From the IMG/VR virus record IMGVR_UViG_3300030118_002568, positions 1 through 57,894 of that record: a stretch of DNA of 57,894 nt; one strand, 5' to 3'. Shown piece after piece: positions 1 through 57,894 of this stretch. Below the pieces are notes generated by a model. It was not told where the DNA came from. It made no database searches and was given only the letters and a program-made list of their open reading frames with translations. The DNA is from a virus. A program made the translations under genes and the position numbers. Within the stretch, counting starts at the first letter, position 1. Every line of letters begins with the position of its first letter.

Positions 1-20
1 TTCCATGACCTTACAGATTA

Positions 21-77
21 TCATCACCTTATGAGGTAGTGACGCTGCGCTACGAAAGTTCCACTACCATATGGTTG
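21..77 (-). promoter_or_regulatory. Left-arm regulatory repeat, unit 1
   Basis: First of five related units. On the minus strand it reads CCATATGGT palindrome, then a 7-bp inverted repeat (GGTAGTG with CACTACC on the plus strand) around a loop containing CGAAAGTT, then a CCTCATAAGGTGATGA box. It stands in front of a minus-strand gene whose ATG is at 6-4 (preceded by AAGGTC), so that gene is almost wholly outside the window. The stem sequence differs from the other units while still pairing, which points to a conserved structure or an operator. Whether it acts as DNA or as leader RNA cannot be told. Confidence 0.6.
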
Positions 78-99
78 CAAATAGGCGTGAGCCGCAACC

Positions 100-477
100 T
101 CAACTGGTTGCAGACTCATCGTTTCTGCGTGTTTCCTCGTATTCTGCCAGTTCTGCTCGGTAGTCGCAGAAGAAGCAGGTTTGGTGGAACTGGTCTAGTT
201 TGGTTTTTCCATCGTGGGCGATGCGACCAGTGTTTGGGGTAAAGTTGCAGATTAGAGAATCGCCTCTGTCTGCCTTTTCGTGTGCCAACTTGTTCATGAA
301 GTAAAACTGATTTTCAGTTATCGGCAAATCAGGATGCCCGTCATTTCCAAGAGCGCACTGCGCCCAATGGTTATCCAATACTGGATATACATCCACAAGG
401 TAGTCATGGAGTTCTTGAAGACTCCATTGGGGCAGGTTTCTGATGTATCTCGGTGAGTAAATCACTTTCTTCTTCAT
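100..477 (-). CDS. Small hypothetical early protein
   Basis: About 125 residues if started at the MKKKVIYSPRYIRN methionine, which sits about 14 bases after the AAGGTGATGA box of regulatory unit 2. An ATG at 495 is an alternative, and the frame stays open to 534 only because it runs through the repeat. I do not recognise the family. The C-terminal part has a CFFC pair (TCFFCDYRAEL) and an earlier C (SLICNF) that could be half of a metal site. It belongs to the run of short minus-strand left-arm genes, which in viruses often carry host-takeover functions; that role is inferred from position only. Confidence 0.7.
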   Translation of the reverse strand: MKKKVIYSPRYIRNLPQWSLQELHDYLVDVYPVLDNHWAQCALGNDGHPDLPITENQFYFMNKLAHEKADRGDSLICNFTPNTGRIAHDGKTKLDQFHQTCFFCDYRAELAEYEETRRNDESATS

Positions 478-491
478 GATTATACTGTACT

Positions 492-541
492 TCATCACCT
501 TATGAGGTTGGAACAACAAAAGTTCTACCACCATATGGTTG
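492..541 (-). promoter_or_regulatory. Left-arm regulatory repeat, unit 2
   Basis: Second unit: ACCATATGGT palindrome, an imperfect inverted repeat (GAAC/GTTC inner stem, GGT/ACC outer stem) with AAAAGTT in the loop, and the CCTCATAAGGTGATGA box. GGTGAT can pair with the 3' end of archaeal 16S rRNA, so the box may double as the ribosome-binding site of the gene ending at 100. Confidence 0.6.
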
Positions 542-570
542 TCATACTTTGGAATCTCGGACTACCTCAA

Positions 571-589
571 AGACCGCAAAAAGCGGTCT
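571..589 (-). terminator. Hairpin after minus-strand gene
   Basis: Perfect 7-bp inverted repeat AGACCGC/GCGGTCT with a five-base A loop (T on the transcribed strand). It lies between the end of the 626-1093 gene and regulatory unit 2. The position suggests transcript 3'-end formation or RNA stabilisation; there is no long T-tract. Confidence 0.45.
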
Positions 590-625
590 AAGAGTGCAGT
601 CGCAGAGGTGCAGAGGGTCACTTAA

Positions 626-1093
626 TCAGTTATCCCCCTTGTGAGCCGACACGAAGCCGGACTCAAGTTTGTTGATGAGAACATTCCTAATCATGTTCTC
701 GTTGCTTCCCCATGTAGTAATAGGGACACCATCTTCCTTCTTTCCTGCGAAGGTTGTATGGTAATTGTATGCGTCTTCATGGAAAGCACTCAATAGTACA
801 TCCATGTCAACCATTGAAGCCCAAAGTGCTTGGTCTTCAGCAGACAGTCTTGCAACGCCGGATGCTCGGCTTCCGCCTCTCCTTCCGTTTAGTGGGCTGT
901 CTGAGTAATCTGCTAGTAAATCCTTGATGCTCTTGGATAGCCTAACTTGGTCTCTAGGACTCTCAGTTCCTTTTGTAATCCATTTCTTTGCCATGTTCGC
1001 AGTGAACACATCATCGGGGTCTTCCGATGCAGTCAGTTGTTCAACGTAGTTAACTACGGTCTCGCTAAATTCATTCCAGTTTTCCAATGCCAT
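626..1093 (-). CDS. Hypothetical early protein, 155 aa
   Basis: 155 residues starting MALENWNEFSETVVNYVEQL. The start is supported by GGAGATGAT a few bases upstream, so here the ribosome-binding site is separate from the upstream regulatory unit 3, which lies about 55 bases further back. The sequence is mostly helical in appearance, with a basic, Gly/Arg-rich linker (NGRRGGSRASG) near the middle. No family is recognised. Confidence 0.75.
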   Translation of the reverse strand: MALENWNEFSETVVNYVEQLTASEDPDDVFTANMAKKWITKGTESPRDQVRLSKSIKDLLADYSDSPLNGRRGGSRASGVARLSAEDQALWASMVDMDVLLSAFHEDAYNYHTTFAGKKEDGVPITTWGSNENMIRNVLINKLESGFVSAHKGDN

Positions 1094-1149
1094 TCATATC
1101 ATCTCCATTCAAGTGTGTCGCACCTCTACGACTACAACCTTACCCTTAT

Positions 1150-1198
1150 TCATCACCTTATAGGGTAGCCGTGACGAAAGTTTGTCTACCATATGGTG
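1150..1198 (-). promoter_or_regulatory. Left-arm regulatory repeat, unit 3
   Basis: Third unit: ACCATATGG palindrome, a GGTAG/CTACC stem, a loop with CGAAAGTTT, and a variant ACCCTATAAGGTGATGA box. It lies about 55 bases upstream of the start codon of the 626-1093 gene, which has its own Shine-Dalgarno sequence. The unit is therefore more than a ribosome-binding site. Confidence 0.6.
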
Positions 1199-1234
1199 TG
1201 AACTTTGTCGAAGACACCTCAAGGGGTAGAGAGG

Positions 1235-1252
1235 ACAGCCCCGAAGGACTGC
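1235..1252 (-). terminator. UUCG-tetraloop hairpin
   Basis: On the minus strand GCAGTCC-TTCG-GGGCTGT forms a 7-pair stem (two G-U pairs) closed by a UUCG tetraloop. It lies about 90 bases beyond the stop of the 1345-1650 gene and just upstream of regulatory unit 3. A likely transcript-end or processing hairpin. Confidence 0.4.
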
Positions 1253-1344
1253 CCCCTCATTCAAATGACTCAATAATGAGAGGCTTCTTTCAAATCTGCC
1301 GTTCTTAACCTGCCCATTATACTCAATTATTGAGCCTGTTGAGT

Positions 1345-1650
1345 TTAAAATTGTTGGATTATTATGGAGTCATCGCATTCAATCCAACTCGTATTATAGT
1401 CTAACCATTCCCTAACGTCATCATCAGTTAAGCCCTTAACGTCATATGCTTCTTTAATCTCGTTGAAGTCCTTGTATTCGCTGAAATCGCAACATATAGC
1501 GATAACGTCAAACTCTAGTTCTTCGCCTATGTCATCCTCTAACTCAATCAGATAATCATAAAGGCATTGAAGGCCGTTCCTGCTGAAGTTGTTAGGGCGT
1601 ATCTTCATGAATCCATCTATGAAATCGTACTCGGTGACATTCTGCTTCAT
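1345..1650 (-). CDS. Small acidic phage-type protein, 101 aa
   Basis: 101 residues, strongly acidic, starting MKQNVTEYDFIDGF, with AAGGTC directly before the ATG and regulatory unit 4 just upstream. The layout (FSRNGLQCLYDYL, then ELEFDVIAICCDFSEY, ending in SIIIQQF) resembles, from memory, a small family common in tailed-phage early regions whose function is unknown. The high negative charge would fit a DNA-mimic or anti-defence role, but nothing in the sequence proves this. Just past the stop (1318-1335) is the inverted repeat CTCAATTATTGAG. Confidence 0.75.
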   Translation of the reverse strand: MKQNVTEYDFIDGFMKIRPNNFSRNGLQCLYDYLIELEDDIGEELEFDVIAICCDFSEYKDFNEIKEAYDVKGLTDDDVREWLDYNTSWIECDDSIIIQQF

Positions 1651-1665
1651 GACCTTATGGTTTCA

Positions 1666-1712
1666 CATCACCTTATGAGGTATGCTTCCGAAAGTATGCC
1701 TACCATATGGTG
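1666..1712 (-). promoter_or_regulatory. Left-arm regulatory repeat, unit 4
   Basis: Fourth unit and the longest stem. The plus strand reads AGGTATGCTT-CCGA-AAGTATGCCT, a 10-pair hairpin in which two pairs are G-T. It is flanked by the ACCATATGG palindrome and the CCTCATAAGGTGATG box. The G-T pairs would be G-U in plus-strand RNA but A-C mismatches in minus-strand RNA, which leaves open whether the structure acts in RNA or as a DNA operator. Confidence 0.6.
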
Positions 1713-1732
1713 GGAACTTTGTAGCGTAGCGG

Positions 1733-1750
1733 CACACCCCGAAGGGTGGC
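1733..1750 (-). terminator. UUCG-tetraloop hairpin after 1758-2063 gene
   Basis: On the minus strand CACCC-TTCG-GGGTG forms a perfect 5-bp stem with a UUCG tetraloop. It begins about 8 bases after the stop codon of the gene ending at 1758 and upstream of regulatory unit 4. It is placed like a 3'-end hairpin. Confidence 0.45.
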
Positions 1751-1757
1751 TTTTGGT

Positions 1758-2063
1758 TTAATCATCAAGAACATGAGGGTCGTCTATGTGCATGATGTAT
1801 TCATCAATATCTATTGAAGCCCATCTTGACTTATTGCAGTCGTAGCAGACGAAGTATCCTTCGACATCGAAACTATGCTCTTCGACCCATTGGCCTTGAG
1901 TGAATACGCCCATTGGTAATTTAACCCTGACCCTAGCATCATCAACATGTATGTTCTCATGATGGCAGTTCTCCTGAATCTGCTCAGTCGCTAAATCAGA
2001 ATAGTAGTCTGCTAACATCTCGTCATCCTTGTCCTTTCGTGCATCGTAATCATCATCAATCAT
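1758..2063 (-). CDS. Small acidic protein with CHH and CxxC motifs
   Basis: 101 residues, very acidic N-terminus (MIDDDYDARKDKDDE). It has ENCHHENIHV near residue 33 and FVCYDCNKS near residue 72, so four or more Cys/His residues could form one zinc site. It overlaps the upstream gene by four bases (ATGA), so the two are translationally coupled and share regulatory unit 5. No family is recognised. Confidence 0.7.
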   Translation of the reverse strand: MIDDDYDARKDKDDEMLADYYSDLATEQIQENCHHENIHVDDARVRVKLPMGVFTQGQWVEEHSFDVEGYFVCYDCNKSRWASIDIDEYIMHIDDPHVLDD

Positions 2064-2491
2064 GCTTCATCACCCATTATTTCCTGTCTCATTGCCTTTG
2101 AAACTCTGCTAACGACATCCTCTTGACCACGCCTGAAAGACCAATCGTTGATGGGTATGACATCACAGTAAGAGTCTCCACTCATCATTATTGATATAGT
2201 CTGTGAATTGTCATCCTTCTTGAAATCCATATTGGAATGCTCATGGTTCAATGCTTGGTATGCCATAGTCTCGTAGTCGTCAATCGCTATACCGCCTTTA
2301 ATGAGACAGTTATCTCTTCCATCCCAATATGGGAATAGAGAACCTATTGTAAAGCCCTCTTCTTCAACCATTCTCCTGATGAACTCCTTCAAGTTTCCAC
2401 CAAACCTTGGATTGTAGTAAGGTCTGTCTTCATCATCCATTTCGTATTTAGCCCACTTGTGTCTATCACTCATACCCTTCCCATTTTTCAT
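2060..2491 (-). CDS. Hypothetical early protein, about 143 aa
   Basis: Reads MKNGKGMSDRHKWAKYEM; the ATG at 2491 is inside the GTGATGA box of regulatory unit 5. The methionine seven codons in (2473), preceded by GGGAAGGG, is an equally possible start. Acidic overall, with a C-terminal SFRRGQEDVVSRVSKAM helix. No family is recognised. First gene of the leftward transcription unit that leaves the AT-rich divergence region. Confidence 0.7.
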   Translation of the reverse strand: MKNGKGMSDRHKWAKYEMDDEDRPYYNPRFGGNLKEFIRRMVEEEGFTIGSLFPYWDGRDNCLIKGGIAIDDYETMAYQALNHEHSNMDFKKDDNSQTISIMMSGDSYCDVIPINDWSFRRGQEDVVSRVSKAMRQEIMGDEA

Positions 2492-2537
2492 CACTTTATG
2501 AGGTTAGAGCGAGCAAAGTTGTCTAACCATATGGTTG
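2489..2537 (-). promoter_or_regulatory. Left-arm regulatory repeat, unit 5
   Basis: Fifth unit: AACCATATGGTT palindrome, a perfect 7-bp stem GGTTAGA/TCTAACC (a different sequence from unit 1's GGTAGTG/CACTACC but equally paired), a loop with GCAAAGTT, and the CCTCATAAAGTGATGA box. It is closest to the divergence region and controls the 2060-2491 and 1758-2063 gene pair. Confidence 0.6.
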
Positions 2538-2539
2538 TG

Positions 2540-3151
2540 ATAAATTCGGAGTTTACGCATGACAGCAGTTTTTGCGGTGGTCTAGTGGGGTGGTGGACAG
2601 TTTATAAGGTGATGAATGCGGATAGGGTTGATTTGATTCAGTTGTGGTTTTTCATTGGCTGAGTCTTATTTGTGCAGTAGTTTCTATACCCGCTTTTATC
2701 AGACAATCGCTAGTTGTCTTTACTAATTACTACCGTAAACTACTATCACATCAAAGGGTATCAATCACATTCCCTATATGTATATTATATCATATATGTC
2801 ATATGGATATCTTATGACGTATGATGATATCACATATCGTAGTGTAATTACAACATTTCCTATATTCTCATATTTTATCGTATTTTATCATCGAGTGAGA
2901 AAATTGAAATGTGCGAAAACGTGCTGGAAATGTTGATTTTATTGAATATTATCATTTTATCATTATTATCATCATCTATACTACTACTACTATGTTACAT
3001 ACTCTACTCTCTCTCTCCTATGGAGAGCGTGATAAAATTGAGAAAATGATAAAATAGGCGAAAAGTGCAACACTGCTCTAAAGTTGTATTTTCTCATTGA
3101 CTGATAATATATGATAATAAATGATAAAAAGACAAACAGGTTGGAAATAAC
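2540..3151. other. AT-rich divergent non-coding region; candidate origin
   Basis: About 600 bases without a convincing gene, between leftward and rightward transcription units. It is rich in TTTTATCA/TGATAAAA words in both orientations, has a run of overlapping CATATATG/ATATC palindromic words around 2775-2850, ATC/ACT trinucleotide runs (2953-2992), and a CTCTCCTATGGAGAG hairpin near 3014-3028. TATA-like AATATATGATAATAAATG lies near 3104-3122, ahead of the first rightward gene. A promoter region is near certain. Replication-origin function is inferred from base composition, the repeated AT-rich words and the strand switch. Confidence 0.5.
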
Positions 3152-3511
3152 ATGACAGAAGAAAAGAACAATTGGGGTGCGAAAACACCAAGCAAGAATG
3201 AAGAAGATGCTAATCCTTACGAGGTTGGGCTGACTGGCTCACAGATTAGGATTGCATCAATGTGTGATGAGATGAAGGACATGCTGCTTCGGAAGAACGA
3301 GCAGTATGGAGATTCAGTATTGAATCCAACAAGGTTCTTTTCTCATGCAGACCAAGAAGAACAAATCAAAGTCAGAATCGATGACAAGTTGAATAGACTT
3401 GTTCAAGGTAATGACTCATTAGAATCAGATGATGATATCATCAAAGACTTGATAGGTTATCTGACTCTACTACTTGTCTCTAGAGAAGACTACTTCTCAC
3501 CGGATGAGTAA
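3152..3511 (+). CDS. Nmad1/DUF1599-like protein
   Basis: 119 residues. The core runs from about residue 30: a helix with DMLLRKNEQYGDS, then FFSHADQEEQIKVRIDDKLNRL, then a charged loop and DDDIIKDLIGYLTLLLVSRE. This spacing of K-N-x-x-Y-G-D-S, R-x-D-D-K-x-x-R and D-L-x-G-Y matches the phage family called nucleotide-modification-associated domain 1 (DUF1599), an all-helical group that may act on nucleotides; its biochemistry is not settled. The first 28 residues are a polar extension. It is the first gene of the rightward transcription unit and is followed by an unusual non-coding gap. Confidence 0.7.
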   Translation: MTEEKNNWGAKTPSKNEEDANPYEVGLTGSQIRIASMCDEMKDMLLRKNEQYGDSVLNPTRFFSHADQEEQIKVRIDDKLNRLVQGNDSLESDDDIIKDLIGYLTLLLVSREDYFSPDE

Positions 3512-4176
3512 TCACACTCCATCAACGTTCGTAGAACCAAGAAACTCTTAGCGGGGTTTCGGTGAACGTGGAGACTTCAGGGGTTTCCGAAATAAAAAAC
3601 GAGAAAGATACTAGGGTTATGATAGAAGCAACAAACGTCAAATCTAGCGATGAGACTAGTAGTTGTGAAAAACGGGTTCGTTCGATGAGACTTGGTTCAC
3701 TGTACCCATTGGGAAGCGGTGTGTCAAATTCCAAGTCATGGAACAATCGAGTGGCTTTGCGCTATAAAAAATAAAGCAGGTTAATCCGGTCTAGTAAATA
3801 ATATTGGCAATGTGTTCTACCATGTTGCAGTTCCCTACCCGTTGGTACAGGCACAGAACTGACTCGTTTCCCCTTTACATTCAAACATCGGTTTACTGCG
3901 GTAAAAAAAGCGAATCAATAGCAGTGATGGGATTCATCTCCCCCATGCTTTTATCCGATATCACACTCACAATATCAGACGGGAGAATACGGCAAGGCTC
4001 TTCAATCCCGTTCCATTGCTAGTCGTATGCATAATTGGTGTTTCTGATATCTTATCCAGTGAGCAGAGTTTTACTACGAATAAAAAAGACAAACGTGCTT
4101 GGCATTGTAGTTGAGGCTGTGGCGGTCTCTGTCTTTCTCTGCTATTACATTCAATTAATAATAGGAGGAAATAAAA
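3512..4176 (+). other. 665-bp non-coding stretch, possible structured RNA
   Basis: No frame here has a good start site, recognisable protein or codon use like the neighbours, although genes elsewhere on this strand overlap or nearly touch. The first part (3531-3698) is closed by a perfect 8-bp inverted repeat GAACCAAG/CTTGGTTC. Inside are TTTCGG/CCGAAA with TGAA/TTCA nested within it, and AACG-GGTT-CGTT. This is compatible with a folded RNA of about 165 bases. The second part (3780-4160) has short inverted repeats (GATGGGATTCATC) and no tRNA T-loop with a pairing stem. It ends with the promoter and leader of the gene at 4177. Confidence 0.4.
3531..3698 (+). ncRNA. Candidate structured RNA enclosed by 8-bp stem
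   Basis: Outer stem GAACCAAG (about 3533-3540) with CTTGGTTC (about 3691-3698), followed inside by ACTC/GAG complementarity. Nested hairpins: TTTCGG-TGAA...TTCA...CCGAAA and AACGGGTTCGTT. No known RNA family is recognised. The strand is assumed to be the one transcribed with the surrounding genes. Chance pairing cannot be excluded without homologues. Confidence 0.3.
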
Positions 4177-4749
4177 ATGAATATATTTACTTTAGATGAA
4201 AGCCCAAGAAAGAGTGCAGAACTAATGTTGGATAAACATGTAGTCAAGATGCCAACTGAGAGTTTGCAGATGTTGTTTACGATAGTTGACCATCTAGGTT
4301 TGGAAGCAGGTTGGAAGCCTGTGATGTTGAATCACCCATCTACCATTTGGGCTAGAGAGACACGACAGAACTTCCAGTGGTTGCGTGAGCATACCTATGC
4401 ATTGTGTCATGAGTATACTCACAGGTATGGTAGGATTCACAAGGTCGAAGTCCTGATGAATCAGTATTCGACACAGATGGATGAGGCAGAGATGCTTCTT
4501 CCTGATGATGGTCTTACGCCATTCGCTATTGCTATCTCTCCTCACATGGAGTGCAGGAAGGCAGATGGTTTTGATGAGATGACAACTATCGAGAAGTATC
4601 GACAATACTATCTTGATGACAAGTGGCGATTCGCTGCTTGGACTAAGAGAGAAGAACCGGAGTGGTGGCCGGAAGACCACTACCTAAACAAGTCCTTTGA
4701 ATATGAACAAGAGGCAAATGCCTTGCTAACGAGGTTGGGATTAATATGA
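4177..4749 (+). CDS. Phage-conserved protein (MNIF...DKHVVKM family)
   Basis: 190 residues with a strong ribosome-binding site (AGGAGG, 8 bases before the ATG). It shows the pattern of a family common in tailed phages: MNIFTLDESPRKSAELMLDK, then KHVVKMPTES, a WKP...HPSTIWARE segment, NFQWLREHTYALCHEYTHRYG, a PHMEC motif, and a C-terminal YRQYYLDDKWRFAAWTKREEPEWW. Members are sometimes labelled pyrimidine-dimer glycosylase-like, but that label is weak and I would not assign an activity. Conserved His, Glu and Trp residues suggest an enzyme. It follows the non-coding gap and leads a run of overlapping small genes. Confidence 0.65.
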   Translation: MNIFTLDESPRKSAELMLDKHVVKMPTESLQMLFTIVDHLGLEAGWKPVMLNHPSTIWARETRQNFQWLREHTYALCHEYTHRYGRIHKVEVLMNQYSTQMDEAEMLLPDDGLTPFAIAISPHMECRKADGFDEMTTIEKYRQYYLDDKWRFAAWTKREEPEWWPEDHYLNKSFEYEQEANALLTRLGLI

Positions 4750-4916
4750 GTATAATTAAGGTAATGAGAGGAAAGGAAGATTGTGGTGTATGTCACGGAA
4801 CAGGAACGGCAGTTTTACAAACCGCAGATGGCGAGAAAGAACCTGTCCCTTGTCTGTGTAGGTGCGAGCCTGACTATGGTGAGTGGCTGGCACTACATGG
4901 AATTGAAGAAGAATGA
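4746..4916 (+). CDS. Small zinc-binding protein (CxxCxGxG), 56 aa
   Basis: Starts at the ATGA overlap with the previous stop and ends in an ATGA overlap with the next gene. It contains DCGVCHGTG at residues 12-20, a DnaJ-type CxxCxGxG zinc knuckle, and a second Cys cluster PCLCRCEPD near residues 35-43. A single structural zinc site is likely. Position gives no function. Confidence 0.7.
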   Translation: MSIIKVMRGKEDCGVCHGTGTAVLQTADGEKEPVPCLCRCEPDYGEWLALHGIEEE

Positions 4917-5203
4917 AAGGGCATATCAGATTCACTAATGGTATTGTATCTGTTCAAGAGATGCAAGCGTTTACTTGGCGACCATTAGATGAGGATGACC
5001 CTTTGATGGATAGATTCAGGAATAAGGAACACGGTCATATTGAGCGTTTCTTTAGCATCCTGATATTCCTTCGTGGTGGTCAGAAGTTTATGACTGCCAC
5101 AACACAGAACAACTTGAATGATATGATAAAGAGGTTCAAGCATTTGAATAAAGGTGTAATGTATGAATATAATAATGAAAATATGGGGGCGGAAAGCCCT
5201 TGA
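4913..5203 (+). CDS. Hypothetical protein, 96 aa
   Basis: Starts at an ATGA overlap. The sequence reads MKGHIRFTNGIVSVQEMQAF, and the middle has a hydrophobic stretch RFFSILIFLRGGQKFM. The C-terminal 14 codons overlap the following gene in another frame by 41 bases, an unusually long overlap for this genome. No family is recognised. Confidence 0.6.
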   Translation: MKGHIRFTNGIVSVQEMQAFTWRPLDEDDPLMDRFRNKEHGHIERFFSILIFLRGGQKFMTATTQNNLNDMIKRFKHLNKGVMYEYNNENMGAESP

Positions 5204-5477
5204 AGATGAGTATAACGATTTAACTAACTGTACTCTTGATGCTGCTGCAATGTCGTATGGTGAAACATATGAGAGCATAATAGAATTGGCAGGAACGCCA
5301 AACATCTATGTCCTTTGTAGAAAGGAACGTATCTACGAAGAGATACTGAAGAAGAAGAGAGTAGAAAGAATCTTGATGGCAATCGTCAATCTAATTGGTA
5401 GAACTACCATGTCGATTGGTGGTTTCCTTCAAGCGTTGATTCCCAAAGACGAATTTGATGGGAGGTATAAGAAATGA
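5163..5477 (+). CDS. Hypothetical protein with helix-turn-helix look, 104 aa
   Basis: Starts inside the previous gene and ends in an ATGA overlap with the next. The segment LDAAAMSYGETYESIIELAGTP could be a helix-turn-helix, and a basic stretch LKKKRVERILMAIVNLIGRT follows. Weak evidence; no family is recognised. Confidence 0.55.
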   Translation: MNIIMKIWGRKALEDEYNDLTNCTLDAAAMSYGETYESIIELAGTPNIYVLCRKERIYEEILKKKRVERILMAIVNLIGRTTMSIGGFLQALIPKDEFDGRYKK

Positions 5478-5659
5478 AAGAAGTAATGGAAATAATGAAG
5501 ATAAAAATGAAAGATATGAAAGACGCATTGTTGTACGGCAAGAAGCCGGACATCATGAAAGACCCCGCACACTGGCGAAGAGTGTTTTGGAGGGCTAGTC
5601 ATGAGAAGTCTCTAGAAATGTTAGAAGAGACATATAGACAGGGATACCCTTGGAGGTGA
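5474..5659 (+). CDS. Hypothetical basic protein, 61 aa
   Basis: Begins in an ATGA overlap (MKEVMEIMKIKMKDMKDALL) and ends RQGYPWR. Helical, Lys/Met-rich. The next gene starts five bases on and its ribosome-binding site GGAGG overlaps this gene's end. No family is recognised. Confidence 0.6.
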   Translation: MKEVMEIMKIKMKDMKDALLYGKKPDIMKDPAHWRRVFWRASHEKSLEMLEETYRQGYPWR

Positions 5660-5663
5660 AGAA

Positions 5664-5909
5664 ATGGATACAGTAGAATTTAGATTAGTGAATGACCCGA
5701 CAATGCCACCGATAATCATAACGATGGATGAGAACGATATGCCGAAAGTGGTTCTGAATGCAGAACACAGAGTTTGGCTATCACTACATCGTAAGACAAT
5801 CGGTGGTTGTGCAGAAGCACTGTTTGGAAAGATAAACGAACTTCTCTCTGCCTTACTAGCAGAACAGAGAGGTTATGAGTTAATGGATAGAACTGATGAG
5901 CATGAGTAA
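5664..5909 (+). CDS. Hypothetical protein, 81 aa
   Basis: Good ribosome-binding site (GGAGGTGA). The N-terminal half looks like beta strands (VEFRLVNDPTMPPIIITMDE) followed by a helix (CAEALFGKINELLSALLAEQ). Overlaps the next small zinc protein by eight bases. No family is recognised. Confidence 0.65.
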   Translation: MDTVEFRLVNDPTMPPIIITMDENDMPKVVLNAEHRVWLSLHRKTIGGCAEALFGKINELLSALLAEQRGYELMDRTDEHE

Positions 5910-6021
5910 AGAGATTGGAAGATGTGCAGGTTGTGGAAGGATGGGAGTTCTGTGGAAGTCCTTTACTGGTAAGGGTATCTTCTGCAAGGCATGTTCCAAG
6001 AAAGAATATTTAGGTGAATGA
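5902..6021 (+). CDS. Zinc-ribbon micro-protein, 39 aa
   Basis: MSKEIGRCAGCGRMGVLWKS, ending in FCKACSKKEYLGE. Two CxxC knuckles (C8/C11 and C28/C31) make a complete zinc ribbon in only 39 residues. It overlaps the genes on both sides in ATGA fashion. Probably a nucleic-acid or protein-binding accessory factor; the role is unknown. Confidence 0.7.
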   Translation: MSKEIGRCAGCGRMGVLWKSFTGKGIFCKACSKKEYLGE

Positions 6022-7172
6022 AAATGGATATACCAAGAGAAGCAATAGAATTGACAATGGAAAGAGAAGACTACGTTACAGCAAAGAGAGAACTAGGAAA
6101 TGGTAGGTGGGATAAGAAACTGAGGGAGAACATGGTTGCTCTTTCAGTTGCTGATAACTACGATGAAGCAAAGCATGAGTGGATTGCAACAGGAGAAGTT
6201 TGGTGGCAAGGGATTGGGACTCCAAGACCTGATTGGGCATTGAACCATCCTAACAAGTGCTTGTGTGAGCATCACATAGTTTACCACTTTGAGATTCACA
6301 ATACCGAGACTGATGTTAGAGAGTGTGTTGGTTCAGACCACATCAACTCCTACATGATTCTCAGGGCTATTGTCGAAGAGACAGGCATGAGTGAAGATGC
6401 GATTACTGAAGACATGATTCAGGAATGGATTGATGTCAGGGTAGCCGCTCTAATCAAGGATGCTTGGTGGAGACATAATGGTGAAGACTTTGAGAAGGCA
6501 TTCAACGAGGTTAAGGAACTTGATTTGAGAATTAACGTTCGTAGAACTGGCAAGAAGGTGTATGACCAATCTCTAGGGATTGCAGTTGATGAGACCAAGA
6601 TTCGCAAGAAAGGTAGAGGCACTCCCGGCACAAGAGAGTACGAGATGGCTTCTATCGTTTGGCGATGGAATCATCCTGATAACCCGAAGGCTCAGATTAA
6701 CACAAGGGGATATCCCAACGACAAACTGCTGACAGACTTGGATATCTTTCACATATTGATAGACAGACACAAGGCTACTGTCGCAGCAGAGGATGAAGCG
6801 ATGGAGTCTCAGAAGTTGAAGAACGAAGAGTATCGAAAGCAGATTTCAATCAGAAACAGTGTCCTTCGTGAGAAGAAGGAACATGAGTTCCGTGAATCAT
6901 GTGAGTATTTCGATATTCCAATCTTCAACTCGGACATGGGTATCAACACTTGGGAGAAGAGATTCTTGACTGATATGGAAAGCAGAGTAATCAGGCGAAA
7001 AGAACTGTCACCACGACAAGTTTCTAAGTTGAAGACCATAATCAGTCGCTACAATGATAAGCCAACTGAACGTCAGGTGAATTACCTGCGCTCATTGGGC
7101 TATGAAGGTAATACTGAGGAGTTGACGAAGGGAGAAGTCTCTAAGTTGATTGATGAAAGAAAGGAGGTATGA
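6018..7172 (+). CDS. Hypothetical protein with C-terminal TERQxxYLxxLGY motif, 384 aa
   Basis: The N-terminal third holds a Cys/His cluster (KCLCEHHIVYHFEI, then VRECVGSDHI) that could bind a metal. The middle is basic and helical, with a likely coiled coil near residues 255-285 (EDEAMESQKLKNEEYRKQIS). The C-terminus has TERQVNYLRSLGYEG then LTKGEVSKLID, a small module found at the ends of many phage and plasmid proteins. No enzyme motif is seen. It follows by an ATGA overlap and ends in one, so it is co-translated with its neighbours. Confidence 0.7.
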   Translation: MKMDIPREAIELTMEREDYVTAKRELGNGRWDKKLRENMVALSVADNYDEAKHEWIATGEVWWQGIGTPRPDWALNHPNKCLCEHHIVYHFEIHNTETDVRECVGSDHINSYMILRAIVEETGMSEDAITEDMIQEWIDVRVAALIKDAWWRHNGEDFEKAFNEVKELDLRINVRRTGKKVYDQSLGIAVDETKIRKKGRGTPGTREYEMASIVWRWNHPDNPKAQINTRGYPNDKLLTDLDIFHILIDRHKATVAAEDEAMESQKLKNEEYRKQISIRNSVLREKKEHEFRESCEYFDIPIFNSDMGINTWEKRFLTDMESRVIRRKELSPRQVSKLKTIISRYNDKPTERQVNYLRSLGYEGNTEELTKGEVSKLIDERKEV

Positions 7173-7375
7173 AAATGACAAAGAAAAGTGATAAGAAAGA
7201 AAAGAAAGAAGAAGAAATGCCTGTGGTTGATGAGAAGGATGCAAGAATTGCAGAACTCACCACTCAACTACAACAGGTGATGCAGGTAGCAAACAACCAC
7301 ATTGCTCTCTGCAAAGAATATGAAAAGACAATCGCTATTCTGTCCGGTAGAATCCGGGCTTTGAATGGTGATTAA
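7169..7375 (+). CDS. Small coiled-coil protein, 68 aa
   Basis: Lys/Glu-rich start (MKMTKKSDKKEKKEEE) followed by heptads (ARIAELTTQLQQVMQVANNH, then EYEKTIAILSGRIRAL). Probably an oligomerising helix. Overlaps the previous gene by four bases. Confidence 0.65.
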   Translation: MKMTKKSDKKEKKEEEMPVVDEKDARIAELTTQLQQVMQVANNHIALCKEYEKTIAILSGRIRALNGD

Positions 7376-7405
7376 AACTGAATGAAAAACAAAGGAGAAA
7401 TGAAA

Positions 7406-7606
7406 ATGAAATTGATAATACAGAATGAAACAGGCCATACAACAATGGAAGTGAACGCATCAGGCGTTATCGAGCAGATAAACGACCACCCTACACATTG
7501 GGTGATTGTCGATGACGTTATGGTGATGAGGGAGAACATCCCTGATGTTGATTGGGAAACCGTCAATGAAGTTAGGCTGATGGAAGAAGTCGTAGGCGGC
7601 TACTGA
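7406..7606 (+). CDS. ThiS/ubiquitin-like beta-grasp protein ending Gly-Gly-Tyr
   Basis: 66 residues from the ATG 9 bases after AAAGGAG (a start two codons earlier is possible). The order of elements matches ThiS/MoaD-type ubiquitin folds: strand KLIIQNE, strand TTMEVNA, helix SGVIEQINDH, strand HWVIVDDVMV, a turn with IPDVDW, and a last strand NEVRLMEEVVGGY. Length and the position of the final Gly-Gly equal those of bacterial ThiS (66 residues, ending GG). One extra Tyr follows the di-glycine, so a protease would have to expose the GG, as with ubiquitin precursors. An E1-like enzyme (12181) and a JAMM protease (13712) are encoded in the same gene series. A classical ThiS or MoaD role is possible but no thiamine or molybdopterin genes are present. 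Assigned from fold pattern only. Confidence 0.65.
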   Translation: MKLIIQNETGHTTMEVNASGVIEQINDHPTHWVIVDDVMVMRENIPDVDWETVNEVRLMEEVVGGY

Positions 7607-7691
7607 ATCAGTCTTAGATAGTCTTAGCAGTAGTTAGATTGACTGCCGAGTGGGTGCAATGCCCATCTTAGACTCAATAGGAGATGAATAT

Positions 7692-9593
7692 ATGGAAATA
7701 CAACAAGAAATACTATCAGATATTACTGTGCATATGAAGTATGCAAAGTGGAAAGAAGCAGAACAAAGAAAAGAAACATGGGAGGAGATTTGCAATAGAA
7801 ACAGGCAAATGCACCTCGACACAATAGCAAGGAGAGAACTTACACAATCAAGCGATGCTCTTGGGAAGGATGTACTAATTGAGAGAATCAATGATGTCTA
7901 TGACAACTACGTTATCCCGAAGAAGGTACTACCTTCAATGAGGTCAATGCAGTTTGCAGGAAAGCCAATTGAACTATCACCTAATCGTGTTTACAATTGT
8001 GCTTACATGCCTATCGACCATTATCTGTCGTTCTCAGAAGCAATGTTCCTATTGCTAGGAGGCACAGGTGTTGGCTACTCAGTTCAAAGACATCATGTAG
8101 AGAAGTTGCCTGAGATTAGACTACCTAACCCAAAGAGAACTTACAGACATCTAGTTGCTGATTCCATTGAAGGATGGGCAGATGCAGTCAAGGTGTTGTT
8201 TGAGTCTTACATTGGTAAGAGAGCAACAACAGTCAGATTCGACTACTCAGACATCAGACCAAAAGGTGCGTTGTTAAAGACTAGTGGTGGTAAAGCACCC
8301 GGCCCTCAACCACTTAGAGAATGTCTAGTTAAGGTGGAAGGTATTCTTGCTAACAAAGACAATGGAGACAAACTAACTACACTGGAAGCACACGATATTG
8401 TTTGTTATATTGCAGACGCAGTATTAGCAGGTGGCATTCGTAGAGCAGCACTAATCAGTCTGTTCAGTGCTGATGATGATGACATGATAACATCGAAGTC
8501 AGGACACTTTTGGGAGAAGAACCCACAGAGAGCAAGAGCAAACAACTCAGTAGTTCTACTACGTCACAGAATCAAGAGGGACTTCTTCAACAATCTATGG
8601 AAGAGAGTTCAAGACTCAGGTTCAGGAGAACCGGGTTTCTACTTCACGAATGACAAGGATTGGGGAACAAACCCCTGCTGCGAGATAGCACTTAGACCCT
8701 ATCAGTTCTGTAACTTGACAGAAGTGAATGTATCTGATGTTAGAACACAGAAGGAACTCAATGCTAGAGTTAACGCTGCAACCTTCTTAGGAACATTACA
8801 AGCATCCTATACAGACTTCCACTATCTAAGGGAAGTTTGGAAGAAGACATCTGAGAAAGATGCCTTGTTAGGAGTTTCAATGACAGGCATTGCAAGCGGA
8901 GCAGTATTGAATCTAGACTTAGAGGCGGCTGCTGAGAAAGCAAGAAGCGTGAATGAAGTGATTTCAACTGCTCTAGGTATTAACACAGCAGCGAGAATCA
9001 CTTGTGTCAAACCTGCTGGAACTACCAGTCTAGTTATGGGAACATCATCAGGCATTCATGCTTGGTGGTCTCAATACTACATCAGGAGAATCAGAGTGTT
9101 GAAGACGGAATCAATCTACAACTATCTGATAACCAAGTTCCCTGATTTGGTTGAGGATGACTATCACAATCCTAATCAGGCCATCATCTCAATTCCTCAG
9201 AAGACTCCTGATGGAACTTCAATAACGAGAGAGGAAACAGCATTAGAGATGTTGGAGCGAGTTAAGAGAGTATCAGTTGATTGGGTTGTAACTGGACACA
9301 ATCGAGGAGTTAACACTCACAACGTTTCTGCAACAGTCAACATCCGTGAGGATGAATGGGATGATGTGAGAAACTGGATGTGGAAGAACAGAGACTTCTA
9401 CAATGGTCTCTCTGTTCTACCGTTCGATGGTGGTGTCTACAAGCAAGCACCACACGAACCAATAAGCAAGAAGCAATACGAAACTATGCTCAAACTTCTG
9501 ACTGAGATTGATTTGACTGAAGTTATTGAGTTAGAGGACAACACCGACTTGCAAGGAGAACTTGCTTGTGCAGGTGGAGTCTGTGAAATATGA
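7692..9593 (+). CDS. nrdJ: Adenosylcobalamin-dependent ribonucleotide reductase (class II, monomeric type)
   Basis: Reduces ribonucleotides to deoxyribonucleotides using a cobalamin-generated thiyl radical; supplies DNA precursors during replication. The start at 7692 is chosen because AGGAGATGA precedes it; an upstream GTG at 7650 has none. 633 residues. Signatures: PSMRSMQFAG and YNCAYMP (first redox Cys), LLGGTGVGYS, RPKGALLKTSGG, GEPGFYF, and NPCCE with C329 and E331 at the radical-Cys/Glu spacing, plus C340 eleven residues on, exactly as C408 and C419 in Lactobacillus leichmannii RTPR. A conserved KPAGTTSLVMGTSSGIH follows and the C-terminus CAGGVCEI gives the swinging redox pair. The length is shorter than the roughly 740 of bacterial RTPR. 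The gene overlaps its follower by ATGA. Confidence 0.92.
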   Translation: MEIQQEILSDITVHMKYAKWKEAEQRKETWEEICNRNRQMHLDTIARRELTQSSDALGKDVLIERINDVYDNYVIPKKVLPSMRSMQFAGKPIELSPNRVYNCAYMPIDHYLSFSEAMFLLLGGTGVGYSVQRHHVEKLPEIRLPNPKRTYRHLVADSIEGWADAVKVLFESYIGKRATTVRFDYSDIRPKGALLKTSGGKAPGPQPLRECLVKVEGILANKDNGDKLTTLEAHDIVCYIADAVLAGGIRRAALISLFSADDDDMITSKSGHFWEKNPQRARANNSVVLLRHRIKRDFFNNLWKRVQDSGSGEPGFYFTNDKDWGTNPCCEIALRPYQFCNLTEVNVSDVRTQKELNARVNAATFLGTLQASYTDFHYLREVWKKTSEKDALLGVSMTGIASGAVLNLDLEAAAEKARSVNEVISTALGINTAARITCVKPAGTTSLVMGTSSGIHAWWSQYYIRRIRVLKTESIYNYLITKFPDLVEDDYHNPNQAIISIPQKTPDGTSITREETALEMLERVKRVSVDWVVTGHNRGVNTHNVSATVNIREDEWDDVRNWMWKNRDFYNGLSVLPFDGGVYKQAPHEPISKKQYETMLKLLTEIDLTEVIELEDNTDLQGELACAGGVCEI

Positions 9594-9871
9594 ATAGAGA
9601 ACAAATTCTAGCAATAGAAGATGAGGTCATCGATGGGATGACTAACGCTGGTGCTAAAGAGAGTCTCTCTGCTCTATACAAGAGGACTAGGGAAGATGGG
9701 AGAAGATATCCATCAACCCTAGTTCTCAACAGAATCAGATACTATATGCGTTTAGGATATAGTAATTTAACAACAGAGGAATTAGAATCCCTGTATGATA
9801 AGAAAATGTATTATGAAAGAAATGGTGATATAAATGAAAATAAAGATGACATTACCCACAGTAAGAAGTGA
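9590..9871 (+). CDS. Hypothetical protein, 93 aa
   Basis: Starts by ATGA overlap with the reductase. Helical, charged (MNREQILAIEDEVIDGMTNA; YKRTREDGRRYPS). Its last 38 bases overlap the next frame. No family is recognised. Confidence 0.6.
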   Translation: MNREQILAIEDEVIDGMTNAGAKESLSALYKRTREDGRRYPSTLVLNRIRYYMRLGYSNLTTEELESLYDKKMYYERNGDINENKDDITHSKK

Positions 9872-11072
9872 CAGAGAAAGAGTAACACAGACTAGTTCAT
9901 TCTTGTGTAAAACGAATAGACCGTTTTTGCAAGGCAGATACTCCCGAAACCAATTCGGTGAGATTGAGATGAACATGGGCTACTCTTCAAACAGCAGGAA
10001 AAAGTTCCATGAGAATGTATATTGGAATACGTTCGCTCAGAATATGTATAAGGTGTTTGTCAAGAATCATAGCACTAGTAAGTCAAACGAAATAACTTGG
10101 ATTACCTTCCGATATAACAACGGTGATTCAAGCATAATGCTGAGAAAGGATGGCAATTCCATATACATGAATGGTGTCAAAAAGAATCAAGTCGATGTTG
10201 CTATGGCTCTTGCCAAGATAATAGGTTTCGGTGCTATCAATCGTTGTGCTGATGCTATGGATAACTACATCGATAGAAATGTCACATACTCGTCAAACAT
10301 ACTCTACTCATTGGAGAACAGAACACCGTATTGGTTGTTTGAAGATGGAAGAAAGGTGCAAGTCAAGATAAACACATCTCTGATAGGTAGAGATGAAGTT
10401 GCCTTTGAGATATCCGAGAACATTTGGGGTTCTCTTTCTCTAGATGAGGCAAACACATTCATCGACTGTTACAGGAACAAGGCAAAGAGGTCAAAGAAGT
10501 GGGCAGATATCAGTCCATCCAATCTATGGTTCAACATGTTTGGCACACATGCCACTGAGTCACAAGAGCAGTTGATGAAAGCATGGTTGATGCAGAACAG
10601 AACAGATTGGATTGTCGAGGAAAGGGCATTCAAACTATTGAAGGAAATGGATGAGAAAGACCAGTATACTCTAGTGGACACAAGGAAGTTCTTGAAATAT
10701 GCAGATGGTTCTCCCGGTAGCAGTGGTATTGAATTGGATGGACTATCAACACAACATAACTTTGCCATGCACGTTAGAGGAGAGTTGGGAGACTGGTTAG
10801 TTTACCCCAACAACAGAACAACTGGTTCACAGAGATGCAGTGTCGTCTTCTTCAAGAAGATGAATTTAGTTGACGGCCCTTTCTGTATTGATGATGTCAA
10901 TGGAAAGAACGTCATGGGAGACCAAATTGCAACAAGAGCAACATTGGTATTCAATGACAAGGTGGGAACAAAGATAGTGAGAACATTGCAATCTGTCAGC
11001 CCGACTGGTTTCAGAGTACCAAATAGCGTCTTGAGAAACAGTAGATTCACGGAGAAGATAACATGGAAGTAA
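9834..11072 (+). CDS. Uncharacterised protein, 412 aa
   Basis: A large gene between the reductase and TFB that I do not recognise. It is basic at the N-terminus (VRSDRERVTQTSSFLCK), contains a helical middle (QVDVAMALAKIIGFGAINRC) and WF/W-rich segments (SPSNLWFNMFGTHATES). The C-terminal half looks beta-rich (FAMHVRGELGDWLVYPNNRT). No membrane segment, Walker motif, nuclease motif or zinc site is evident. An internal ATG at 9846 is an alternative start. It overlaps TFB by ten bases, suggesting co-expression with transcription takeover functions. Confidence 0.7.
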   Translation: MKIKMTLPTVRSDRERVTQTSSFLCKTNRPFLQGRYSRNQFGEIEMNMGYSSNSRKKFHENVYWNTFAQNMYKVFVKNHSTSKSNEITWITFRYNNGDSSIMLRKDGNSIYMNGVKKNQVDVAMALAKIIGFGAINRCADAMDNYIDRNVTYSSNILYSLENRTPYWLFEDGRKVQVKINTSLIGRDEVAFEISENIWGSLSLDEANTFIDCYRNKAKRSKKWADISPSNLWFNMFGTHATESQEQLMKAWLMQNRTDWIVEERAFKLLKEMDEKDQYTLVDTRKFLKYADGSPGSSGIELDGLSTQHNFAMHVRGELGDWLVYPNNRTTGSQRCSVVFFKKMNLVDGPFCIDDVNGKNVMGDQIATRATLVFNDKVGTKIVRTLQSVSPTGFRVPNSVLRNSRFTEKITWK

Positions 11073-11950
11073 CAATGAAATGTCCTGAATGTTCTGAGTT
11101 TGATTGGACATTCGATGACGTATTGGGAGAGAACGTTTGTGACCACTGTGGATTGGTTCATGTTGTAAGACCTTTTGAGGAGTCATCTAGAGCAGCAGAG
11201 GTTTACGAAGTATCAAACGTTCTAGGTTCTATGATTATCGAGAGGGATTCAAACTACAAAACAGGACAACTGCATAGAATGAAGAAACATCACATGTTTG
11301 CAGCGATGTTATCTGATACTGATAGAAGAACGATTACGCTATGTAACATGATTCTATCTAATTACAGTATAAGCAAATCAATTAGAAACAATGTGGGTGT
11401 GTATCTAAGGTCATTGAATGCAGAGCATGTATTCAGAGGTTGTAGTGTAGAACATAGGGCTGCTGCACTTTCCTTTTACATTCTGAAAGAGAGTAACATA
11501 CCGATGAATATCAGAATGCATAGTAAGTATTCTATGGTTGACAGTAAGTACATCTCTCGTTGGGCAAAGAGAATAGCAAGGCACTTCAGAAAGTCATATG
11601 TGTTTTCCCAAGAGAATGCGATGGGTAATGCAACAGGCATCATAGACAGATTAGGAGTTATCCCTGAAGGATATCGGCCTGATGCTCTCACCATGATTCA
11701 GTATCTTGAGACCTTCTACAAGGAGCGTGACATCCGTTTCTCTCCTAATAAGATGGTCGCTGCTCTTTGGTTAGTATCAAGGATGGGAAACTACAACATA
11801 ACACAGAAGGATTTAGTGAAGTCTTCGGGCAACACTTCATCTGAAATAGGAATAAGAGAGCAGATAAGAGAAATGCAGCGAACGTTTAATTTGACAAGGA
11901 AGGAGTTGTACTCCTTATCTGTGCATGATTTCGTATCAGGAGCGTATTAA
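11063..11950 (+). CDS. tfb: Archaeal transcription initiation factor B (TFB/TFIIB)
   Basis: Recruits RNA polymerase to TBP-bound promoters; acts in the host cytoplasm at promoters. 295 residues, the usual TFB length. N-terminal zinc ribbon CPECSEFDW...VCDHCGLV (four Cys, residues about 6-34), then a linker, then two cyclin-like helical repeats (about 95-190 and 195-290), the first with VEHRAAALSFYIL and the second with FSPNKMVAALWLVSRM followed by a helix-turn-helix region. GGAG stands about 9 bases before the ATG. A viral copy could redirect host polymerase to viral promoters or support late transcription. It is divergent from cellular TFBs in the repeats. Confidence 0.88.
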   Translation: MEVTMKCPECSEFDWTFDDVLGENVCDHCGLVHVVRPFEESSRAAEVYEVSNVLGSMIIERDSNYKTGQLHRMKKHHMFAAMLSDTDRRTITLCNMILSNYSISKSIRNNVGVYLRSLNAEHVFRGCSVEHRAAALSFYILKESNIPMNIRMHSKYSMVDSKYISRWAKRIARHFRKSYVFSQENAMGNATGIIDRLGVIPEGYRPDALTMIQYLETFYKERDIRFSPNKMVAALWLVSRMGNYNITQKDLVKSSGNTSSEIGIREQIREMQRTFNLTRKELYSLSVHDFVSGAY

Positions 11951-11951
11951 G

Positions 11952-12191
11952 ATGGAAGATGTAATTAACACATTAAAGAAAATGCAATACCACTTCAGTA
12001 AGTTCATTGAAGAGTATGAGAGTCTACCACAGTTGAAGAACATAGTAAGAAGGACTGTGCTAGAAGACGCAATCTCCGTTGTCGGTGCGACAATGGATGG
12101 AATAACACATGAGATAGTCGATGCTTGGCATGACTATCAACAACAACAAATAGATGGAGTAATAGATATAGGTGATAAAAATGATGAATAG
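11952..12191 (+). CDS. Hypothetical helical protein, 79 aa
   Basis: The start is placed at 11952 (MEDVINTLKKMQYHFSKFIE) because GGAG overlaps the end of TFB just upstream. Helical throughout, Gln-rich near the C-terminus (DYQQQQIDGVID). Its end overlaps the E1-like gene by eleven bases. No family is recognised. Confidence 0.6.
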   Translation: MEDVINTLKKMQYHFSKFIEEYESLPQLKNIVRRTVLEDAISVVGATMDGITHEIVDAWHDYQQQQIDGVIDIGDKNDE

Positions 12192-12777
12192 GAAAATAAT
12201 GATAATTGGAGCAGGAGGAATAGGGAGTTTTCTAACTCAGTTCCTCCAAAGACTAGGATATAGAATAACAGTGTATGATGATGACTCAGTTGAGAGAAAG
12301 AACTTGGGTTATCAGAACTTCACTAATGGTGACATTGGTGAGAACAAGGCAATGACCCTATCTGATAGAGTATGGGACACTGCTTTTCGTGGAACAGTCG
12401 CTGATGAACCCTACAAGGTTCTAACTGCAAAGCAGTTACAAGGTTATGACTTGGTGGTGTGCTGTGCAGACAACCTTGCTGTAAGGCGTTTGTTGTATCA
12501 GCAGGGGTTTGGTGCAGATGCTAAGTTGAAGTGGCTAGATTTGCGAGCGCAGGGGCGAAATGCCCTATTGCTATCCTATCTCTCTGACCCCTTGAAGGGT
12601 AACAGACTAGCAGAGGGAGCAGAGGGTTCTTTCTCATGCCAAGCAACATCTTGGGATGGGAGTGCAAGAGACATAGACTGTATGAATATTGTAATTGCTG
12701 CAACAGCAGTTCAGTGGATACAGAAGTGGTTCAACGACAACGATGATGTCAAAGACATGATGGTGTTGAACATATGA
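12181..12777 (+). CDS. E1/ThiF/MoeB-like adenylating enzyme
   Basis: About 198 residues, a single E1-type adenylation domain. These enzymes activate the C-terminal Gly of ubiquitin-like proteins with ATP. Seen: the nucleotide-binding loop IIGAGGIGSF at residues 8-17, the acidic strand end YDDDSV, NLGYQNF where MoeB/ThiF have NLxRQ (the Arg is replaced by Tyr), the GENKA lysine, and VVCCADNLAVRR with the Mg-binding Asp. A Cys in GSFSCQATS might accept the thioester, but this is uncertain. There is no CxxC zinc pair. The ribosome-binding GGTGAT ends four bases before the ATG. Upstream in the same gene series is a ThiS-like protein, and downstream a JAMM protease, which supports a conjugation or sulfur-transfer system. 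Confidence 0.85.
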   Translation: MMNRKIMIIGAGGIGSFLTQFLQRLGYRITVYDDDSVERKNLGYQNFTNGDIGENKAMTLSDRVWDTAFRGTVADEPYKVLTAKQLQGYDLVVCCADNLAVRRLLYQQGFGADAKLKWLDLRAQGRNALLLSYLSDPLKGNRLAEGAEGSFSCQATSWDGSARDIDCMNIVIAATAVQWIQKWFNDNDDVKDMMVLNI

Positions 12778-12941
12778 AGAAATGTGGTTGTGAAGAGTGT
12801 TCCTGTCACTATCCGCTTGAGACTTTTCTAGGTCAAGCGAGTAGTGCAGGAGTGCCTCTTCCACTTAAGGAAGCAACAGTAATTTGCGGTAGATGTAAAC
12901 AGAATCTATCGTGTAGTAAATGTAGAGGTGAAGATGAATGA
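12774..12941 (+). CDS. Cys-rich zinc protein next to E1, 55 aa
   Basis: Begins inside the E1 stop (ATGA) and ends in the same way. Nine Cys and one His in 55 residues: CGCEECSCH at residues 4-12 and CGRCKQNLSCSKC at 38-50, enough for two zinc ions in a RING or treble-clef-like layout. RING identity is not demonstrated. Because of its place directly after the E1-like gene it is a candidate partner, possibly a ligase-like or substrate adaptor, in the same pathway. Confidence 0.65.
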   Translation: MKKCGCEECSCHYPLETFLGQASSAGVPLPLKEATVICGRCKQNLSCSKCRGEDE

Positions 12942-13183
12942 GAGCGAGTTCAAAGATACACGTTGAATATGAAGTATTGAAATATATAATGGATAAAATA
13001 GACTTAACAGAATTAGAAGAGAAGATGGTGCTACAACACAAAGGCGACCAGTATTACTCTCAACTAGAAAAGCGTTGGAAGGATGGTGTCAATGAGATTG
13101 CATCATTTGTTAACAACAAGATAGAGAAGAGACTGCACAGGTTGCCGAAGAAGCATCCAGCATACAAGGAGAAAGGAGAATGA
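12938..13183 (+). CDS. Hypothetical basic helical protein, 81 aa
   Basis: MRASSKIHVEYEVLKYIMDK, with a basic C-terminus (KIEKRLHRLPKKHPAYKEKG). Overlaps its neighbours on both sides by four bases. No family is recognised. Confidence 0.6.
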   Translation: MRASSKIHVEYEVLKYIMDKIDLTELEEKMVLQHKGDQYYSQLEKRWKDGVNEIASFVNNKIEKRLHRLPKKHPAYKEKGE

Positions 13184-13479
13184 TTATCCATTTCCAAATC
13201 CTAGACAATACCCTTTGTGGTGCTGAGTATCAAGAGCCTTCTGAGGAACAAGCGAAGAACGGTAGATTGTGCCATGACTGCATACAGGTTATGTGGAAGG
13301 AAGAGTACAGAAGAAACACCTTGCGACCTTACATAAAGAAGCATGGTGTTAGTGTAAAAGAGAAAGACGAACTAGCAGAGAAGTTGAAGAAGAAGCAAGG
13401 GGTTGTAGTCGAGCAACCTAGATTGTCTCCACCGAGACCAATCAAATCACTTCGACATTATATGAAGGTGAAAGCATGA
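13180..13479 (+). CDS. Hypothetical protein with possible zinc site, 99 aa
   Basis: Starts MIIHFQILDNTLCGAEYQEP. C13 together with CHDC (residues 31-34) could bind zinc, followed by a long basic tail (YRRNTLRPYIKKHG; KLKKKQGVV) that may bind nucleic acid. Located between the E1-like and JAMM genes with four-base overlaps. Confidence 0.6.
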   Translation: MIIHFQILDNTLCGAEYQEPSEEQAKNGRLCHDCIQVMWKEEYRRNTLRPYIKKHGVSVKEKDELAEKLKKKQGVVVEQPRLSPPRPIKSLRHYMKVKA

Positions 13480-13715
13480 CAGAAGATGCAAATATAGAAG
13501 ACATAAGCGAAGAAGATATAGGACACATATTGTCGATAATAGCGACAGATGGATATTACAAACAGGCAGAGATAGTCAAGGTGACTTGCCCTGTTTGTGG
13601 TGAGCAGTTCTTGGGAACGAAAAGACATGCTGGTGGGTTCATAGCAGGACACAGAGCATATCATGAGTTTGAGAACGAGCAGGATATGAGAGTAGAACAA
13701 ATGGGAGGAATATGA
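13476..13715 (+). CDS. C2H2-type zinc finger protein, 79 aa
   Basis: Acidic N-terminal half (EDANIEDISEEDIGHILSII), then VTCPVCGEQFLGTKRHAGGF and GHRAYHEF. The CxxC pair with downstream His residues makes a classical-like zinc finger around residues 33-63. It directly precedes the JAMM protease and overlaps it by four bases. DNA, RNA or ubiquitin-fold binding are all possible. Confidence 0.65.
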   Translation: MTEDANIEDISEEDIGHILSIIATDGYYKQAEIVKVTCPVCGEQFLGTKRHAGGFIAGHRAYHEFENEQDMRVEQMGGI

Positions 13716-14275
13716 AAATGAAAACAAATGAAACAGAATATGAAGATGGTAAGATAGAAGGCTTAGAGGTAAAGGATGAGAATTGGATTGAGGACATTAA
13801 AACTGTATTTAACTCGATACAGTTTGTCTATCCATTCCCCGACCCACAAACAGAGGCATTCTTTACGGTGATTTGGAATAAATCGCTTAATGCATTCGAT
13901 TCACCTAGAGAGGTACAGGTGATTGTTGATGCTAAGAATGACCTATATTGCAGTGTAGGTACATTTGGGTTTGTGAGTTTCAAGAACCAAGATGGACAAC
14001 TGGATGGTATGAAGTTACCATTGAAGTGTTGGATACACACACATCCGTTTGGTCGAGCATTCTTCAGTGGCACTGATTGGAAAACAATCAAGTCATGGAA
14101 AGGAATGATGGAGAGTGCAACGGTTCTTGGTGATAATCAGTTCATCTCCTATGATTGTAATAGCGAGATTGCAAAGCAAGTGCAGTATGGTTTGTATCAA
14201 CAACACCCTGAGACAGACGATAAGCCTGAATGGGTAAAAGTAGCAGAAGATGTATTGGATGGTGAAGAAGAATGA
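13712..14275 (+). CDS. JAMM/MPN (JAB1) family metalloprotease
   Basis: 187 residues (an alternative start two codons in gives better spacing to GGAGG). It contains the full JAMM zinc motif H-x-H-P-x6-S-x2-D as IHTHPFGRAFFSGTD, with H109, H111, S119 and D122. The upstream strand QVIVDAKNDLYCSVGTF fits the MPN sheet. JAMM proteases cut after the C-terminal Gly-Gly of ubiquitin-like proteins, either maturing precursors or removing them from targets. The ThiS-like protein at 7406 ends Gly-Gly-Tyr, a fitting substrate, and an E1-like enzyme lies 0.9 kb upstream. Phage tail JAMM proteins (lambda K type) are an alternative, but this gene is among early genes, carries no NlpC domain and is far from the tail genes. 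Confidence 0.85.
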   Translation: MKMKTNETEYEDGKIEGLEVKDENWIEDIKTVFNSIQFVYPFPDPQTEAFFTVIWNKSLNAFDSPREVQVIVDAKNDLYCSVGTFGFVSFKNQDGQLDGMKLPLKCWIHTHPFGRAFFSGTDWKTIKSWKGMMESATVLGDNQFISYDCNSEIAKQVQYGLYQQHPETDDKPEWVKVAEDVLDGEEE

Positions 14276-14415
14276 CTATGATAAGAATAACAGAGAAGCA
14301 GATGGATTTCATTGAGTCTGTGATGAAGAAGATGAACATGTCATTCGATGAAACTGTTGGCTATCTGATAACAGTTGGAATACTAGAAACACAATTCAGG
14401 GAGGATTATCGATGA
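14272..14415 (+). CDS. Small helical protein, 47 aa
   Basis: MTMIRITEKQMDFIESVMKK, then MNMSFDETVGYLITVGILET. Starts in an ATGA overlap with the JAMM gene and ends in another. The strand-helix-helix look with a short N-terminal strand could be a ribbon-helix-helix DNA binder; that is a guess. Confidence 0.6.
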   Translation: MTMIRITEKQMDFIESVMKKMNMSFDETVGYLITVGILETQFREDYR

Positions 14416-14765
14416 TTACAGAAAAGTCATGGAAGACATATTGCGGGATAGCAGATGCTCATGGGTTAGAGTCCTTCATGGAATGTGAAGCAATGGGTTC
14501 TGCTCCTGTGACTCTTACGATGAGAGCGAGTCTGAACAGGCAGAGACATGCTATGGTGTATTGGGTTGAACTACCTGATGACAAAGCAGAGCAAATGCAT
14601 GAGGCAATAAGACAAGCACAAGAGGATGGAGATTGGCATGAGCCTCTTCTTCTTTTGAAGAACCCTGACTTCACAGAGACTGTATCCTTTGAGGATTCAA
14701 TGAAGAGAAGTTGGGACATGCTTCCCGATGACAGACTAGACCCTTATTGGGGAGGAGAAGAGTAG
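14412..14765 (+). CDS. Hypothetical protein, 117 aa
   Basis: Starts by overlap (MITEKSWKTYCGIADAHGLE). Alpha-beta appearance: a strand HAMVYWVELP and a helix KAEQMHEAIRQAQEDGDW. Acidic C-terminus. The gene run pauses after it: 37 bases with a TATA-like box follow. No family is recognised. Confidence 0.65.
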   Translation: MITEKSWKTYCGIADAHGLESFMECEAMGSAPVTLTMRASLNRQRHAMVYWVELPDDKAEQMHEAIRQAQEDGDWHEPLLLLKNPDFTETVSFEDSMKRSWDMLPDDRLDPYWGGEE

Positions 14766-14776
14766 TATTTGTTGAA

Positions 14777-14786
14777 GTATAAATAC
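14777..14786 (+). promoter_or_regulatory. TATA-box-like element GTATAAATAC
   Basis: A palindromic TATA-like decamer in a rare intergenic gap, 38 bases upstream of the chosen ATG at 14815. Archaeal start sites lie about 25 bases after the box, which would give a short leader containing the GGTGAT ribosome-binding site. An internal promoter for the genes from 14815 onward is likely. Confidence 0.55.
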
Positions 14787-14814
14787 TCTCATAATTATAA
14801 TAATGGTGATTAAA

Positions 14815-15603
14815 ATGAAATATTGGGCATTTGAGATAAAGGAAGGAAAAGACATACTGATTAACTGTAAGGACATCGAGAGTGTTTGCCTCTTAGGTGA
14901 ACACACGAAATATGATATTTACTCAGGTCTAGCCATAGAAGGAACATCACAGGACAACGTATCTTTGTTGAAGACTGCGGTTAATCAATCTAAGAACACT
15001 AAGAAAAAGGTTAGCAAGAAAAAGCGAACCAAGAAAAATGCAGTTCCTGTTAGACCGGAAATCAGAGCAGGAGGAAGAACAAGACAGGTTCATGTTCCTG
15101 TCTCTGCCGAACAGAGGTTTGCCAACAAACTCGCTAGGGAGACTGCAACCGGGAGAACAGTAGAAGTGATTGATAAAGACTTAGTAGGAGTCAAGTTTAC
15201 TGTTAGTAGACATGTAGATGGTTCACTGTTTCTCTTACAGGAAGAAGGCACGAAAAACGAGTATTGGGCAAAGTGGAAGATGAAGGATGACCTGTGGATA
15301 ATATGGAATGACAACTATGGAGAAGAGACTGATGACCATCACAATACTGGTAATGAACACGCTGAAGGCCCACATCGTTCATCGTGTTGCTATACAGTGA
15401 ACAGAAGAAGACTGGCAAACGTACCTTACTGTCTAGCATGTAAGGATGACAGTCCCACACAGAGAACTAACAGGAGAATAGCGAATGGTGGCCCTGAAGC
15501 CAATCTAATTTTTAATGAAGATGGTCAATTGACAACGGCATGGACACAGAAAGCGAAGGAGATATACCTTAACAGAATAAGAGAACAGGAGGAAAATGAA
15601 TGA
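14815..15603 (+). CDS. Hypothetical protein with basic linker, 262 aa
   Basis: The start at 14815 (MKYWAFEIKEGKDILINCKD) is chosen because GGTGAT precedes it; a GTG/ATG four codons upstream lacks a site. N-terminal beta domain (1-55), a very basic linker (NTKKKVSKKKRTKKNAVPVR), a second beta-rich domain (VEVIDKDLVGVKFTV; NEYWAKWKMKDDLWI), then a Cys/His region HRSSCCYTV...PYCLACK that may hold zinc. Probably nucleic-acid binding. No family is recognised. Confidence 0.7.
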   Translation: MKYWAFEIKEGKDILINCKDIESVCLLGEHTKYDIYSGLAIEGTSQDNVSLLKTAVNQSKNTKKKVSKKKRTKKNAVPVRPEIRAGGRTRQVHVPVSAEQRFANKLARETATGRTVEVIDKDLVGVKFTVSRHVDGSLFLLQEEGTKNEYWAKWKMKDDLWIIWNDNYGEETDDHHNTGNEHAEGPHRSSCCYTVNRRRLANVPYCLACKDDSPTQRTNRRIANGGPEANLIFNEDGQLTTAWTQKAKEIYLNRIREQEENE

Positions 15604-15830
15604 AAGATAAGTATTACAAATTAACAACAGAATCAGGAATGACGACATTGAACATGGCTGATGTATCTGCATACTCTGTGGTAGAAACACCAAAGGGTAT
15701 GTTGAAGAAGTCTGTTTATGATGTTGAGATACACTTGAAGAGTGGAACAATTTTCACTACTATTATGACAGAAGCAGAGATGATTGTTTGGGAGGATGTG
15801 TTCTTCCCTAAGTCGGTGGTGAAAGAATGA
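15600..15830 (+). CDS. Hypothetical beta-rich protein, 76 aa
   Basis: MKDKYYKLTTESGMTTLNMA, with further strands (VYDVEIHLKSGTIFTTIM) and a C-terminal helix. Resembles the N-terminal domain of the preceding gene in style, so it may be a related small beta domain. ATGA overlaps on both sides. Confidence 0.6.
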   Translation: MKDKYYKLTTESGMTTLNMADVSAYSVVETPKGMLKKSVYDVEIHLKSGTIFTTIMTEAEMIVWEDVFFPKSVVKE

Positions 15831-16096
15831 GTGGTAGGCAATGGCAAAGGCGACATCGTAATGTGTACGAATATACAATAGATGAGTGGTCAGTAGATAC
15901 GAGGAAGTGGTTAGTCACTTCACCGAAGAAACTGACTTACGAGCAAGTTGTTACTTTGGCCTCTGATTTACCTCTCATTGATTCTGAAATCCTGTTGCCC
16001 GGTTTTGAGGGGAGTTATGCGACCTACATCGGAACGGAATATGGTGATGACTCACAACATGAGGTACTTGGAGATTTCAAGGAGGAAGAAGAATGA
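15827..16096 (+). CDS. Hypothetical protein, 89 aa
   Basis: MSGRQWQRRHRNVYEYTIDE, a basic start, then WLVTSPKKLTYEQVVTLASD and an acidic end. ATGA overlaps on both sides. No family is recognised. Confidence 0.6.
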   Translation: MSGRQWQRRHRNVYEYTIDEWSVDTRKWLVTSPKKLTYEQVVTLASDLPLIDSEILLPGFEGSYATYIGTEYGDDSQHEVLGDFKEEEE

Positions 16097-16221
16097 AGAG
16101 ATATGATAGACATGAAAGGGCAGTCGAGAGAAAACTAGATGAGATACTTGAGTTGCTTAAGATACAGACAAAGGTGCTAACTGGTTTGGCATTTGTAGAA
16201 ATGATGGAGGATGAACAATGA
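16093..16221 (+). CDS. Small coiled-coil protein, 42 aa
   Basis: MKRYDRHERAVERKLDEILE then LLKIQTKVLTGLAFVEMMED: one amphipathic helix with heptads. Starts in the ATGA of the previous stop and ends in the ATGA of the tandem-motif peptide below. Confidence 0.6.
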   Translation: MKRYDRHERAVERKLDEILELLKIQTKVLTGLAFVEMMEDEQ

Positions 16222-16307
16222 GACAAACAAGATTAACGGAATTTGGATTTACAGGATTTGGACTTAGGCAGACTAAACTAGAAGAGTTTGGATTTTCCTT
16301 TGAGTGA
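16218..16307 (+). CDS. Tandem PIP-like PCNA-binding micro-protein, 29 aa
   Basis: The entire product is 29 residues and consists of two copies of the same motif, RQTRLTEFGF (2-11) and RQTKLEEFGF (17-26), joined by five residues. Q-x-x-L-x-x-F is the core of PCNA-interacting peptides; the second aromatic is shifted by one Gly. The virus encodes its own PCNA (24305), and its polymerase ends in a good PIP box (QSSLEEWF). The product could bridge two clamp subunits, recruit two factors or block host PCNA. It is supported as a gene by ATGA coupling to the previous stop. Function is inferred from the motif only. Confidence 0.65.
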   Translation: MRQTRLTEFGFTGFGLRQTKLEEFGFSFE

Positions 16308-16312
16308 AGCAA

Positions 16313-16321
16313 CTTATTTAT
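16313..16321 (+). promoter_or_regulatory. TATA-like element before lipoprotein gene
   Basis: CTTATTTAT lies about 30 bases ahead of the chosen start codon (16352), in the short gap after the tandem-motif peptide. An internal archaeal promoter giving a very short leader is plausible. Confidence 0.4.
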
Positions 16322-16351
16322 CCTTCCTGTGTTTGCGAGAGGATGATGACG

Positions 16352-16825
16352 ATGAAGACCAGCATCAGTAAAGTAATAGTTTTGATGACAGTAGCAGCAC
16401 TCCTAGCGGGATGCACAGAAGCATTGCCTGACCCTCCTGAAGAGGAGTTTGAAGGAGAGACATCACAAGCAGATTGGATGTCTATGACAGGAGAGTTTAC
16501 TCTTGTTATGGATAATACTACGAATGAAACGCTGATTCACGCACCGACTATTTGGTTGGATGTGAATACAAGTTATGGAGCGATAGAACTTCAGTCGTTC
16601 AAGTATAATATAACGCATCTATCTTTTGAGGTGATAAACAACTCGGTTATATTCAACAATTACAGTTGGGTAAACATGCAGGGCTACTTGGTTCAAGGAG
16701 ATAAGTATTGGTCAAGTGGTTTTGCTCCTGAGTTTGGAAACGCAACCCTGCACTTTGCAGCCTTCCCATTCGATGTTACAGTTGAGTACGAAGTAGTTTA
16801 CAGAGTGTGGGATGGCAGACAATGA
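16352..16825 (+). CDS. Secreted lipoprotein with many N-glycosylation sequons
   Basis: 157 residues from ATG 16352, which has GAGG upstream; an upstream GTG would spoil the signal peptide. The N-terminus MKTSISKVIVLMTVAALLAG then C is a signal peptide with a lipobox (LLAGC), giving a Cys-anchored protein on the outside of the host membrane. An acidic Pro-rich spacer follows, then a beta-rich domain with six or more N-x-S/T sites (NNT, NET, NTS, NIT, NNS, NYS, NAT), fitting archaeal surface glycosylation. A viral membrane lipoprotein made with early genes could act in superinfection exclusion or cell-surface change. It could also be taken from a host. No family is recognised. Confidence 0.75.
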   Translation: MKTSISKVIVLMTVAALLAGCTEALPDPPEEEFEGETSQADWMSMTGEFTLVMDNTTNETLIHAPTIWLDVNTSYGAIELQSFKYNITHLSFEVINNSVIFNNYSWVNMQGYLVQGDKYWSSGFAPEFGNATLHFAAFPFDVTVEYEVVYRVWDGRQ

Positions 16826-17220
16826 AGAAAGCAGTGACTATTCGCTTTCCTGCTCCGCTTCCTGCGGAGATACCATGTCCAATTTGCGAAGGCAACAAGT
16901 GCAGGGTATGTGACATGGAAGGTAAAATCAAAGTCACAGTTGATGCTAAAGTTCCAATACAACGTCATCTTATTGTTCAATATATTGCTGAACATATGGA
17001 TGAGGTTGCCAATGAACTATCACAGAAGTTTGGTTTAGTTCCCGATGTTCAGACAGAGGATATGTTTGAGGTAGAAGGAAGAACATATGAGTTAGTTAAG
17101 ATTAGTAGTCTCGGTGGTGTTGTATGGGTAGCACACAGAGTAGACGAGCAAGAGTCTCCACGTTACTTTAAATCGTGGAAAAACTTGCAGCAGTTTAAGG
17201 GTGGTTGGCTTGAAGGGTGA
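16822..17220 (+). CDS. Zinc-ribbon protein, 132 aa
   Basis: Start at the ATGA overlap (16822), MKKAVTIRFPAPLPAEIPCP. The motif CPICEGNKCRVCDMEG (residues about 19-34) has four Cys in DnaJ-like spacing. It is followed by a helical part (IVQYIAEHMDEVANELSQKF) and a beta-rich end (VWVAHRVDEQESPRYFKSWK). Probably an accessory factor. No family is recognised. Confidence 0.65.
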   Translation: MKKAVTIRFPAPLPAEIPCPICEGNKCRVCDMEGKIKVTVDAKVPIQRHLIVQYIAEHMDEVANELSQKFGLVPDVQTEDMFEVEGRTYELVKISSLGGVVWVAHRVDEQESPRYFKSWKNLQQFKGGWLEG

Positions 17221-17446
17221 AAAAATAATAGTAAGAGTCCCAAGAAACGGGAATGAAGAATTAACAGTGAGAACAGGTAATTATTGGAATGTTGACATCG
17301 TTGACATTCGTTGGTATGCTAACGGAACACCAACAAAGAAAGGCGTTAGAATGAATATGGAAGAAATGAAAGATGTCGCTAAGGCATTGAATAAGATAAT
17401 TGAGAGGAATAAAAATGACAATGATACGAATGAGCAGGATGTGTGA
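17201..17446 (+). CDS. Hypothetical protein, about 81 aa
   Basis: The start is uncertain: a GTG at 17201 preceded by AAGGG, with TTG at 17210 as an alternative. Beta strands (KIIVRVPRNGNEELTVRT; WNVDIVDIRWYANG) then a helix (MNMEEMKDVAKALNKIIERN). The last 32 bases overlap the ligase gene. No family is recognised. Confidence 0.55.
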   Translation: MVGLKGEKIIVRVPRNGNEELTVRTGNYWNVDIVDIRWYANGTPTKKGVRMNMEEMKDVAKALNKIIERNKNDNDTNEQDV

Positions 17447-18947
17447 ATCCTTAGAAGACAGAACACCATCAGAAAAGAGACACAGAATTTGTGCTACCTT
17501 ACCTCACTTTGAGGATAGAAAGGCAGCGATTAAGATACTGTCACTTGAGTATGAGATGAATAACATAGGTGAGAAGAAAGCAATCAAATGGTTAGCAAAC
17601 ATCTTCGGTGTGTTTGAGGATGAGATATCAGATTCGGCCCACAATTGGATGGACTTGGGAGAAGGAATGAAAGAGTTCCTAAGTGCCAACAGACCTGATT
17701 CAAACTTCTCACTTTCAGATATGGTGAGACTGTTAGAACTGGATTGCTCTTCCATGAGCAACAGTGGAAGTTACGAGACTATCAGAGATGCGATAGGGAG
17801 AATGTCTGCTTTAGAGGTAAAGTGGTTTATCCGCTATTGGTTGAGAACACCTAGAAATGGAGTCAACAAAAGCACTGTCGAAAAAGCCATGACTGACTAC
17901 TATCAAAGAGATATCAAGAAGTATTCAGTAGGTCACTCATTGACTAACCTAGTTGACTATCTAGAGAATGATATAGAACCACCTGAGTTAGTGCATGGTA
18001 ATTTCGTAAAGCCAATGCTTGCTAAGAAATACTTAGGTAAATTACCTGAGCAGTTCGTTATGGATATCAAGTATGACGGTAACAGGTATCAGATACACAA
18101 GAAGGATGATGATGTTATCATCTTCAATCGCAAAGGAAAGATTGCCACAGAGCAGTATGCTGATATTGTAGCGATAGTTAGTGGATGGGAATCTAATGAT
18201 TTCATATTAGATACTGAGATATATCCAATAACAAACGATGGAACTCCTGCTCCACATCAAACATTAGCAACTAGGGTGCATTCAAAGGATAAGCAACTAG
18301 CGATATCCAAATGTCCTGTTCAACTAGTGGTGTTCGATTGTCTTCTATATCAGGGACAATCGATACTCAGTGACACATATGGTGACAGGCTAGAGTATCT
18401 AGAGACCATTGTTCCATCTGAGTATGTTGCTCAAGCATTCAGACATGGCAACGTAGAGGCTGCTTACAATGTAGCAATCAACGGTGGTTTTGAGGGTGTG
18501 ATGATAAAGGACTTGAATGCACAGTACGAATCCAAGAGAACAGTTGCACTACTGAAGTACAAACCGCCAAGAGTAGAACTTGATGTTGTCATAACATCAG
18601 GTGAATATGGAAAGGGAAAGAGAGCAGGTGTGATAGGCACATACGGTGTTAGTGTCAGAAATGGCTCGGACTATGTGAACATAGGAAAGGTTGGTAGTGG
18701 TATATCAGAGGAAGAGATGTATTCTTTGGATGCTCAACTTAAGCGAGTCGTTGATAGTTTCAATGGGGGAACTTATCATTTTCTACCTAGAATAGTGCTT
18801 GAGGTCACTTGTGACTTAATCAGTCAGAACCAAGATGGAACTTATGGCATGAGATTCCCAAGGATAGTTAGAATAAGAGATGACAAGTTTCCTGCTGATT
18901 GCAATACTCTTGATGATGTAGAGGAATTGTGTAGCAACATATATTGA
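17415..18947 (+). CDS. lig: ATP-dependent DNA ligase
   Basis: Seals nicks in double-stranded DNA, joining Okazaki fragments. 510 residues from ATG 17415 (GAGAGG upstream). Domains: N-terminal DNA-binding helical domain (about 1-200), adenylation domain with motif I KYDGNR, in which K219 becomes adenylylated, motif III FILDTEIYP, motif IV EGVMIKD, motif V LLKYKP, and a C-terminal OB fold with motif VI-like residues (YGMRFPRIVRIRDDK). Close in size and plan to archaeal LigI-type ligases (about 550-600 residues), slightly shortened. It overlaps the previous gene in another frame. Confidence 0.93.
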   Translation: MTMIRMSRMCESLEDRTPSEKRHRICATLPHFEDRKAAIKILSLEYEMNNIGEKKAIKWLANIFGVFEDEISDSAHNWMDLGEGMKEFLSANRPDSNFSLSDMVRLLELDCSSMSNSGSYETIRDAIGRMSALEVKWFIRYWLRTPRNGVNKSTVEKAMTDYYQRDIKKYSVGHSLTNLVDYLENDIEPPELVHGNFVKPMLAKKYLGKLPEQFVMDIKYDGNRYQIHKKDDDVIIFNRKGKIATEQYADIVAIVSGWESNDFILDTEIYPITNDGTPAPHQTLATRVHSKDKQLAISKCPVQLVVFDCLLYQGQSILSDTYGDRLEYLETIVPSEYVAQAFRHGNVEAAYNVAINGGFEGVMIKDLNAQYESKRTVALLKYKPPRVELDVVITSGEYGKGKRAGVIGTYGVSVRNGSDYVNIGKVGSGISEEEMYSLDAQLKRVVDSFNGGTYHFLPRIVLEVTCDLISQNQDGTYGMRFPRIVRIRDDKFPADCNTLDDVEELCSNIY

Positions 18948-18968
18948 CTCCTGTAATGTCGCAGTGAC

Positions 18969-19364
18969 ATGTACGGCAGGGATGTACTGAATGGGATTCT
19001 AATTTCAATAGGCAACCCTGAAGTTAACATAGTCAACAGTAGTAAGTCAAAGTTAGGTTATCGTGTCAGACTAAGAGTTTGCATACGAGGTGAAGGCACG
19101 TTCCTTTGGGGTATCAAGCGTTCACTACTACAACATGAAATCGAGTCTAACTACAAGGACAGAGAACATAGTGGAAGACCAAAGCCAATACTGGTTATCA
19201 GTGGGTTGGATAACCTAACTAGACTAGTAGAGATGATGGACAACAAACTAATCACAAACAATGATTGGGAGACATTCAACAAGTCTCTCAGGATGATAAC
19301 AGAGAAAGAACATCTGAGAGCCGAAGGACTTGAGAAGATACTCAAGATGAAGGGGCTTGTCTGA
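18969..19364 (+). CDS. LAGLIDADG-like domain protein, probably inactive
   Basis: 131 residues. LNGILISIGNP near the N-terminus occupies the place of a LAGLIDADG helix but lacks the catalytic acid. GYRVRLRVCIRGEG and ILVISGLDNLTRLVEMM follow in the order of the strands and helices of that fold, and the end (LRAEGLEKILKMKG) resembles the tail of small archaeal LAGLIDADG proteins. It may be a homing-endonuclease derivative recruited as a DNA-binding protein. The ATG at 18969 is used; ATG 18984 or 18992 (another frame) have no better site. Moderate certainty. Confidence 0.5.
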   Translation: MYGRDVLNGILISIGNPEVNIVNSSKSKLGYRVRLRVCIRGEGTFLWGIKRSLLQHEIESNYKDREHSGRPKPILVISGLDNLTRLVEMMDNKLITNNDWETFNKSLRMITEKEHLRAEGLEKILKMKGLV

Positions 19365-19675
19365 TGTTATGTCCGAGATGTAATCTCAGGGAAACAGAGG
19401 CATCTCTGTGTTCTGTTTGTATGTTGAAGGTTCAGATGAACAAGCCTCAACACACAACAGATGATGAAATAACAAACTACCATGTTATGCAACGAATAAA
19501 GCAAGGTTGCAGAGAATGTGGTAGCCACTCCTTTGCTTATGAAGCAGGAGTGCAAGAAGAAAACGAACTAAAGTGGTATGTCATTTTAGTTGATTGTGGG
19601 GCTTGTGGAAAAGCCTACGAAGAAATAATGGAAGTGAGGGTAGATGAGCCTATTAAATATGCAGAATCAGAATAG
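19364..19675 (+). CDS. Double zinc-ribbon protein, 103 aa
   Basis: The first knuckle set CPRC (3-6) with CSVC (16-19) and the second CREC (50-53) with CGAC (79-82) form two separate zinc sites. Starts in an ATGT overlap with the previous stop and its end overlaps the next gene by 32 bases. Could be a transcription or replication accessory protein; no family is recognised. Confidence 0.65.
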   Translation: MLCPRCNLRETEASLCSVCMLKVQMNKPQHTTDDEITNYHVMQRIKQGCRECGSHSFAYEAGVQEENELKWYVILVDCGACGKAYEEIMEVRVDEPIKYAESE

Positions 19676-20495
19676 AACGATAATAATAGTTGGCAAAGAC
19701 GGAACAGACAAGATGCAGAAAGCAATGAAACTTGTATCTGATGAGCCTATAATCAAGTATGCTAATGAGTATGATGTAGAGGATAATTACAGTATACCTG
19801 CTGATGTAGGTATTATCATCAGAGAATGCAACTACAAACCGAATGTAGAACTAATCAGAAGAACTATCTTGGAATATAGAGGACAAGTTGTTCTTACATC
19901 TATAAATCAGAAAGATGTGCCAAAGAAGTTGTTCAATCTATGTAAGTTGAAGCGTGGTAAGAAAGTAGAGTTTGATGAAATCAAGGAGTTAGCACCACGC
20001 TCTGATGCACCTCATAACTATGACACTGACATCTTTACCTTGGTGGGTGACTATCTCAGAAATCCTAACAGGGAATTGATAATGCAGAGTCTGAAAATTA
20101 GCAAACCAGCAGATATTCAATTCGTTTCTTGGTTAGCACCAAACATCCATCCTAACAAGTTGATGTTCGTGGATGCTAAGGTCAAGAGAAGATGGAGTTC
20201 AGATTACTTTTACGAAATGCTTGCTTATTCTCATGACGGGAGAATGCAAAGGAAAATGACACCACCACAAAGAAAGGCATATTCTACAATACCGAAAATT
20301 TTGAGGAAGTTAAAAATGCGGCATTCTGATGTTTATCTTTTCAGAGACTTACTAAAAAACGCTGATTTTAGAGAACATTGTAGAAAGACACTATCTTCCT
20401 CCGAAACTAGAACGTTAGGACTTGGAGAGAAAAAGAGAAGAACAAAGACAACACCAGTCACACCAACTGTTGGATTATCGAGGTGGTTGGACTGA
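19644..20495 (+). CDS. Clamp-loader-like protein without intact Walker motifs (tentative)
   Basis: 283 residues. The N-terminus RTIIIVGKDGTDKMQKAMKL has the shape of a P-loop strand-loop-helix but lacks GKT. The next parts (ADVGIIIREC; GQVVLTSINQKDVPKKLFNL) look like a RecA/AAA core in which a polypeptide ordinarily shuttles between strand and sensor 1. The C-terminal half is helical and basic, ending in a flexible Lys/Thr-rich linker and VGLSRWLD, close to a PCNA-binding end. It stands immediately before the RFC small subunit. A degenerate large-subunit partner is a reasonable guess and nothing more. ATG 19659 is an alternative start. Confidence 0.45.
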   Translation: MSLLNMQNQNRTIIIVGKDGTDKMQKAMKLVSDEPIIKYANEYDVEDNYSIPADVGIIIRECNYKPNVELIRRTILEYRGQVVLTSINQKDVPKKLFNLCKLKRGKKVEFDEIKELAPRSDAPHNYDTDIFTLVGDYLRNPNRELIMQSLKISKPADIQFVSWLAPNIHPNKLMFVDAKVKRRWSSDYFYEMLAYSHDGRMQRKMTPPQRKAYSTIPKILRKLKMRHSDVYLFRDLLKNADFREHCRKTLSSSETRTLGLGEKKRRTKTTPVTPTVGLSRWLD

Positions 20496-20671
20496 GCGAA
20501 TATCATTGCAAGTGTGATAAGAGCGGGTGGGATGCCTATGACTTCCATTACGGAAGATGTAAAACTTGCAACAAGTGGATATCTGCTTATGATATCCTGA
20601 ATGAATGGAATAAAAATGGAGAGAATGAAAATGTTATGGACAGAGAAATACAGACCAAAGAGAATTGCTGA
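20483..20671 (+). CDS. Small zinc-finger protein, 62 aa
   Basis: Starts probably at GTG 20483, overlapping the previous gene by 13 bases. CKCDKSGWDAYDFHYGRCKTC gives four Cys (residues about 9-29) for one zinc site, followed by a helix. Its end overlaps the RFC gene by about 40 bases. No family is recognised. Confidence 0.5.
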   Translation: MVGLSEYHCKCDKSGWDAYDFHYGRCKTCNKWISAYDILNEWNKNGENENVMDREIQTKENC

Positions 20672-21542
20672 TGTAGTAGGACAGTATAACTTCACGATAG
20701 ATGCAGAGAGTTGGGTAGAACAGAATAATATGCCCAATGTTCTATTGTATGGAGTAGCAGGTGTTGGTAAAACGGCTGCGGGAATCGCTCTTGCTAATGA
20801 TATGTTGAAGGAAGACAAGGACAACAACTTCTTTGAAATCAATGCATCAGATGACAGGAGACTAGAGACAGTCAGAAACCAAATCAAGGAGATTGCTTCA
20901 ACGAAGAAGATTGGCAATGTCCCATTCAAGATTATACTTCTTGATGAGATGGATGGTATGACTAAGGATGCTCAGAATGCACTGAAGAGAATCATGGAGC
21001 GATTTGCTGAGAATGTTAGATTTATCATTACCTGCAATGAGCGACATAGAATCATACACCCATTGCAATCAAGGTGTGCAAACTATTCGTTTCATAGATT
21101 GAAGCCTCAGTCTATGCATCTTCTACTGACGAGAGTTTTGGAGAATGAAGAGATTACACATGTAACCAGTGAAGAGTTGGAAACCTTCATAGACTCTTTA
21201 CATGGAGACATGAGAAGAGGGCTTACTGAACTTCAGGCTGCTATCTACGGTAAGTCCTCACTGTTGAATCAGATTGACAAGAATCTTGAACCCTATACTG
21301 AAATATTGCAAATGATTGATGATAATAACTATGAGAATTGTTTAGGAAAGGTGCATGATTTGTTGTATAACTCAGTTGATATGAACACTATTTGTGTTAA
21401 TCTACATGATGTTATCATCAAGACGGATATGCCAGCAGCCAAGAAGTTCAAAATGTTGAGGGTTGTCGGAGAAGCAGAGTGGAGGAGTAGCAATATGACT
21501 CCGAAGTTGCTTGCATCTTGGATGATAGGACAGATGATTTGA
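20631..21542 (+). CDS. rfcS: Replication factor C small subunit (clamp loader ATPase)
   Basis: Opens the PCNA ring and loads it on primed DNA. 303 residues from ATG 20631, placed 9 bases after GGAGAG. Begins WTEKYRPKRIADVVGQ, typical of RfcS. Walker A GVAGVGKTAA (about 42-51), Walker B ILLDEMD, sensor 1 IITCNE, the SRC arginine-finger motif PLQSRCANY, then lid and collar helices. Slightly shorter than the usual 320 residues. A separate large subunit is not obvious; the preceding gene may supply one, or the host's may be used. PCNA is encoded 2.8 kb downstream. Confidence 0.93.
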   Translation: MLWTEKYRPKRIADVVGQYNFTIDAESWVEQNNMPNVLLYGVAGVGKTAAGIALANDMLKEDKDNNFFEINASDDRRLETVRNQIKEIASTKKIGNVPFKIILLDEMDGMTKDAQNALKRIMERFAENVRFIITCNERHRIIHPLQSRCANYSFHRLKPQSMHLLLTRVLENEEITHVTSEELETFIDSLHGDMRRGLTELQAAIYGKSSLLNQIDKNLEPYTEILQMIDDNNYENCLGKVHDLLYNSVDMNTICVNLHDVIIKTDMPAAKKFKMLRVVGEAEWRSSNMTPKLLASWMIGQMI

Positions 21543-21619
21543 TGATTGAGTTCCTGATAGGTATAGTAATATTGAGACAGTTTTTGAGATGGTTAGATTC
21601 ACCTAGAAGGAGATTTTAG
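21542..21619 (+). CDS. Possible hydrophobic micro-protein, 25 aa
   Basis: MIEFLIGIVILRQFLRWLDS plus five basic-rich residues, beginning at an ATG that overlaps the RFC stop codon. A single hydrophobic helix with a basic end. No independent ribosome-binding site. Reported because the same coupled arrangement produces other tiny genes in this window. Confidence 0.35.
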   Translation: MIEFLIGIVILRQFLRWLDSPRRRF

Positions 21620-21627
21620 AATGAGGT

Positions 21628-21888
21628 ATGAATATGAAAATGGATTTGAACAAAGACGGTGTAGTGGATATTGAAGATATCAAACATCTACTACTCCGGT
21701 ATGAGATAATAGCGTTAGGCGGTGCATTGCTGATTGTACTGCCTATACTAAACACGCTAGGTTACATCAGCGTAGATTCCAATTTCTTTTGGATATTGTG
21801 TGGCGTAGTCATGCTGACAGAAGGATTAGTGGAAATAAGACATGAAAGAAAGAGAATGAAAACAAAGGAGGAAAATAAAAATGAATGA
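21628..21888 (+). CDS. Two-helix membrane protein with EF-hand/dockerin-like loop
   Basis: 86 residues. DLNKDGVVDIEDIKHLLLRY (residues 6-25) is a D-x-N-x-D-G-x-x-D calcium loop followed by a helix, as in dockerin or EF-hand repeats. Two hydrophobic segments follow (IIALGGALLIVLPILNTLGY and FFWILCGVVMLTEGLVEI) and a Lys/Glu-rich tail. GAGG stands before the ATG. A membrane protein with a single calcium loop; possibly a lysis, membrane remodelling or anchoring factor. It sits between RFC and SSB genes. Confidence 0.65.
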   Translation: MNMKMDLNKDGVVDIEDIKHLLLRYEIIALGGALLIVLPILNTLGYISVDSNFFWILCGVVMLTEGLVEIRHERKRMKTKEENKNE

Positions 21889-23110
21889 TGAAATAAGAAA
21901 TGAAATTGAAAAAGCAGCAGAACTGCTAGGGATGTCCCTAGACGATGCGTTAGCGAGGTTTGAGGAAATCTGTTCCAAGAACAACGTTGACCCTGAGAAA
22001 GAGCCTTTACTGGCTCGTAGTCTTTGGCGACAGTTCTTTAGTAATTCTCGTAATGTAATGAAGAGACAACAAACGCAACCAAGTGGACAAGACTCTAACA
22101 GTCTATACAGGAAAGCCTTCGGGTTCTTCGTAGCACTGAATGATGCTATCGATATGTCAGCAAGAAGTCGTGAAAGACTAACTAACGAGTATATGCGTGA
22201 CAGCGATATGACTTACTCTCTTGGAAGAGTTGCTATCTTCACTGAAGATGGTGATGGATATGAAGCAAGAATGATGCGAGATGGTGAAGAGATTGTCAAG
22301 CACATGAAGAAGTTGCCTGAGAATAACGTAGAAGTTGACAGTGGTAGATTCATTGTGCCACTTGACACTCGACAGGGTGACTGGAACAAGAACTATGGTA
22401 AGCCACAACCTGCATCTGAGTATCAGAGAAAGGGTGTGTTTGTAGGAGAAGTTGATGGTAAGATGGGTAAGTATTTCTTCTCATACAAGAAAGAACACTG
22501 TGTTAACTTTGAGCCTAAGACCTTTGAGTTTATTCACTTTGATGTGATACCAAACTCAAATAGAGAAGACTTGATTCATGGTGGAGCAAACCAAACTGTC
22601 GAGTCATTGGTCTACAATGTTGACTTAGCAGATGATTCTGAGATGAAGAGGGATGTATCTCAGATAGTAATGTCTGATGCTATGATGGAATACTGTGGTG
22701 GTAATTACAGTCCATTGATTGCGTTGGACAAGTATCATCAAACTGCAAACAACAAAGCCAATTGGGATGACAGGTTTGTGTTTACTGATGGGACTGTCAA
22801 CAGTATCAACGTAACACCAACAGCAAATGGAAACAGGATATTGAATCTTGATGACCTGAACACTGACTTTGACTTTGACAATGACGGTTGGAGTGGTACT
22901 ACCTGTTGGATTCCTGAGAACATACCAATTGACTTCGGTATTGGTTCACAGGTTCTCGTAGTTGGTCGAACATCTCAGGGTGTTGACCAAGAAGGTAACA
23001 TCCGACCTGTTAGCATCAACGTTGCTGGTCTTCATGTGATTAGTAGCAGAGGTGGAAGTGCTGAAGAAGTAGACTTCGTAGATGAGTCAGAAGACTGGTT
23101 CTTTGAGTAA
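21881..23110 (+). CDS. Probable single-stranded-DNA-binding protein (RPA-like)
   Basis: 409 residues. The N-terminal 75 residues are helical (LGMSLDDALARFEEICSKNN), then beta-rich segments that look like OB folds (LGRVAIFTEDGDGYEARMMR; QRKGVFVGEVDGKMGKYFFS; GSQVLVVGRTSQGVDQEGNI). The C-terminus is strongly acidic and ends in aromatic residues (EEVDFVDESEDWFFE), as in phage and bacterial SSBs and T7 gp2.5, where the tail recruits replication partners. Located between the clamp loader and the RecA-like ATPase and clamp genes. The assignment is from composition and context, not from a firm motif. Confidence 0.6.
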   Translation: MNDEIRNEIEKAAELLGMSLDDALARFEEICSKNNVDPEKEPLLARSLWRQFFSNSRNVMKRQQTQPSGQDSNSLYRKAFGFFVALNDAIDMSARSRERLTNEYMRDSDMTYSLGRVAIFTEDGDGYEARMMRDGEEIVKHMKKLPENNVEVDSGRFIVPLDTRQGDWNKNYGKPQPASEYQRKGVFVGEVDGKMGKYFFSYKKEHCVNFEPKTFEFIHFDVIPNSNREDLIHGGANQTVESLVYNVDLADDSEMKRDVSQIVMSDAMMEYCGGNYSPLIALDKYHQTANNKANWDDRFVFTDGTVNSINVTPTANGNRILNLDDLNTDFDFDNDGWSGTTCWIPENIPIDFGIGSQVLVVGRTSQGVDQEGNIRPVSINVAGLHVISSRGGSAEEVDFVDESEDWFFE

Positions 23111-23124
23111 GGTAGGTGACGTAA

Positions 23125-23397
23125 ATGGAATACAGTATGAGTGCTGATTCCAATGGAGGTCTCGTCATTCATGGGAGGAGTTTCGCTTTTCTTATGGATG
23201 ACGTAGACTTCCTAACTTGGAAGTACAATCCCGATACGGGAGACTATTGGACTAAGTTCCATTTCGTTTCAAAGGATGTGAGAGTGAAGTTATCTCTCAC
23301 TGAACTTAACGAACTACTAGAACAATGGAAGGGTATCACATTTAACCCGAATGAATATAAAAATGGTGATAGAAATGAGTTGGACAACAACAGATAA
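23125..23397 (+). CDS. Hypothetical protein, 90 aa
   Basis: MEYSMSADSNGGLVIHGRSF, with beta strands and a C-terminal helix (LSLTELNELLEQWKGITFNP). Its end overlaps the ATPase start by 23 bases and contains that gene's GGTGAT ribosome-binding site. No family is recognised. Confidence 0.6.
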   Translation: MEYSMSADSNGGLVIHGRSFAFLMDDVDFLTWKYNPDTGDYWTKFHFVSKDVRVKLSLTELNELLEQWKGITFNPNEYKNGDRNELDNNR

Positions 23398-24238
23398 AAC
23401 AAAAGCAGTAACAACGAACGAGTCTGCAAAGGGGCAGTATGCTCTCCGAAAGGAGGCAATGCTTCAGCAGATTAAGGAATCACAGGAGAACAACAAGTCG
23501 TTCCTGTGTCTTGGTATATGGGGAGAACCCAAATCCGCTAAGTCAGCAACAGCAATGGACATACTGACTGAAGAAGACATAAAGAATGGACTACATGTTC
23601 TAGTGTTTGATTTCGACAACAGAGCAATAGATGTGAAGCGTAACCACTATGACAACATCGAGAATCTAATTGTCTACAATCCAATCGTCAGAAAGGATGG
23701 TAGTCTAGTAGACTTCGATGAGACAATGAACAACGCTAGAGCATTCTATGAGATGGCAAAAGAGTATCTTGCTGAAGACAAGTTGAAGGCAGTCATCGTA
23801 GATGGAGCAGATAAACTCCTGACAGATGTATGTGAGACTAAGATGCGTGAGAAGCATGGTATGGATGCTGATACAGTTATCAAGCAACCACCTTATGTTT
23901 GGGGAGATAGAAACACTCCTTACAAGAACTTCTTGCATAAGCAGATACTAGAGATGCCTTGTCATCGAATAGTGATTGCTCACTCTAAGGACAAGTATGC
24001 GGGTAATCCAAACCCCGTTGGTGTAGAGGCTAACTGGCATTCTACAACAGAAGATATCTTCACTGCAACAGTGAGAATGTCGAGAGACATCAGGAAGAAT
24101 GGTGCTACCTTTACCGCTATGGTTGAGGCAAGTGCTAGGAAGCCTGAGATGATTGGAAAGAGATTGAAGGTCTTAACCATTGAAGATGGTAAGGTGGACT
24201 GGACAGGCTTCCCTGAAATCAAAGCAGGAGAACTTTGA
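23375..24238 (+). CDS. RecA/Sak4-like P-loop ATPase
   Basis: 287 residues from ATG 23375, four bases after GGTGAT. Walker A-like GEPKSAKSAT (the usual Gly before Lys is Ala), Walker B KAVIVDGADKL, and a QPPYVWGDRNTPY segment followed by CHRIVIAHSKDKY, as in small RecA-fold ATPases of phages (Sak4, annealing and recombination helpers). The Gly-to-Ala change in the P-loop may be tolerated or may lower activity. Located between SSB and PCNA genes, so it probably helps recombination or strand annealing. Confidence 0.7.
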   Translation: MSWTTTDKTKAVTTNESAKGQYALRKEAMLQQIKESQENNKSFLCLGIWGEPKSAKSATAMDILTEEDIKNGLHVLVFDFDNRAIDVKRNHYDNIENLIVYNPIVRKDGSLVDFDETMNNARAFYEMAKEYLAEDKLKAVIVDGADKLLTDVCETKMREKHGMDADTVIKQPPYVWGDRNTPYKNFLHKQILEMPCHRIVIAHSKDKYAGNPNPVGVEANWHSTTEDIFTATVRMSRDIRKNGATFTAMVEASARKPEMIGKRLKVLTIEDGKVDWTGFPEIKAGEL

Positions 24239-24250
24239 TACAACGTAAAA

Positions 24251-24284
24251 GTAGGTGGGGTGGGTTAACGCCCATCCCATCTAC
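24251..24284 (+). promoter_or_regulatory. Strong RNA hairpin ahead of PCNA
   Basis: GTAGGTGGGGTGGG pairs with CCCATCCCATCTAC around a TTAACG loop, giving a 14-pair stem with two G-U pairs. The G-U pairs form only in plus-strand RNA, which argues for a transcript structure. It lies in a 66-base gap between the ATPase stop and the AAGGAGG ribosome-binding site of the PCNA gene. It could be a processing site, an attenuator or a stabiliser giving high PCNA expression. Confidence 0.6.
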
Positions 24285-24304
24285 CCAACGAAGGAGGAAT
24301 AGAA

Positions 24305-25072
24305 ATGAAAATAGAAATAGCAAATAGAGTATTAACAAACGCAATAGAAGATGTATGGATGAAGGGAAAGTATCACAACGGAGATTCAGCAAAGAATAGT
24401 CAACTAACAGATTATGCAATGCTTGAACTCGTAGAGGATAACTTACTGAATATATACAATGCAGACAATCAAACTATCTGTCGTGTCACTGTTCCTATCT
24501 TGAGAGATAGAGGAGAAGATGCAAGCAACATGGTTGTCGTAGAGATAGATAAGATGCTGAAGTATCTTAAGACATTTACAGGAGACAGTGTTCTGCTAGA
24601 TGCAGATGACTTTATCCTATTACAAGATGAGGGTGGAGGAAAGAGAGCAAGTCTTCCTTTAGTCGTTAACCATCCAAATGCAACCATGATTGCTAGGATT
24701 CAAGGATATAGTATATCTCCTGAGAATCCAGTATTCAGTAGTGTGACATTTGAATCAATCATAACAACAGGTTCTACCCTGCTTACTGATGCAATTAAGA
24801 CCTGTGATGTCATCAACAATGCAAAGTATCTATTGGATACTAACGAGGAAGCCTTCACTATCTCAAGCAGAAGGTCTGACATTGACAAGGTGGATGTGGT
24901 GGTAGAAACCGTATCTTCCAATGGTGAATCAGCAACAGTAGAGATTACTGGACAGTTCCACAAGTTCTTTCGTGGTTCTGTTGCAGTCACTATCTATCTC
25001 AAAGACGAGTCTCCTGTGATTTGGTCTAGTGGAGATAGGATACTAATCAAAGCCCCATACATTACACGGTGA
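24305..25072 (+). CDS. pcn: PCNA sliding clamp
   Basis: 255 residues, the size of archaeal PCNA, with a strong AAGGAGG site. Two-domain clamp: the first domain has LTDYAMLELVEDNLLNIY and the second LLTDAIKTCDVINNAKYLLD, FTISSRRSDIDKVDVVVE, VAVTIYLKDESPVIWSSG and the end LIKAPYITR, in the positions of the conserved C-terminal sheet of PCNA. The interdomain connector includes NPVFSSVTFES. It holds the polymerase and other PIP-carrying proteins on DNA. A viral clamp would free the virus from host PCNA control. Confidence 0.85.
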   Translation: MKIEIANRVLTNAIEDVWMKGKYHNGDSAKNSQLTDYAMLELVEDNLLNIYNADNQTICRVTVPILRDRGEDASNMVVVEIDKMLKYLKTFTGDSVLLDADDFILLQDEGGGKRASLPLVVNHPNATMIARIQGYSISPENPVFSSVTFESIITTGSTLLTDAIKTCDVINNAKYLLDTNEEAFTISSRRSDIDKVDVVVETVSSNGESATVEITGQFHKFFRGSVAVTIYLKDESPVIWSSGDRILIKAPYITR

Positions 25073-25076
25073 TTAT

Positions 25077-26756
25077 ATGATAATAGCAAATACAAAAGAT
25101 GGCATCTTTCTAAGATGGAGAGATGAGGAGAAGAAGGTCGTAGAGGAGGAGATTCCCTACGCCGACTTCTCTCCATACTTCTTTGTAGAGGCTTCCAATG
25201 TCGTAGATGCTGATACTGAAAGCAAGGTCTTCTTGAAGGAAGGTTATCAACAGAAGGAGAAGTTTCCCGCTACCATTCGTTATGAAAGAGGTGATTGGGT
25301 TAACCTTCAGGGAGATGCACTGCTGAAAGTAACTTGGACACCATACAAAACAATGAAGTCCGATGCTAGAAATGTTACTAGTAAGGTTAGAGCCTACTAC
25401 CATGATAGAGATATTCCAACCTATGAAGCAGATGTTCAGCATCACTATCGTTATGCTGTTGATAGATTGGACAAACTGCAAGAGTACAATCTAAGAAAAT
25501 GGTATTGGGATATGGAATGGATGCAAGGTGGTGAGCATGATGGTGCTATAACTGCCATTGTTGTGTACGATAACTATGATGATGAGTATTACACACTGAC
25601 TTGGCTTCCCGGTACAGATGAAACTGAAAGAACAGTTCTTGAGAGATTCATGTTGATGTTAGTTGAGAAAGACCCTGACATGCTTATCTCTTGGTTCGGT
25701 TGGAAGTTCGACTTACCTAAGTTGATTGAGAGGCTAGATGCAAATCGTATAGACCCAAGATTACTCTCTCCTGTTCACGAAGTAACAGGAGTTGAATGGA
25801 ACATCAAGGAGAGAAAGAGAGTTCTAAAGACAAAGCAGATAGAGAACTACTCTCCGATAGCACAACCAATCAAAGGCAGGATATGCGTACCACTAGACTT
25901 GGCCTTTGAGAGACAATGGAATGATGCACAGAGAGGCACTCTACCATCTCTGTCACTAGACTATGTTTCAGAGTATGTCTTAGGAGAAAAGAAACTAGTT
26001 AGTGAGAAGTTTCCCGACAAGAATGAGTTCTTCAGGAGAGGCTGGCAAGAAGACAATGAGACATATCTAGAGTATGCCTTGAAAGACGTTGAGTTAATCA
26101 AGAGGATAGACGATGAGAACTTCACTACCGAAGCCATACTGTCGTTACAACGTTTACTGATTGCACCATTCGATGCTTGCTTCTACGCTAGTAACATGGG
26201 TGGAATATACTTCATGAGAAATGCCTCATGGAAAGCACCTACGGGCAGGAAAGGAGACAGGGTAGAGTATGATGGGGCGATGGTCTATGACCCGCTCAGT
26301 GAAGGCACAAATGGTCTTCATTTGGGTGTTGCAGCATTTGACTTCGCAGGTCTGTATCCTAGCATGATGATTGCTAGGAATATCTCTTGGGAAACCAAGT
26401 CAGAGACACCAACTGAGTTTGGTGTAAATCTAAGAACACCAAAGGACTTCTCTAGAGTTGAAGACTATGACATGAGATATTACAATACAAGTGAGTTAGG
26501 ACTACTACCTAAAGCAGTTCTAGAGTTGAAAGAACTGAGAAACGAATACAAAATGAAAATGAAAGAAAGTGAAAGTAAAAGTGAATATGTGAAATGGAAC
26601 AACAACCAACTTGCAGTCAAGAGATTGATGGCATCCTTCTATGGTATCATTGCGTATCAGGGGTTCGGTTGGGCTGATGTTGATTTAGCGGCAAGCATCA
26701 CTGCTAGTGCTAGAGAAGCCATTCGTATTGCAGCATTCAAAGTGAGGGAGTTATGA
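25077..26756 (+). CDS. polB: DNA polymerase B, large N-terminal chain (split gene)
   Basis: 559 residues carrying the N-terminal domain, the 3'-5' exonuclease (Exo I WDMEW, Exo II WFGWKFD, Exo III YALKD) and the first half of the polymerase: motif A AAFDFAGLYPSMMIA with its catalytic Asp, and motif B KRLMASFYG (the usual NS is AS). It stops right after the fingers-to-palm helix AREAIRIAAFKVREL. Motif C and the thumb are in a second gene starting at 27164. Joining the two sequences gives a normal uninterrupted polymerase, so the split is exact. A split archaeal PolB is known from Methanothermobacter. The two chains probably assemble. Confidence 0.93.
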   Translation: MIIANTKDGIFLRWRDEEKKVVEEEIPYADFSPYFFVEASNVVDADTESKVFLKEGYQQKEKFPATIRYERGDWVNLQGDALLKVTWTPYKTMKSDARNVTSKVRAYYHDRDIPTYEADVQHHYRYAVDRLDKLQEYNLRKWYWDMEWMQGGEHDGAITAIVVYDNYDDEYYTLTWLPGTDETERTVLERFMLMLVEKDPDMLISWFGWKFDLPKLIERLDANRIDPRLLSPVHEVTGVEWNIKERKRVLKTKQIENYSPIAQPIKGRICVPLDLAFERQWNDAQRGTLPSLSLDYVSEYVLGEKKLVSEKFPDKNEFFRRGWQEDNETYLEYALKDVELIKRIDDENFTTEAILSLQRLLIAPFDACFYASNMGGIYFMRNASWKAPTGRKGDRVEYDGAMVYDPLSEGTNGLHLGVAAFDFAGLYPSMMIARNISWETKSETPTEFGVNLRTPKDFSRVEDYDMRYYNTSELGLLPKAVLELKELRNEYKMKMKESESKSEYVKWNNNQLAVKRLMASFYGIIAYQGFGWADVDLAASITASAREAIRIAAFKVREL

Positions 26757-26959
26757 TGCCAATCAAGGGTACAGATGTAGATTTTACGAAGGTAAAGATA
26801 AAGGAAGAGCCTAAGTCAGAGACTGAACTGAGAAAACAGGCGTTGAGTCAGATTCTCAAGGACAGTAGGCTTGCTATTAGAGTAACAGGTCGAGTTTTAT
26901 TCGGTATTGTGTTTGTTTATGGTATTGTATCAATATTACAGGATGTGAACCTAATATGA
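26753..26959 (+). CDS. Small membrane protein inserted in polB, 68 aa
   Basis: MMPIKGTDVDFTKVKIKEEP, then a charged helix and one hydrophobic segment (GRVLFGIVFVYGIVSILQDV). ATGA overlap with the polB large chain and with the next micro-gene. First of three tiny genes lying between the two polymerase chains. No family is recognised. Confidence 0.65.
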   Translation: MMPIKGTDVDFTKVKIKEEPKSETELRKQALSQILKDSRLAIRVTGRVLFGIVFVYGIVSILQDVNLI

Positions 26960-27072
26960 GTATAGAAGAATGGTCACAAGATAGATTTGCAACACTTGCA
27001 CTACTCAGAACAGTGTTTGGGTTAGTAAAAGTCATTATTGCGACTGTTATAGCAGTGGAGTTGTTAACATGA
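26956..27072 (+). CDS. Small membrane protein inserted in polB, 38 aa
   Basis: MSIEEWSQDRFATLALLRTV, followed by a hydrophobic helix (FGLVKVIIATVIAVELL). Coupled by ATGA on both ends. A single-pass membrane micro-protein. Confidence 0.6.
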   Translation: MSIEEWSQDRFATLALLRTVFGLVKVIIATVIAVELLT

Positions 27073-27173
27073 AGAGAGAAGACAAGATATTCTACTCTAG
27101 AGTGTCATTTTACATCACAGGAACGGTTGCTTTCATAAATAACACGTTTAGTTTAGTCGGGGGATGCGTATGA
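27069..27173 (+). CDS. Micro-protein inserted in polB, 34 aa
   Basis: MKREDKIFYSRVSFYITGTV, then AFINNTFSLVGGCV. Coupled by ATGA to the gene before. Its end overlaps the start of the second polymerase chain, and its last codons (GGGGGA) supply that gene's ribosome-binding site. Mildly hydrophobic. No family is recognised. Confidence 0.55.
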   Translation: MKREDKIFYSRVSFYITGTVAFINNTFSLVGGCV

Positions 27174-28108
27174 AGGTAGTTTACGGTCATACAGACTCAA
27201 TTTATGTTGATATTGAAGACAATGACATTGAAACTGCTGAGAAAACGCTGAAAATACTAAATGAGCATGTTAGAGAAGCGTTTCCTAACGTTATGGGACT
27301 GAAAGAACACCCCGTAACACTAGAGTTTGAGAAATACTTCCGAACTTTAGGTGTTGGAGCAACAAAGAATAGAAATGCAGGTCTAATTACTTGGAAAGAC
27401 GGTGAATTTCTCGATGAAGAGGAGTTTGTCATGACAGGATTCACTGCAAAGAGAGTTTCTTTGACACAATTAGCCAAAGATGTCCAACTTTCTGTCCTAA
27501 ACATGTGGGTAGAAGGTAAAACAGAGCAAGAAATTGTTTCTTATCTGAATGAAAAGTATAATTCTGTCATGAAAGGTGAGATTTCACTATCAGATGTTCT
27601 ACAAAGGAGTAGATATCGTGAAGAGAGATTCAGATTGGTCTGTAAAGACTGTAATCCAAAGGCTAGGTTCGATAAGGGATGGAGTAACAAGTCAGTAAGT
27701 GTCTTTGACTTGATGGATAGCGGTGGTAAATGCCTTGATGACTTAGGTAGAGAAATGGAACATACTAACTTCGTAACTGTTGGTGGCAAGAGACCTACCT
27801 TTGGAGCAGGAGTCGAAGGGGTCTTGTTTAGTCATTCACAAGGCTATGAGAAGATAGAGGATACCTATCTCTATCTTAGAGTTAAGAATTGTAGAGAACA
27901 TTACCTGCATCCTATAACTAAGGAGTTTACTACTCCTAACTATGTATCTAGATTAACTGCTGATGAGTTTGGTGACTTTGACCCTGATTGGTCTCACTAC
28001 GCAGAATCAGTGGTGAAGAAGGCAGAGCCTATCTTCAGAGCAATGGGGTGGGATATAATGCAGATAAAGAAAGACACACAACAATCATCCTTGGAGGAAT
28101 GGTTTTGA
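27164..28108 (+). CDS. polB: DNA polymerase B, C-terminal chain (palm motif C and thumb)
   Basis: 314 residues (start at 27164 or 27170). Begins directly with motif C, VVYGHTDSIYV: the second Asp, the metal ligand, is kept, but the first Asp of DTD is His. LEFEKYFRTLGVGATKNRNAG and the AKRVSLTQLAKDVQLSVL segment belong to the palm and thumb. Four Cys (KDCNPK and others) may hold zinc. The last residues QQSSLEEWF are a textbook PCNA-interacting peptide, tying the split enzyme to the viral PCNA. Without the 559-residue chain it lacks motifs A and B, so it should act only as part of a heterodimer. Confidence 0.92.
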   Translation: MRMKVVYGHTDSIYVDIEDNDIETAEKTLKILNEHVREAFPNVMGLKEHPVTLEFEKYFRTLGVGATKNRNAGLITWKDGEFLDEEEFVMTGFTAKRVSLTQLAKDVQLSVLNMWVEGKTEQEIVSYLNEKYNSVMKGEISLSDVLQRSRYREERFRLVCKDCNPKARFDKGWSNKSVSVFDLMDSGGKCLDDLGREMEHTNFVTVGGKRPTFGAGVEGVLFSHSQGYEKIEDTYLYLRVKNCREHYLHPITKEFTTPNYVSRLTADEFGDFDPDWSHYAESVVKKAEPIFRAMGWDIMQIKKDTQQSSLEEWF

Positions 28109-28129
28109 TAATAATGGAAGTGAAAATAA

Positions 28130-28996
28130 ATGAGTGAATATACATACCAATGGCAACCCGAAAACTACGGACAAGAAGGAGAACCAATATTGAAGATATC
28201 AAAGTCTTCTCTCGGTTCTTATCAATGGTGTCCAAAGAGATATGAGTTTCAATATGTCGAGAAGAGGCCAATAGAAACAACAGAAGTGATGATTAAAGGA
28301 AGCATCATACACAATGCTAGAGAGGCGTTCTTCAATGCCTTTGATGTGAAGAAGGCAGAGAACCTATCACATGAGGAACTAGTCAACTATTGTATGAGCC
28401 TTCATCCAATTGATGACTACACCGAGATGTATGAGGCAATGTCCATCTTTGAAGCGAATAGATTCTTAGAATCAAAAGATGAGGGAACTACTGATGACTT
28501 CGTTCCTGTTGTTAATGAAATAATGCTAGATGCTAGGATTGAGATTGATAGGAATGAGAACCCTAAATACGAACTATCTCAGAACTACACCGTTCACTTA
28601 CAGGGAATCATTGATAGGATGTTCAAGGAAGGAGATAGATACATTCCTATGGAGTTGAAGACTGGTGGATGGAAAGAATGGAAGAAGACTATGATGCGTA
28701 AGGAGATGGCCTTCTACAAGATTCTCTTTGAGAATACACCGAATGCAGAGTTAGAGGAGATGGGTATTGACCCTAATTTACCAATCTCTCATTGGGGTTG
28801 GTACTATCCTGCTGCTAATTACATCTATGTCGAAGATGCTAAGAAGAGTAGTATAACTGCTGTTAAGAAAGGAATAGCAGAGATGATTCATTCCTATGAG
28901 ACTGGTATCTTCCCAACGAAGTATTTTGCAAAGACATGTTCTAATTGTAGTTTCTTTGGCATATGTGATGCGGCTAATACTGAGAGTTGGTTTTGA
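28130..28996 (+). CDS. RecB/Cas4-like PD-(D/E)XK nuclease with Fe-S cluster
   Basis: 288 residues. N-terminal KSSLGSYQWCPKRYEFQYVE gives the first Cys. IKGSIIHNARE contains the His of motif 1, IIDRMFKEGDRYIPMELKTG carries the D and E-x-K of the nuclease site, and the QxxxY-like KEMAFYKILFE follows. The last three Cys are in KTCSNCSFFGICD, completing a four-Cys iron-sulphur site as in Cas4 and AddB. Ends TESWF, which resembles a clamp-binding tail. A 5'-3' or single-strand exonuclease in replication or recombination is likely. Confidence 0.85.
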   Translation: MSEYTYQWQPENYGQEGEPILKISKSSLGSYQWCPKRYEFQYVEKRPIETTEVMIKGSIIHNAREAFFNAFDVKKAENLSHEELVNYCMSLHPIDDYTEMYEAMSIFEANRFLESKDEGTTDDFVPVVNEIMLDARIEIDRNENPKYELSQNYTVHLQGIIDRMFKEGDRYIPMELKTGGWKEWKKTMMRKEMAFYKILFENTPNAELEEMGIDPNLPISHWGWYYPAANYIYVEDAKKSSITAVKKGIAEMIHSYETGIFPTKYFAKTCSNCSFFGICDAANTESWF

Positions 28997-29064
28997 TGAA
29001 GTGGAAAGACTACTACAAAGCAAAAGAAGAATATAAGAAAAGGAGAAAGAAAAATGATAGATGA
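28996..29064 (+). CDS. Possible basic micro-peptide, 22 aa
   Basis: MKWKDYYKAKEEYKKRRKKN plus two residues. Starts at an ATG overlapping the nuclease stop and ends inside the next gene. It may simply be leader sequence, because its A/G-rich end supplies the next ribosome-binding site (AAGGAGA). Confidence 0.25.
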   Translation: MKWKDYYKAKEEYKKRRKKNDR

Positions 29065-29428
29065 AATGGTAAAAGAAGAACTAAAACAAAAAGTATGGAG
29101 TTTCTCAGAGATTGCGAATGTATCTGAGACAGTGAATAATCTAGCAGAGATATTGTATAAGAAAATGCCTACAACTGATAAACTGAAGATGGTATGGGAG
29201 ACAGATGTGTTTGCTGAAGAGAGAACACCATTTGGTCAGATATACATGAACACAGTGATGACAGAATTAAGAATAAAAATAGCAGAAGTCGTCAGAGCAG
29301 AATTGCTTGAAGCGGAAGTCTCGTTTAAGGAGGATAATAAAAATGAAAATGCCAAGAGAAGTGTGGGCAGGAAGTCATCTAAGAAACGCACCACAGATGA
29401 AGAGAAGAGTAGTCAAGACGAAGAGTGA
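29054..29428 (+). CDS. Hypothetical helical protein, 124 aa
   Basis: Helical (MIDEMVKEELKQKVWSFSEI; LRIKIAEVVRAELLEAEVSF) with a basic then acidic tail (RKSSKKRTTDEEKSSQDEE). The final 86 bases overlap the primase gene in another frame, so part of this tail is overlap-encoded. No family is recognised. Confidence 0.55.
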   Translation: MIDEMVKEELKQKVWSFSEIANVSETVNNLAEILYKKMPTTDKLKMVWETDVFAEERTPFGQIYMNTVMTELRIKIAEVVRAELLEAEVSFKEDNKNENAKRSVGRKSSKKRTTDEEKSSQDEE

Positions 29429-30353
29429 GTTTGTTAACTGGTTCAATTCCTTCAACGGGAAGATGAACTGCTACACGACAGTATATGATTTTGAACACTT
29501 CAAGAATGAAGTGAAGATGGAAAACTCTGTTGTATTGGACAGAGCATTCCTAGATTTTGATGCCCATGATGAGCCATTAGAAGATGCTTATCGTGACCTT
29601 AAGAAAGTAGTATCTGATTTAGTCGCTGAAGATATCATCTTCAAAATGTATTTTAGTGGCAAGGGTTTCCATGTTTTTGTTTATGGAGAACCCGTTGATG
29701 ATATCCGAAGCATTCAGCAGTATTATTCCAAAGTCAGTAATGGTGTGCCTACGCTTGATAGAACGGGTATCCAAACTAATAGACTAAGGAGAGTACCAAA
29801 CTCAATGAACCTAAGTAGTTCAGATGAGAATGGTAATCCCTACTTCTGTATACCTCTGCTGATTGAAGACCTAGAAGGAGATTTAGAGTCTATCTTGGAG
29901 ATGGCTAAGAAACCTAGAAAGATAGTATCAAACAACGGAACTAACCTAGTAGTGTTTCCTGAGATGCAACCAATCGAGATGAGTGATATAGAGGTAGACA
30001 TTCCAACGCCTGTTGGTAAGATTCCTATTCTTCCATGTTTGCATAATGCGATTATGGTTGAGAACCCTAGTCATTATGCTAGAGTCTATCTTGTTCAATG
30101 GTATCGTGATTTACTGAGCATGGGTAATAGGAATCCTACTCCTGAGCAGAACAAACAAATCACAACTAGCATAATGAATGAACTTGAGACAATAGCATCA
30201 AAGACCGATATATGGCTTGATTGGAATGCACCTACTACTGAGAGGTATGTTAGGGGAATAGTGGACAAGGGGTATAACGCTCCTAGTTGCAGTAACGTGC
30301 TAATCCCTCAAGGCTTCTGTGTGGGAAAGTGTTGGAGGTATCACGATGGATAA
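29343..30353 (+). CDS. Archaeo-eukaryotic primase (PriS-like)
   Basis: 336 residues from ATG 29343, preceded by AAGGAGG. Makes primers for the viral polymerase. Motif I AFLDFDAHDE has the D-x-D metal site, motif II is YFSGKGFHVFVYG (the S-x-G-x-x-H nucleotide motif), and motif III-like RLRRVPNSMNLSSSDENGN follows. The C-terminus has HNAIMVENPSHYARVYLVQW and the Cys residues APSCSN, QGFCVGKC, which may bind a cluster like the PriL or viral primase C-terminal region. The gene is next to an XPF nuclease and a helicase candidate, as expected for an initiation module. Confidence 0.85.
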   Translation: MKMPREVWAGSHLRNAPQMKRRVVKTKSEFVNWFNSFNGKMNCYTTVYDFEHFKNEVKMENSVVLDRAFLDFDAHDEPLEDAYRDLKKVVSDLVAEDIIFKMYFSGKGFHVFVYGEPVDDIRSIQQYYSKVSNGVPTLDRTGIQTNRLRRVPNSMNLSSSDENGNPYFCIPLLIEDLEGDLESILEMAKKPRKIVSNNGTNLVVFPEMQPIEMSDIEVDIPTPVGKIPILPCLHNAIMVENPSHYARVYLVQWYRDLLSMGNRNPTPEQNKQITTSIMNELETIASKTDIWLDWNAPTTERYVRGIVDKGYNAPSCSNVLIPQGFCVGKCWRYHDG

Positions 30354-31035
30354 ACTAAAGATTGACAGTAGAGAGTCTTCAGAACTTTCTGACTTAGTGG
30401 AAACCTACTGTAAGGAGATGAACATACCATATGAGAAGGAATGGTTGGATATCGGAGACTATACTTTTGCTGATGTCTGCTTTGAAGCGAAGTCAACATT
30501 TGATTTTCTATCCTCTGTGATAAACAAGAGGCTTTGGAATCAATTGGATAACATGGATGCTAAGTTCATGAACAATGTTGTGATTGTATATGGCAGTTTC
30601 AATGATGCTTTGGAGAATCACTTGCATTATGTCAACAACAAAGCAGGACAAGCAAGGATGTTGAGAAACAAGTTTGATGGTGCGTTTGGTAAGATAATAC
30701 TAGATACAGACGCTAACATCATTTGGGTATCATCTGCTAGACAAGCAGCGAGACTAATCGCTGTTGTCTGTAAGATGCATCCAATAGATAGAGAGATACA
30801 CACTCCTAGCATAATCAGAAAGCGTATAGCGACTACTGATTTGAGAATAGATGTGCTATGCACAATAAAGGGCATAAGCCCGAAGAAAGCAAAACTCCTG
30901 ATAGAAAGGTTCGGCTCTATCATGGAGATAGGAGAGGCATCCATCGAGGAGATATGTGAATTAGATGGGTTTGGAAATGTGATTGCCAAGAGGCTAATCG
31001 ATGTGCTGAACAAAGAAGAAAAAATGGTGATATGA
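30346..31035 (+). CDS. XPF/ERCC4-type structure-specific nuclease
   Basis: 229 residues from ATG 30346 (GGAGGT upstream, overlapping the primase end). LKIDSRESSELS is the conserved D-S-R-E core, and FEAKSTFDFLSSVINKRLWNQL occupies the E-R-K-x3-D place, with the Arg changed to Ala. C-terminal helix-hairpin-helix pair (LCTIKGISPKKAKLLIERFG; LDGFGNVIAKRLIDVL). Archaeal XPF proteins cut 3' flaps and stalled forks with PCNA. A single protein of this size should work as a homodimer. The Arg-to-Ala change in the motif is worth attention. Confidence 0.88.
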   Translation: MDKLKIDSRESSELSDLVETYCKEMNIPYEKEWLDIGDYTFADVCFEAKSTFDFLSSVINKRLWNQLDNMDAKFMNNVVIVYGSFNDALENHLHYVNNKAGQARMLRNKFDGAFGKIILDTDANIIWVSSARQAARLIAVVCKMHPIDREIHTPSIIRKRIATTDLRIDVLCTIKGISPKKAKLLIERFGSIMEIGEASIEEICELDGFGNVIAKRLIDVLNKEEKMVI

Positions 31036-32505
31036 ATGAGTAATGAAAATGATGAATATAATGAAGACCGACTATACTACGAAGGATTGAGTGAGAATGT
31101 AACTGCTCCGATAGAGAAGAAGAACAGTTTACCAAAGGTGGTAGAACAGTATGTGAAAGATGCAGCAGATATGTCGAAGTATAATGAGATACCAGCAGCG
31201 ATTGGTTTCTTTGTTATCTTAGGCCAATTGTCAAAGGACATGGTTTCCATACCAAGTGGCACAAGGAGAGATGACACAAGAATACATTTCCTATGGATGC
31301 AGACTTCAGGAACAGGTAAGACCGAGATGTATAACTTCTTTGGGCCTATTGGCAAAGAAGCCATGCGTTTGATTAATGCCAAACATGGTACTACCTTTGA
31401 TGTGTTTTCTGTTGATGATGCTACTGATGCTGCTTTAATTGGTTCTAATGAGAAGGAGAGAGTAGAGGTAGAAGATGAGAATGGAAACACATCTTGGGAA
31501 GAACAACTAGTTCAGATAGATGGAGGCTTAGAAGGAAGTGGTTTGATTGCTTATGATGAGTTTGAATACTCAGGAGTCTTCAAGGCTTCTCAACATAAAG
31601 AGAATGTAATCATGTATCTAAACAAACTAATGAACACCCTGTATGGGGAGAACTGGATTATACAGAAGAAACTACGTCAAGGTGATATGATTGAATGCAG
31701 AAGTCAAAGAAGTCTGTATGCAACTACATACATCCCTAAGACTCTAACTAGCATAATAGCAGAGAAGGGAGTTATCCAAAGGACTCTAATCTACATCAGA
31801 GAAGTTCCACAGGAAATACAGGATGAATTGAGAGAAATGATTCTAGATGAGATAGGAACAATCAAACCCAAGAATGCTCCTATTCAGAAACATGCAAACA
31901 ACTTCGCTTTGATTTACGATGCACTGAAAGAGAGATATGAAGATGCAGGTAATGACCCACTTCACACAATCAGATTCGGTAGAGGATTCAATGATGCCTT
32001 GAAGAATGAATCCAATAAGATGAGGAACTATGTCTCAAGCAGTAGACCTGAAGTGTTTGAGATTGCTGGAAACTTCATCACAAGGCTGAATCAGACTATG
32101 ACTAGGCTTGCAGTCTTGTGTTGCATTGCCGAAGCACCGAACATCAAGGACAAAGAAAAGAGGTTTATTGTTACCGAAAGGCATGTACGGCAAGCCTCTT
32201 CGGTTATTCGACAATGCTATAAATCGCTGGTAACGTGGCTTGATGTAGCCTTGAAGGTGAAGGCAACTGCTTTACATGAGAAAGTGAATGTTAATGCTTT
32301 TAGAATGGCGTACACTAAGTTGCTGAGAGAAGACGATGATGGTTGGGTGAATAAAGCACTATTGTTAGAAAAAGTAAGGAAAGATACTAAGAAGGGACAA
32401 GCAACCATATACAGACAGTTTAAGGAGATTTCAGATATGTTCGATAACAAGAAAATCGGAATACGAGCATATGTGAGAATGAAAAATAAGGAGGAAAAAG
32501 AATGA
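31036..32505 (+). CDS. P-loop ATPase, candidate replicative helicase
   Basis: 489 residues. An N-terminal helical part with NEIPAAIGFFVILGQLSKDM, Walker A MQTSGTGKTEMYN, Walker B GLIAYDEFEYSG, a sensor-like YATTYIP, and a VIQRTLIYIREVP segment resemble the phage DUF3987/MCM-like helicase group. The C-terminal 90 residues look like a winged helix (VNKALLLEKVRKDTKKGQAT). Encoded right after primase and XPF-like nuclease, in the usual helicase place. DNA packaging ATPase is unlikely because the neighbours are replication genes. Confidence 0.7.
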   Translation: MSNENDEYNEDRLYYEGLSENVTAPIEKKNSLPKVVEQYVKDAADMSKYNEIPAAIGFFVILGQLSKDMVSIPSGTRRDDTRIHFLWMQTSGTGKTEMYNFFGPIGKEAMRLINAKHGTTFDVFSVDDATDAALIGSNEKERVEVEDENGNTSWEEQLVQIDGGLEGSGLIAYDEFEYSGVFKASQHKENVIMYLNKLMNTLYGENWIIQKKLRQGDMIECRSQRSLYATTYIPKTLTSIIAEKGVIQRTLIYIREVPQEIQDELREMILDEIGTIKPKNAPIQKHANNFALIYDALKERYEDAGNDPLHTIRFGRGFNDALKNESNKMRNYVSSSRPEVFEIAGNFITRLNQTMTRLAVLCCIAEAPNIKDKEKRFIVTERHVRQASSVIRQCYKSLVTWLDVALKVKATALHEKVNVNAFRMAYTKLLREDDDGWVNKALLLEKVRKDTKKGQATIYRQFKEISDMFDNKKIGIRAYVRMKNKEEKE

Positions 32506-32753
32506 CAAAAAAAGACACATATGAACATCAATTCTTGGTGTTTCCAGTAAGTGATGGCCCAAAAACGATAAATGAGTCCCTGAATACATATGGGAACGAT
32601 GGATGGTATCTATCAACGATGATAACAGTTGGTGGTGGAGAACATCTAGTTGCATGGATGGTTAAACCAAACCTAATCCAAGCACCAAACCCAAAAGAGG
32701 CTCAGGCTAAGAAACTTGCAAATCTTTGGACAGGGGAAAGTGGTGACGAGTGA
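32502..32753 (+). CDS. Small DUF4177-like protein, 83 aa
   Basis: YEHQFLVFPVSDGPKTINES then LNTYGNDGWYLSTMITVGGG: a two-strand, helix, strand layout with L-N-x-x-G-x-x-G-W, as in DUF4177-type phage proteins. ATGA overlap with the ATPase before and GTGA with the exonuclease after. Role unknown. Confidence 0.6.
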   Translation: MTKKDTYEHQFLVFPVSDGPKTINESLNTYGNDGWYLSTMITVGGGEHLVAWMVKPNLIQAPNPKEAQAKKLANLWTGESGDE

Positions 32754-33343
32754 ACGTCTTAGCCCTTGACATTGAGACAAAGAACTACTCACATGAAATA
32801 GGTGGGTGGGGAAACACGCATATGTTTCAAGTGTCTACGGTATGCACATGGGATGGTAATACAGGAACTGTGTATATTGATGAGCCAATCTCTTCGATAC
32901 GAAAATCGAATGTCGTAGTCAAACCCCTCTCTGAGTTAAAGTTTGATTTGGATACACATCGACAGAATGATGGTGTTCTTCTAGGACACAATATTGTCTC
33001 TTTTGATTTAGCAGTATTGAAGAATGCTATGGATATCTACTGCATTAAGGAATACCTAGATAAGAAAGCCTACATCGATACCAGTAGAATACTGAACAAG
33101 GAATATGGTGAGAGATACAGCCTTTCCAATCTTGTGCATCACACATTAGGTGCTGAGAAGTTAATGGAAAGTGCTGATGCTCCTATGGTTTGGAAAGATG
33201 GTAGATACACTGAAGTAGCAGATTACTGTCTCAAGGACTGCGAGTTAGTCTATGACCTGTGGGTATACGGCAAAGAAAACAGCATAGTAAAGGGTTTTTC
33301 CATAGAAGAAGAAAAAGCAAAAGAATTGGAGGTGAAGTGGTAG
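32750..33343 (+). CDS. DEDD-family 3'-5' exonuclease (DnaQ-like)
   Basis: 197 residues from GTG 32750 (GTGA overlap). Exo I LALDIETKN, Exo II LLGHNIVSFDLAVL, Exo III VADYCLKDCELVYDL with the Y-x-x-x-D pattern of the DEDDy group. About the size of a lone exonuclease domain. It may back up proofreading or degrade host DNA or RNA. Last enzyme of the replication run. Confidence 0.85.
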   Translation: MNVLALDIETKNYSHEIGGWGNTHMFQVSTVCTWDGNTGTVYIDEPISSIRKSNVVVKPLSELKFDLDTHRQNDGVLLGHNIVSFDLAVLKNAMDIYCIKEYLDKKAYIDTSRILNKEYGERYSLSNLVHHTLGAEKLMESADAPMVWKDGRYTEVADYCLKDCELVYDLWVYGKENSIVKGFSIEEEKAKELEVKW

Positions 33344-33502
33344 ATGAGTCCTTGGGAATGGTTCGGATGGATTATCTTCGTCATCATTATTTCTCTTTTA
33401 TTCTTCGCTGCGTTTGGTAACAGTAAATACACTGAATCCACCATCGAAGAGTACATGGAGAATCTGATTGAAGACGAACGTGGTCGCAGTGGCACTGGCT
33501 AA
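33344..33502 (+). CDS. Single-pass membrane protein, 52 aa
   Basis: MSPWEWFGW then a long hydrophobic segment (IIFVIIISLLFFAAFG), then an acidic tail. The ATG directly follows the previous stop and GGAGGTGA overlaps the end of the exonuclease gene. Holin or membrane-association roles are possible guesses. Confidence 0.65.
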   Translation: MSPWEWFGWIIFVIIISLLFFAAFGNSKYTESTIEEYMENLIEDERGRSGTG

Positions 33503-33626
33503 GATATGCTTTCAATGTTCTAGGGAAACTATTCCTAGAAGAATAGAAGGCAAGGTCGTTGGCTCTTCTGAGACTTTGCACATATGGCAGTGCAGAGAAT
33601 GTAAAGCGTTGTGGTCTAGTAATTAA
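33489..33626 (+). CDS. Zinc-ribbon micro-protein, 45 aa
   Basis: Starts at GTG 33489, overlapping the membrane protein by 14 bases. CFQCSRETIP (residues 7-16) and WQCRECKALW (33-42) give two CxxC knuckles, one complete zinc ribbon. Last gene before a T-rich terminator. Confidence 0.6.
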   Translation: MALAKICFQCSRETIPRRIEGKVVGSSETLHIWQCRECKALWSSN

Positions 33627-33644
33627 TTTTACTAGGCCACTTCG

Positions 33645-33672
33645 CCTTTTTTTTGGCTTTTTTTCGGCCAAA
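33645..33672 (+). terminator. T-tract terminator with hairpin
   Basis: Two T-runs, of eight (about 33647-33654) and seven (33658-33664), the second inside TTGGC...GCCAA. Archaeal transcription ends at such T-tracts. It lies about 20 bases beyond the stop of the zinc-ribbon gene and closes the main replication gene series. Confidence 0.65.
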
Positions 33673-33703
33673 ATCCGACCAACAGCAGCGCACTTAAAGT
33701 CGG

Positions 33704-33715
33704 AATTTATTTTTA
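33704..33715 (+). promoter_or_regulatory. TATA-like element AATTTATTTTTA
   Basis: Lies 26 bases before the ATG at 33741, directly after a terminator, consistent with a fresh archaeal promoter and a nearly leaderless transcript for the five small genes up to 34693. Confidence 0.5.
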
Positions 33716-33740
33716 CTTCCTAGTGTGGAAAGTAAACTAT

Positions 33741-33872
33741 ATGATTCTTGTAGATGACCGAATAATAAAAGACGTAATAAATGCTGAAATAGAAATCAAT
33801 CTTATGCCGTTAGGTATAGTGATGTTGTTTCTCACCTTTGCTGGTATAGCATATCTAAAATGGGGTGCTTAA
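33741..33872 (+). CDS. Small membrane protein, 43 aa
   Basis: MILVDDRIIKDVINAEIEIN then hydrophobic LMPLGIVMLFLTFAGIAYLK. Single membrane helix near the C-terminus. The stop TAA is followed at once by the next ATG. Confidence 0.55.
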   Translation: MILVDDRIIKDVINAEIEINLMPLGIVMLFLTFAGIAYLKWGA

Positions 33873-33944
33873 ATGAGTAAATCAAACAGTGCTATGTTTC
33901 TACGATGCCTAGAAGAGATGTTCAAAGAATGGGATGATGAATGA
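33873..33944 (+). CDS. Micro-protein, 23 aa
   Basis: MSKSNSAMFLRCLEEMFKEW plus DDE; acidic amphipathic helix. Starts directly after the previous stop (TAAATG). Low certainty because of its size. Confidence 0.4.
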   Translation: MSKSNSAMFLRCLEEMFKEWDDE

Positions 33945-33996
33945 TTATATGGGAACTGTGTCGTGGGCTGTGGTGTTGGAGTAGGTTCAGACCATG
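33941..33996 (+). CDS. Possible micro-peptide, 18 aa
   Basis: MIIWELCRGLWCWSRFRP, joined by ATGA to the frames before and after. Trp/Cys/Arg-rich. It may only serve to couple translation through to the zinc-ribbon gene. Confidence 0.2.
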
Positions 33997-34101
33997 AAAA
34001 GTGAGTTCGACTTAGGCGTATGTATCACTTGTGAATGGATTAGACCAATCGTGTTTTCAAAACAAGGATGCTTCTGCACTTATTGTGGGGCATATGTATG
34101 A
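33994..34101 (+). CDS. Zinc-ribbon micro-protein, 35 aa
   Basis: MKSEFDLGVCITCEWIRPIV, then CFCTYCGAYV at the end. CxxC plus CxC/CxxC give four to five Cys in 35 residues, one zinc ribbon. ATGA overlap to the next gene. Confidence 0.55.
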   Translation: MKSEFDLGVCITCEWIRPIVFSKQGCFCTYCGAYV

Positions 34102-34412
34102 GTTGGTTCGACACAGTAAAAGCACCTCGTATCCCAAGAAAGAAAGGACAAAGAAGAAACTCAAAGAAGCATTCTGATTTGTATACTGATGAGAATCCAA
34201 AAGGAACTATTCATGGATTAGGATTCAAGGATGAGGAGACATCTAGGAAATCAGTAGCCAAGATAAGAAGAAGCGATAGAAGCCATGCACATAAGACTCA
34301 GGCTGCAATAGCAATGGAACAAAGAGCAAGAGAGATGGGTAAGACTAAGGAAGCAGCCATATACAGGAAGTTCATAGAGCAGCAGAAAAAGAAGACGGAG
34401 GCTAAGAAATGA
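34098..34412 (+). CDS. Small basic protein, 104 aa
   Basis: Start at the ATGA overlap (34098), MSWFDTVKAPRIPRKKGQRR. Highly basic, with KHSDLYTDENPKGTIHGLGF and a helix SHAHKTQAAIAMEQRAREMG. I recall similar pieces from marine virus genomes, without known function. Charge and size fit a DNA-binding or packaging-associated protein. Confidence 0.6.
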   Translation: MSWFDTVKAPRIPRKKGQRRNSKKHSDLYTDENPKGTIHGLGFKDEETSRKSVAKIRRSDRSHAHKTQAAIAMEQRAREMGKTKEAAIYRKFIEQQKKKTEAKK

Positions 34413-34693
34413 AACAGTGGCTAATCAGGAAACTTATTGCATTGATGGGAAATACATACGTTTGGTTAGATAAGAAACTCGACCATCCTGAAGGGCCAGT
34501 TCTTGGTTTGGAGATTGATGATGACTTTGCTAAGATGAGTAGGTATGAGTTGTGCTGTCACATTGAGGATAAGTTCGGGTTAGAAAGAGATTCGTTTTGG
34601 AAGTTGGAATCTACACAGAAGATTCGTTTCTGTTCGCAAACTGCTAGGAATATCCTGACACCTAAAAAGAAAGGAAGAAAGAAGAAGGCTTAG
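34409..34693 (+). CDS. Hypothetical protein, 94 aa
   Basis: MKQWLIRKLIALMGNTYVWL, a helical middle (FAKMSRYELCCHIEDKFGLE) and a very basic tail (KKKGRKKKA). Its stop overlaps by four bases with the stop of the convergent minus-strand gene, so no non-coding DNA separates the early and tail transcription units. Confidence 0.6.
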   Translation: MKQWLIRKLIALMGNTYVWLDKKLDHPEGPVLGLEIDDDFAKMSRYELCCHIEDKFGLERDSFWKLESTQKIRFCSQTARNILTPKKKGRKKKA

Positions 34694-35034
34694 TTTCCAT
34701 TTAGCGTTCTACCCAATGGAGATTGTGGGTCTACGAACATTATACCTCTTGGGTGATTCTGAAAGAAATCAGGTTGATATGGTTGATACTTGGAGTATGA
34801 GTTAGGTGGAGTATCACCATATATCTGTTGTATTACTTCAGGCCAATCAAGAAGTGCCTGTCTGTAATCAGTCAACTGTTGTCTCTCATCATCTGTCAAT
34901 GCGTTCCAAAGCATAGGCTTTGATTGATAATAGTCTACATACATCTCTAACATTGAGTCTCTTGTTGACCTGACCTTTGCCATTGCTTCTTCCATGCTAA
35001 TCGTTATTTCTTCTCCGTGTTCTCCTATTGCCAT
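34690..35034 (-). CDS. Tail-fibre assembly chaperone-like protein
   Basis: 114 residues. LTDDERQQLTDYRQALLDWP (about residues 46-65) is the signature of the phage tail-fibre assembly chaperone group, where W/L-x-x-Y-R-Q-A-L-x-D is conserved. The N-terminal part is a helix (ISMEEAMAKVRSTRDSMLEM). It is the last gene of the tail module, immediately after the fibre gene, the position of such chaperones. It probably helps trimerise or fold the fibre and is not in the virion. Confidence 0.75.
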   Translation of the reverse strand: MAIGEHGEEITISMEEAMAKVRSTRDSMLEMYVDYYQSKPMLWNALTDDERQQLTDYRQALLDWPEVIQQIYGDTPPNSYSKYQPYQPDFFQNHPRGIMFVDPQSPLGRTLNGN

Positions 35035-35043
35035 TTAATCACC

Positions 35044-38000
35044 TCACGATACCGTAAATGTCGCTGTCATTCTCGCAGGGCCAACCTGTGTATCTCCATA
35101 TCCTGCCAATCCAGTTGCCCTCAAGTTGAATGTATCACCTGCGGAATAAGATGTTCCATTACCACTGAAGGATGTGAAAGACCTCGTAAACGCATTACCT
35201 CCACTACCGCTTGCATTGTATGTCATTGTCGTAGTAGATGCAGACCTGTTCTTGAATACTGTAATCGTCTGATTAGATGAGTTTGTCTCACTGCCTTTGT
35301 TACCGAAAGTTAAATCAATTCTCGTTAGAGTACAATCAACGGGTATAACAATACCAAAGTCACTTCCACTGGAAGACTTGGTTGTGTTATGCGCCCCATT
35401 ACCGTATGAAGGGAAGAAACCATTGGCGTTACCAGCAGCAGGTTCAGAAGTGATGTAGTCGTCTGATTCTTCAGCAGTGATAACAATAGTCTCAGAAGCA
35501 GTAGATAGCATCCTTATGCTAATCTGTGCTTCTCCCGTCTCAGTGGATATGTTTGTCGTTCTCTCTGCATCTATTCTTATTCTAATGTAATCGTTAGCGG
35601 TATGGTCATAGATGAATGAAGTGCTAAGACCTGAACCACCTGAGTTTTCTCTCGTATAGACTTGTGACCTTGACTGTGCGATAGTTGTTGGTGAAGAGAA
35701 TGAGTTATTGTCATCATGTTGAACAAAGGCGAATATCCTCGTTCTATCAGCACCACTGTCTCCGCTTGGAGCGTCATCGTTTATGGGTATGGAATATGAA
35801 ATCTCATATAAGCCAGCAGCAGCAAGTCTGATATGTCCATCAGTAGTTGATGATGCATTGTTATCAGGGTCTAATACCTCAGTATCAAATGGTATAGTTA
35901 CTTCTGTTGTGGTGACATTGACGTTACCCGCATCCATATACACGGTTGGTTTTGCACCTGCACTACCACTGCTGCCTCCTCCACTGCTTACCGTAGCGAA
36001 TGACAATGTGCCGCTACCATTCGTTTGTAGCACTTGATTGGCACTACCGTCTGATGTAGGGAATGTGTATTCATCGTTGAACTTAATAGCACCAGTAGGT
36101 GCTATTCTTATTCTTTCAACAGCATTCTCATGTCCTGCTGAGTTTCCTGTTTTGAGAACTATTCCTGAACCTGAATCGTTAGTTGCTACTGAGTTAGCGA
36201 TAATAAGTGTGTTATTGTCAGTGCTGTCATTGTGGAATACATCAGATGAGTGTCCAATGGATGAGTGTATTGTACCTCCATCTAACATGAACTCCATGTA
36301 TGGTTGGTCTAATTCACCTGAGTTGTCTGAATCTGCCCTTAGTGATAACACTGCATCTCCTGTTCCACCATTTACTACTAGTGTACTACCATTCCAAGTA
36401 AGACCTGATTCTGCATTCATGGCATCTGTGCCTGTTGCAGTTACGATTCTGTTGTTTGCTCCATTAGTCATGAAGTCAGATACGTCTACTGCAATTGCGT
36501 TTGCGGTCACATCAATACCAGTTCCTGCACCAATGTTGAGTGTTGCAGAACCAGTAGTTGCTCCACCAGTTAGACCATTACCTGCTACAACTGCGGTAAT
36601 GTCTCCGCTTCCACCACCTACTCCTGATATCTCTGAATCAACATATGCTTTGATAGACTGTTGAGTTGCCAAAGCAGTATCAGAATCAGAAGCCATGTCG
36701 TCTTCATCTAAGATAGCGGTCATAGTTGCAGTTCCACCACCTCCAAGACTCAAACCGTGAGTCAATACATTTGACCATCTCTTTGCATCATCTCCCAATG
36801 CTACGTCATTGCTACCCGCAGGTCTGAATAGACCATCCGAAAGTATCAATTGATTCGCATTGTCTATTGCAAACTCAATCTGATTATCAGTTCCGAAGTT
36901 GATGTAAGCATCAGACGCTCCATATCCTAACTTCAACGAGGAGTTCAGAACTGAGGTTATTCCTGTTTGTGCAGCCGTTATTGCCATATCATTTGCATTT
37001 GCAGTTATACCAGTTCCACCAACAACATTGAGAGTTACTCCGCCACTGCTTCCACCACCTGTTAGACCAGTACCAGCAGTGACCCCTGTTACTGTACCTG
37101 TGTTAGTTGTAAAACCTGCACCATTTGTTAGTTGGTTGTTGTTTGTTGGAACATCACTTGTATATGCAATAGTAGAAGCAGTTCCCCAATTCTCATCATC
37201 TTGGTCTGCTCGGTAGTGATATATTCTCTTTGTGCTAGTCTTGGCGAATGCCAATATGTTTGCATCTCCACCTGTATGTCCTGTGAATGTGTCTAATACT
37301 AAAACATCAACATAATCAGAAGCGTTGGTGGTTTCACCATCCTCTAATCCTGTTTTTGTTGAGAACCTTCCTGATAGTTCTCTAATGTTATTTGCCAAGT
37401 CTTCAGGAGCAAAGTCCCTATCATCATCTGTCCTTAGATAAGGAGCGAATATTGTTCTGAAATCCAAATCAAATGGGTCTGCATCTGAACCCGGAGATAT
37501 ATCAGAATAGTTGATGTCTATACTCGTATTTCCACTGTGGAACTTAATCTCTTCAGCATTTGATATTGATACCTCAGTACCATCATCGTCTTCCAAAACA
37601 AATGTCATTTGAGAAGTAATGTAGCCGAAAGATTCTATTCTGTCATTGATGGCTGCTGAAGTCATCAAGGAAGTGTTATTGTCTGAGAATCCTGTGTTGA
37701 TTGTTGTGACTCTAGCCCCGCTTCCAATCTGCAATCCTGAATCACTGATATTGAATCTAGCAGTTCCTCCTGTTTGGAAAGACTGCGTATCTGTGCCGAA
37801 TGCGATTTTATTATTGGTGTCGCCTGAGTGTATAATCTCAGAACCCAATGTAAGTTGGTCTTTGATGGTGACATCCCCGCCAGTATTCACAACTAGAGTG
37901 TCGTTCTGTGCCGTACCTTCTATCTTGAATGGGTATGTGTCATCACCAGCGAAGTCTTTGACTACTAGACTACCGCCATCCGTATAGAGGAAGAACTTTC

Positions 38001-41000
38001 CTTCACTGTTCTCTAAGGTAAGACCAACTCCTCCTGATTGACTCGTATTACTTGCAGTTATGCTTCCAGTCACATCTAATTTAGTAGCGGGACTTGTATT
38101 GCCTATGCCGACATCGTTGGCGAAATACGATGTAGCGTCTGTTACCTTGACTCTCTCAGTCCCATTTGTCATCAGACGAATATCCTTGCTTGCACCTGCC
38201 ATGATGATGTCAAGCCCATCTCCATCTGTGATTAACCGAGCATCGAAGTCATCAGAGAATGGGTTCTTCATGTCTATGAAAGCACCATTAGGCCCACCCA
38301 TCTCAATAGAACCATAACCAGTGCTTTCGATGTTGAGTCTTGTTCCATGCAAATGAGCAGATGCCTTGATGTCACCGACTACATGAAGTGCCTCGCTTGG
38401 AGTTGTAGTGCCTATTCCGACCTTACCATCACCTGTGATTCTCATCTTCTCTGTTGGGTCGTTTCCACCACTAGCATCAGTCTGTGTATAGAAAGCCGCA
38501 TCTACCCTTCTACTGTAATTCAAATCAGGTGACTTAACTGCGGCCATTCCTGCATATTTCAATAACTCATTACCTGAGCCACTAGACAATGCTAGTTTGA
38601 TACCCGCACCAAAGGTAGTGGGTGATTGTGGGTTTGGTCTATTTCTCAATTCTGCAACCCATTCTAGTGCGTCATCATCATTTACGGATGCCGCTATTGC
38701 ATCACCTGAGCCATCTTGTGTAATTTTTAACACGGTTTGGTCATCACTTGCATGGTCGTTATGCATCTCGACCATAGGTTGAGCCGTGAAGTCTGCGTGT
38801 ATGTTTCGATAGAAGACGGCTGTTCTCCTATTTGCTGAATGCCTGTTGACCAATCCAACGTAGTTGTCAGTTCCTTCTTCTGCATAGATGGCATAGTCAC
38901 CTGCATCATCGGGAGGACTGGCAACATGGAGTCTGTGACCGGGAGTTGCATGACCTATCCCGACTTTATTTGCAGAAGAATCTACAACTAATCCATTTGT
39001 GTCCCAAACCAAATCTCCTGTTCCACCAGTAAGAGCCGTTAGAGTCCCAAGAGAAGTAATATCACCTTGATGTTGTGTGACGTTAGAAGAAGCAATTCGT
39101 GCATCTGCGAATGTGCCGGATGTGATTTTACTTGTAGCCAAATTAGGAATATGTGAAGCAGACAAATTTGCTGTTATATCACCAGCAGAAGATAGTGCTA
39201 TCCCTGCTGATGCGGATACGGCTACTGTCCCTGATGCATTTGGAAGTGTAATTGTCCTGTCTGTTGTTGGGTCAGTTATGGTTAGAGTTGTCTCGTTAGC
39301 ATCCGAAGTTGCTCCTTCAAACACTATTGCATTAGCCGCTTCCATCGTCACTGTATCAACAATGGTTGTCGTTCCTGCTACATCCAAATTAGGAACAAGT
39401 AATGTTCCTGTGCTTGGGTTGTATCTCAAAGCACCAGTATCATCCAGTAGGCCATTCGACTCATTGTGAAATACAACAGGGAAGTTTGTGTTTGCTGTAC
39501 TGTCTGATACCGTGACTGTCGATGCTAATGTAGCAGTAGAAGCATTACCACTTGTGTTTTGGTTGCCAGCAGTGTTAACTCCGGGCAGATTTATGTTTGC
39601 ACTTCCGTCAAAACTAACACCACCAATATTTCTTGCAGTCTCTAGTGCTGTTGCGGTAGCAGCATTTCCACTTGTATCTTGATTACCGCCAGTATTCACA
39701 CCGGGTAGATTGATATTGGCTGTTCCATCAAAACTGACACCTCCGATGTTTCTTGCTGTTTCAAGTGCGGTTGCAGTGGCTGCATTACCTGTTGTGTCTT
39801 GATTCAGAGTTCCAACAACTAGGTCTATGTCTCCTGTTGTGTCTTGATATGTAACAGCGATTCCACTCTCAGTGTTTGTTGTTTCAAACATCGCACCTAC
39901 GATATCCTGAACCTGCTCTGTGCTTAGTTGGGTATTGGTATCGGTAGATGCAATGGTAACTGCTCCACCTGATTCTGATATGCTGACATTGCTTCCTGCC
40001 GTGAAAGCAAGAGTTTCACTTGACCCTAATGTATTGCCACCAGCAGTAACTGTTCTGAAGGTATTAGTATCAGAAACAGAGTTAGTGATTGTTACTGCAC
40101 CACCACTCTCAGAAATAGTGATACCTGTTCCAGCAGTAAACGCTAATGTTTCGGTAGAACCTAATGTGTTTCCTCCTGCTGTTACGGTTCTAAATGTATT
40201 AGTATCTGCGGTCATGTCGTCTACTACCAAATCGATAGTTCCGTCACCATCCTGATAATCAGCAGTTATTCTTGTTTCAGTGTTACCGGAGAACATTGCT
40301 CCTACGATGTCTTGAACCTGCTCGGTAGAGAGTTGTGTGTTAGTATCTGTTGCTGCAATAGTTACTGTATCACTATTCGTTGTTATAGTGACGTTTGAGC
40401 CACCCGCAAGAGTTAGTGTATCAGTCGTTGAATCTGCTTCAACAGTCGTCTGTCCACTTACTGCTACATTACTGAAGGCATTCTGATTGTTCTCTCCGCC
40501 TCCACCTGATGCTACCCAAGTAAAGTTTCCACCAGCATGATTGTAGGAAAGTAGATAATTATCTGCACCACTATCTGCTGCTGCTGTGACATTAAGATGA
40601 ACAGCATCAATAGAGCCATCTGCTAGTTGGTCACTATCTATTGCATCATCTGCCATCTTTGCATTTGTGATAGCGTCATCAGCAATCCTTGCAGTTGCGA
40701 AAGTTCCTGATGTAATCTTAGACGCTGCTAGGTTTGGTATATCAGAAGCAGATAGGTTTGCACTGAATGTCTTACCTGATAGGGAAAGTCCTGTTCCAGC
40801 AGCCAAATGTTGAGTAACGTTTGATTCAGCGATTCTTGCATCTGCAAAAGTTCCTGAAGTTATTATACTGGCTGCTTGATTCGGCACTGAAGTAAGATAA
40901 GACTGTAAATCACTAATTTGCGACTCTGTTATTGAAAGAGCAGCCTGATGCTGTGTGACGTTACTCTCTGCTATTCTATTATCGTTGAATGTTCCTGCGG

Positions 41001-42459
41001 TTATTTTTGAAGTGTTTAATGTGGGTATTCTTGCAGTCCCAAACGTTCCTGCTGTTATCTTTGATGCGTTTAATGTAGGAATGTGAGAAGCAGATAGGTT
41101 GGCAGTGATATTTCCTAATGCTGATAGGGCAATACCACCTGATGCAGACACTGCTACTGTTCCACCTGCGTTTGGTAGAGATATGGTTCTATCAGCAGTA
41201 GGGTCTACGATTGTGAGGGTTGTCTCAAAGTCATCTGATGTCGCTCCCTCAAATACAACGGCATTTGCTGCCTCCATTGTCACAGTGTTTACCTGTGTAG
41301 TAGTTCCTGCTACGTTTAAGTTAGGAACGAGAAGAGTTCCAGTTGAAGGATTGTACCTCAATGCGTTTGTGTCATCTAGAAGTGCATTGGATTCATCGTG
41401 GAATACAACGGGGAAGTTAGTGTTAGCAGTGCTATCAGATACTGTCACTGTGCTTGCAAGAGTAGATGTTGCTGCATTCCCACTGGTATTCTGATTACCT
41501 GCTGTGTTTACTCCGGGTAAGTTGATGTTTGCAGTTCCATCAAATGATACTCCTCCTATTGTTCGTGCAGTTTCCAATGCAGTCGCAGTTGCTGCGTTTC
41601 CTGTTGTATCCCCAACAGATGAAACAACTAGGTCGATAGTTCCATCACCTGATTGGAATGTTGCAGATATTCCTGTCTCTGTGTTACCACTGAACATCGC
41701 TCCTACAACAGACTGAATCTCTGTGTTAGTGCGTTGTGTGTTAGTATCGGTTTGATGAGTATCTATCATGCTCTTGACATCAGCAGGAGCAAATCTTCTG
41801 ATTCCTGTTTCAGTTCCATTTGTTCTCTCAGTCGAACTTACCTGACCCACTTGAGCATTGTAAGCAGTCTCTACCTGTGAGTTACTAAGTTGAGTATCAG
41901 TGTCTGATTGGTGAGTGTCAATCATACTATGGATATCAGCAGGGGTGAATCTTCTAACAGCAGTTGAAGTTCCATCTGTTTTCTCTTGTGTACTAACTGC
42001 TGCAACTTGACTGTTGTATGCAGTTTCTACTTCTGAGTCACTCAATTGTGTGTTAGTGTCAGCAGTTCCTGTTATCGTTACTGCACCTGTTCCACCACTA
42101 ATCGATATGTGATTTCCAGCGACAATCGAAGTAACACCTGCGTTGGTTAGTGTGACATCACCTGATGTCCCTCCGCCCGATAATCCAGTACCTGCAATCA
42201 CTCTAGTTATGTCTCCAACTTCCGTAGTGAAACCCTGTGCTGCTATGTAATCGAATACAGCATCACCAGTGACTAAGTTAGCATTGCCATCAGCAACAGA
42301 ACCTGATGTTGCTGCTATCGTGGAGTTGAATGTCAGAGAACCATCATCATTGACTTCGATTGCCTTGGTTGCATCATTAGCACCAGTAACTTCTATCTTT
42401 GGTTTTGCACTCTGTCCTGTGTTTGGTGTAATTAGAATGTCCTTGTCTGAGTTAGCCAT
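35044..42459 (-). CDS. Giant tail-fibre protein, 2471 aa
   Basis: Repeat-built fibre. Begins MANSDKDILITPNTGQSAKP, then many copies of beta-structured modules: AGTGLSGGGTSGDVTLTNAG, NAATATALETARTIGGVSFD, TSGTFATARIADDAITNAKM, and VGIGTTTPSEALHVVGDI types, as in marine phage fibres. Two long segments are duplicated (see repeats). The last 300 residues change character: PTVYMDAGNVNVTTTEVTIP and DGHIRLAAAGLYEISYSIPI suggest a C1q-like trimeric jelly-roll that may bind the receptor, then a final beta domain. The gene overlaps its upstream neighbour by one base (TAATG). Host recognition is its likely job. Confidence 0.88.
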   Translation of the reverse strand: MANSDKDILITPNTGQSAKPKIEVTGANDATKAIEVNDDGSLTFNSTIAATSGSVADGNANLVTGDAVFDYIAAQGFTTEVGDITRVIAGTGLSGGGTSGDVTLTNAGVTSIVAGNHISISGGTGAVTITGTADTNTQLSDSEVETAYNSQVAAVSTQEKTDGTSTAVRRFTPADIHSMIDTHQSDTDTQLSNSQVETAYNAQVGQVSSTERTNGTETGIRRFAPADVKSMIDTHQTDTNTQRTNTEIQSVVGAMFSGNTETGISATFQSGDGTIDLVVSSVGDTTGNAATATALETARTIGGVSFDGTANINLPGVNTAGNQNTSGNAATSTLASTVTVSDSTANTNFPVVFHDESNALLDDTNALRYNPSTGTLLVPNLNVAGTTTQVNTVTMEAANAVVFEGATSDDFETTLTIVDPTADRTISLPNAGGTVAVSASGGIALSALGNITANLSASHIPTLNASKITAGTFGTARIPTLNTSKITAGTFNDNRIAESNVTQHQAALSITESQISDLQSYLTSVPNQAASIITSGTFADARIAESNVTQHLAAGTGLSLSGKTFSANLSASDIPNLAASKITSGTFATARIADDAITNAKMADDAIDSDQLADGSIDAVHLNVTAAADSGADNYLLSYNHAGGNFTWVASGGGGENNQNAFSNVAVSGQTTVEADSTTDTLTLAGGSNVTITTNSDTVTIAATDTNTQLSTEQVQDIVGAMFSGNTETRITADYQDGDGTIDLVVDDMTADTNTFRTVTAGGNTLGSTETLAFTAGTGITISESGGAVTITNSVSDTNTFRTVTAGGNTLGSSETLAFTAGSNVSISESGGAVTIASTDTNTQLSTEQVQDIVGAMFETTNTESGIAVTYQDTTGDIDLVVGTLNQDTTGNAATATALETARNIGGVSFDGTANINLPGVNTGGNQDTSGNAATATALETARNIGGVSFDGSANINLPGVNTAGNQNTSGNASTATLASTVTVSDSTANTNFPVVFHNESNGLLDDTGALRYNPSTGTLLVPNLDVAGTTTIVDTVTMEAANAIVFEGATSDANETTLTITDPTTDRTITLPNASGTVAVSASAGIALSSAGDITANLSASHIPNLATSKITSGTFADARIASSNVTQHQGDITSLGTLTALTGGTGDLVWDTNGLVVDSSANKVGIGHATPGHRLHVASPPDDAGDYAIYAEEGTDNYVGLVNRHSANRRTAVFYRNIHADFTAQPMVEMHNDHASDDQTVLKITQDGSGDAIAASVNDDDALEWVAELRNRPNPQSPTTFGAGIKLALSSGSGNELLKYAGMAAVKSPDLNYSRRVDAAFYTQTDASGGNDPTEKMRITGDGKVGIGTTTPSEALHVVGDIKASAHLHGTRLNIESTGYGSIEMGGPNGAFIDMKNPFSDDFDARLITDGDGLDIIMAGASKDIRLMTNGTERVKVTDATSYFANDVGIGNTSPATKLDVTGSITASNTSQSGGVGLTLENSEGKFFLYTDGGSLVVKDFAGDDTYPFKIEGTAQNDTLVVNTGGDVTIKDQLTLGSEIIHSGDTNNKIAFGTDTQSFQTGGTARFNISDSGLQIGSGARVTTINTGFSDNNTSLMTSAAINDRIESFGYITSQMTFVLEDDDGTEVSISNAEEIKFHSGNTSIDINYSDISPGSDADPFDLDFRTIFAPYLRTDDDRDFAPEDLANNIRELSGRFSTKTGLEDGETTNASDYVDVLVLDTFTGHTGGDANILAFAKTSTKRIYHYRADQDDENWGTASTIAYTSDVPTNNNQLTNGAGFTTNTGTVTGVTAGTGLTGGGSSGGVTLNVVGGTGITANANDMAITAAQTGITSVLNSSLKLGYGASDAYINFGTDNQIEFAIDNANQLILSDGLFRPAGSNDVALGDDAKRWSNVLTHGLSLGGGGTATMTAILDEDDMASDSDTALATQQSIKAYVDSEISGVGGGSGDITAVVAGNGLTGGATTGSATLNIGAGTGIDVTANAIAVDVSDFMTNGANNRIVTATGTDAMNAESGLTWNGSTLVVNGGTGDAVLSLRADSDNSGELDQPYMEFMLDGGTIHSSIGHSSDVFHNDSTDNNTLIIANSVATNDSGSGIVLKTGNSAGHENAVERIRIAPTGAIKFNDEYTFPTSDGSANQVLQTNGSGTLSFATVSSGGGSSGSAGAKPTVYMDAGNVNVTTTEVTIPFDTEVLDPDNNASSTTDGHIRLAAAGLYEISYSIPINDDAPSGDSGADRTRIFAFVQHDDNNSFSSPTTIAQSRSQVYTRENSGGSGLSTSFIYDHTANDYIRIRIDAERTTNISTETGEAQISIRMLSTASETIVITAEESDDYITSEPAAGNANGFFPSYGNGAHNTTKSSSGSDFGIVIPVDCTLTRIDLTFGNKGSETNSSNQTITVFKNRSASTTTMTYNASGSGGNAFTRSFTSFSGNGTSYSAGDTFNLRATGLAGYGDTQVGPARMTATFTVS
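39168..39660 (-). repeat. Intragenic fibre duplication, copy B
   Basis: Encodes the same roughly 165-residue run as the copy at 41100-41598 (TVTVSDSTANTNFPVVFHNE; LRYNPSTGTLLVPNLDVAGT; EAANAIVFEGATSD; GTVAVSASAGIALSS). Protein identity is high while many codons differ at the third base, so the duplication is old or kept by selection on the protein. Confidence 0.7.
41100..41598 (-). repeat. Intragenic fibre duplication, copy A
   Basis: N-terminal copy of the segment also present about 1.93 kb away at 39168-39660. Same order of modules, with small residue changes (HDESNALLDDTNALRYNPST against HNESNGLLDDTGALRYNPST). A shorter related piece (VFEGTTADAHETTLSIVDPT) occurs in the neighbouring 2096-residue fibre, near 44460-44600. 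Confidence 0.7.
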
Positions 42460-45400
42460 TAGTATTCAACCTCCATCTTTCCAACATCCTTCCTCTCACC
42501 ATGAATTAGATAGAAACAGTCGATGCCTTCATCTGCTGCATTAGCCACGAACACTTGGTTGTCTTCTATCTTTTCTACATAGAGCATTTGGAAGTCACCA
42601 TTAGCAGTCAATTGAACACTGATTGTATCCTCATCAACTAACTCTGTCCAATACTCAGGTAGTTGTATCACATTTCCTTCTAGTCTGCCTCTATGATACA
42701 CTCCATGTTCCGGCCCTTCAAGAGAACCATGTTGTAGTGTCTTGCCTTCTTGTGTAGGATGTGGAATAACGAAAGACTTGGTTTGTGCAGCGAATGAGCC
42801 TTCTACTTGTAGTTTGTATCCGGGGCTTGCTGTTCCAATACCTACTCGATTTTGTGTGCTATCTACATATAGTGAGTTTGTATCTACTGTTAAATCTCCT
42901 GATACAGTTAGAGAAGATAATGTCCCAACACTTGTTATTCCTGATTGTGCAGCATTTACGTTCAGTGTGTCTCCACTTAGAGTCAAACCAGTTCCAGCAG
43001 TTAGGTTAGTATCATCTGAGATGTCTATTGGGTCAACTGTGATTGCTTGTCCACTGATACTTAGGTAGTTTCCACTACCAGTTAGTGTGACATTTGTTGA
43101 GTTATCTGTGCCAGCAGCATCAACACCTAATGCACTTCTAGCCGCAGATGCTGAAGTAGCCCCAGTTCCTCCCAGTGAGATAGGCACAGTTCCAGCAGTG
43201 ATAGCCTGTCCTGAGATACTGAGATAGTTGTTTGACACAGATGCAAGAGTCACATCTGTTGAGTTATCAGTCCCTGCGACATCCACATTCAGGTTAGTTC
43301 TAGCATTGGATTGCTGTGTTCCACTAAGTCCCTGTGAAGCGGTATCAACTCTCAATCTGTTGCCTAGAGCAGTTGTGACGGTATTGGAGAAGTTAGTGTC
43401 ATCGTTTATCGCTGCTGCTAGTTCATTTAGTGTGTTCAAGGTAGCAGGAGCAGAATCTATTAGGCTCAATACTTGGTTATCCACATAAGTCTTGATTGAT
43501 TGTTGAGTAGCGAGATGTGCATCGGAGTTTGAGTTCAAGTTATCTTCATCAAGAACTGGAACTACGAAGTCAAGTGTACCATCCCCATCTTGATATGTTA
43601 CTGTAATGAATGTCTCAGTATTGCCTGTGACCATTCCACCAACGAAGTCCTCAATCTCCTCTTGTGTTCTCTTTACCACTGTCTCGGTAGCAGTGTTGAT
43701 ATGTGTTACATGACCATTAGCATCAACAGTAATATCCTGTATGTATGTTCTTCCACTGTTGTTGCTACTGTTTGCTGCTGATATGTCAGGATGTCCTGAA
43801 GAGTCAACCTCTACTACTGTGTAACTCCCTGCACCTGTTCTTCTAAGTAATCCGTTAGATGTGAAGTCAGAATCCATCACTGCTCCTGCTGCCTCTACAT
43901 TTGTCGCATCAGTTACATCAGCACCATTCTCTACATTCAACATGTTTCTAGCAATAGCAGCACTAACTGACCCTACATTTCCTGTTCCACTGTCACTCTT
44001 AGCAATGAATGCAGGGCCAGTCAATGTTGGTAGTTTGTCAAATGCGACAGCATTGCTTGCTAACATCGATGTTGTTACTTTACCACTACCAATTGATGTG
44101 ACACCTGTACTTGTCATAGTGATGTCACCTGACAATGCATAGTTGTGGAAGTCACCACCATCTCCAATCAGGATATGCGTTTGGAGTCCCACTACGTTGT
44201 CATCTAATACGCTTATCTTAGCAGGAGTAACCGTATCATCAGCGAGTCTTGCAGTATTCACACCTCCAAGAGCAATCTTAGCAGTGGTGACTGCTGCATC
44301 TGCTAGTCTAGAAGTAACCACGCTTCCAGTTGCCATCTTGATAGCAGTAACTGCACTATCTGCTATCTCAGCAGTATCAACAGCATTGTTGGCTAACTTG
44401 ACGTTTGTTATTGCATCTGTTGCAATCATACCTGAAGATACTGTCCCTGTATCACCAGTAGTAATCAGAGTACCACTTATGTCCGGTAGGCTGATTGTCC
44501 TGTCAGCAGTTGGGTCAACTATGGATAGAGTGGTTTCATGTGCATCAGCAGTCGTGCCTTCAAATACAAATGCATTCTGTACGTTTACCTCTGTTCGGTT
44601 TACCGTAGTGGTAGTGCCGTCTACAAAGAGATTACCACGGACACGAACAGTAGTATCATTGCCAGCATCACCAATATGGAGAGTATCGCTCTCATCAAGA
44701 AGTGCGAGAGATGCGACAACATTCGCTTTGTCAGTGACATCTGCTGAAGCCTCGATTCCTGCCAGTTTATCAAATTGGGTGTCAGTCATCAATCCATGAA
44801 CAGATGTTGTTGCATCAGGTATTGTTGTCGTTAGAGTATTACCATCCGTCTTTGCTAGAGATAATGTGTTTCCGCTAAAAGAAACACCATTTATCAACGG
44901 CTGTGACAAATCCATTATTATTCTCTCATTGATTCTACTGACACTGATATTGTTACTACCTTCAAAGTTTACAGAAGTGAAACTACCATCAGTTCCTGTT
45001 AGTTTCAACCTCTTTGTGTTAGTGCTTCCATCCTCAACACTGAATGTATATTGTGTGTCATTTGCATCGAATGAAACTAAATCGACATAACTCTTCACAG
45101 CCTTAGCAGATGGAATAGTATCATGGCTACCACTTACAGCAGTGATGTCTGTGTCTAAAGCAGTTATACCAGCGAGGTCTGCGATAGTAGCAGACGTAGT
45201 TAGGTAGTTACCAGCCGCTTGCTTTGCATTGAGTTGAGTCTGTATAGAAGATGTCACTCCATCTAGATGATTAATCTCAGCAGCAGATACTCCTGTTACT
45301 CCATCTAGGATGTTTATTTCCGCAGCAGATGCAGTGATACTCAAATCGCTTAGATTACCTACCTTTCCACTCAAAGCAGACACTAATCCAGTGACCTTGC

Positions 45401-48400
45401 CCTGTGCTATGTCTAGGAGTTTGTCATTTGGAATAGAACCTGCTAATTGTGCATTGCTTATACCACCGGATTTTATGCTCACTGCCCCGCTAGTGATATC
45501 AAAGTCAGCAGCAGCAAATGAAGCAACGCCCTTGTTTGTTGCCGTGGCATCCTCTGCGTCTATTGTCAGAGTTCCTCCACCATCGTTGTATGTTGTAGTG
45601 ATTCCCTCTCCATCAACAATCAGAGCATTTACCCTGTCATCTACTCTCTCATCTGTATAGTATAGATTCGCTCCCTCTGCTACATTCGCAGTTGTCAGGG
45701 TAATACTTCCACCTAGCGCAACTGTGCTTCCATTAACTGTTACAGATGAATTAGCGAGTTTGCTGTTTGCTATGCTTCCGGCTAGTTGTGCATTGGTGAC
45801 TGAGATATTCGATACGTTACTTGCAAAGTCTGCACCAGCAGTTGCTCCCGTTGCTATACCTGCTAACTTGCTGTTCAATGCTGAAGTGAAGTTGACATCA
45901 GACTGCGTATCAGCAGAGAGAACCCCTGTGGTGTTGTTTATGGATAGATTAGTTCCTACTTTGACTCCACCAAGAACAGAGTCCGTTGCTTTTTGCAGAA
46001 CAAAGAAGTTAGCATTGCCTTCTATTCCGTCTAGTTTGCTTTTCAGTGCGTTAGTGAAGTTGTTTTGTGTTAGTCCTCCATCCCCAACACTGTATTGTGT
46101 ATCTGTTACTGTTTCAGTTGCAGATGCTATTCCTATGATATGGCCGTTTGAATCTAGAGTTATATCCTGTATGTAGGTTCTTCCTGAGTTATTGACAGAG
46201 GATGCTGCGTTGCTTATCGTAGGATGTGCAGTTAGGAATCCTGAGTTACTGTTGCTATAATTAGCCAAATCGGTATCTACGTTTAGTGTGTCTCCTGACA
46301 ACGAGATGTTTGTTCCTGCTACTAAGTTGGTGTCATCACTGATGTCTATTTCTCCTAGCGTTATGGCTTGACCACTTATCGTGAGGTAGTTTCGACTTCC
46401 TGCTAGAGTGACATTTGTGGAGTTGTCTGTTCCTGATGGGTCTACGTTTAGAAGAGTTCTTCCTTGAGCAGCAGTGAGAGTTTCCACTGAGCCAGTATTA
46501 CTAGTTGTTCTTCCTAGTAAAACGTTGGAACTAACATTCTGTATCTTGTCGAAAGTGATTGCATCATCTGCTATTCTAGATGTACCAAAAGTCCCACTGG
46601 TGATTTTGCTAGTTGCTATGTTTGGTATTCTAGCGGTGGCAAACGTTCCGCCAGTAATTGCACTAGCACTTAGGTTTGGTATGTCTCCTGCTACTAGTTT
46701 ATCGAAGAGATTAGCGAGTGTAGTCTTCTTCAGACTGCTACTGCTATTGTCATGATAAACCAAGAAATCTTGTGTTAGGTCTATACCATTTTCAGTGGTT
46801 AGGTCGTCAATCTTGACCTTCAAGGTTGAGCCTGTTCTGTCCAAACCACTTCCTATCGTTAGACTAGGCTCTTTTCCACTCAATGCCGATGTTAGTCCTG
46901 TAATCTTACTCTGTGCAATACTGCCTGATAGTTTGGCATTCGTTACGGCACTGTCTGCTATCGCAGCAGTTTGAATTGCATTATCAGCCATCAGAGCAGC
47001 CGTGATTTGGTCATCCTGTATCATGGCAGTTAGAATGGCTTCGTCTGCAATTTTAGCAGAGGTCACAGCATCATTCGCTAGTTTAGCAGTGGTGACATCG
47101 GAATCTGCAATCTTTCCAGTAGTCACACTTAGGTTTGCTAGTTGAGTAGTTCCCACACTACCACTTTGTATCTCAGTTGCACCTACTGTGTTTGCTCCAA
47201 TAGCAGTGGACAGTGTGACATTCCCTGAGCCATCAAAGGATACTGCACTAGATGTCACATCTCCCGACAGTTGGAAGTTCCTAGCGTTTGCTAGGGCAGT
47301 AGCAGACGATACAGTTCCTGTCACATTTCCAATGAATGTACCTGCAACGAATGTCTCTGAACCAACTGTCCACCTATCGTTAGTCTCATCCCAAATCAAC
47401 GTCTTATTGGTTTGGTTTCCTCTCTCTACCTCTATACCAGCGTTTTCCGATGGCGCACCCGTTTCATCTGAGTTTAGAGTAATTATGCTGTCTCCTATAT
47501 TGACAGTGTTTGAGAGTACAGTAGTTGTAGTGCCGCTAACAGTCAGGTCGCCACCGATAGACAAGTTCCCCACACTGATAGTATCGTTTGAATCACCAAG
47601 ACTGAAAGTTCCTAGATTCGCATTGTGCAATGCATTCCTTACATTGTTTGTAGCCGTGACATCTGCACCCGCTTCTATACCAAGCATGGTCACTAGATTA
47701 GCAGGAGTTATCTCCTCTACGTTTCCTGCACCGGAGGAGTCTCTTCCTAGTATTCTGTTTGTAGCAGATACGTTCTGCATCTTTGCATATGTTATAGCAT
47801 CGTCAGCGACATCTCCTGTTGCTATTGTTCCATCTGTTATCATTGCAGAGGTGATTTGAACTTCCTCCACAGTTCCAGTGGAAGCCTTACCCAATACCCT
47901 GTTTGCAGTACCTATGTCTTGTATCTTGTCATAGGTCACTGCATCACTTGCAATCTTAGCAGTCGTAACATTCCCGTCTGCAATCTTAGTGGTTGTAACA
48001 GCACCAGTTCCTAACTTCGTTTCTGTCACTGCTCCGTTGAGTATCTTAACATTAGTTACTGCATTGGTTGCTAAGTTACTAGCACCTAGACCTGTGATTT
48101 GATTATCAGTTACTAGAGTCCTGTTACTGCTACCAACAGCAGGTAGTGATATCTTTCCAGTGTTTCCTGACTTCTCAAAAGTTCCATCAGCGTTTATCTT
48201 CATTGTCTCTGAGCCTGAGTTCAATGCTGAGAACTCCCTGCTTGCTTGAGGATAGAACAGATACTGGTGCAATCTGTTGGTGGCATTGTTGTTATCTGCT
48301 GTATCTATCTTTACCAATATGAGCGGTATGTCTCCACCCTTCAGTTCTGCAACAGTAGCAGCAGATGTAGTTGCTTTACCCGTAACAGCACCGTGTCTCC

Positions 48401-48749
48401 ACTTCAAGGTGTTAGGGTCTTCACCACTCTCTGTTCCATCGCAGACAACAATCAAACCATACCAGTCATTTGAATTAGCAGCGATAGTAGCAACAGTGGT
48501 AGGGAGTGTGTCAGTTGGAACTGTGAATAGTTTTCCTTGTCTGAGTATCTTACCTTCAGCAACTTGAAAATGAGTTCTACTGTTCGTTGTGCCTTGAGTC
48601 AATGCAAACCCGCTTATTCCCCTGTCTTCACCACTAGCGACATTCAGTGCCTTGATTATTCCTGAGTGTATGTTATCTGTCCCATCCTTCAGTTGTGTGC
48701 TAGAAGGGTTGGTTGCTAGTGTCGAGATAATACCCGGATTTGATGTCAT
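42459..48749 (-). CDS. Giant tail-fibre protein with conserved C-terminal domain, 2096 aa
   Basis: The N-terminal 200 residues (MTSNPGIISTLATNPSSTQL) form a phage-fibre head: FALTQGTTNSRTHFQVAEGK, LHQYLFYPQASREFSALNSG. The long body is rich in NAKL/TAKIAD/TYDKIQ-type repeats (VTTAKIASDAVTYDKIQDIG), the triple-helix-like modules common in cyanophage fibres. The C-terminus SFVIPHPTQEGKTLQHGSLE, GPEHGVYHRGRLEGN, LVDEDTISVQLTANGDFQML is a conserved domain seen at the ends of marine phage structural proteins. It ends DVGKMEVEY. It probably forms the proximal part of the fibre, the next gene the distal part. Confidence 0.88.
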   Translation of the reverse strand: MTSNPGIISTLATNPSSTQLKDGTDNIHSGIIKALNVASGEDRGISGFALTQGTTNSRTHFQVAEGKILRQGKLFTVPTDTLPTTVATIAANSNDWYGLIVVCDGTESGEDPNTLKWRHGAVTGKATTSAATVAELKGGDIPLILVKIDTADNNNATNRLHQYLFYPQASREFSALNSGSETMKINADGTFEKSGNTGKISLPAVGSSNRTLVTDNQITGLGASNLATNAVTNVKILNGAVTETKLGTGAVTTTKIADGNVTTAKIASDAVTYDKIQDIGTANRVLGKASTGTVEEVQITSAMITDGTIATGDVADDAITYAKMQNVSATNRILGRDSSGAGNVEEITPANLVTMLGIEAGADVTATNNVRNALHNANLGTFSLGDSNDTISVGNLSIGGDLTVSGTTTTVLSNTVNIGDSIITLNSDETGAPSENAGIEVERGNQTNKTLIWDETNDRWTVGSETFVAGTFIGNVTGTVSSATALANARNFQLSGDVTSSAVSFDGSGNVTLSTAIGANTVGATEIQSGSVGTTQLANLSVTTGKIADSDVTTAKLANDAVTSAKIADEAILTAMIQDDQITAALMADNAIQTAAIADSAVTNAKLSGSIAQSKITGLTSALSGKEPSLTIGSGLDRTGSTLKVKIDDLTTENGIDLTQDFLVYHDNSSSSLKKTTLANLFDKLVAGDIPNLSASAITGGTFATARIPNIATSKITSGTFGTSRIADDAITFDKIQNVSSNVLLGRTTSNTGSVETLTAAQGRTLLNVDPSGTDNSTNVTLAGSRNYLTISGQAITLGEIDISDDTNLVAGTNISLSGDTLNVDTDLANYSNSNSGFLTAHPTISNAASSVNNSGRTYIQDITLDSNGHIIGIASATETVTDTQYSVGDGGLTQNNFTNALKSKLDGIEGNANFFVLQKATDSVLGGVKVGTNLSINNTTGVLSADTQSDVNFTSALNSKLAGIATGATAGADFASNVSNISVTNAQLAGSIANSKLANSSVTVNGSTVALGGSITLTTANVAEGANLYYTDERVDDRVNALIVDGEGITTTYNDGGGTLTIDAEDATATNKGVASFAAADFDITSGAVSIKSGGISNAQLAGSIPNDKLLDIAQGKVTGLVSALSGKVGNLSDLSITASAAEINILDGVTGVSAAEINHLDGVTSSIQTQLNAKQAAGNYLTTSATIADLAGITALDTDITAVSGSHDTIPSAKAVKSYVDLVSFDANDTQYTFSVEDGSTNTKRLKLTGTDGSFTSVNFEGSNNISVSRINERIIMDLSQPLINGVSFSGNTLSLAKTDGNTLTTTIPDATTSVHGLMTDTQFDKLAGIEASADVTDKANVVASLALLDESDTLHIGDAGNDTTVRVRGNLFVDGTTTTVNRTEVNVQNAFVFEGTTADAHETTLSIVDPTADRTISLPDISGTLITTGDTGTVSSGMIATDAITNVKLANNAVDTAEIADSAVTAIKMATGSVVTSRLADAAVTTAKIALGGVNTARLADDTVTPAKISVLDDNVVGLQTHILIGDGGDFHNYALSGDITMTSTGVTSIGSGKVTTSMLASNAVAFDKLPTLTGPAFIAKSDSGTGNVGSVSAAIARNMLNVENGADVTDATNVEAAGAVMDSDFTSNGLLRRTGAGSYTVVEVDSSGHPDISAANSSNNSGRTYIQDITVDANGHVTHINTATETVVKRTQEEIEDFVGGMVTGNTETFITVTYQDGDGTLDFVVPVLDEDNLNSNSDAHLATQQSIKTYVDNQVLSLIDSAPATLNTLNELAAAINDDTNFSNTVTTALGNRLRVDTASQGLSGTQQSNARTNLNVDVAGTDNSTDVTLASVSNNYLSISGQAITAGTVPISLGGTGATSASAARSALGVDAAGTDNSTNVTLTGSGNYLSISGQAITVDPIDISDDTNLTAGTGLTLSGDTLNVNAAQSGITSVGTLSSLTVSGDLTVDTNSLYVDSTQNRVGIGTASPGYKLQVEGSFAAQTKSFVIPHPTQEGKTLQHGSLEGPEHGVYHRGRLEGNVIQLPEYWTELVDEDTISVQLTANGDFQMLYVEKIEDNQVFVANAADEGIDCFYLIHGERKDVGKMEVEY

Positions 48750-49105
48750 TAGTTATCCACCTCTACTCTTATTGTAAACGAAACAGTGTCACCGCTTGCA
48801 ACAACACCAGTATTCGTGAAGGTGACTCGGCTCAATAACGTGCCGTTTCCATTGGTAGTTCCGTTCTTGAAAATGCCTATTTCTGAGACTCCTGATGCTG
48901 GTATCTGCGCTCCTGTAAAATCTACATTGTAAATCAAAGTAGACCCCACAACGGTAGGCACTTGTCCAGTCTTTTGAAATGTGAAGTTATTCAATCCCCC
49001 TTGACTAGCAGAGGTTGTATCTCTTCCATCTCCAATCGCTACCACTTGGTAGTTGTCCTTTATCAAATCCGCAATATCTGCTGCTCCTTCGTTCACTACT
49101 GTCAT
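48749..49105 (-). CDS. Small tail/baseplate fibre-adaptor protein, 118 aa
   Basis: YQVVAIGDGRDTTSASQGGL, then IYNVDFTGAQIPASGVSEIG, and LLSRVTFTNTGVVASGDTVS ending in IRVEVDN. This beta-sandwich pattern (A-I-G-x-G-T-x-x-x-S, E-I-G-I-F, L-L-x-R, G-D-T-V) is common in small tail proteins that join fibres to the baseplate. It shares its first base with the end of the fibre gene (overlap 48749) and lies three bases after the hub gene. Confidence 0.7.
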   Translation of the reverse strand: MTVVNEGAADIADLIKDNYQVVAIGDGRDTTSASQGGLNNFTFQKTGQVPTVVGSTLIYNVDFTGAQIPASGVSEIGIFKNGTTNGNGTLLSRVTFTNTGVVASGDTVSFTIRVEVDN

Positions 49106-49107
49106 CT

Positions 49108-52100
49108 TTAATCCTCACTTGTATAATACCCTATTACCTGACTTCCTGTATTCTCAAATCCTACTTCCTCACTGAAACCTACAAGGTCATCGAAACCCAT
49201 GTTTGAACTCTCCCCACTGCCAGTGATTGTATACTGAACGAGTGTAGTCTTTAACGATATAGAATCTCTAAGAGATAGACCAGTGGAAACACTTTCTGCA
49301 TTTCTACTGAAAAGTGTTGAACTGTTAGAACGCTGCTTTGAACCTAGTTCTGCTAGTCTCTCGGCAATAGTCATATCGAAAGTCCCAACTGTCATGGTCA
49401 ATTGACTCGATAAGACATTCTCTATCTCAAAAATCATATAGTCACCCGCAGGTATACCATGCTGTGTCATATCTAGATAAACTACATCTCCTGCTTCTAG
49501 AGTTTCTAATCCCTTCTTCTCAAGGTTCAGAGTTATTTTTCTAGAATCCTGATTATGTAGTTCTAGTAGTTCATTCGCCTTTATTTTCACATCTGATATG
49601 TTCCTCAGAGTTGGGTCAACAAATGTGATATGTGTTCCCTTTCCTTTGACATTTCTTTCAACGGTTGTAGAGATTTTATCACCTACAACTGTCACTTTAT
49701 TCGCCTTTGCAAACAATGAACTGTTTTTCTTTACAGAGAAGATTCTATGTGTTCCATAGGAAATTGTCTGTTTTCTCGTTAAGGCTTTTGATTTTAAGTC
49801 ACGAAATACCACTTTTTTGTTTCTAACTTTAAAATCCAATCCTTTCTTTCCTGCCATTTCATTCAAAGTTTCATATGCTGGCTTGTTACTGAAATTATTG
49901 GTTGCGATGAAAGTCTTCTTATTTCTCTTAATTATCTCATCATTAAGAACAGGGTTGAACCATAAATCAACATCTCCATCAGTATGAACATCGGTAACTG
50001 TAATGATACTTCCCGACACAGAACCAACCACTCCAATCGGGTATCCCTCATGCGTGTAGATTACATCCCCTTGTTCTAGATTCTCAACTGTTGCTTTACA
50101 TGTGATGAGATTGTTAGCAACAGACTGGACTATGTTTCCTGTGAACTCTGATTGTGTCTGTATCAAGTCCGAAGTCATTCCTGCATCCCTGATTATCTTA
50201 TCCATATGGGTCTCTATCTCCTCACCGATAATCATACTTGTTCCAATATGGCAAGCCGTTATGTTTTGCAGACTTGGTTTTCTTCTGAGTTCTAGATTTA
50301 TTATTTCTCCAAACGAAACAACACCCTTGCCGTTTAGGACACCATCGTATGTAAGCCTGAACTTATTTCTTCTTATCCCTGCTGTTGTGCTATTCAGAGT
50401 CAAATCAACAGTCATTGTCTTCACATATTTAGTCTCACCATCAGATACCATCACCTCAAATGTATCCCCGTCATTGTATGGTAGCATCTCTACTGATTCT
50501 CGGAATGTCCTGCTGAAAGCAGACTGACAGGCATGTGCGCCTTCAACAACAGCAGGAGATGGTGCAGAATCTAGATTCAGCAATACATATGCACTGAATA
50601 CCCCTTCATTTGTATGTTGATGATTCTCAGCAAAGCCTAGATAGTTAGGATTACCGAGAGTGCCTGTTCTATACCCACTTGAGGTTTCTGTGTAGTCCAA
50701 GCCTGTGCTGAATAACTGGTTCAAGACTATCTCGTTCGGTGTGTCTCTGAATGTTGTCTCTGCTAATCTCATTAGGCGGAAGAATGGTAATTCACTTCCT
50801 CCTGCTCCACTATAAATTGCTTCGTCTAGTATTATGGTGTGTACTCTAGATGAGTCACTGACACTGCTTGTTGAATGAGTATGACTTACTATCTTACCCA
50901 TGTATGCGATGTTCAATGTGTCGTTGGATGATATACCCAATGTATCTTTATTTCCTCCTGATATATCATTAGAACCAAGACTAGTCTCGTTGCTAGACTC
51001 TATGCCTCTGTTGCCTACGAGATAGTATCCTGTTAGATTAGGAGCGAACTCCAACCAACTGTGTGCAGAGTCAACATCATCCAAGTCTATCGTTAGCGTT
51101 CTATTGCCATTGCTGAGTGTGACATTTCCATCTGAGGTATTGATGAGGGGTTTGATTAGCATTCTTGCTGAGTAGACTCCACCACCATCATTGGATGTTA
51201 GGTCAACGTGATTCTGCACCCTGCTTGTGGAGACCGTATCTCCTTTCTTCTTGTCCATGAAATAAGTGGGAACTCCTGTTGTAACAGAATTAGCATTACT
51301 TCCTGATATAGCATCGCCTGTTGAGGATTTTGTCTCCAACGTATGAGTTCCAGTTACTGCTTTGAAATTACCAGTAGAAACAGCATACACCATAGTATTA
51401 GGCGTGTGCTGGTCAAAATCATTCGGTGTAGTAAAAGTGCCTCCTTGGTAATTATTGTAAATACCTATAAACGGTCTAGTTCCCAAGAAGCAACTAGTCT
51501 GAAACATGTCTTCAGGAACATCAGGGCCGACTGAACTTATCTTCTTGATATCACGGAATACAGCGATGCAGTTTTCATAGGGATGCACGTTGTCTGCATA
51601 TCCCATCTTGGAAGTGGTTGTTAGTGTGCTGCTTCCCCTGAAGTTCTGCATGAGTCCTGCTAAGACTCTAGATAGGTGGAGGTAAGGAGGATTAGGAAAT
51701 AGGCTATTGCTCCACTGCTGGCTATCGTGATATGGAGATTTTCTTGCGTTTAAAAGTTCAGCAGCAGTATCTGCCGAATTGCGCTCTGCATTGAATATGA
51801 ATGGCAGTAGAACACCCGGAGGGTTGTAGGCATTAGGAGTGCCATCACCATTTGTCAATCTAGCATATTTGAATGAGTGAACAGCATCGAGTATATCCGT
51901 AGAGTCGCTTCCCTTGTAGTTGGGTCTGATTAGTATGATTTTACTCATATCCATTACATCAGAACTGTTTGTTGACTTTAGTGTATCAAATCCATCCACT
52001 GTGAAAAAGGGTGCTGCATTTGAATTACCATACTCAGGAATCAAATATGCCTCCACATTTGTCGCAGTTGTTGAATTATGCATCGTTGCATTGATAGTTC

Positions 52101-55100
52101 CTGTTGAACTGACTGTCTGTGAATTGAGACCAGTCGTAGCAATCAACTCACCATTGTTTGCATTGAAGATTGTGCTGTATGGGGGTATGGTAAGTGTGCC
52201 ACCATTAGTCCAAGATAGAGATACACTACCACTCGCAACTGAGAACTTCAGATTGTCTTTACTTGCTTCTCTGCTTCTTAACAACGCATATGTTCCATAG
52301 TTCTCCTCATACGCAGAGGTGTTTTCCAAAGAATCTGCATCAACTGGATTGAAATGCCAATCGAACGTGGCTTCAACTAGTCTCGCAATACCGAATCTCT
52401 TGATTTGATTAGTCGTCTTGTTTGCTGCCTTTATCGAAGCCCTCTCAAAGTTATTGTCTGTCTTATCCATTGACTTGCTCTTACCGTCATACTCAGAATG
52501 TGTTGTTTCAGTAGCAGATATACCTCCTTCGCTTTCCAATAGACATGCAAGGTCATCGTAGTTGAGTGTCTGACTTCCTATGTTGTTGTACCTCAACTTT
52601 GAGTATGGATACAAATCTCCTGTGGCAAATAACTCATACGCCTGTGCCTTTCCATCTAGGTTTTCCCAATCTATCAATGGCTGAAACGTAGTTAGTTTTA
52701 CTTTTGACTCCATTATCCTAGTTGGAGGAACTAGGGTTGACACACCAGTTGTAGCATCAAATATACTTCCTGCTGTATTTACATGCGTAAAGTTGCTGTT
52801 TACCATGTTGCTTCCGAATATTGGTCTTGACGATTCGGTAAGTGTGGTGGAAGCAGGTGCATCACCAGTGCCAAGTATTGGATACGCTACTGCATAACCC
52901 CTGATGTTCTGTTGCTTGGAACTCCTGTTGTATATTCCACCTGATGTCTTCTTTATCGTACCACTGCTGAACTTCTGCAAGTCCCAATACCTGAATGTCT
53001 CTCTTGGTGTGTAGATATCATCAGAAGCAATCAAGTCTAGATTAGCGGAGGTAGTATGTCCTGTGTCAAATCTATGTAGGAAACCACCGTCATTGATGCC
53101 GTTGTTCACCAAGTAGAAGGAGAAACCAGTACGGGTATCCGATGTGTTATTCTCAACCCTACCCATGACAACAGGACAAGTAGGTGCTATTCTCATTCTA
53201 GCACCACCGTCATCCTTCTCTATGATATCCAAGACGTTGAATCTCTCTGATGCGAAAGTCATCATGCTTACATCTGTCGTAGATGTTCCAAGTTCATCTG
53301 ACAACTGGAAGGCAAAGACCGAATCTTCAGTGGAAACACCACTGTCTAGGATATCAATGCTTATTGGCTTTTGAATGTCATATCCTAGAGTCCTGTTCTC
53401 AAGGAAAGAACCACTGTTTGAAGTTCCCTCTAATTTTGTTTTGTTGAGGCTAACATCGAACGAGAAACTATCTTGGAGAATAACCCCTTTGTCACTCACA
53501 CCCCTAAAGTCAGTTGTAGATGTTATAGCAGGATTGCTCCCTAATGCCTTAGTTCCTGATAGGAACGTCACTTCGGTAAATGGGTTGTAATACCAAATGT
53601 TGGTTGTTGCAGACATATGTGCTAGTGGTTTGTGTGTCAGTGTTATTTCTGTGGCTGTTGCAGATGCCACCTCACCAATGAAGACCCCTGTGTTTCTAGT
53701 GAAGAGAAGCATCTTGGCAGTAGGAGTGAAGTTATCTCCTGAAGCGTGGGTAATCACCTTTCCACTCACACTAACGTTGGTTAGTGTCTCAGTGTTGGAA
53801 AGGGGAATCACTGGATTCAATGTGCTATGTATCATATCCTCGGTGAAGAGAAGATTCTGATTCACTTGGGTATTCAATAACGAGGAGGAGTTGTCTCTGC
53901 CTTCCAGTGTTAACAGTGTAAGTCCGTTGTCTGTCTCTGTCTCACTCAACTCAATTGTGCCATCAAAAGCCTCTTCTTGTAGACTGTATGTTCCTTCATA
54001 ATAGTAGAACCTAGAGTTACTGGTGTTCTGATAGAACTTTCTATCACCATCTTGAAACTTGACATACTCCATGTCCTTATCCACATAGTCAACAGTGTTC
54101 TGATGTGTAGATACTCTAGGAAACACTACTTTCGTATTATACAACTTGCTGTCTTCTTTGTTTATCGTAGTCCCTGAAACTGTCAACCTGTTTCCATCTG
54201 CATAATGCACTTGTGTATCAGAGTCAAAGTCTTCTGTATTCAACACCTCAGTCCAAGGTGCTATCTGAACTGTCGCATTTGAGAATTCATGAACTGAATT
54301 AGAAACGGTGAATGTGTTTGCATGTAGTGTTTTATTTGCCTTGACTGTAAGTGTCTGCGTAGTACCGCTCTTTACAGCAACTGCATTTACAACGTAGTAG
54401 TATCCATCAACTAGTATGATAGAGTCTGTCGGTAGTTTCTCGGATAATTTGTAATCATGAGCATCATCCATATCATGGAACTCTATGCTATTACCAACAC
54501 TGCTTGACTTACTTGCTTTGAAGGGAAGTGTCTTGAATGACATATTATCTGAGAATAGGTTCTTCATCACCTTCAGAGTCTGACCCTCCTTATACTTCTC
54601 AGGGAGTATTCCTGAGTTATTCATCGCCTTGAATTTGCACATCTTACTCATCTTATTCTGTGGGCTATTGACAATTACATCGGTGACAAGAGGAACGATG
54701 TCGTTTCTCCTCGGCCTTGGGTCGGATGTGATGTATCGTGAAGGGCCATTCCTATTGCCATCAAGGGTCGAAGCAGTAGCACTGGTGCTATCTGATTCGT
54801 GTCTCTTCATATTCGGAAATGCCTTGTGCCAAAACATCGGGTCGAAACTCCCATCAGCATCATCTGTGGTTCTGAGATGGTCAACGAGAGTGGCATCCAA
54901 TCTTGTTCTACTGATGCTTTCTATTGTGCCTTTCAACTTGGCATGAGTTCTGAATACTATGTTCTGTATTCCCTTTCCTATCTTCACGGTAAAATTGTTC
55001 GTTGTTGCACTCTTTGCTTTGTATGCAACCTCTAGATGTATGTCGTTTCCCGTTATCTCCTTGATATTACCATACCATTCATCTGTTCCACTGTCAAAGA

Positions 55101-56076
55101 GAGACATTCCCTCGCATAACTTGTCTGTCTCAGATGTGCCATTTGTTGTAAATTTGACAGTGCTACTTCCCTCTGAGTATAATGCTATTTCAGTGTTAGA
55201 TGTCATAGTCACAGAAGCAGAGTAGTCATACCATCTAAGTCTAGTTAGAGTGTATTTCTCCATGTAGTCTAATTGGTCATCTTGCTCTAATCTCTCATTG
55301 TAGAAGTAGAACGTAGGTGTGGCAACTAGATTCAAGACATCGTAGTTGTCTGTTGATGCTTGGTTATCACCACGAAGACCATAACTAACCGCCATGACAT
55401 CAGTTGCTGTCTTTGCTGGCCCTTTGAATACCTCAAAGTTAGTTCCCTTGGGTATCGGTGTGGGATACTTGGGGCTAAACTCTAGACCATCTCCAAAGTC
55501 AGCAAACGTGACAATTGATGTTATCTTAGCAAAGTGTGGTCTTGCTGTGTCCGATTGTGTAGTAGAGTCGTATATCTCAGGGTTGAGTAGAATGAAGTAG
55601 TCATAGTTCTCTATATCTAGAGCAAGGGTATCGGTGGCAGGTGCAGATGAACTGTTAGTTACTGTTGAGTATACGAATTTTCTATTTGTCTCTCCTTCGC
55701 TTGCGTTTTCATCGAATACCTTGACTTTGTATGGTGGAGTTATCTCCTTGTTTGTCGCATATGATGTGAGGGTCTTGTTATGTGGAAGTATCCTGTTTCC
55801 TATCATATCCGCTCTATCATTAGATATCGAAGTTCCACATGGCCCTTTTCTAATCTCAGTGAAGATAGCCGATGCAACGACATCAGATGTAGCACTACCA
55901 GTTCCGTTCTGCTCTGCCTCTACGAATGTCGCTTTCAACTTTGGATTCACAGACACATCCTTGAATGCCGTTCCTGAAGAGAACTCAGTAGTCATATTGG
56001 CATAGGCTTCGTTAGCAAGAGACTCATTGACCTCTATTGTTAGAGGATAGACCATAGTACCGTTTGCCTTCGCCAT
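49108..56076 (-). CDS. Giant tail-hub/baseplate protein, 2322 aa
   Basis: Start at 56076 (MAKANGTMVYPLTIEVNESL) rather than the frame's first methionine, because GGTGA precedes it and it follows the upstream stop by one base. Most of the length is beta-rich and poorly recognisable. The C-terminal 330 residues resemble the tail-hub fold of siphovirus baseplates: KPAYETLNEMAGKKGLDFKV, VVFRDLKSKALTRKQTISYG, ANKVTVVGDKI, LEAGDVVYLDMTQHGIPAGD, and TIAERLAELG. That part also carries a small insertion-like domain (DVIYTHEGYPIGVVGSVSG). Ends in a Ser/Thr/Gly-rich tail. At 2322 residues it is far longer than ordinary hub proteins, suggesting fusion of hub and adhesin regions. Confidence 0.72.
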   Translation of the reverse strand: MAKANGTMVYPLTIEVNESLANEAYANMTTEFSSGTAFKDVSVNPKLKATFVEAEQNGTGSATSDVVASAIFTEIRKGPCGTSISNDRADMIGNRILPHNKTLTSYATNKEITPPYKVKVFDENASEGETNRKFVYSTVTNSSSAPATDTLALDIENYDYFILLNPEIYDSTTQSDTARPHFAKITSIVTFADFGDGLEFSPKYPTPIPKGTNFEVFKGPAKTATDVMAVSYGLRGDNQASTDNYDVLNLVATPTFYFYNERLEQDDQLDYMEKYTLTRLRWYDYSASVTMTSNTEIALYSEGSSTVKFTTNGTSETDKLCEGMSLFDSGTDEWYGNIKEITGNDIHLEVAYKAKSATTNNFTVKIGKGIQNIVFRTHAKLKGTIESISRTRLDATLVDHLRTTDDADGSFDPMFWHKAFPNMKRHESDSTSATASTLDGNRNGPSRYITSDPRPRRNDIVPLVTDVIVNSPQNKMSKMCKFKAMNNSGILPEKYKEGQTLKVMKNLFSDNMSFKTLPFKASKSSSVGNSIEFHDMDDAHDYKLSEKLPTDSIILVDGYYYVVNAVAVKSGTTQTLTVKANKTLHANTFTVSNSVHEFSNATVQIAPWTEVLNTEDFDSDTQVHYADGNRLTVSGTTINKEDSKLYNTKVVFPRVSTHQNTVDYVDKDMEYVKFQDGDRKFYQNTSNSRFYYYEGTYSLQEEAFDGTIELSETETDNGLTLLTLEGRDNSSSLLNTQVNQNLLFTEDMIHSTLNPVIPLSNTETLTNVSVSGKVITHASGDNFTPTAKMLLFTRNTGVFIGEVASATATEITLTHKPLAHMSATTNIWYYNPFTEVTFLSGTKALGSNPAITSTTDFRGVSDKGVILQDSFSFDVSLNKTKLEGTSNSGSFLENRTLGYDIQKPISIDILDSGVSTEDSVFAFQLSDELGTSTTDVSMMTFASERFNVLDIIEKDDGGARMRIAPTCPVVMGRVENNTSDTRTGFSFYLVNNGINDGGFLHRFDTGHTTSANLDLIASDDIYTPRETFRYWDLQKFSSGTIKKTSGGIYNRSSKQQNIRGYAVAYPILGTGDAPASTTLTESSRPIFGSNMVNSNFTHVNTAGSIFDATTGVSTLVPPTRIMESKVKLTTFQPLIDWENLDGKAQAYELFATGDLYPYSKLRYNNIGSQTLNYDDLACLLESEGGISATETTHSEYDGKSKSMDKTDNNFERASIKAANKTTNQIKRFGIARLVEATFDWHFNPVDADSLENTSAYEENYGTYALLRSREASKDNLKFSVASGSVSLSWTNGGTLTIPPYSTIFNANNGELIATTGLNSQTVSSTGTINATMHNSTTATNVEAYLIPEYGNSNAAPFFTVDGFDTLKSTNSSDVMDMSKIILIRPNYKGSDSTDILDAVHSFKYARLTNGDGTPNAYNPPGVLLPFIFNAERNSADTAAELLNARKSPYHDSQQWSNSLFPNPPYLHLSRVLAGLMQNFRGSSTLTTTSKMGYADNVHPYENCIAVFRDIKKISSVGPDVPEDMFQTSCFLGTRPFIGIYNNYQGGTFTTPNDFDQHTPNTMVYAVSTGNFKAVTGTHTLETKSSTGDAISGSNANSVTTGVPTYFMDKKKGDTVSTSRVQNHVDLTSNDGGGVYSARMLIKPLINTSDGNVTLSNGNRTLTIDLDDVDSAHSWLEFAPNLTGYYLVGNRGIESSNETSLGSNDISGGNKDTLGISSNDTLNIAYMGKIVSHTHSTSSVSDSSRVHTIILDEAIYSGAGGSELPFFRLMRLAETTFRDTPNEIVLNQLFSTGLDYTETSSGYRTGTLGNPNYLGFAENHQHTNEGVFSAYVLLNLDSAPSPAVVEGAHACQSAFSRTFRESVEMLPYNDGDTFEVMVSDGETKYVKTMTVDLTLNSTTAGIRRNKFRLTYDGVLNGKGVVSFGEIINLELRRKPSLQNITACHIGTSMIIGEEIETHMDKIIRDAGMTSDLIQTQSEFTGNIVQSVANNLITCKATVENLEQGDVIYTHEGYPIGVVGSVSGSIITVTDVHTDGDVDLWFNPVLNDEIIKRNKKTFIATNNFSNKPAYETLNEMAGKKGLDFKVRNKKVVFRDLKSKALTRKQTISYGTHRIFSVKKNSSLFAKANKVTVVGDKISTTVERNVKGKGTHITFVDPTLRNISDVKIKANELLELHNQDSRKITLNLEKKGLETLEAGDVVYLDMTQHGIPAGDYMIFEIENVLSSQLTMTVGTFDMTIAERLAELGSKQRSNSSTLFSRNAESVSTGLSLRDSISLKTTLVQYTITGSGESSNMGFDDLVGFSEEVGFENTGSQVIGYYTSED

Positions 56077-56077
56077 C

Positions 56078-57894
56078 TTAGTCACCAAACGTATAGTACA
56101 ACAGCGTATCGCTGAAGTTAGGAGTTAGAGTCGTGATAGATGCACAGGGATTAGCGGATTTGTGAAACGCTATCTCATACAACTCTCCCATGAATTGAGT
56201 GGCTTTCCTATTTGTTGCATTAAGACTGCCATCTTGACCGATATAACAATCGCTAGTTCCTAGCCTGAACTTGCCTATGTTCACCTTTACCCTTTTCACA
56301 GGTTGATTGTTTAGATAGAAGGTAAGGGTGTTCTTATTGAAAGAGATGCCCACCTTCGCTATCTGCTCTAGATACAACGCCTCTTTCTGCTGGTCTCTGT
56401 ATATGGTGGATGTGACTGTTGTAGCAGGGTCTGCTGCAAGAGTTATGGAATTACCACTGACACTAGAAACAGTGCCTATCAATGTTCCAGTATTATCGTA
56501 TATGCTATTACCAGCACCGATGCCATCTGCCTCTCCTGAACCAACTGTAATATTTCTGACGTTCGTGCTGAATGCCCCTAAAGATAGCCCTGAACTTATT
56601 CCTGTACTGCTGATTGCTTGGTCTCCTGCTGAAGCCGCTACGATAGTAACGGTGCTTCCAACTCTAGATACTGTGAGAGTGCCGTTGTGACCTGAAGAAC
56701 CTGCGATAACTGCTCTTAGATTATCAGCAGTAGTTGCAGTATCACCTACGACATTCGTGAAGAACACAACAGCATTGCTTCCCTCTGTTGCAGTAGAGCC
56801 ATTGTTCTCATTGTTAGCACCCTTCGTTGGTTTATACTTCTTGATTGTACCACTACTATCCTCTAGGGTAATGAATGCAGTAGGGGTAACTGCGGGGGTT
56901 TCTGCTACATAATTTCCAAACTGACTACCACTAACACTAACAACACTAGAGTAATTACTGACTCTTGCTAGAGCCTGATTAGCAACATTTGATGTGCTTG
57001 GAGATGTGACCGTTACTACGCTACCACTTACACTTGCTTGTGGCCCTGCAAAGTTCGTACCACTAAAGGCAGAATTGATTGCACCTGACAGATTTGAGGC
57101 AGTGCCGTTCGCATCCGAACCAAGTCTCACTATATGTGTAGGAGAAACGCTAGTAGTGCTGTTATTGACAGCACCATTCGTTCCAGTATTGAAGAACTTG
57201 AAGTATTTAGTGACTAGATTGCCAATGCTGTTTCTCAATTGAACTGTCATGTAGTAATTCACATTGCTCCCTGATGCTGCATTCACTCCTCCTGACATAC
57301 CATTTACAGTTACGTCACTTGTCAAGTTACTTCCTCTTGTGATAGTGTTGTTGTAACTAGCAAACGTAGATGTAGAAGTGCTAAGAGTTGTAGTAAGATT
57401 GACTGTTTTGCCTGATAGACTAGGGGAATAGAGATTAAGCCCAGTGATATTTGCTGATAGACTACTAGTGCCTATTACTGTTCGTAGATTGTTGGCATTC
57501 TGCCAATTACCACCGGATGAAGTATTGGTTATCGCAAAAATGAATATGTTGTTGTTGGGTATTCCTGATGTCGGTAGTATAGCACCACCAGTTCCAGTTA
57601 ATACATCCGTTAAGTTACTACCGTTCTTTGCTGAACCAGTCAAATTAGAGGCTAGAACTGGAACGAAGACGAATGTATCAGCAGCAGTAGTTCCATCGTT
57701 GAATATCTTTATCGATTTATTATTGACCACACTTTCTAGAGTATTTGTTACTCCATCATTCTCTTCTCCAAACTCACTGAAGCAGTCACTAGCAGAAAGG
57801 CTGTCAACTGTAATATCACCAGTAGGAGCAGTTCCTGAACTTCCCGGAGTATCTAGATGGGAAGAACCCGGTTGAGCATCAATTGTAAATGTAG
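56078..57894 (-). CDS. Partial tail protein with repeats and C-terminal LamG-like domain
   Basis: The frame stays open past the first internal start (GTG at 57730) and reaches the window edge for 54 further codons (FTIDAQPGSSHLDTPGSSGT and so on). This is therefore the C-terminal 605 residues of a longer protein. The body has short repeats (TADNLRAVI; GDTATTADNLRAVIAGSSGH; ANITGLNLYSPSLSGKTVNL) of low-complexity Ser/Thr/Asn/Gly. The end (QIAKVGISFNKNTLTFYLNN, RLGTSDCYIGQDGSLN, FMGELYEIAFHKSANPC, LLYYTFGD) looks like a concanavalin/LamG sandwich, possibly glycan-binding. It is the first tail gene seen here and is one base from the hub gene. Confidence 0.75.
   Translation of the reverse strand, partial: TFTIDAQPGSSHLDTPGSSGTAPTGDITVDSLSASDCFSEFGEENDGVTNTLESVVNNKSIKIFNDGTTAADTFVFVPVLASNLTGSAKNGSNLTDVLTGTGGAILPTSGIPNNNIFIFAITNTSSGGNWQNANNLRTVIGTSSLSANITGLNLYSPSLSGKTVNLTTTLSTSTSTFASYNNTITRGSNLTSDVTVNGMSGGVNAASGSNVNYYMTVQLRNSIGNLVTKYFKFFNTGTNGAVNNSTTSVSPTHIVRLGSDANGTASNLSGAINSAFSGTNFAGPQASVSGSVVTVTSPSTSNVANQALARVSNYSSVVSVSGSQFGNYVAETPAVTPTAFITLEDSSGTIKKYKPTKGANNENNGSTATEGSNAVVFFTNVVGDTATTADNLRAVIAGSSGHNGTLTVSRVGSTVTIVAASAGDQAISSTGISSGLSLGAFSTNVRNITVGSGEADGIGAGNSIYDNTGTLIGTVSSVSGNSITLAADPATTVTSTIYRDQQKEALYLEQIAKVGISFNKNTLTFYLNNQPVKRVKVNIGKFRLGTSDCYIGQDGSLNATNRKATQFMGELYEIAFHKSANPCASITTLTPNFSDTLLYYTFGD

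Follow-up and report, generated by a model that had tools for sequence, protein, structure and literature searches.

A candidate virus-encoded ubiquitin-like conjugation set in a magrovirus-like contig

Why would a virus carry a ubiquitin-like protein (Ubl), an E1-like enzyme and a JAMM protease in its early region? Prokaryotic Ubl systems known so far are mostly cellular and serve sulfur metabolism, SAMPylation or antiphage defence. The searchable literature, which left out key magrovirus papers, holds no description of a full viral Ubl/E1/JAMM set, and in the parts examined the magrovirus literature does not mention ubiquitin, ThiF or JAMM. The window, the whole stretch of 57,894 nucleotides analysed here, is a magrovirus-like contig, assigned on its replication genes; the hosts are presumably Poseidoniales. 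Replication genes were detected in it, the Magrovirales criteria used being TFB, RFC-S, split PolB, ATP ligase and HK97 MCP. Its PolB is split over two ORFs, as in Aoguangviridae (PMC10768690). An ORF check of the window found the three genes co-directional and at the positions that an earlier note on this DNA had given:

7406..7606, plus strand: Ubl, β-grasp ubiquitin-like protein, 66 aa, C-terminus VVGGY (AF2, Foldseek, ThiS matches in homologues, dN/dS)
7595..7600, plus strand: Gly64-Gly65, predicted activated C-terminus (81/81 distinct loci)
7601..7603, plus strand: Tyr66, tail of a single residue whose trimming is predicted (tails of relatives 0-3 residues, variable)
11063..11950, plus strand: TFB-like transcription factor, conserved E1 neighbour (Zn_Ribbon_TF match, E 7e-5, short of the Pfam threshold)
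12181..12777, plus strand: E1-like ThiF-fold adenylating enzyme, 198 aa (Pfam ThiF 67 bits; AF2; Foldseek)
12637..12639, plus strand: Cys153 in SFSCQ, candidate thioester cysteine (invariant 52/52 and in lineage 2)
13712..14275, plus strand: JAMM/MPN+ metalloprotease, 187 aa (Prok-JAB, AMSH/CsRpn11 profile matches, invariant residues)
14036..14077, plus strand: JAMM active-site motif HTHPFGRAFFSGTD (HTH, S and D invariant 56/56)

Tag, activating enzyme and protease

Is the smallest gene really a Ubl? Its product, read from the ATG at 7406 (alternative starts lie at 7400 and 7382), was modelled by AF2 from 46 homologues with the order β-β-α-β-β-α-β, at moderate confidence (pLDDT 81.9, pTM 0.59). 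Nearly all of the 50 PDB matches listed by Foldseek are ubiquitin or ubiquitin-like proteins, the best listed being a moderate one (E 4e-3, prob 0.99, TM about 0.45). Among the homologues, 9/46 hit Pfam ThiS (best E 8e-4) and 5/46 weakly hit the SAMP1 profile (E 0.03); the window's own Ubl has no Pfam match. The product is thus a predicted β-grasp (ubiquitin-fold) protein with a C-terminal GG, as had been claimed for it, with moderate confidence in the fold.

The Gly-Gly is kept in all of the 81 distinct loci and is followed by 0-3 variable residues (Y, C, L, SL, NC, NQ, RF and others), which look like a removable tail. The earlier suggestion that the protease could mature the Ubl by removing the final Tyr is supported in so far as the tail looks removable; naming the Tyr was too specific, as the tail varies and nine loci with a tailless Ubl keep an intact JAMM gene. 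Because of these nine, the JAMM protein probably does more than trim a precursor, and deconjugation in addition to maturation is favoured over maturation alone.

The E1-like protein shows the traits of the E1-like (ThiF/MoeB) superfamily: a Rossmann-type domain for adenylation that carries the GxGGxG, Asp, Lys and DN motifs. G10, G12, G13, G15, D33, D35, N41, Q45, K56 and D97 are invariant. Together with the ThiF match and the AF2 model (pLDDT 89, pTM 0.88), these nucleotide-binding residues bear out the proposed E1-type adenylating domain. The best PDB folds found by Foldseek are Cap2, UBA5, NEDD8 E1 and MccB, with AclA also among the best. Could the enzyme then perform an MccB-like peptide modification, adenylating a small protein at its C-terminus to give a bioactive product, with the GG protein as precursor? 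The MccB and AclA matches speak for it, but the putative substrate is a conserved, folded β-grasp protein with an invariant GG and the JAMM gene is always linked; we consider this very unlikely. From its conservation, Cys153 is the candidate catalytic cysteine. The arginine of the N-L-x-R-Q motif is absent: the window E1 has Tyr44, nearly invariant among its homologues, and the lineage 2 enzymes described below have F or H. Of the other E1s examined, the viral ones lack this arginine too and the cellular and PRTRC ones keep it, so the chemistry of the viral enzyme may differ. Its absence and the moderate Ubl model (pTM 0.59) are two observations that weigh against a conjugation function.

The assignment of the third protein as a JAMM protease was confirmed by the motif HTHPFGRAFFSGTD and by Prok-JAB matches in 54/56 homologues. 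E67, H109, H111, S119 and D122 are invariant and make up the Glu plus HxHx7SxxD signature, and the family profile matches the deubiquitinases AMSH and CsRpn11.

Linkage, neighbours and missing partners

All three genes lie on one strand in a fixed order at 81/81 distinct loci holding the trio, and all are under purifying selection (dN/dS 0.04-0.19); the linkage is therefore no accident. This co-occurrence in related viral contigs agrees with the earlier view of the Ubl, E1 and JAMM genes as one conserved viral set, and nothing that had been named as speaking against that view was found: a β-grasp is predicted, the Gly-Gly is conserved, and E1 and JAMM genes are present in Ubl-bearing relatives. 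A divergent lineage 2 (three contigs) has the three genes as near neighbours in 3/3, with E1 and JAMM overlapping or abutting and a TFB or TFB-like gene next in line. The E1 of L104 has zero close relatives in IMG/VR, and neither JAMM nor Ubl has a match in the GenBank phage collection. A Methanoperedens ORF ending in KGKGG beside an E1 looked Ubl-like by eye and was rejected, as it gave no significant profile match.

JAMM was present in 44/44 contigs recovered via a neighbouring core gene and carrying sufficient upstream sequence, and among these relatives the trio looks core, hardly accessory. This bears on a possible role in counter-defence or hijacking, in which the set would compete with or redirect a host SAMP- or Bil-type Ubl system, for example by tagging host proteins so that they go to the proteasome, or by freeing virion proteins of host tags. 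Ubl conjugation does serve bacteria in defence against phages (Bil, CBASS Cap2). The many JAMM deSAMPylases of Borg elements have been suggested to act in counter-defence (PMC12660748), and TBP2 of haloarchaea undergoes SAMPylation and is broken down (PMC4895103). However, encoding its own full tag and E1 goes beyond the needs of a stripping enzyme, and the set's core character also argues against this role, which we hold to be rather improbable.

Where in the genome does the trio sit? The earlier note had placed it with RNR and TFB and away from tail genes. Its place among early/replication genes, with TFB and away from tail genes, is retained; RNR is inessential to the set, because many loci have none between Ubl and E1. 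In most loci a stop-to-stop TFB frame lies ≤300 bp upstream of E1 or overlaps it, and TFB or a TFB-like gene is kept nearby even in lineage 2. Processing in tail assembly is suggested by lambda, whose TAPI (Ubl) and TAPK (JAB+NlpC) form the one other phage Ubl/JAB pair that is well known (PMC1779556). But here the genes belong to an early/replication run, an E1 is present, and an NlpC domain is lacking from the JAMM protein and an additional C-terminal domain from the Ubl. With the gene context wrong, lambda-type processing was rejected and its chance appears negligible.

Pfam scans of the window genes found no E2, within the families that Pfam and hhalign recognise; a divergent E2 could escape. 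ORF 9834-11072, conserved in 70/85 loci, was rejected as a hidden E2, having no Pfam/PDB profile match and no PRTRC_B match. No sulfurtransferase, rhodanese, cysteine desulfurase or thiolase partner was recognised in the window genes scanned.

Is the Ubl then a sulfur carrier? In that case the E1 would convert the Ubl C-terminus to a thiocarboxylate, the sulfur of which would pass to a tRNA, nucleotide or cofactor; the JAMM protein would trim the tail or free the product. QbsE/QbsD and CysO/Mec+ are precedents with a JAMM step. Among Pfam/NCBIfam families the Ubl is closest to ThiS and SAMP1, and the same three protein types occur together in bacterial sulfur gene clusters (PMC1779556); the host could supply a sulfurtransferase. 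That no rhodanese, desulfurase or thiolase partner was recognised in the window genes scanned, and that the nearest JAMM structures are deubiquitinases, points away from this reading, which we regard as unlikely, though less so than counter-defence.

A proposed reversible conjugation cycle

By analogy with SAMPylation, we think it fairly probable that the virus encodes in this trio a module for reversible ubiquitin-like conjugation that has no E2 of its own. This is favoured by the fixed trio in 81/81 loci and JAMM in 44/44 contigs, the invariant Gly-Gly with its short, degenerate tail, the invariant E1 and JAMM residues, the JAMM profile matching AMSH and CsRpn11, the trio with a TFB or TFB-like gene in lineage 2, and the absence of a sulfurtransferase or rhodanese among the window genes scanned. 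We infer the following cycle. The JAMM protease would mature a tailed Ubl by cutting after Gly-Gly; the E1 would adenylate the Gly-Gly C-terminus with ATP/Mg and then probably pass it to Cys153; the Ubl would go to lysines of target proteins, directly or host-aided, as UbaA does in archaeal SAMPylation; and the JAMM protease would take it off again. E2-less conjugation reversed by a JAMM protease is established in Haloferax (PMC4443979, PMC4895103). Archaeal marine viruses with the trio thus probably attach and remove their own Ubl tag during infection.

What would be tagged? Both the position in the early region and the lasting presence of TFB next door hint at targets in the transcription or replication of host or virus. 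Taken further, the TFB gene that sits almost constantly beside the trio in both lineages raises the tentative and, on balance, doubtful idea that a core viral Ubl system reversibly tags TBP/TFB (or RNA polymerase) of host or virus, as a promoter switch or to degrade host factors. Abundant marine archaeal viruses appear to bear a complete tag-activate-remove set, conserved in the early region. If the conjugation reading is right, it would make a minimal E2-less ubiquitin-like system available for biochemistry, reveal a novel route by which archaeal viruses control their hosts, and tie Ubl tagging to transcription initiation in archaea in a testable way.

Comparison with known systems

How does the set compare with systems already described? 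The PRTRC cassette consists of PRTRC_ThiF, the JAMM protein PRTRC_A, PRTRC_B, PRTRC_C and ParB. Both sets contain a JAMM protein, and PRTRC_ThiF is the best NCBIfam match of the E1 (52/52 homologues), at a score of 59.6 that does not reach the family cut-off of 144.75 bits. In hhalign the Ubl did not match one PRTRC_C (ending GAKG), nor did ORF 9834-11072 match two PRTRC_B sequences; no ParB was found. Membership was therefore rejected on this limited comparison: the E1 is similar, the remaining components are without match.

Bil/Bub and CBASS Cap2-Cap3 likewise combine an E1, a Ubl or target and a JAMM protein, and Cap2 is the best match of the viral E1 fold; these, however, are bacterial defence systems with E2s, whereas the present set is viral and has no E2 recognised by the Pfam scans. 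The tailed phages crAss001 (gp76/gp77) and Rctr197k have an E1-like protein without the N-L-x-R-Q arginine and a JAMM-motif gene nearby. Their pairs differ in being annotated as thiamine biosynthesis/metalloprotease and in lacking a TFB link, and no separate GG-ending Ubl of the window family was seen near them. Borgs also place JAMM deSAMPylases on archaeal extrachromosomal elements, but there the JAMM families are expanded, with a SAMP reported from one Borg (Lilac) and the E1 from the host genome, instead of a linked trio (PMC12660748).

From SAMPylation itself the set differs in being virus-encoded, in a Ubl often carrying a 1-3 residue tail and only weakly matching the SAMP1 profile, and in a short E1 that lacks the N-L-x-R-Q arginine and scores 41 bits against the 450-bit cut-off of the UbaA family model; the cut-offs of the curated UbaA and SAMP models are not reached. 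With SAMP/UbaA/HvJAMM1 it nevertheless shares a small β-grasp GG modifier, a single E1-like enzyme with no E2 recognised by the Pfam scans, predicted reversal by a JAMM protease and an archaeal setting.

A linked gene trio in magrovirus-like contigs

The three ORFs picked out in the earlier note are present as claimed, within a single long plus-strand gene run:

7406-7606, plus strand, 66-residue ubiquitin-like protein (Ubl) ending VVGGY
12181-12777, plus strand, ThiF-fold adenylating enzyme of 198 residues (E1)
13712-14275, plus strand, JAMM metalloprotease of 187 residues

What kind of virus carries them? The IMG/VR record also encodes a TFB-like protein, an RFC-like AAA protein, an ATP-dependent ligase and a split family-B polymerase. 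This content agrees with that published for magroviruses, which includes PolB N-terminal and C-terminal domains as separate genes in Aoguangviridae (PMC10768690). Judged from these genes, the window is a probable magrovirus. The polymerase (25077-28108) is divided between two ORFs that flank a small one. Three very large, repetitive minus-strand ORFs (2471, 2096 and 2326 aa) occupy 35044-56088 and are probably tail or fibre proteins. Beside TFB lies a 412-aa protein (9834-11072), which is kept in 70 of 85 loci and gave no match in Pfam and PDB profile comparison.

Relatives were gathered by scanning with the E1 and JAMM sequences and with two profiles, one of the E1 and one of an unrelated core gene; this yielded 120 loci distinct by JAMM or E1 sequence. 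All three genes occur in 81 of them, always on one strand and in the order Ubl-E1-JAMM (81/81), so the co-occurrence that the earlier note proposed to look for in related contigs is borne out. Where a partner is missing, the sequence mostly stops too early. Among loci with long flanks there are three exceptions: two E1s from Methanoperedens, and locus L095, where the upstream sequence probably ends before the Ubl would be reached. To lessen circularity, a neighbouring core gene of 283 aa was also used as query: JAMM was found in 44 of 44 contigs with enough upstream sequence, a count that covers the best 80 of 504 matches rather than all magroviruses and comes from a query itself drawn from JAMM-bearing loci. 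Two magrovirus-like contigs (L100 and L101) belong to MAGs that carry the labels Altibacter and Maricaulis, which probably reflects contamination.

Predicted folds and conserved residues of the three proteins

Is the 66-aa product really ubiquitin-like? Alone it has no Pfam match, and Pfam ThiS is matched by 9 of 46 homologues. An AF2 model built from the family alignment (pLDDT 81.9, pTM 0.59) has the order β-β-α-β-β-α-β, which is the predicted beta-grasp, and nearly all PDB matches listed for it are ubiquitin or ubiquitin-like. The best E-value (4e-3) and TM (about 0.45) are moderate; nevertheless, the unanimity of the matches together with the GG tail makes the modelled assignment as a ubiquitin-like beta-grasp protein convincing.

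The E1 matches Pfam ThiF (67 bits) and its AF2 model (pTM 0.88) finds Cap2, UBA5, NEDD8 E1 and MccB as best folds. Positions invariant among the homologues include the nucleotide-binding, Asp, Lys and DN residues as well as Cys153 of an SCQ motif. The thioester cysteine of Uba4 also lies in an SCQ context, and by analogy Cys153 may be its counterpart. The Arg of the N-L-x-R-Q motif is replaced by Tyr in the window E1. In the sampled set this Arg is kept in cellular and PRTRC E1s and absent from the viral E1s of crAss001, Xhv12, Rctr197k and the second lineage described below, as well as from the Methanoperedens relatives.

Assignment of the JAMM is supported by Prok-JAB matches for 54 of 56 homologues and by profile matches to AMSH and CsRpn11; residues E67, H109, H111, S119 and D122 are invariant. 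Could this protease mature the Ubl by removing its final Tyr, as had been suggested? GG is present in all 81 Ubls of the complete loci, followed by no residue in nine, one in 32, two in 36 and three in four, and the sequence after it varies freely. A trimmed precursor would look like this. The nine tailless Ubls are accompanied by a JAMM with an intact motif, so trimming is probably not its sole job. In the pairs tested, dN/dS was 0.04-0.19.

A second lineage and Methanoperedens relatives

Three contigs (L104, L257 and L258) of a single marine MAG with the bacterial label Acidiferrobacter, probably mis-binned virus or archaeal DNA, carry divergent clusters. In each, Ubl, E1 and JAMM lie close together, and the E1 and JAMM genes either overlap or abut; next come a small ORF and a TFB-like gene. 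In L257 the Ubl is separated from E1 by about 0.9 kb that includes a 278-aa ORF. Similarity to the TFIIB zinc ribbon is supported for L104 only, the label in L257 and L258 resting on position and a zinc-ribbon-like start. The Ubls of this lineage align with the magrovirus Ubls at profile level (E 8e-16). A conserved ORF of about 655 aa lies beside the clusters (partial in L257).

In Methanoperedens (L102 9971-11174; L103 9872-11077) an E1-like gene with YSCQ and KYQ motifs precedes an ORF of about 166 aa ending KGKGG. This ORF has no significant Ubl match, and no JAMM motif of the window type was found in the E1 neighbourhood.

Predicted function and known systems

What would such a set do? 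Archaeal SAMPylation shows that a modifier can be attached and taken off again by an E1, a Ubl and a JAMM with no E2 involved (PMC4443979, PMC4895103). The virus encodes counterparts of all three, and among the window genes scanned no E2, ParB or sulfurtransferase was recognised. By this analogy, the reading we somewhat favour is a conjugation system that would attach and remove its Ubl without an E2. Transfer of sulfur by the same proteins seems unlikely. As for predicted targets of Ubl conjugation, the neighbouring TFB gene and the published SAMPylation of TBP2 (PMC4895103) make transcription factors reasonable first candidates, and no more.

The earlier note knew of no such full set in an archaeal virus, and we too found no description of one in the searchable literature, which covers magroviruses partly and whose annotations may hold unlabelled genes. 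Parts of it are known elsewhere. Several phages have genes annotated as E1-like, and in crAss001 (gp77, gp76; L283 2256-4663) and Rctr197k (L281 1949-2347 and 4998-5621) an E1-like gene has a JAMM-motif gene nearby, as in the viral set; these genes are annotated as thiamine biosynthesis/metalloprotease or hypothetical. Borgs have JAMM families (PMC12660748), and in lambda a Ubl/JAB pair serves tail assembly (PMC1779556).
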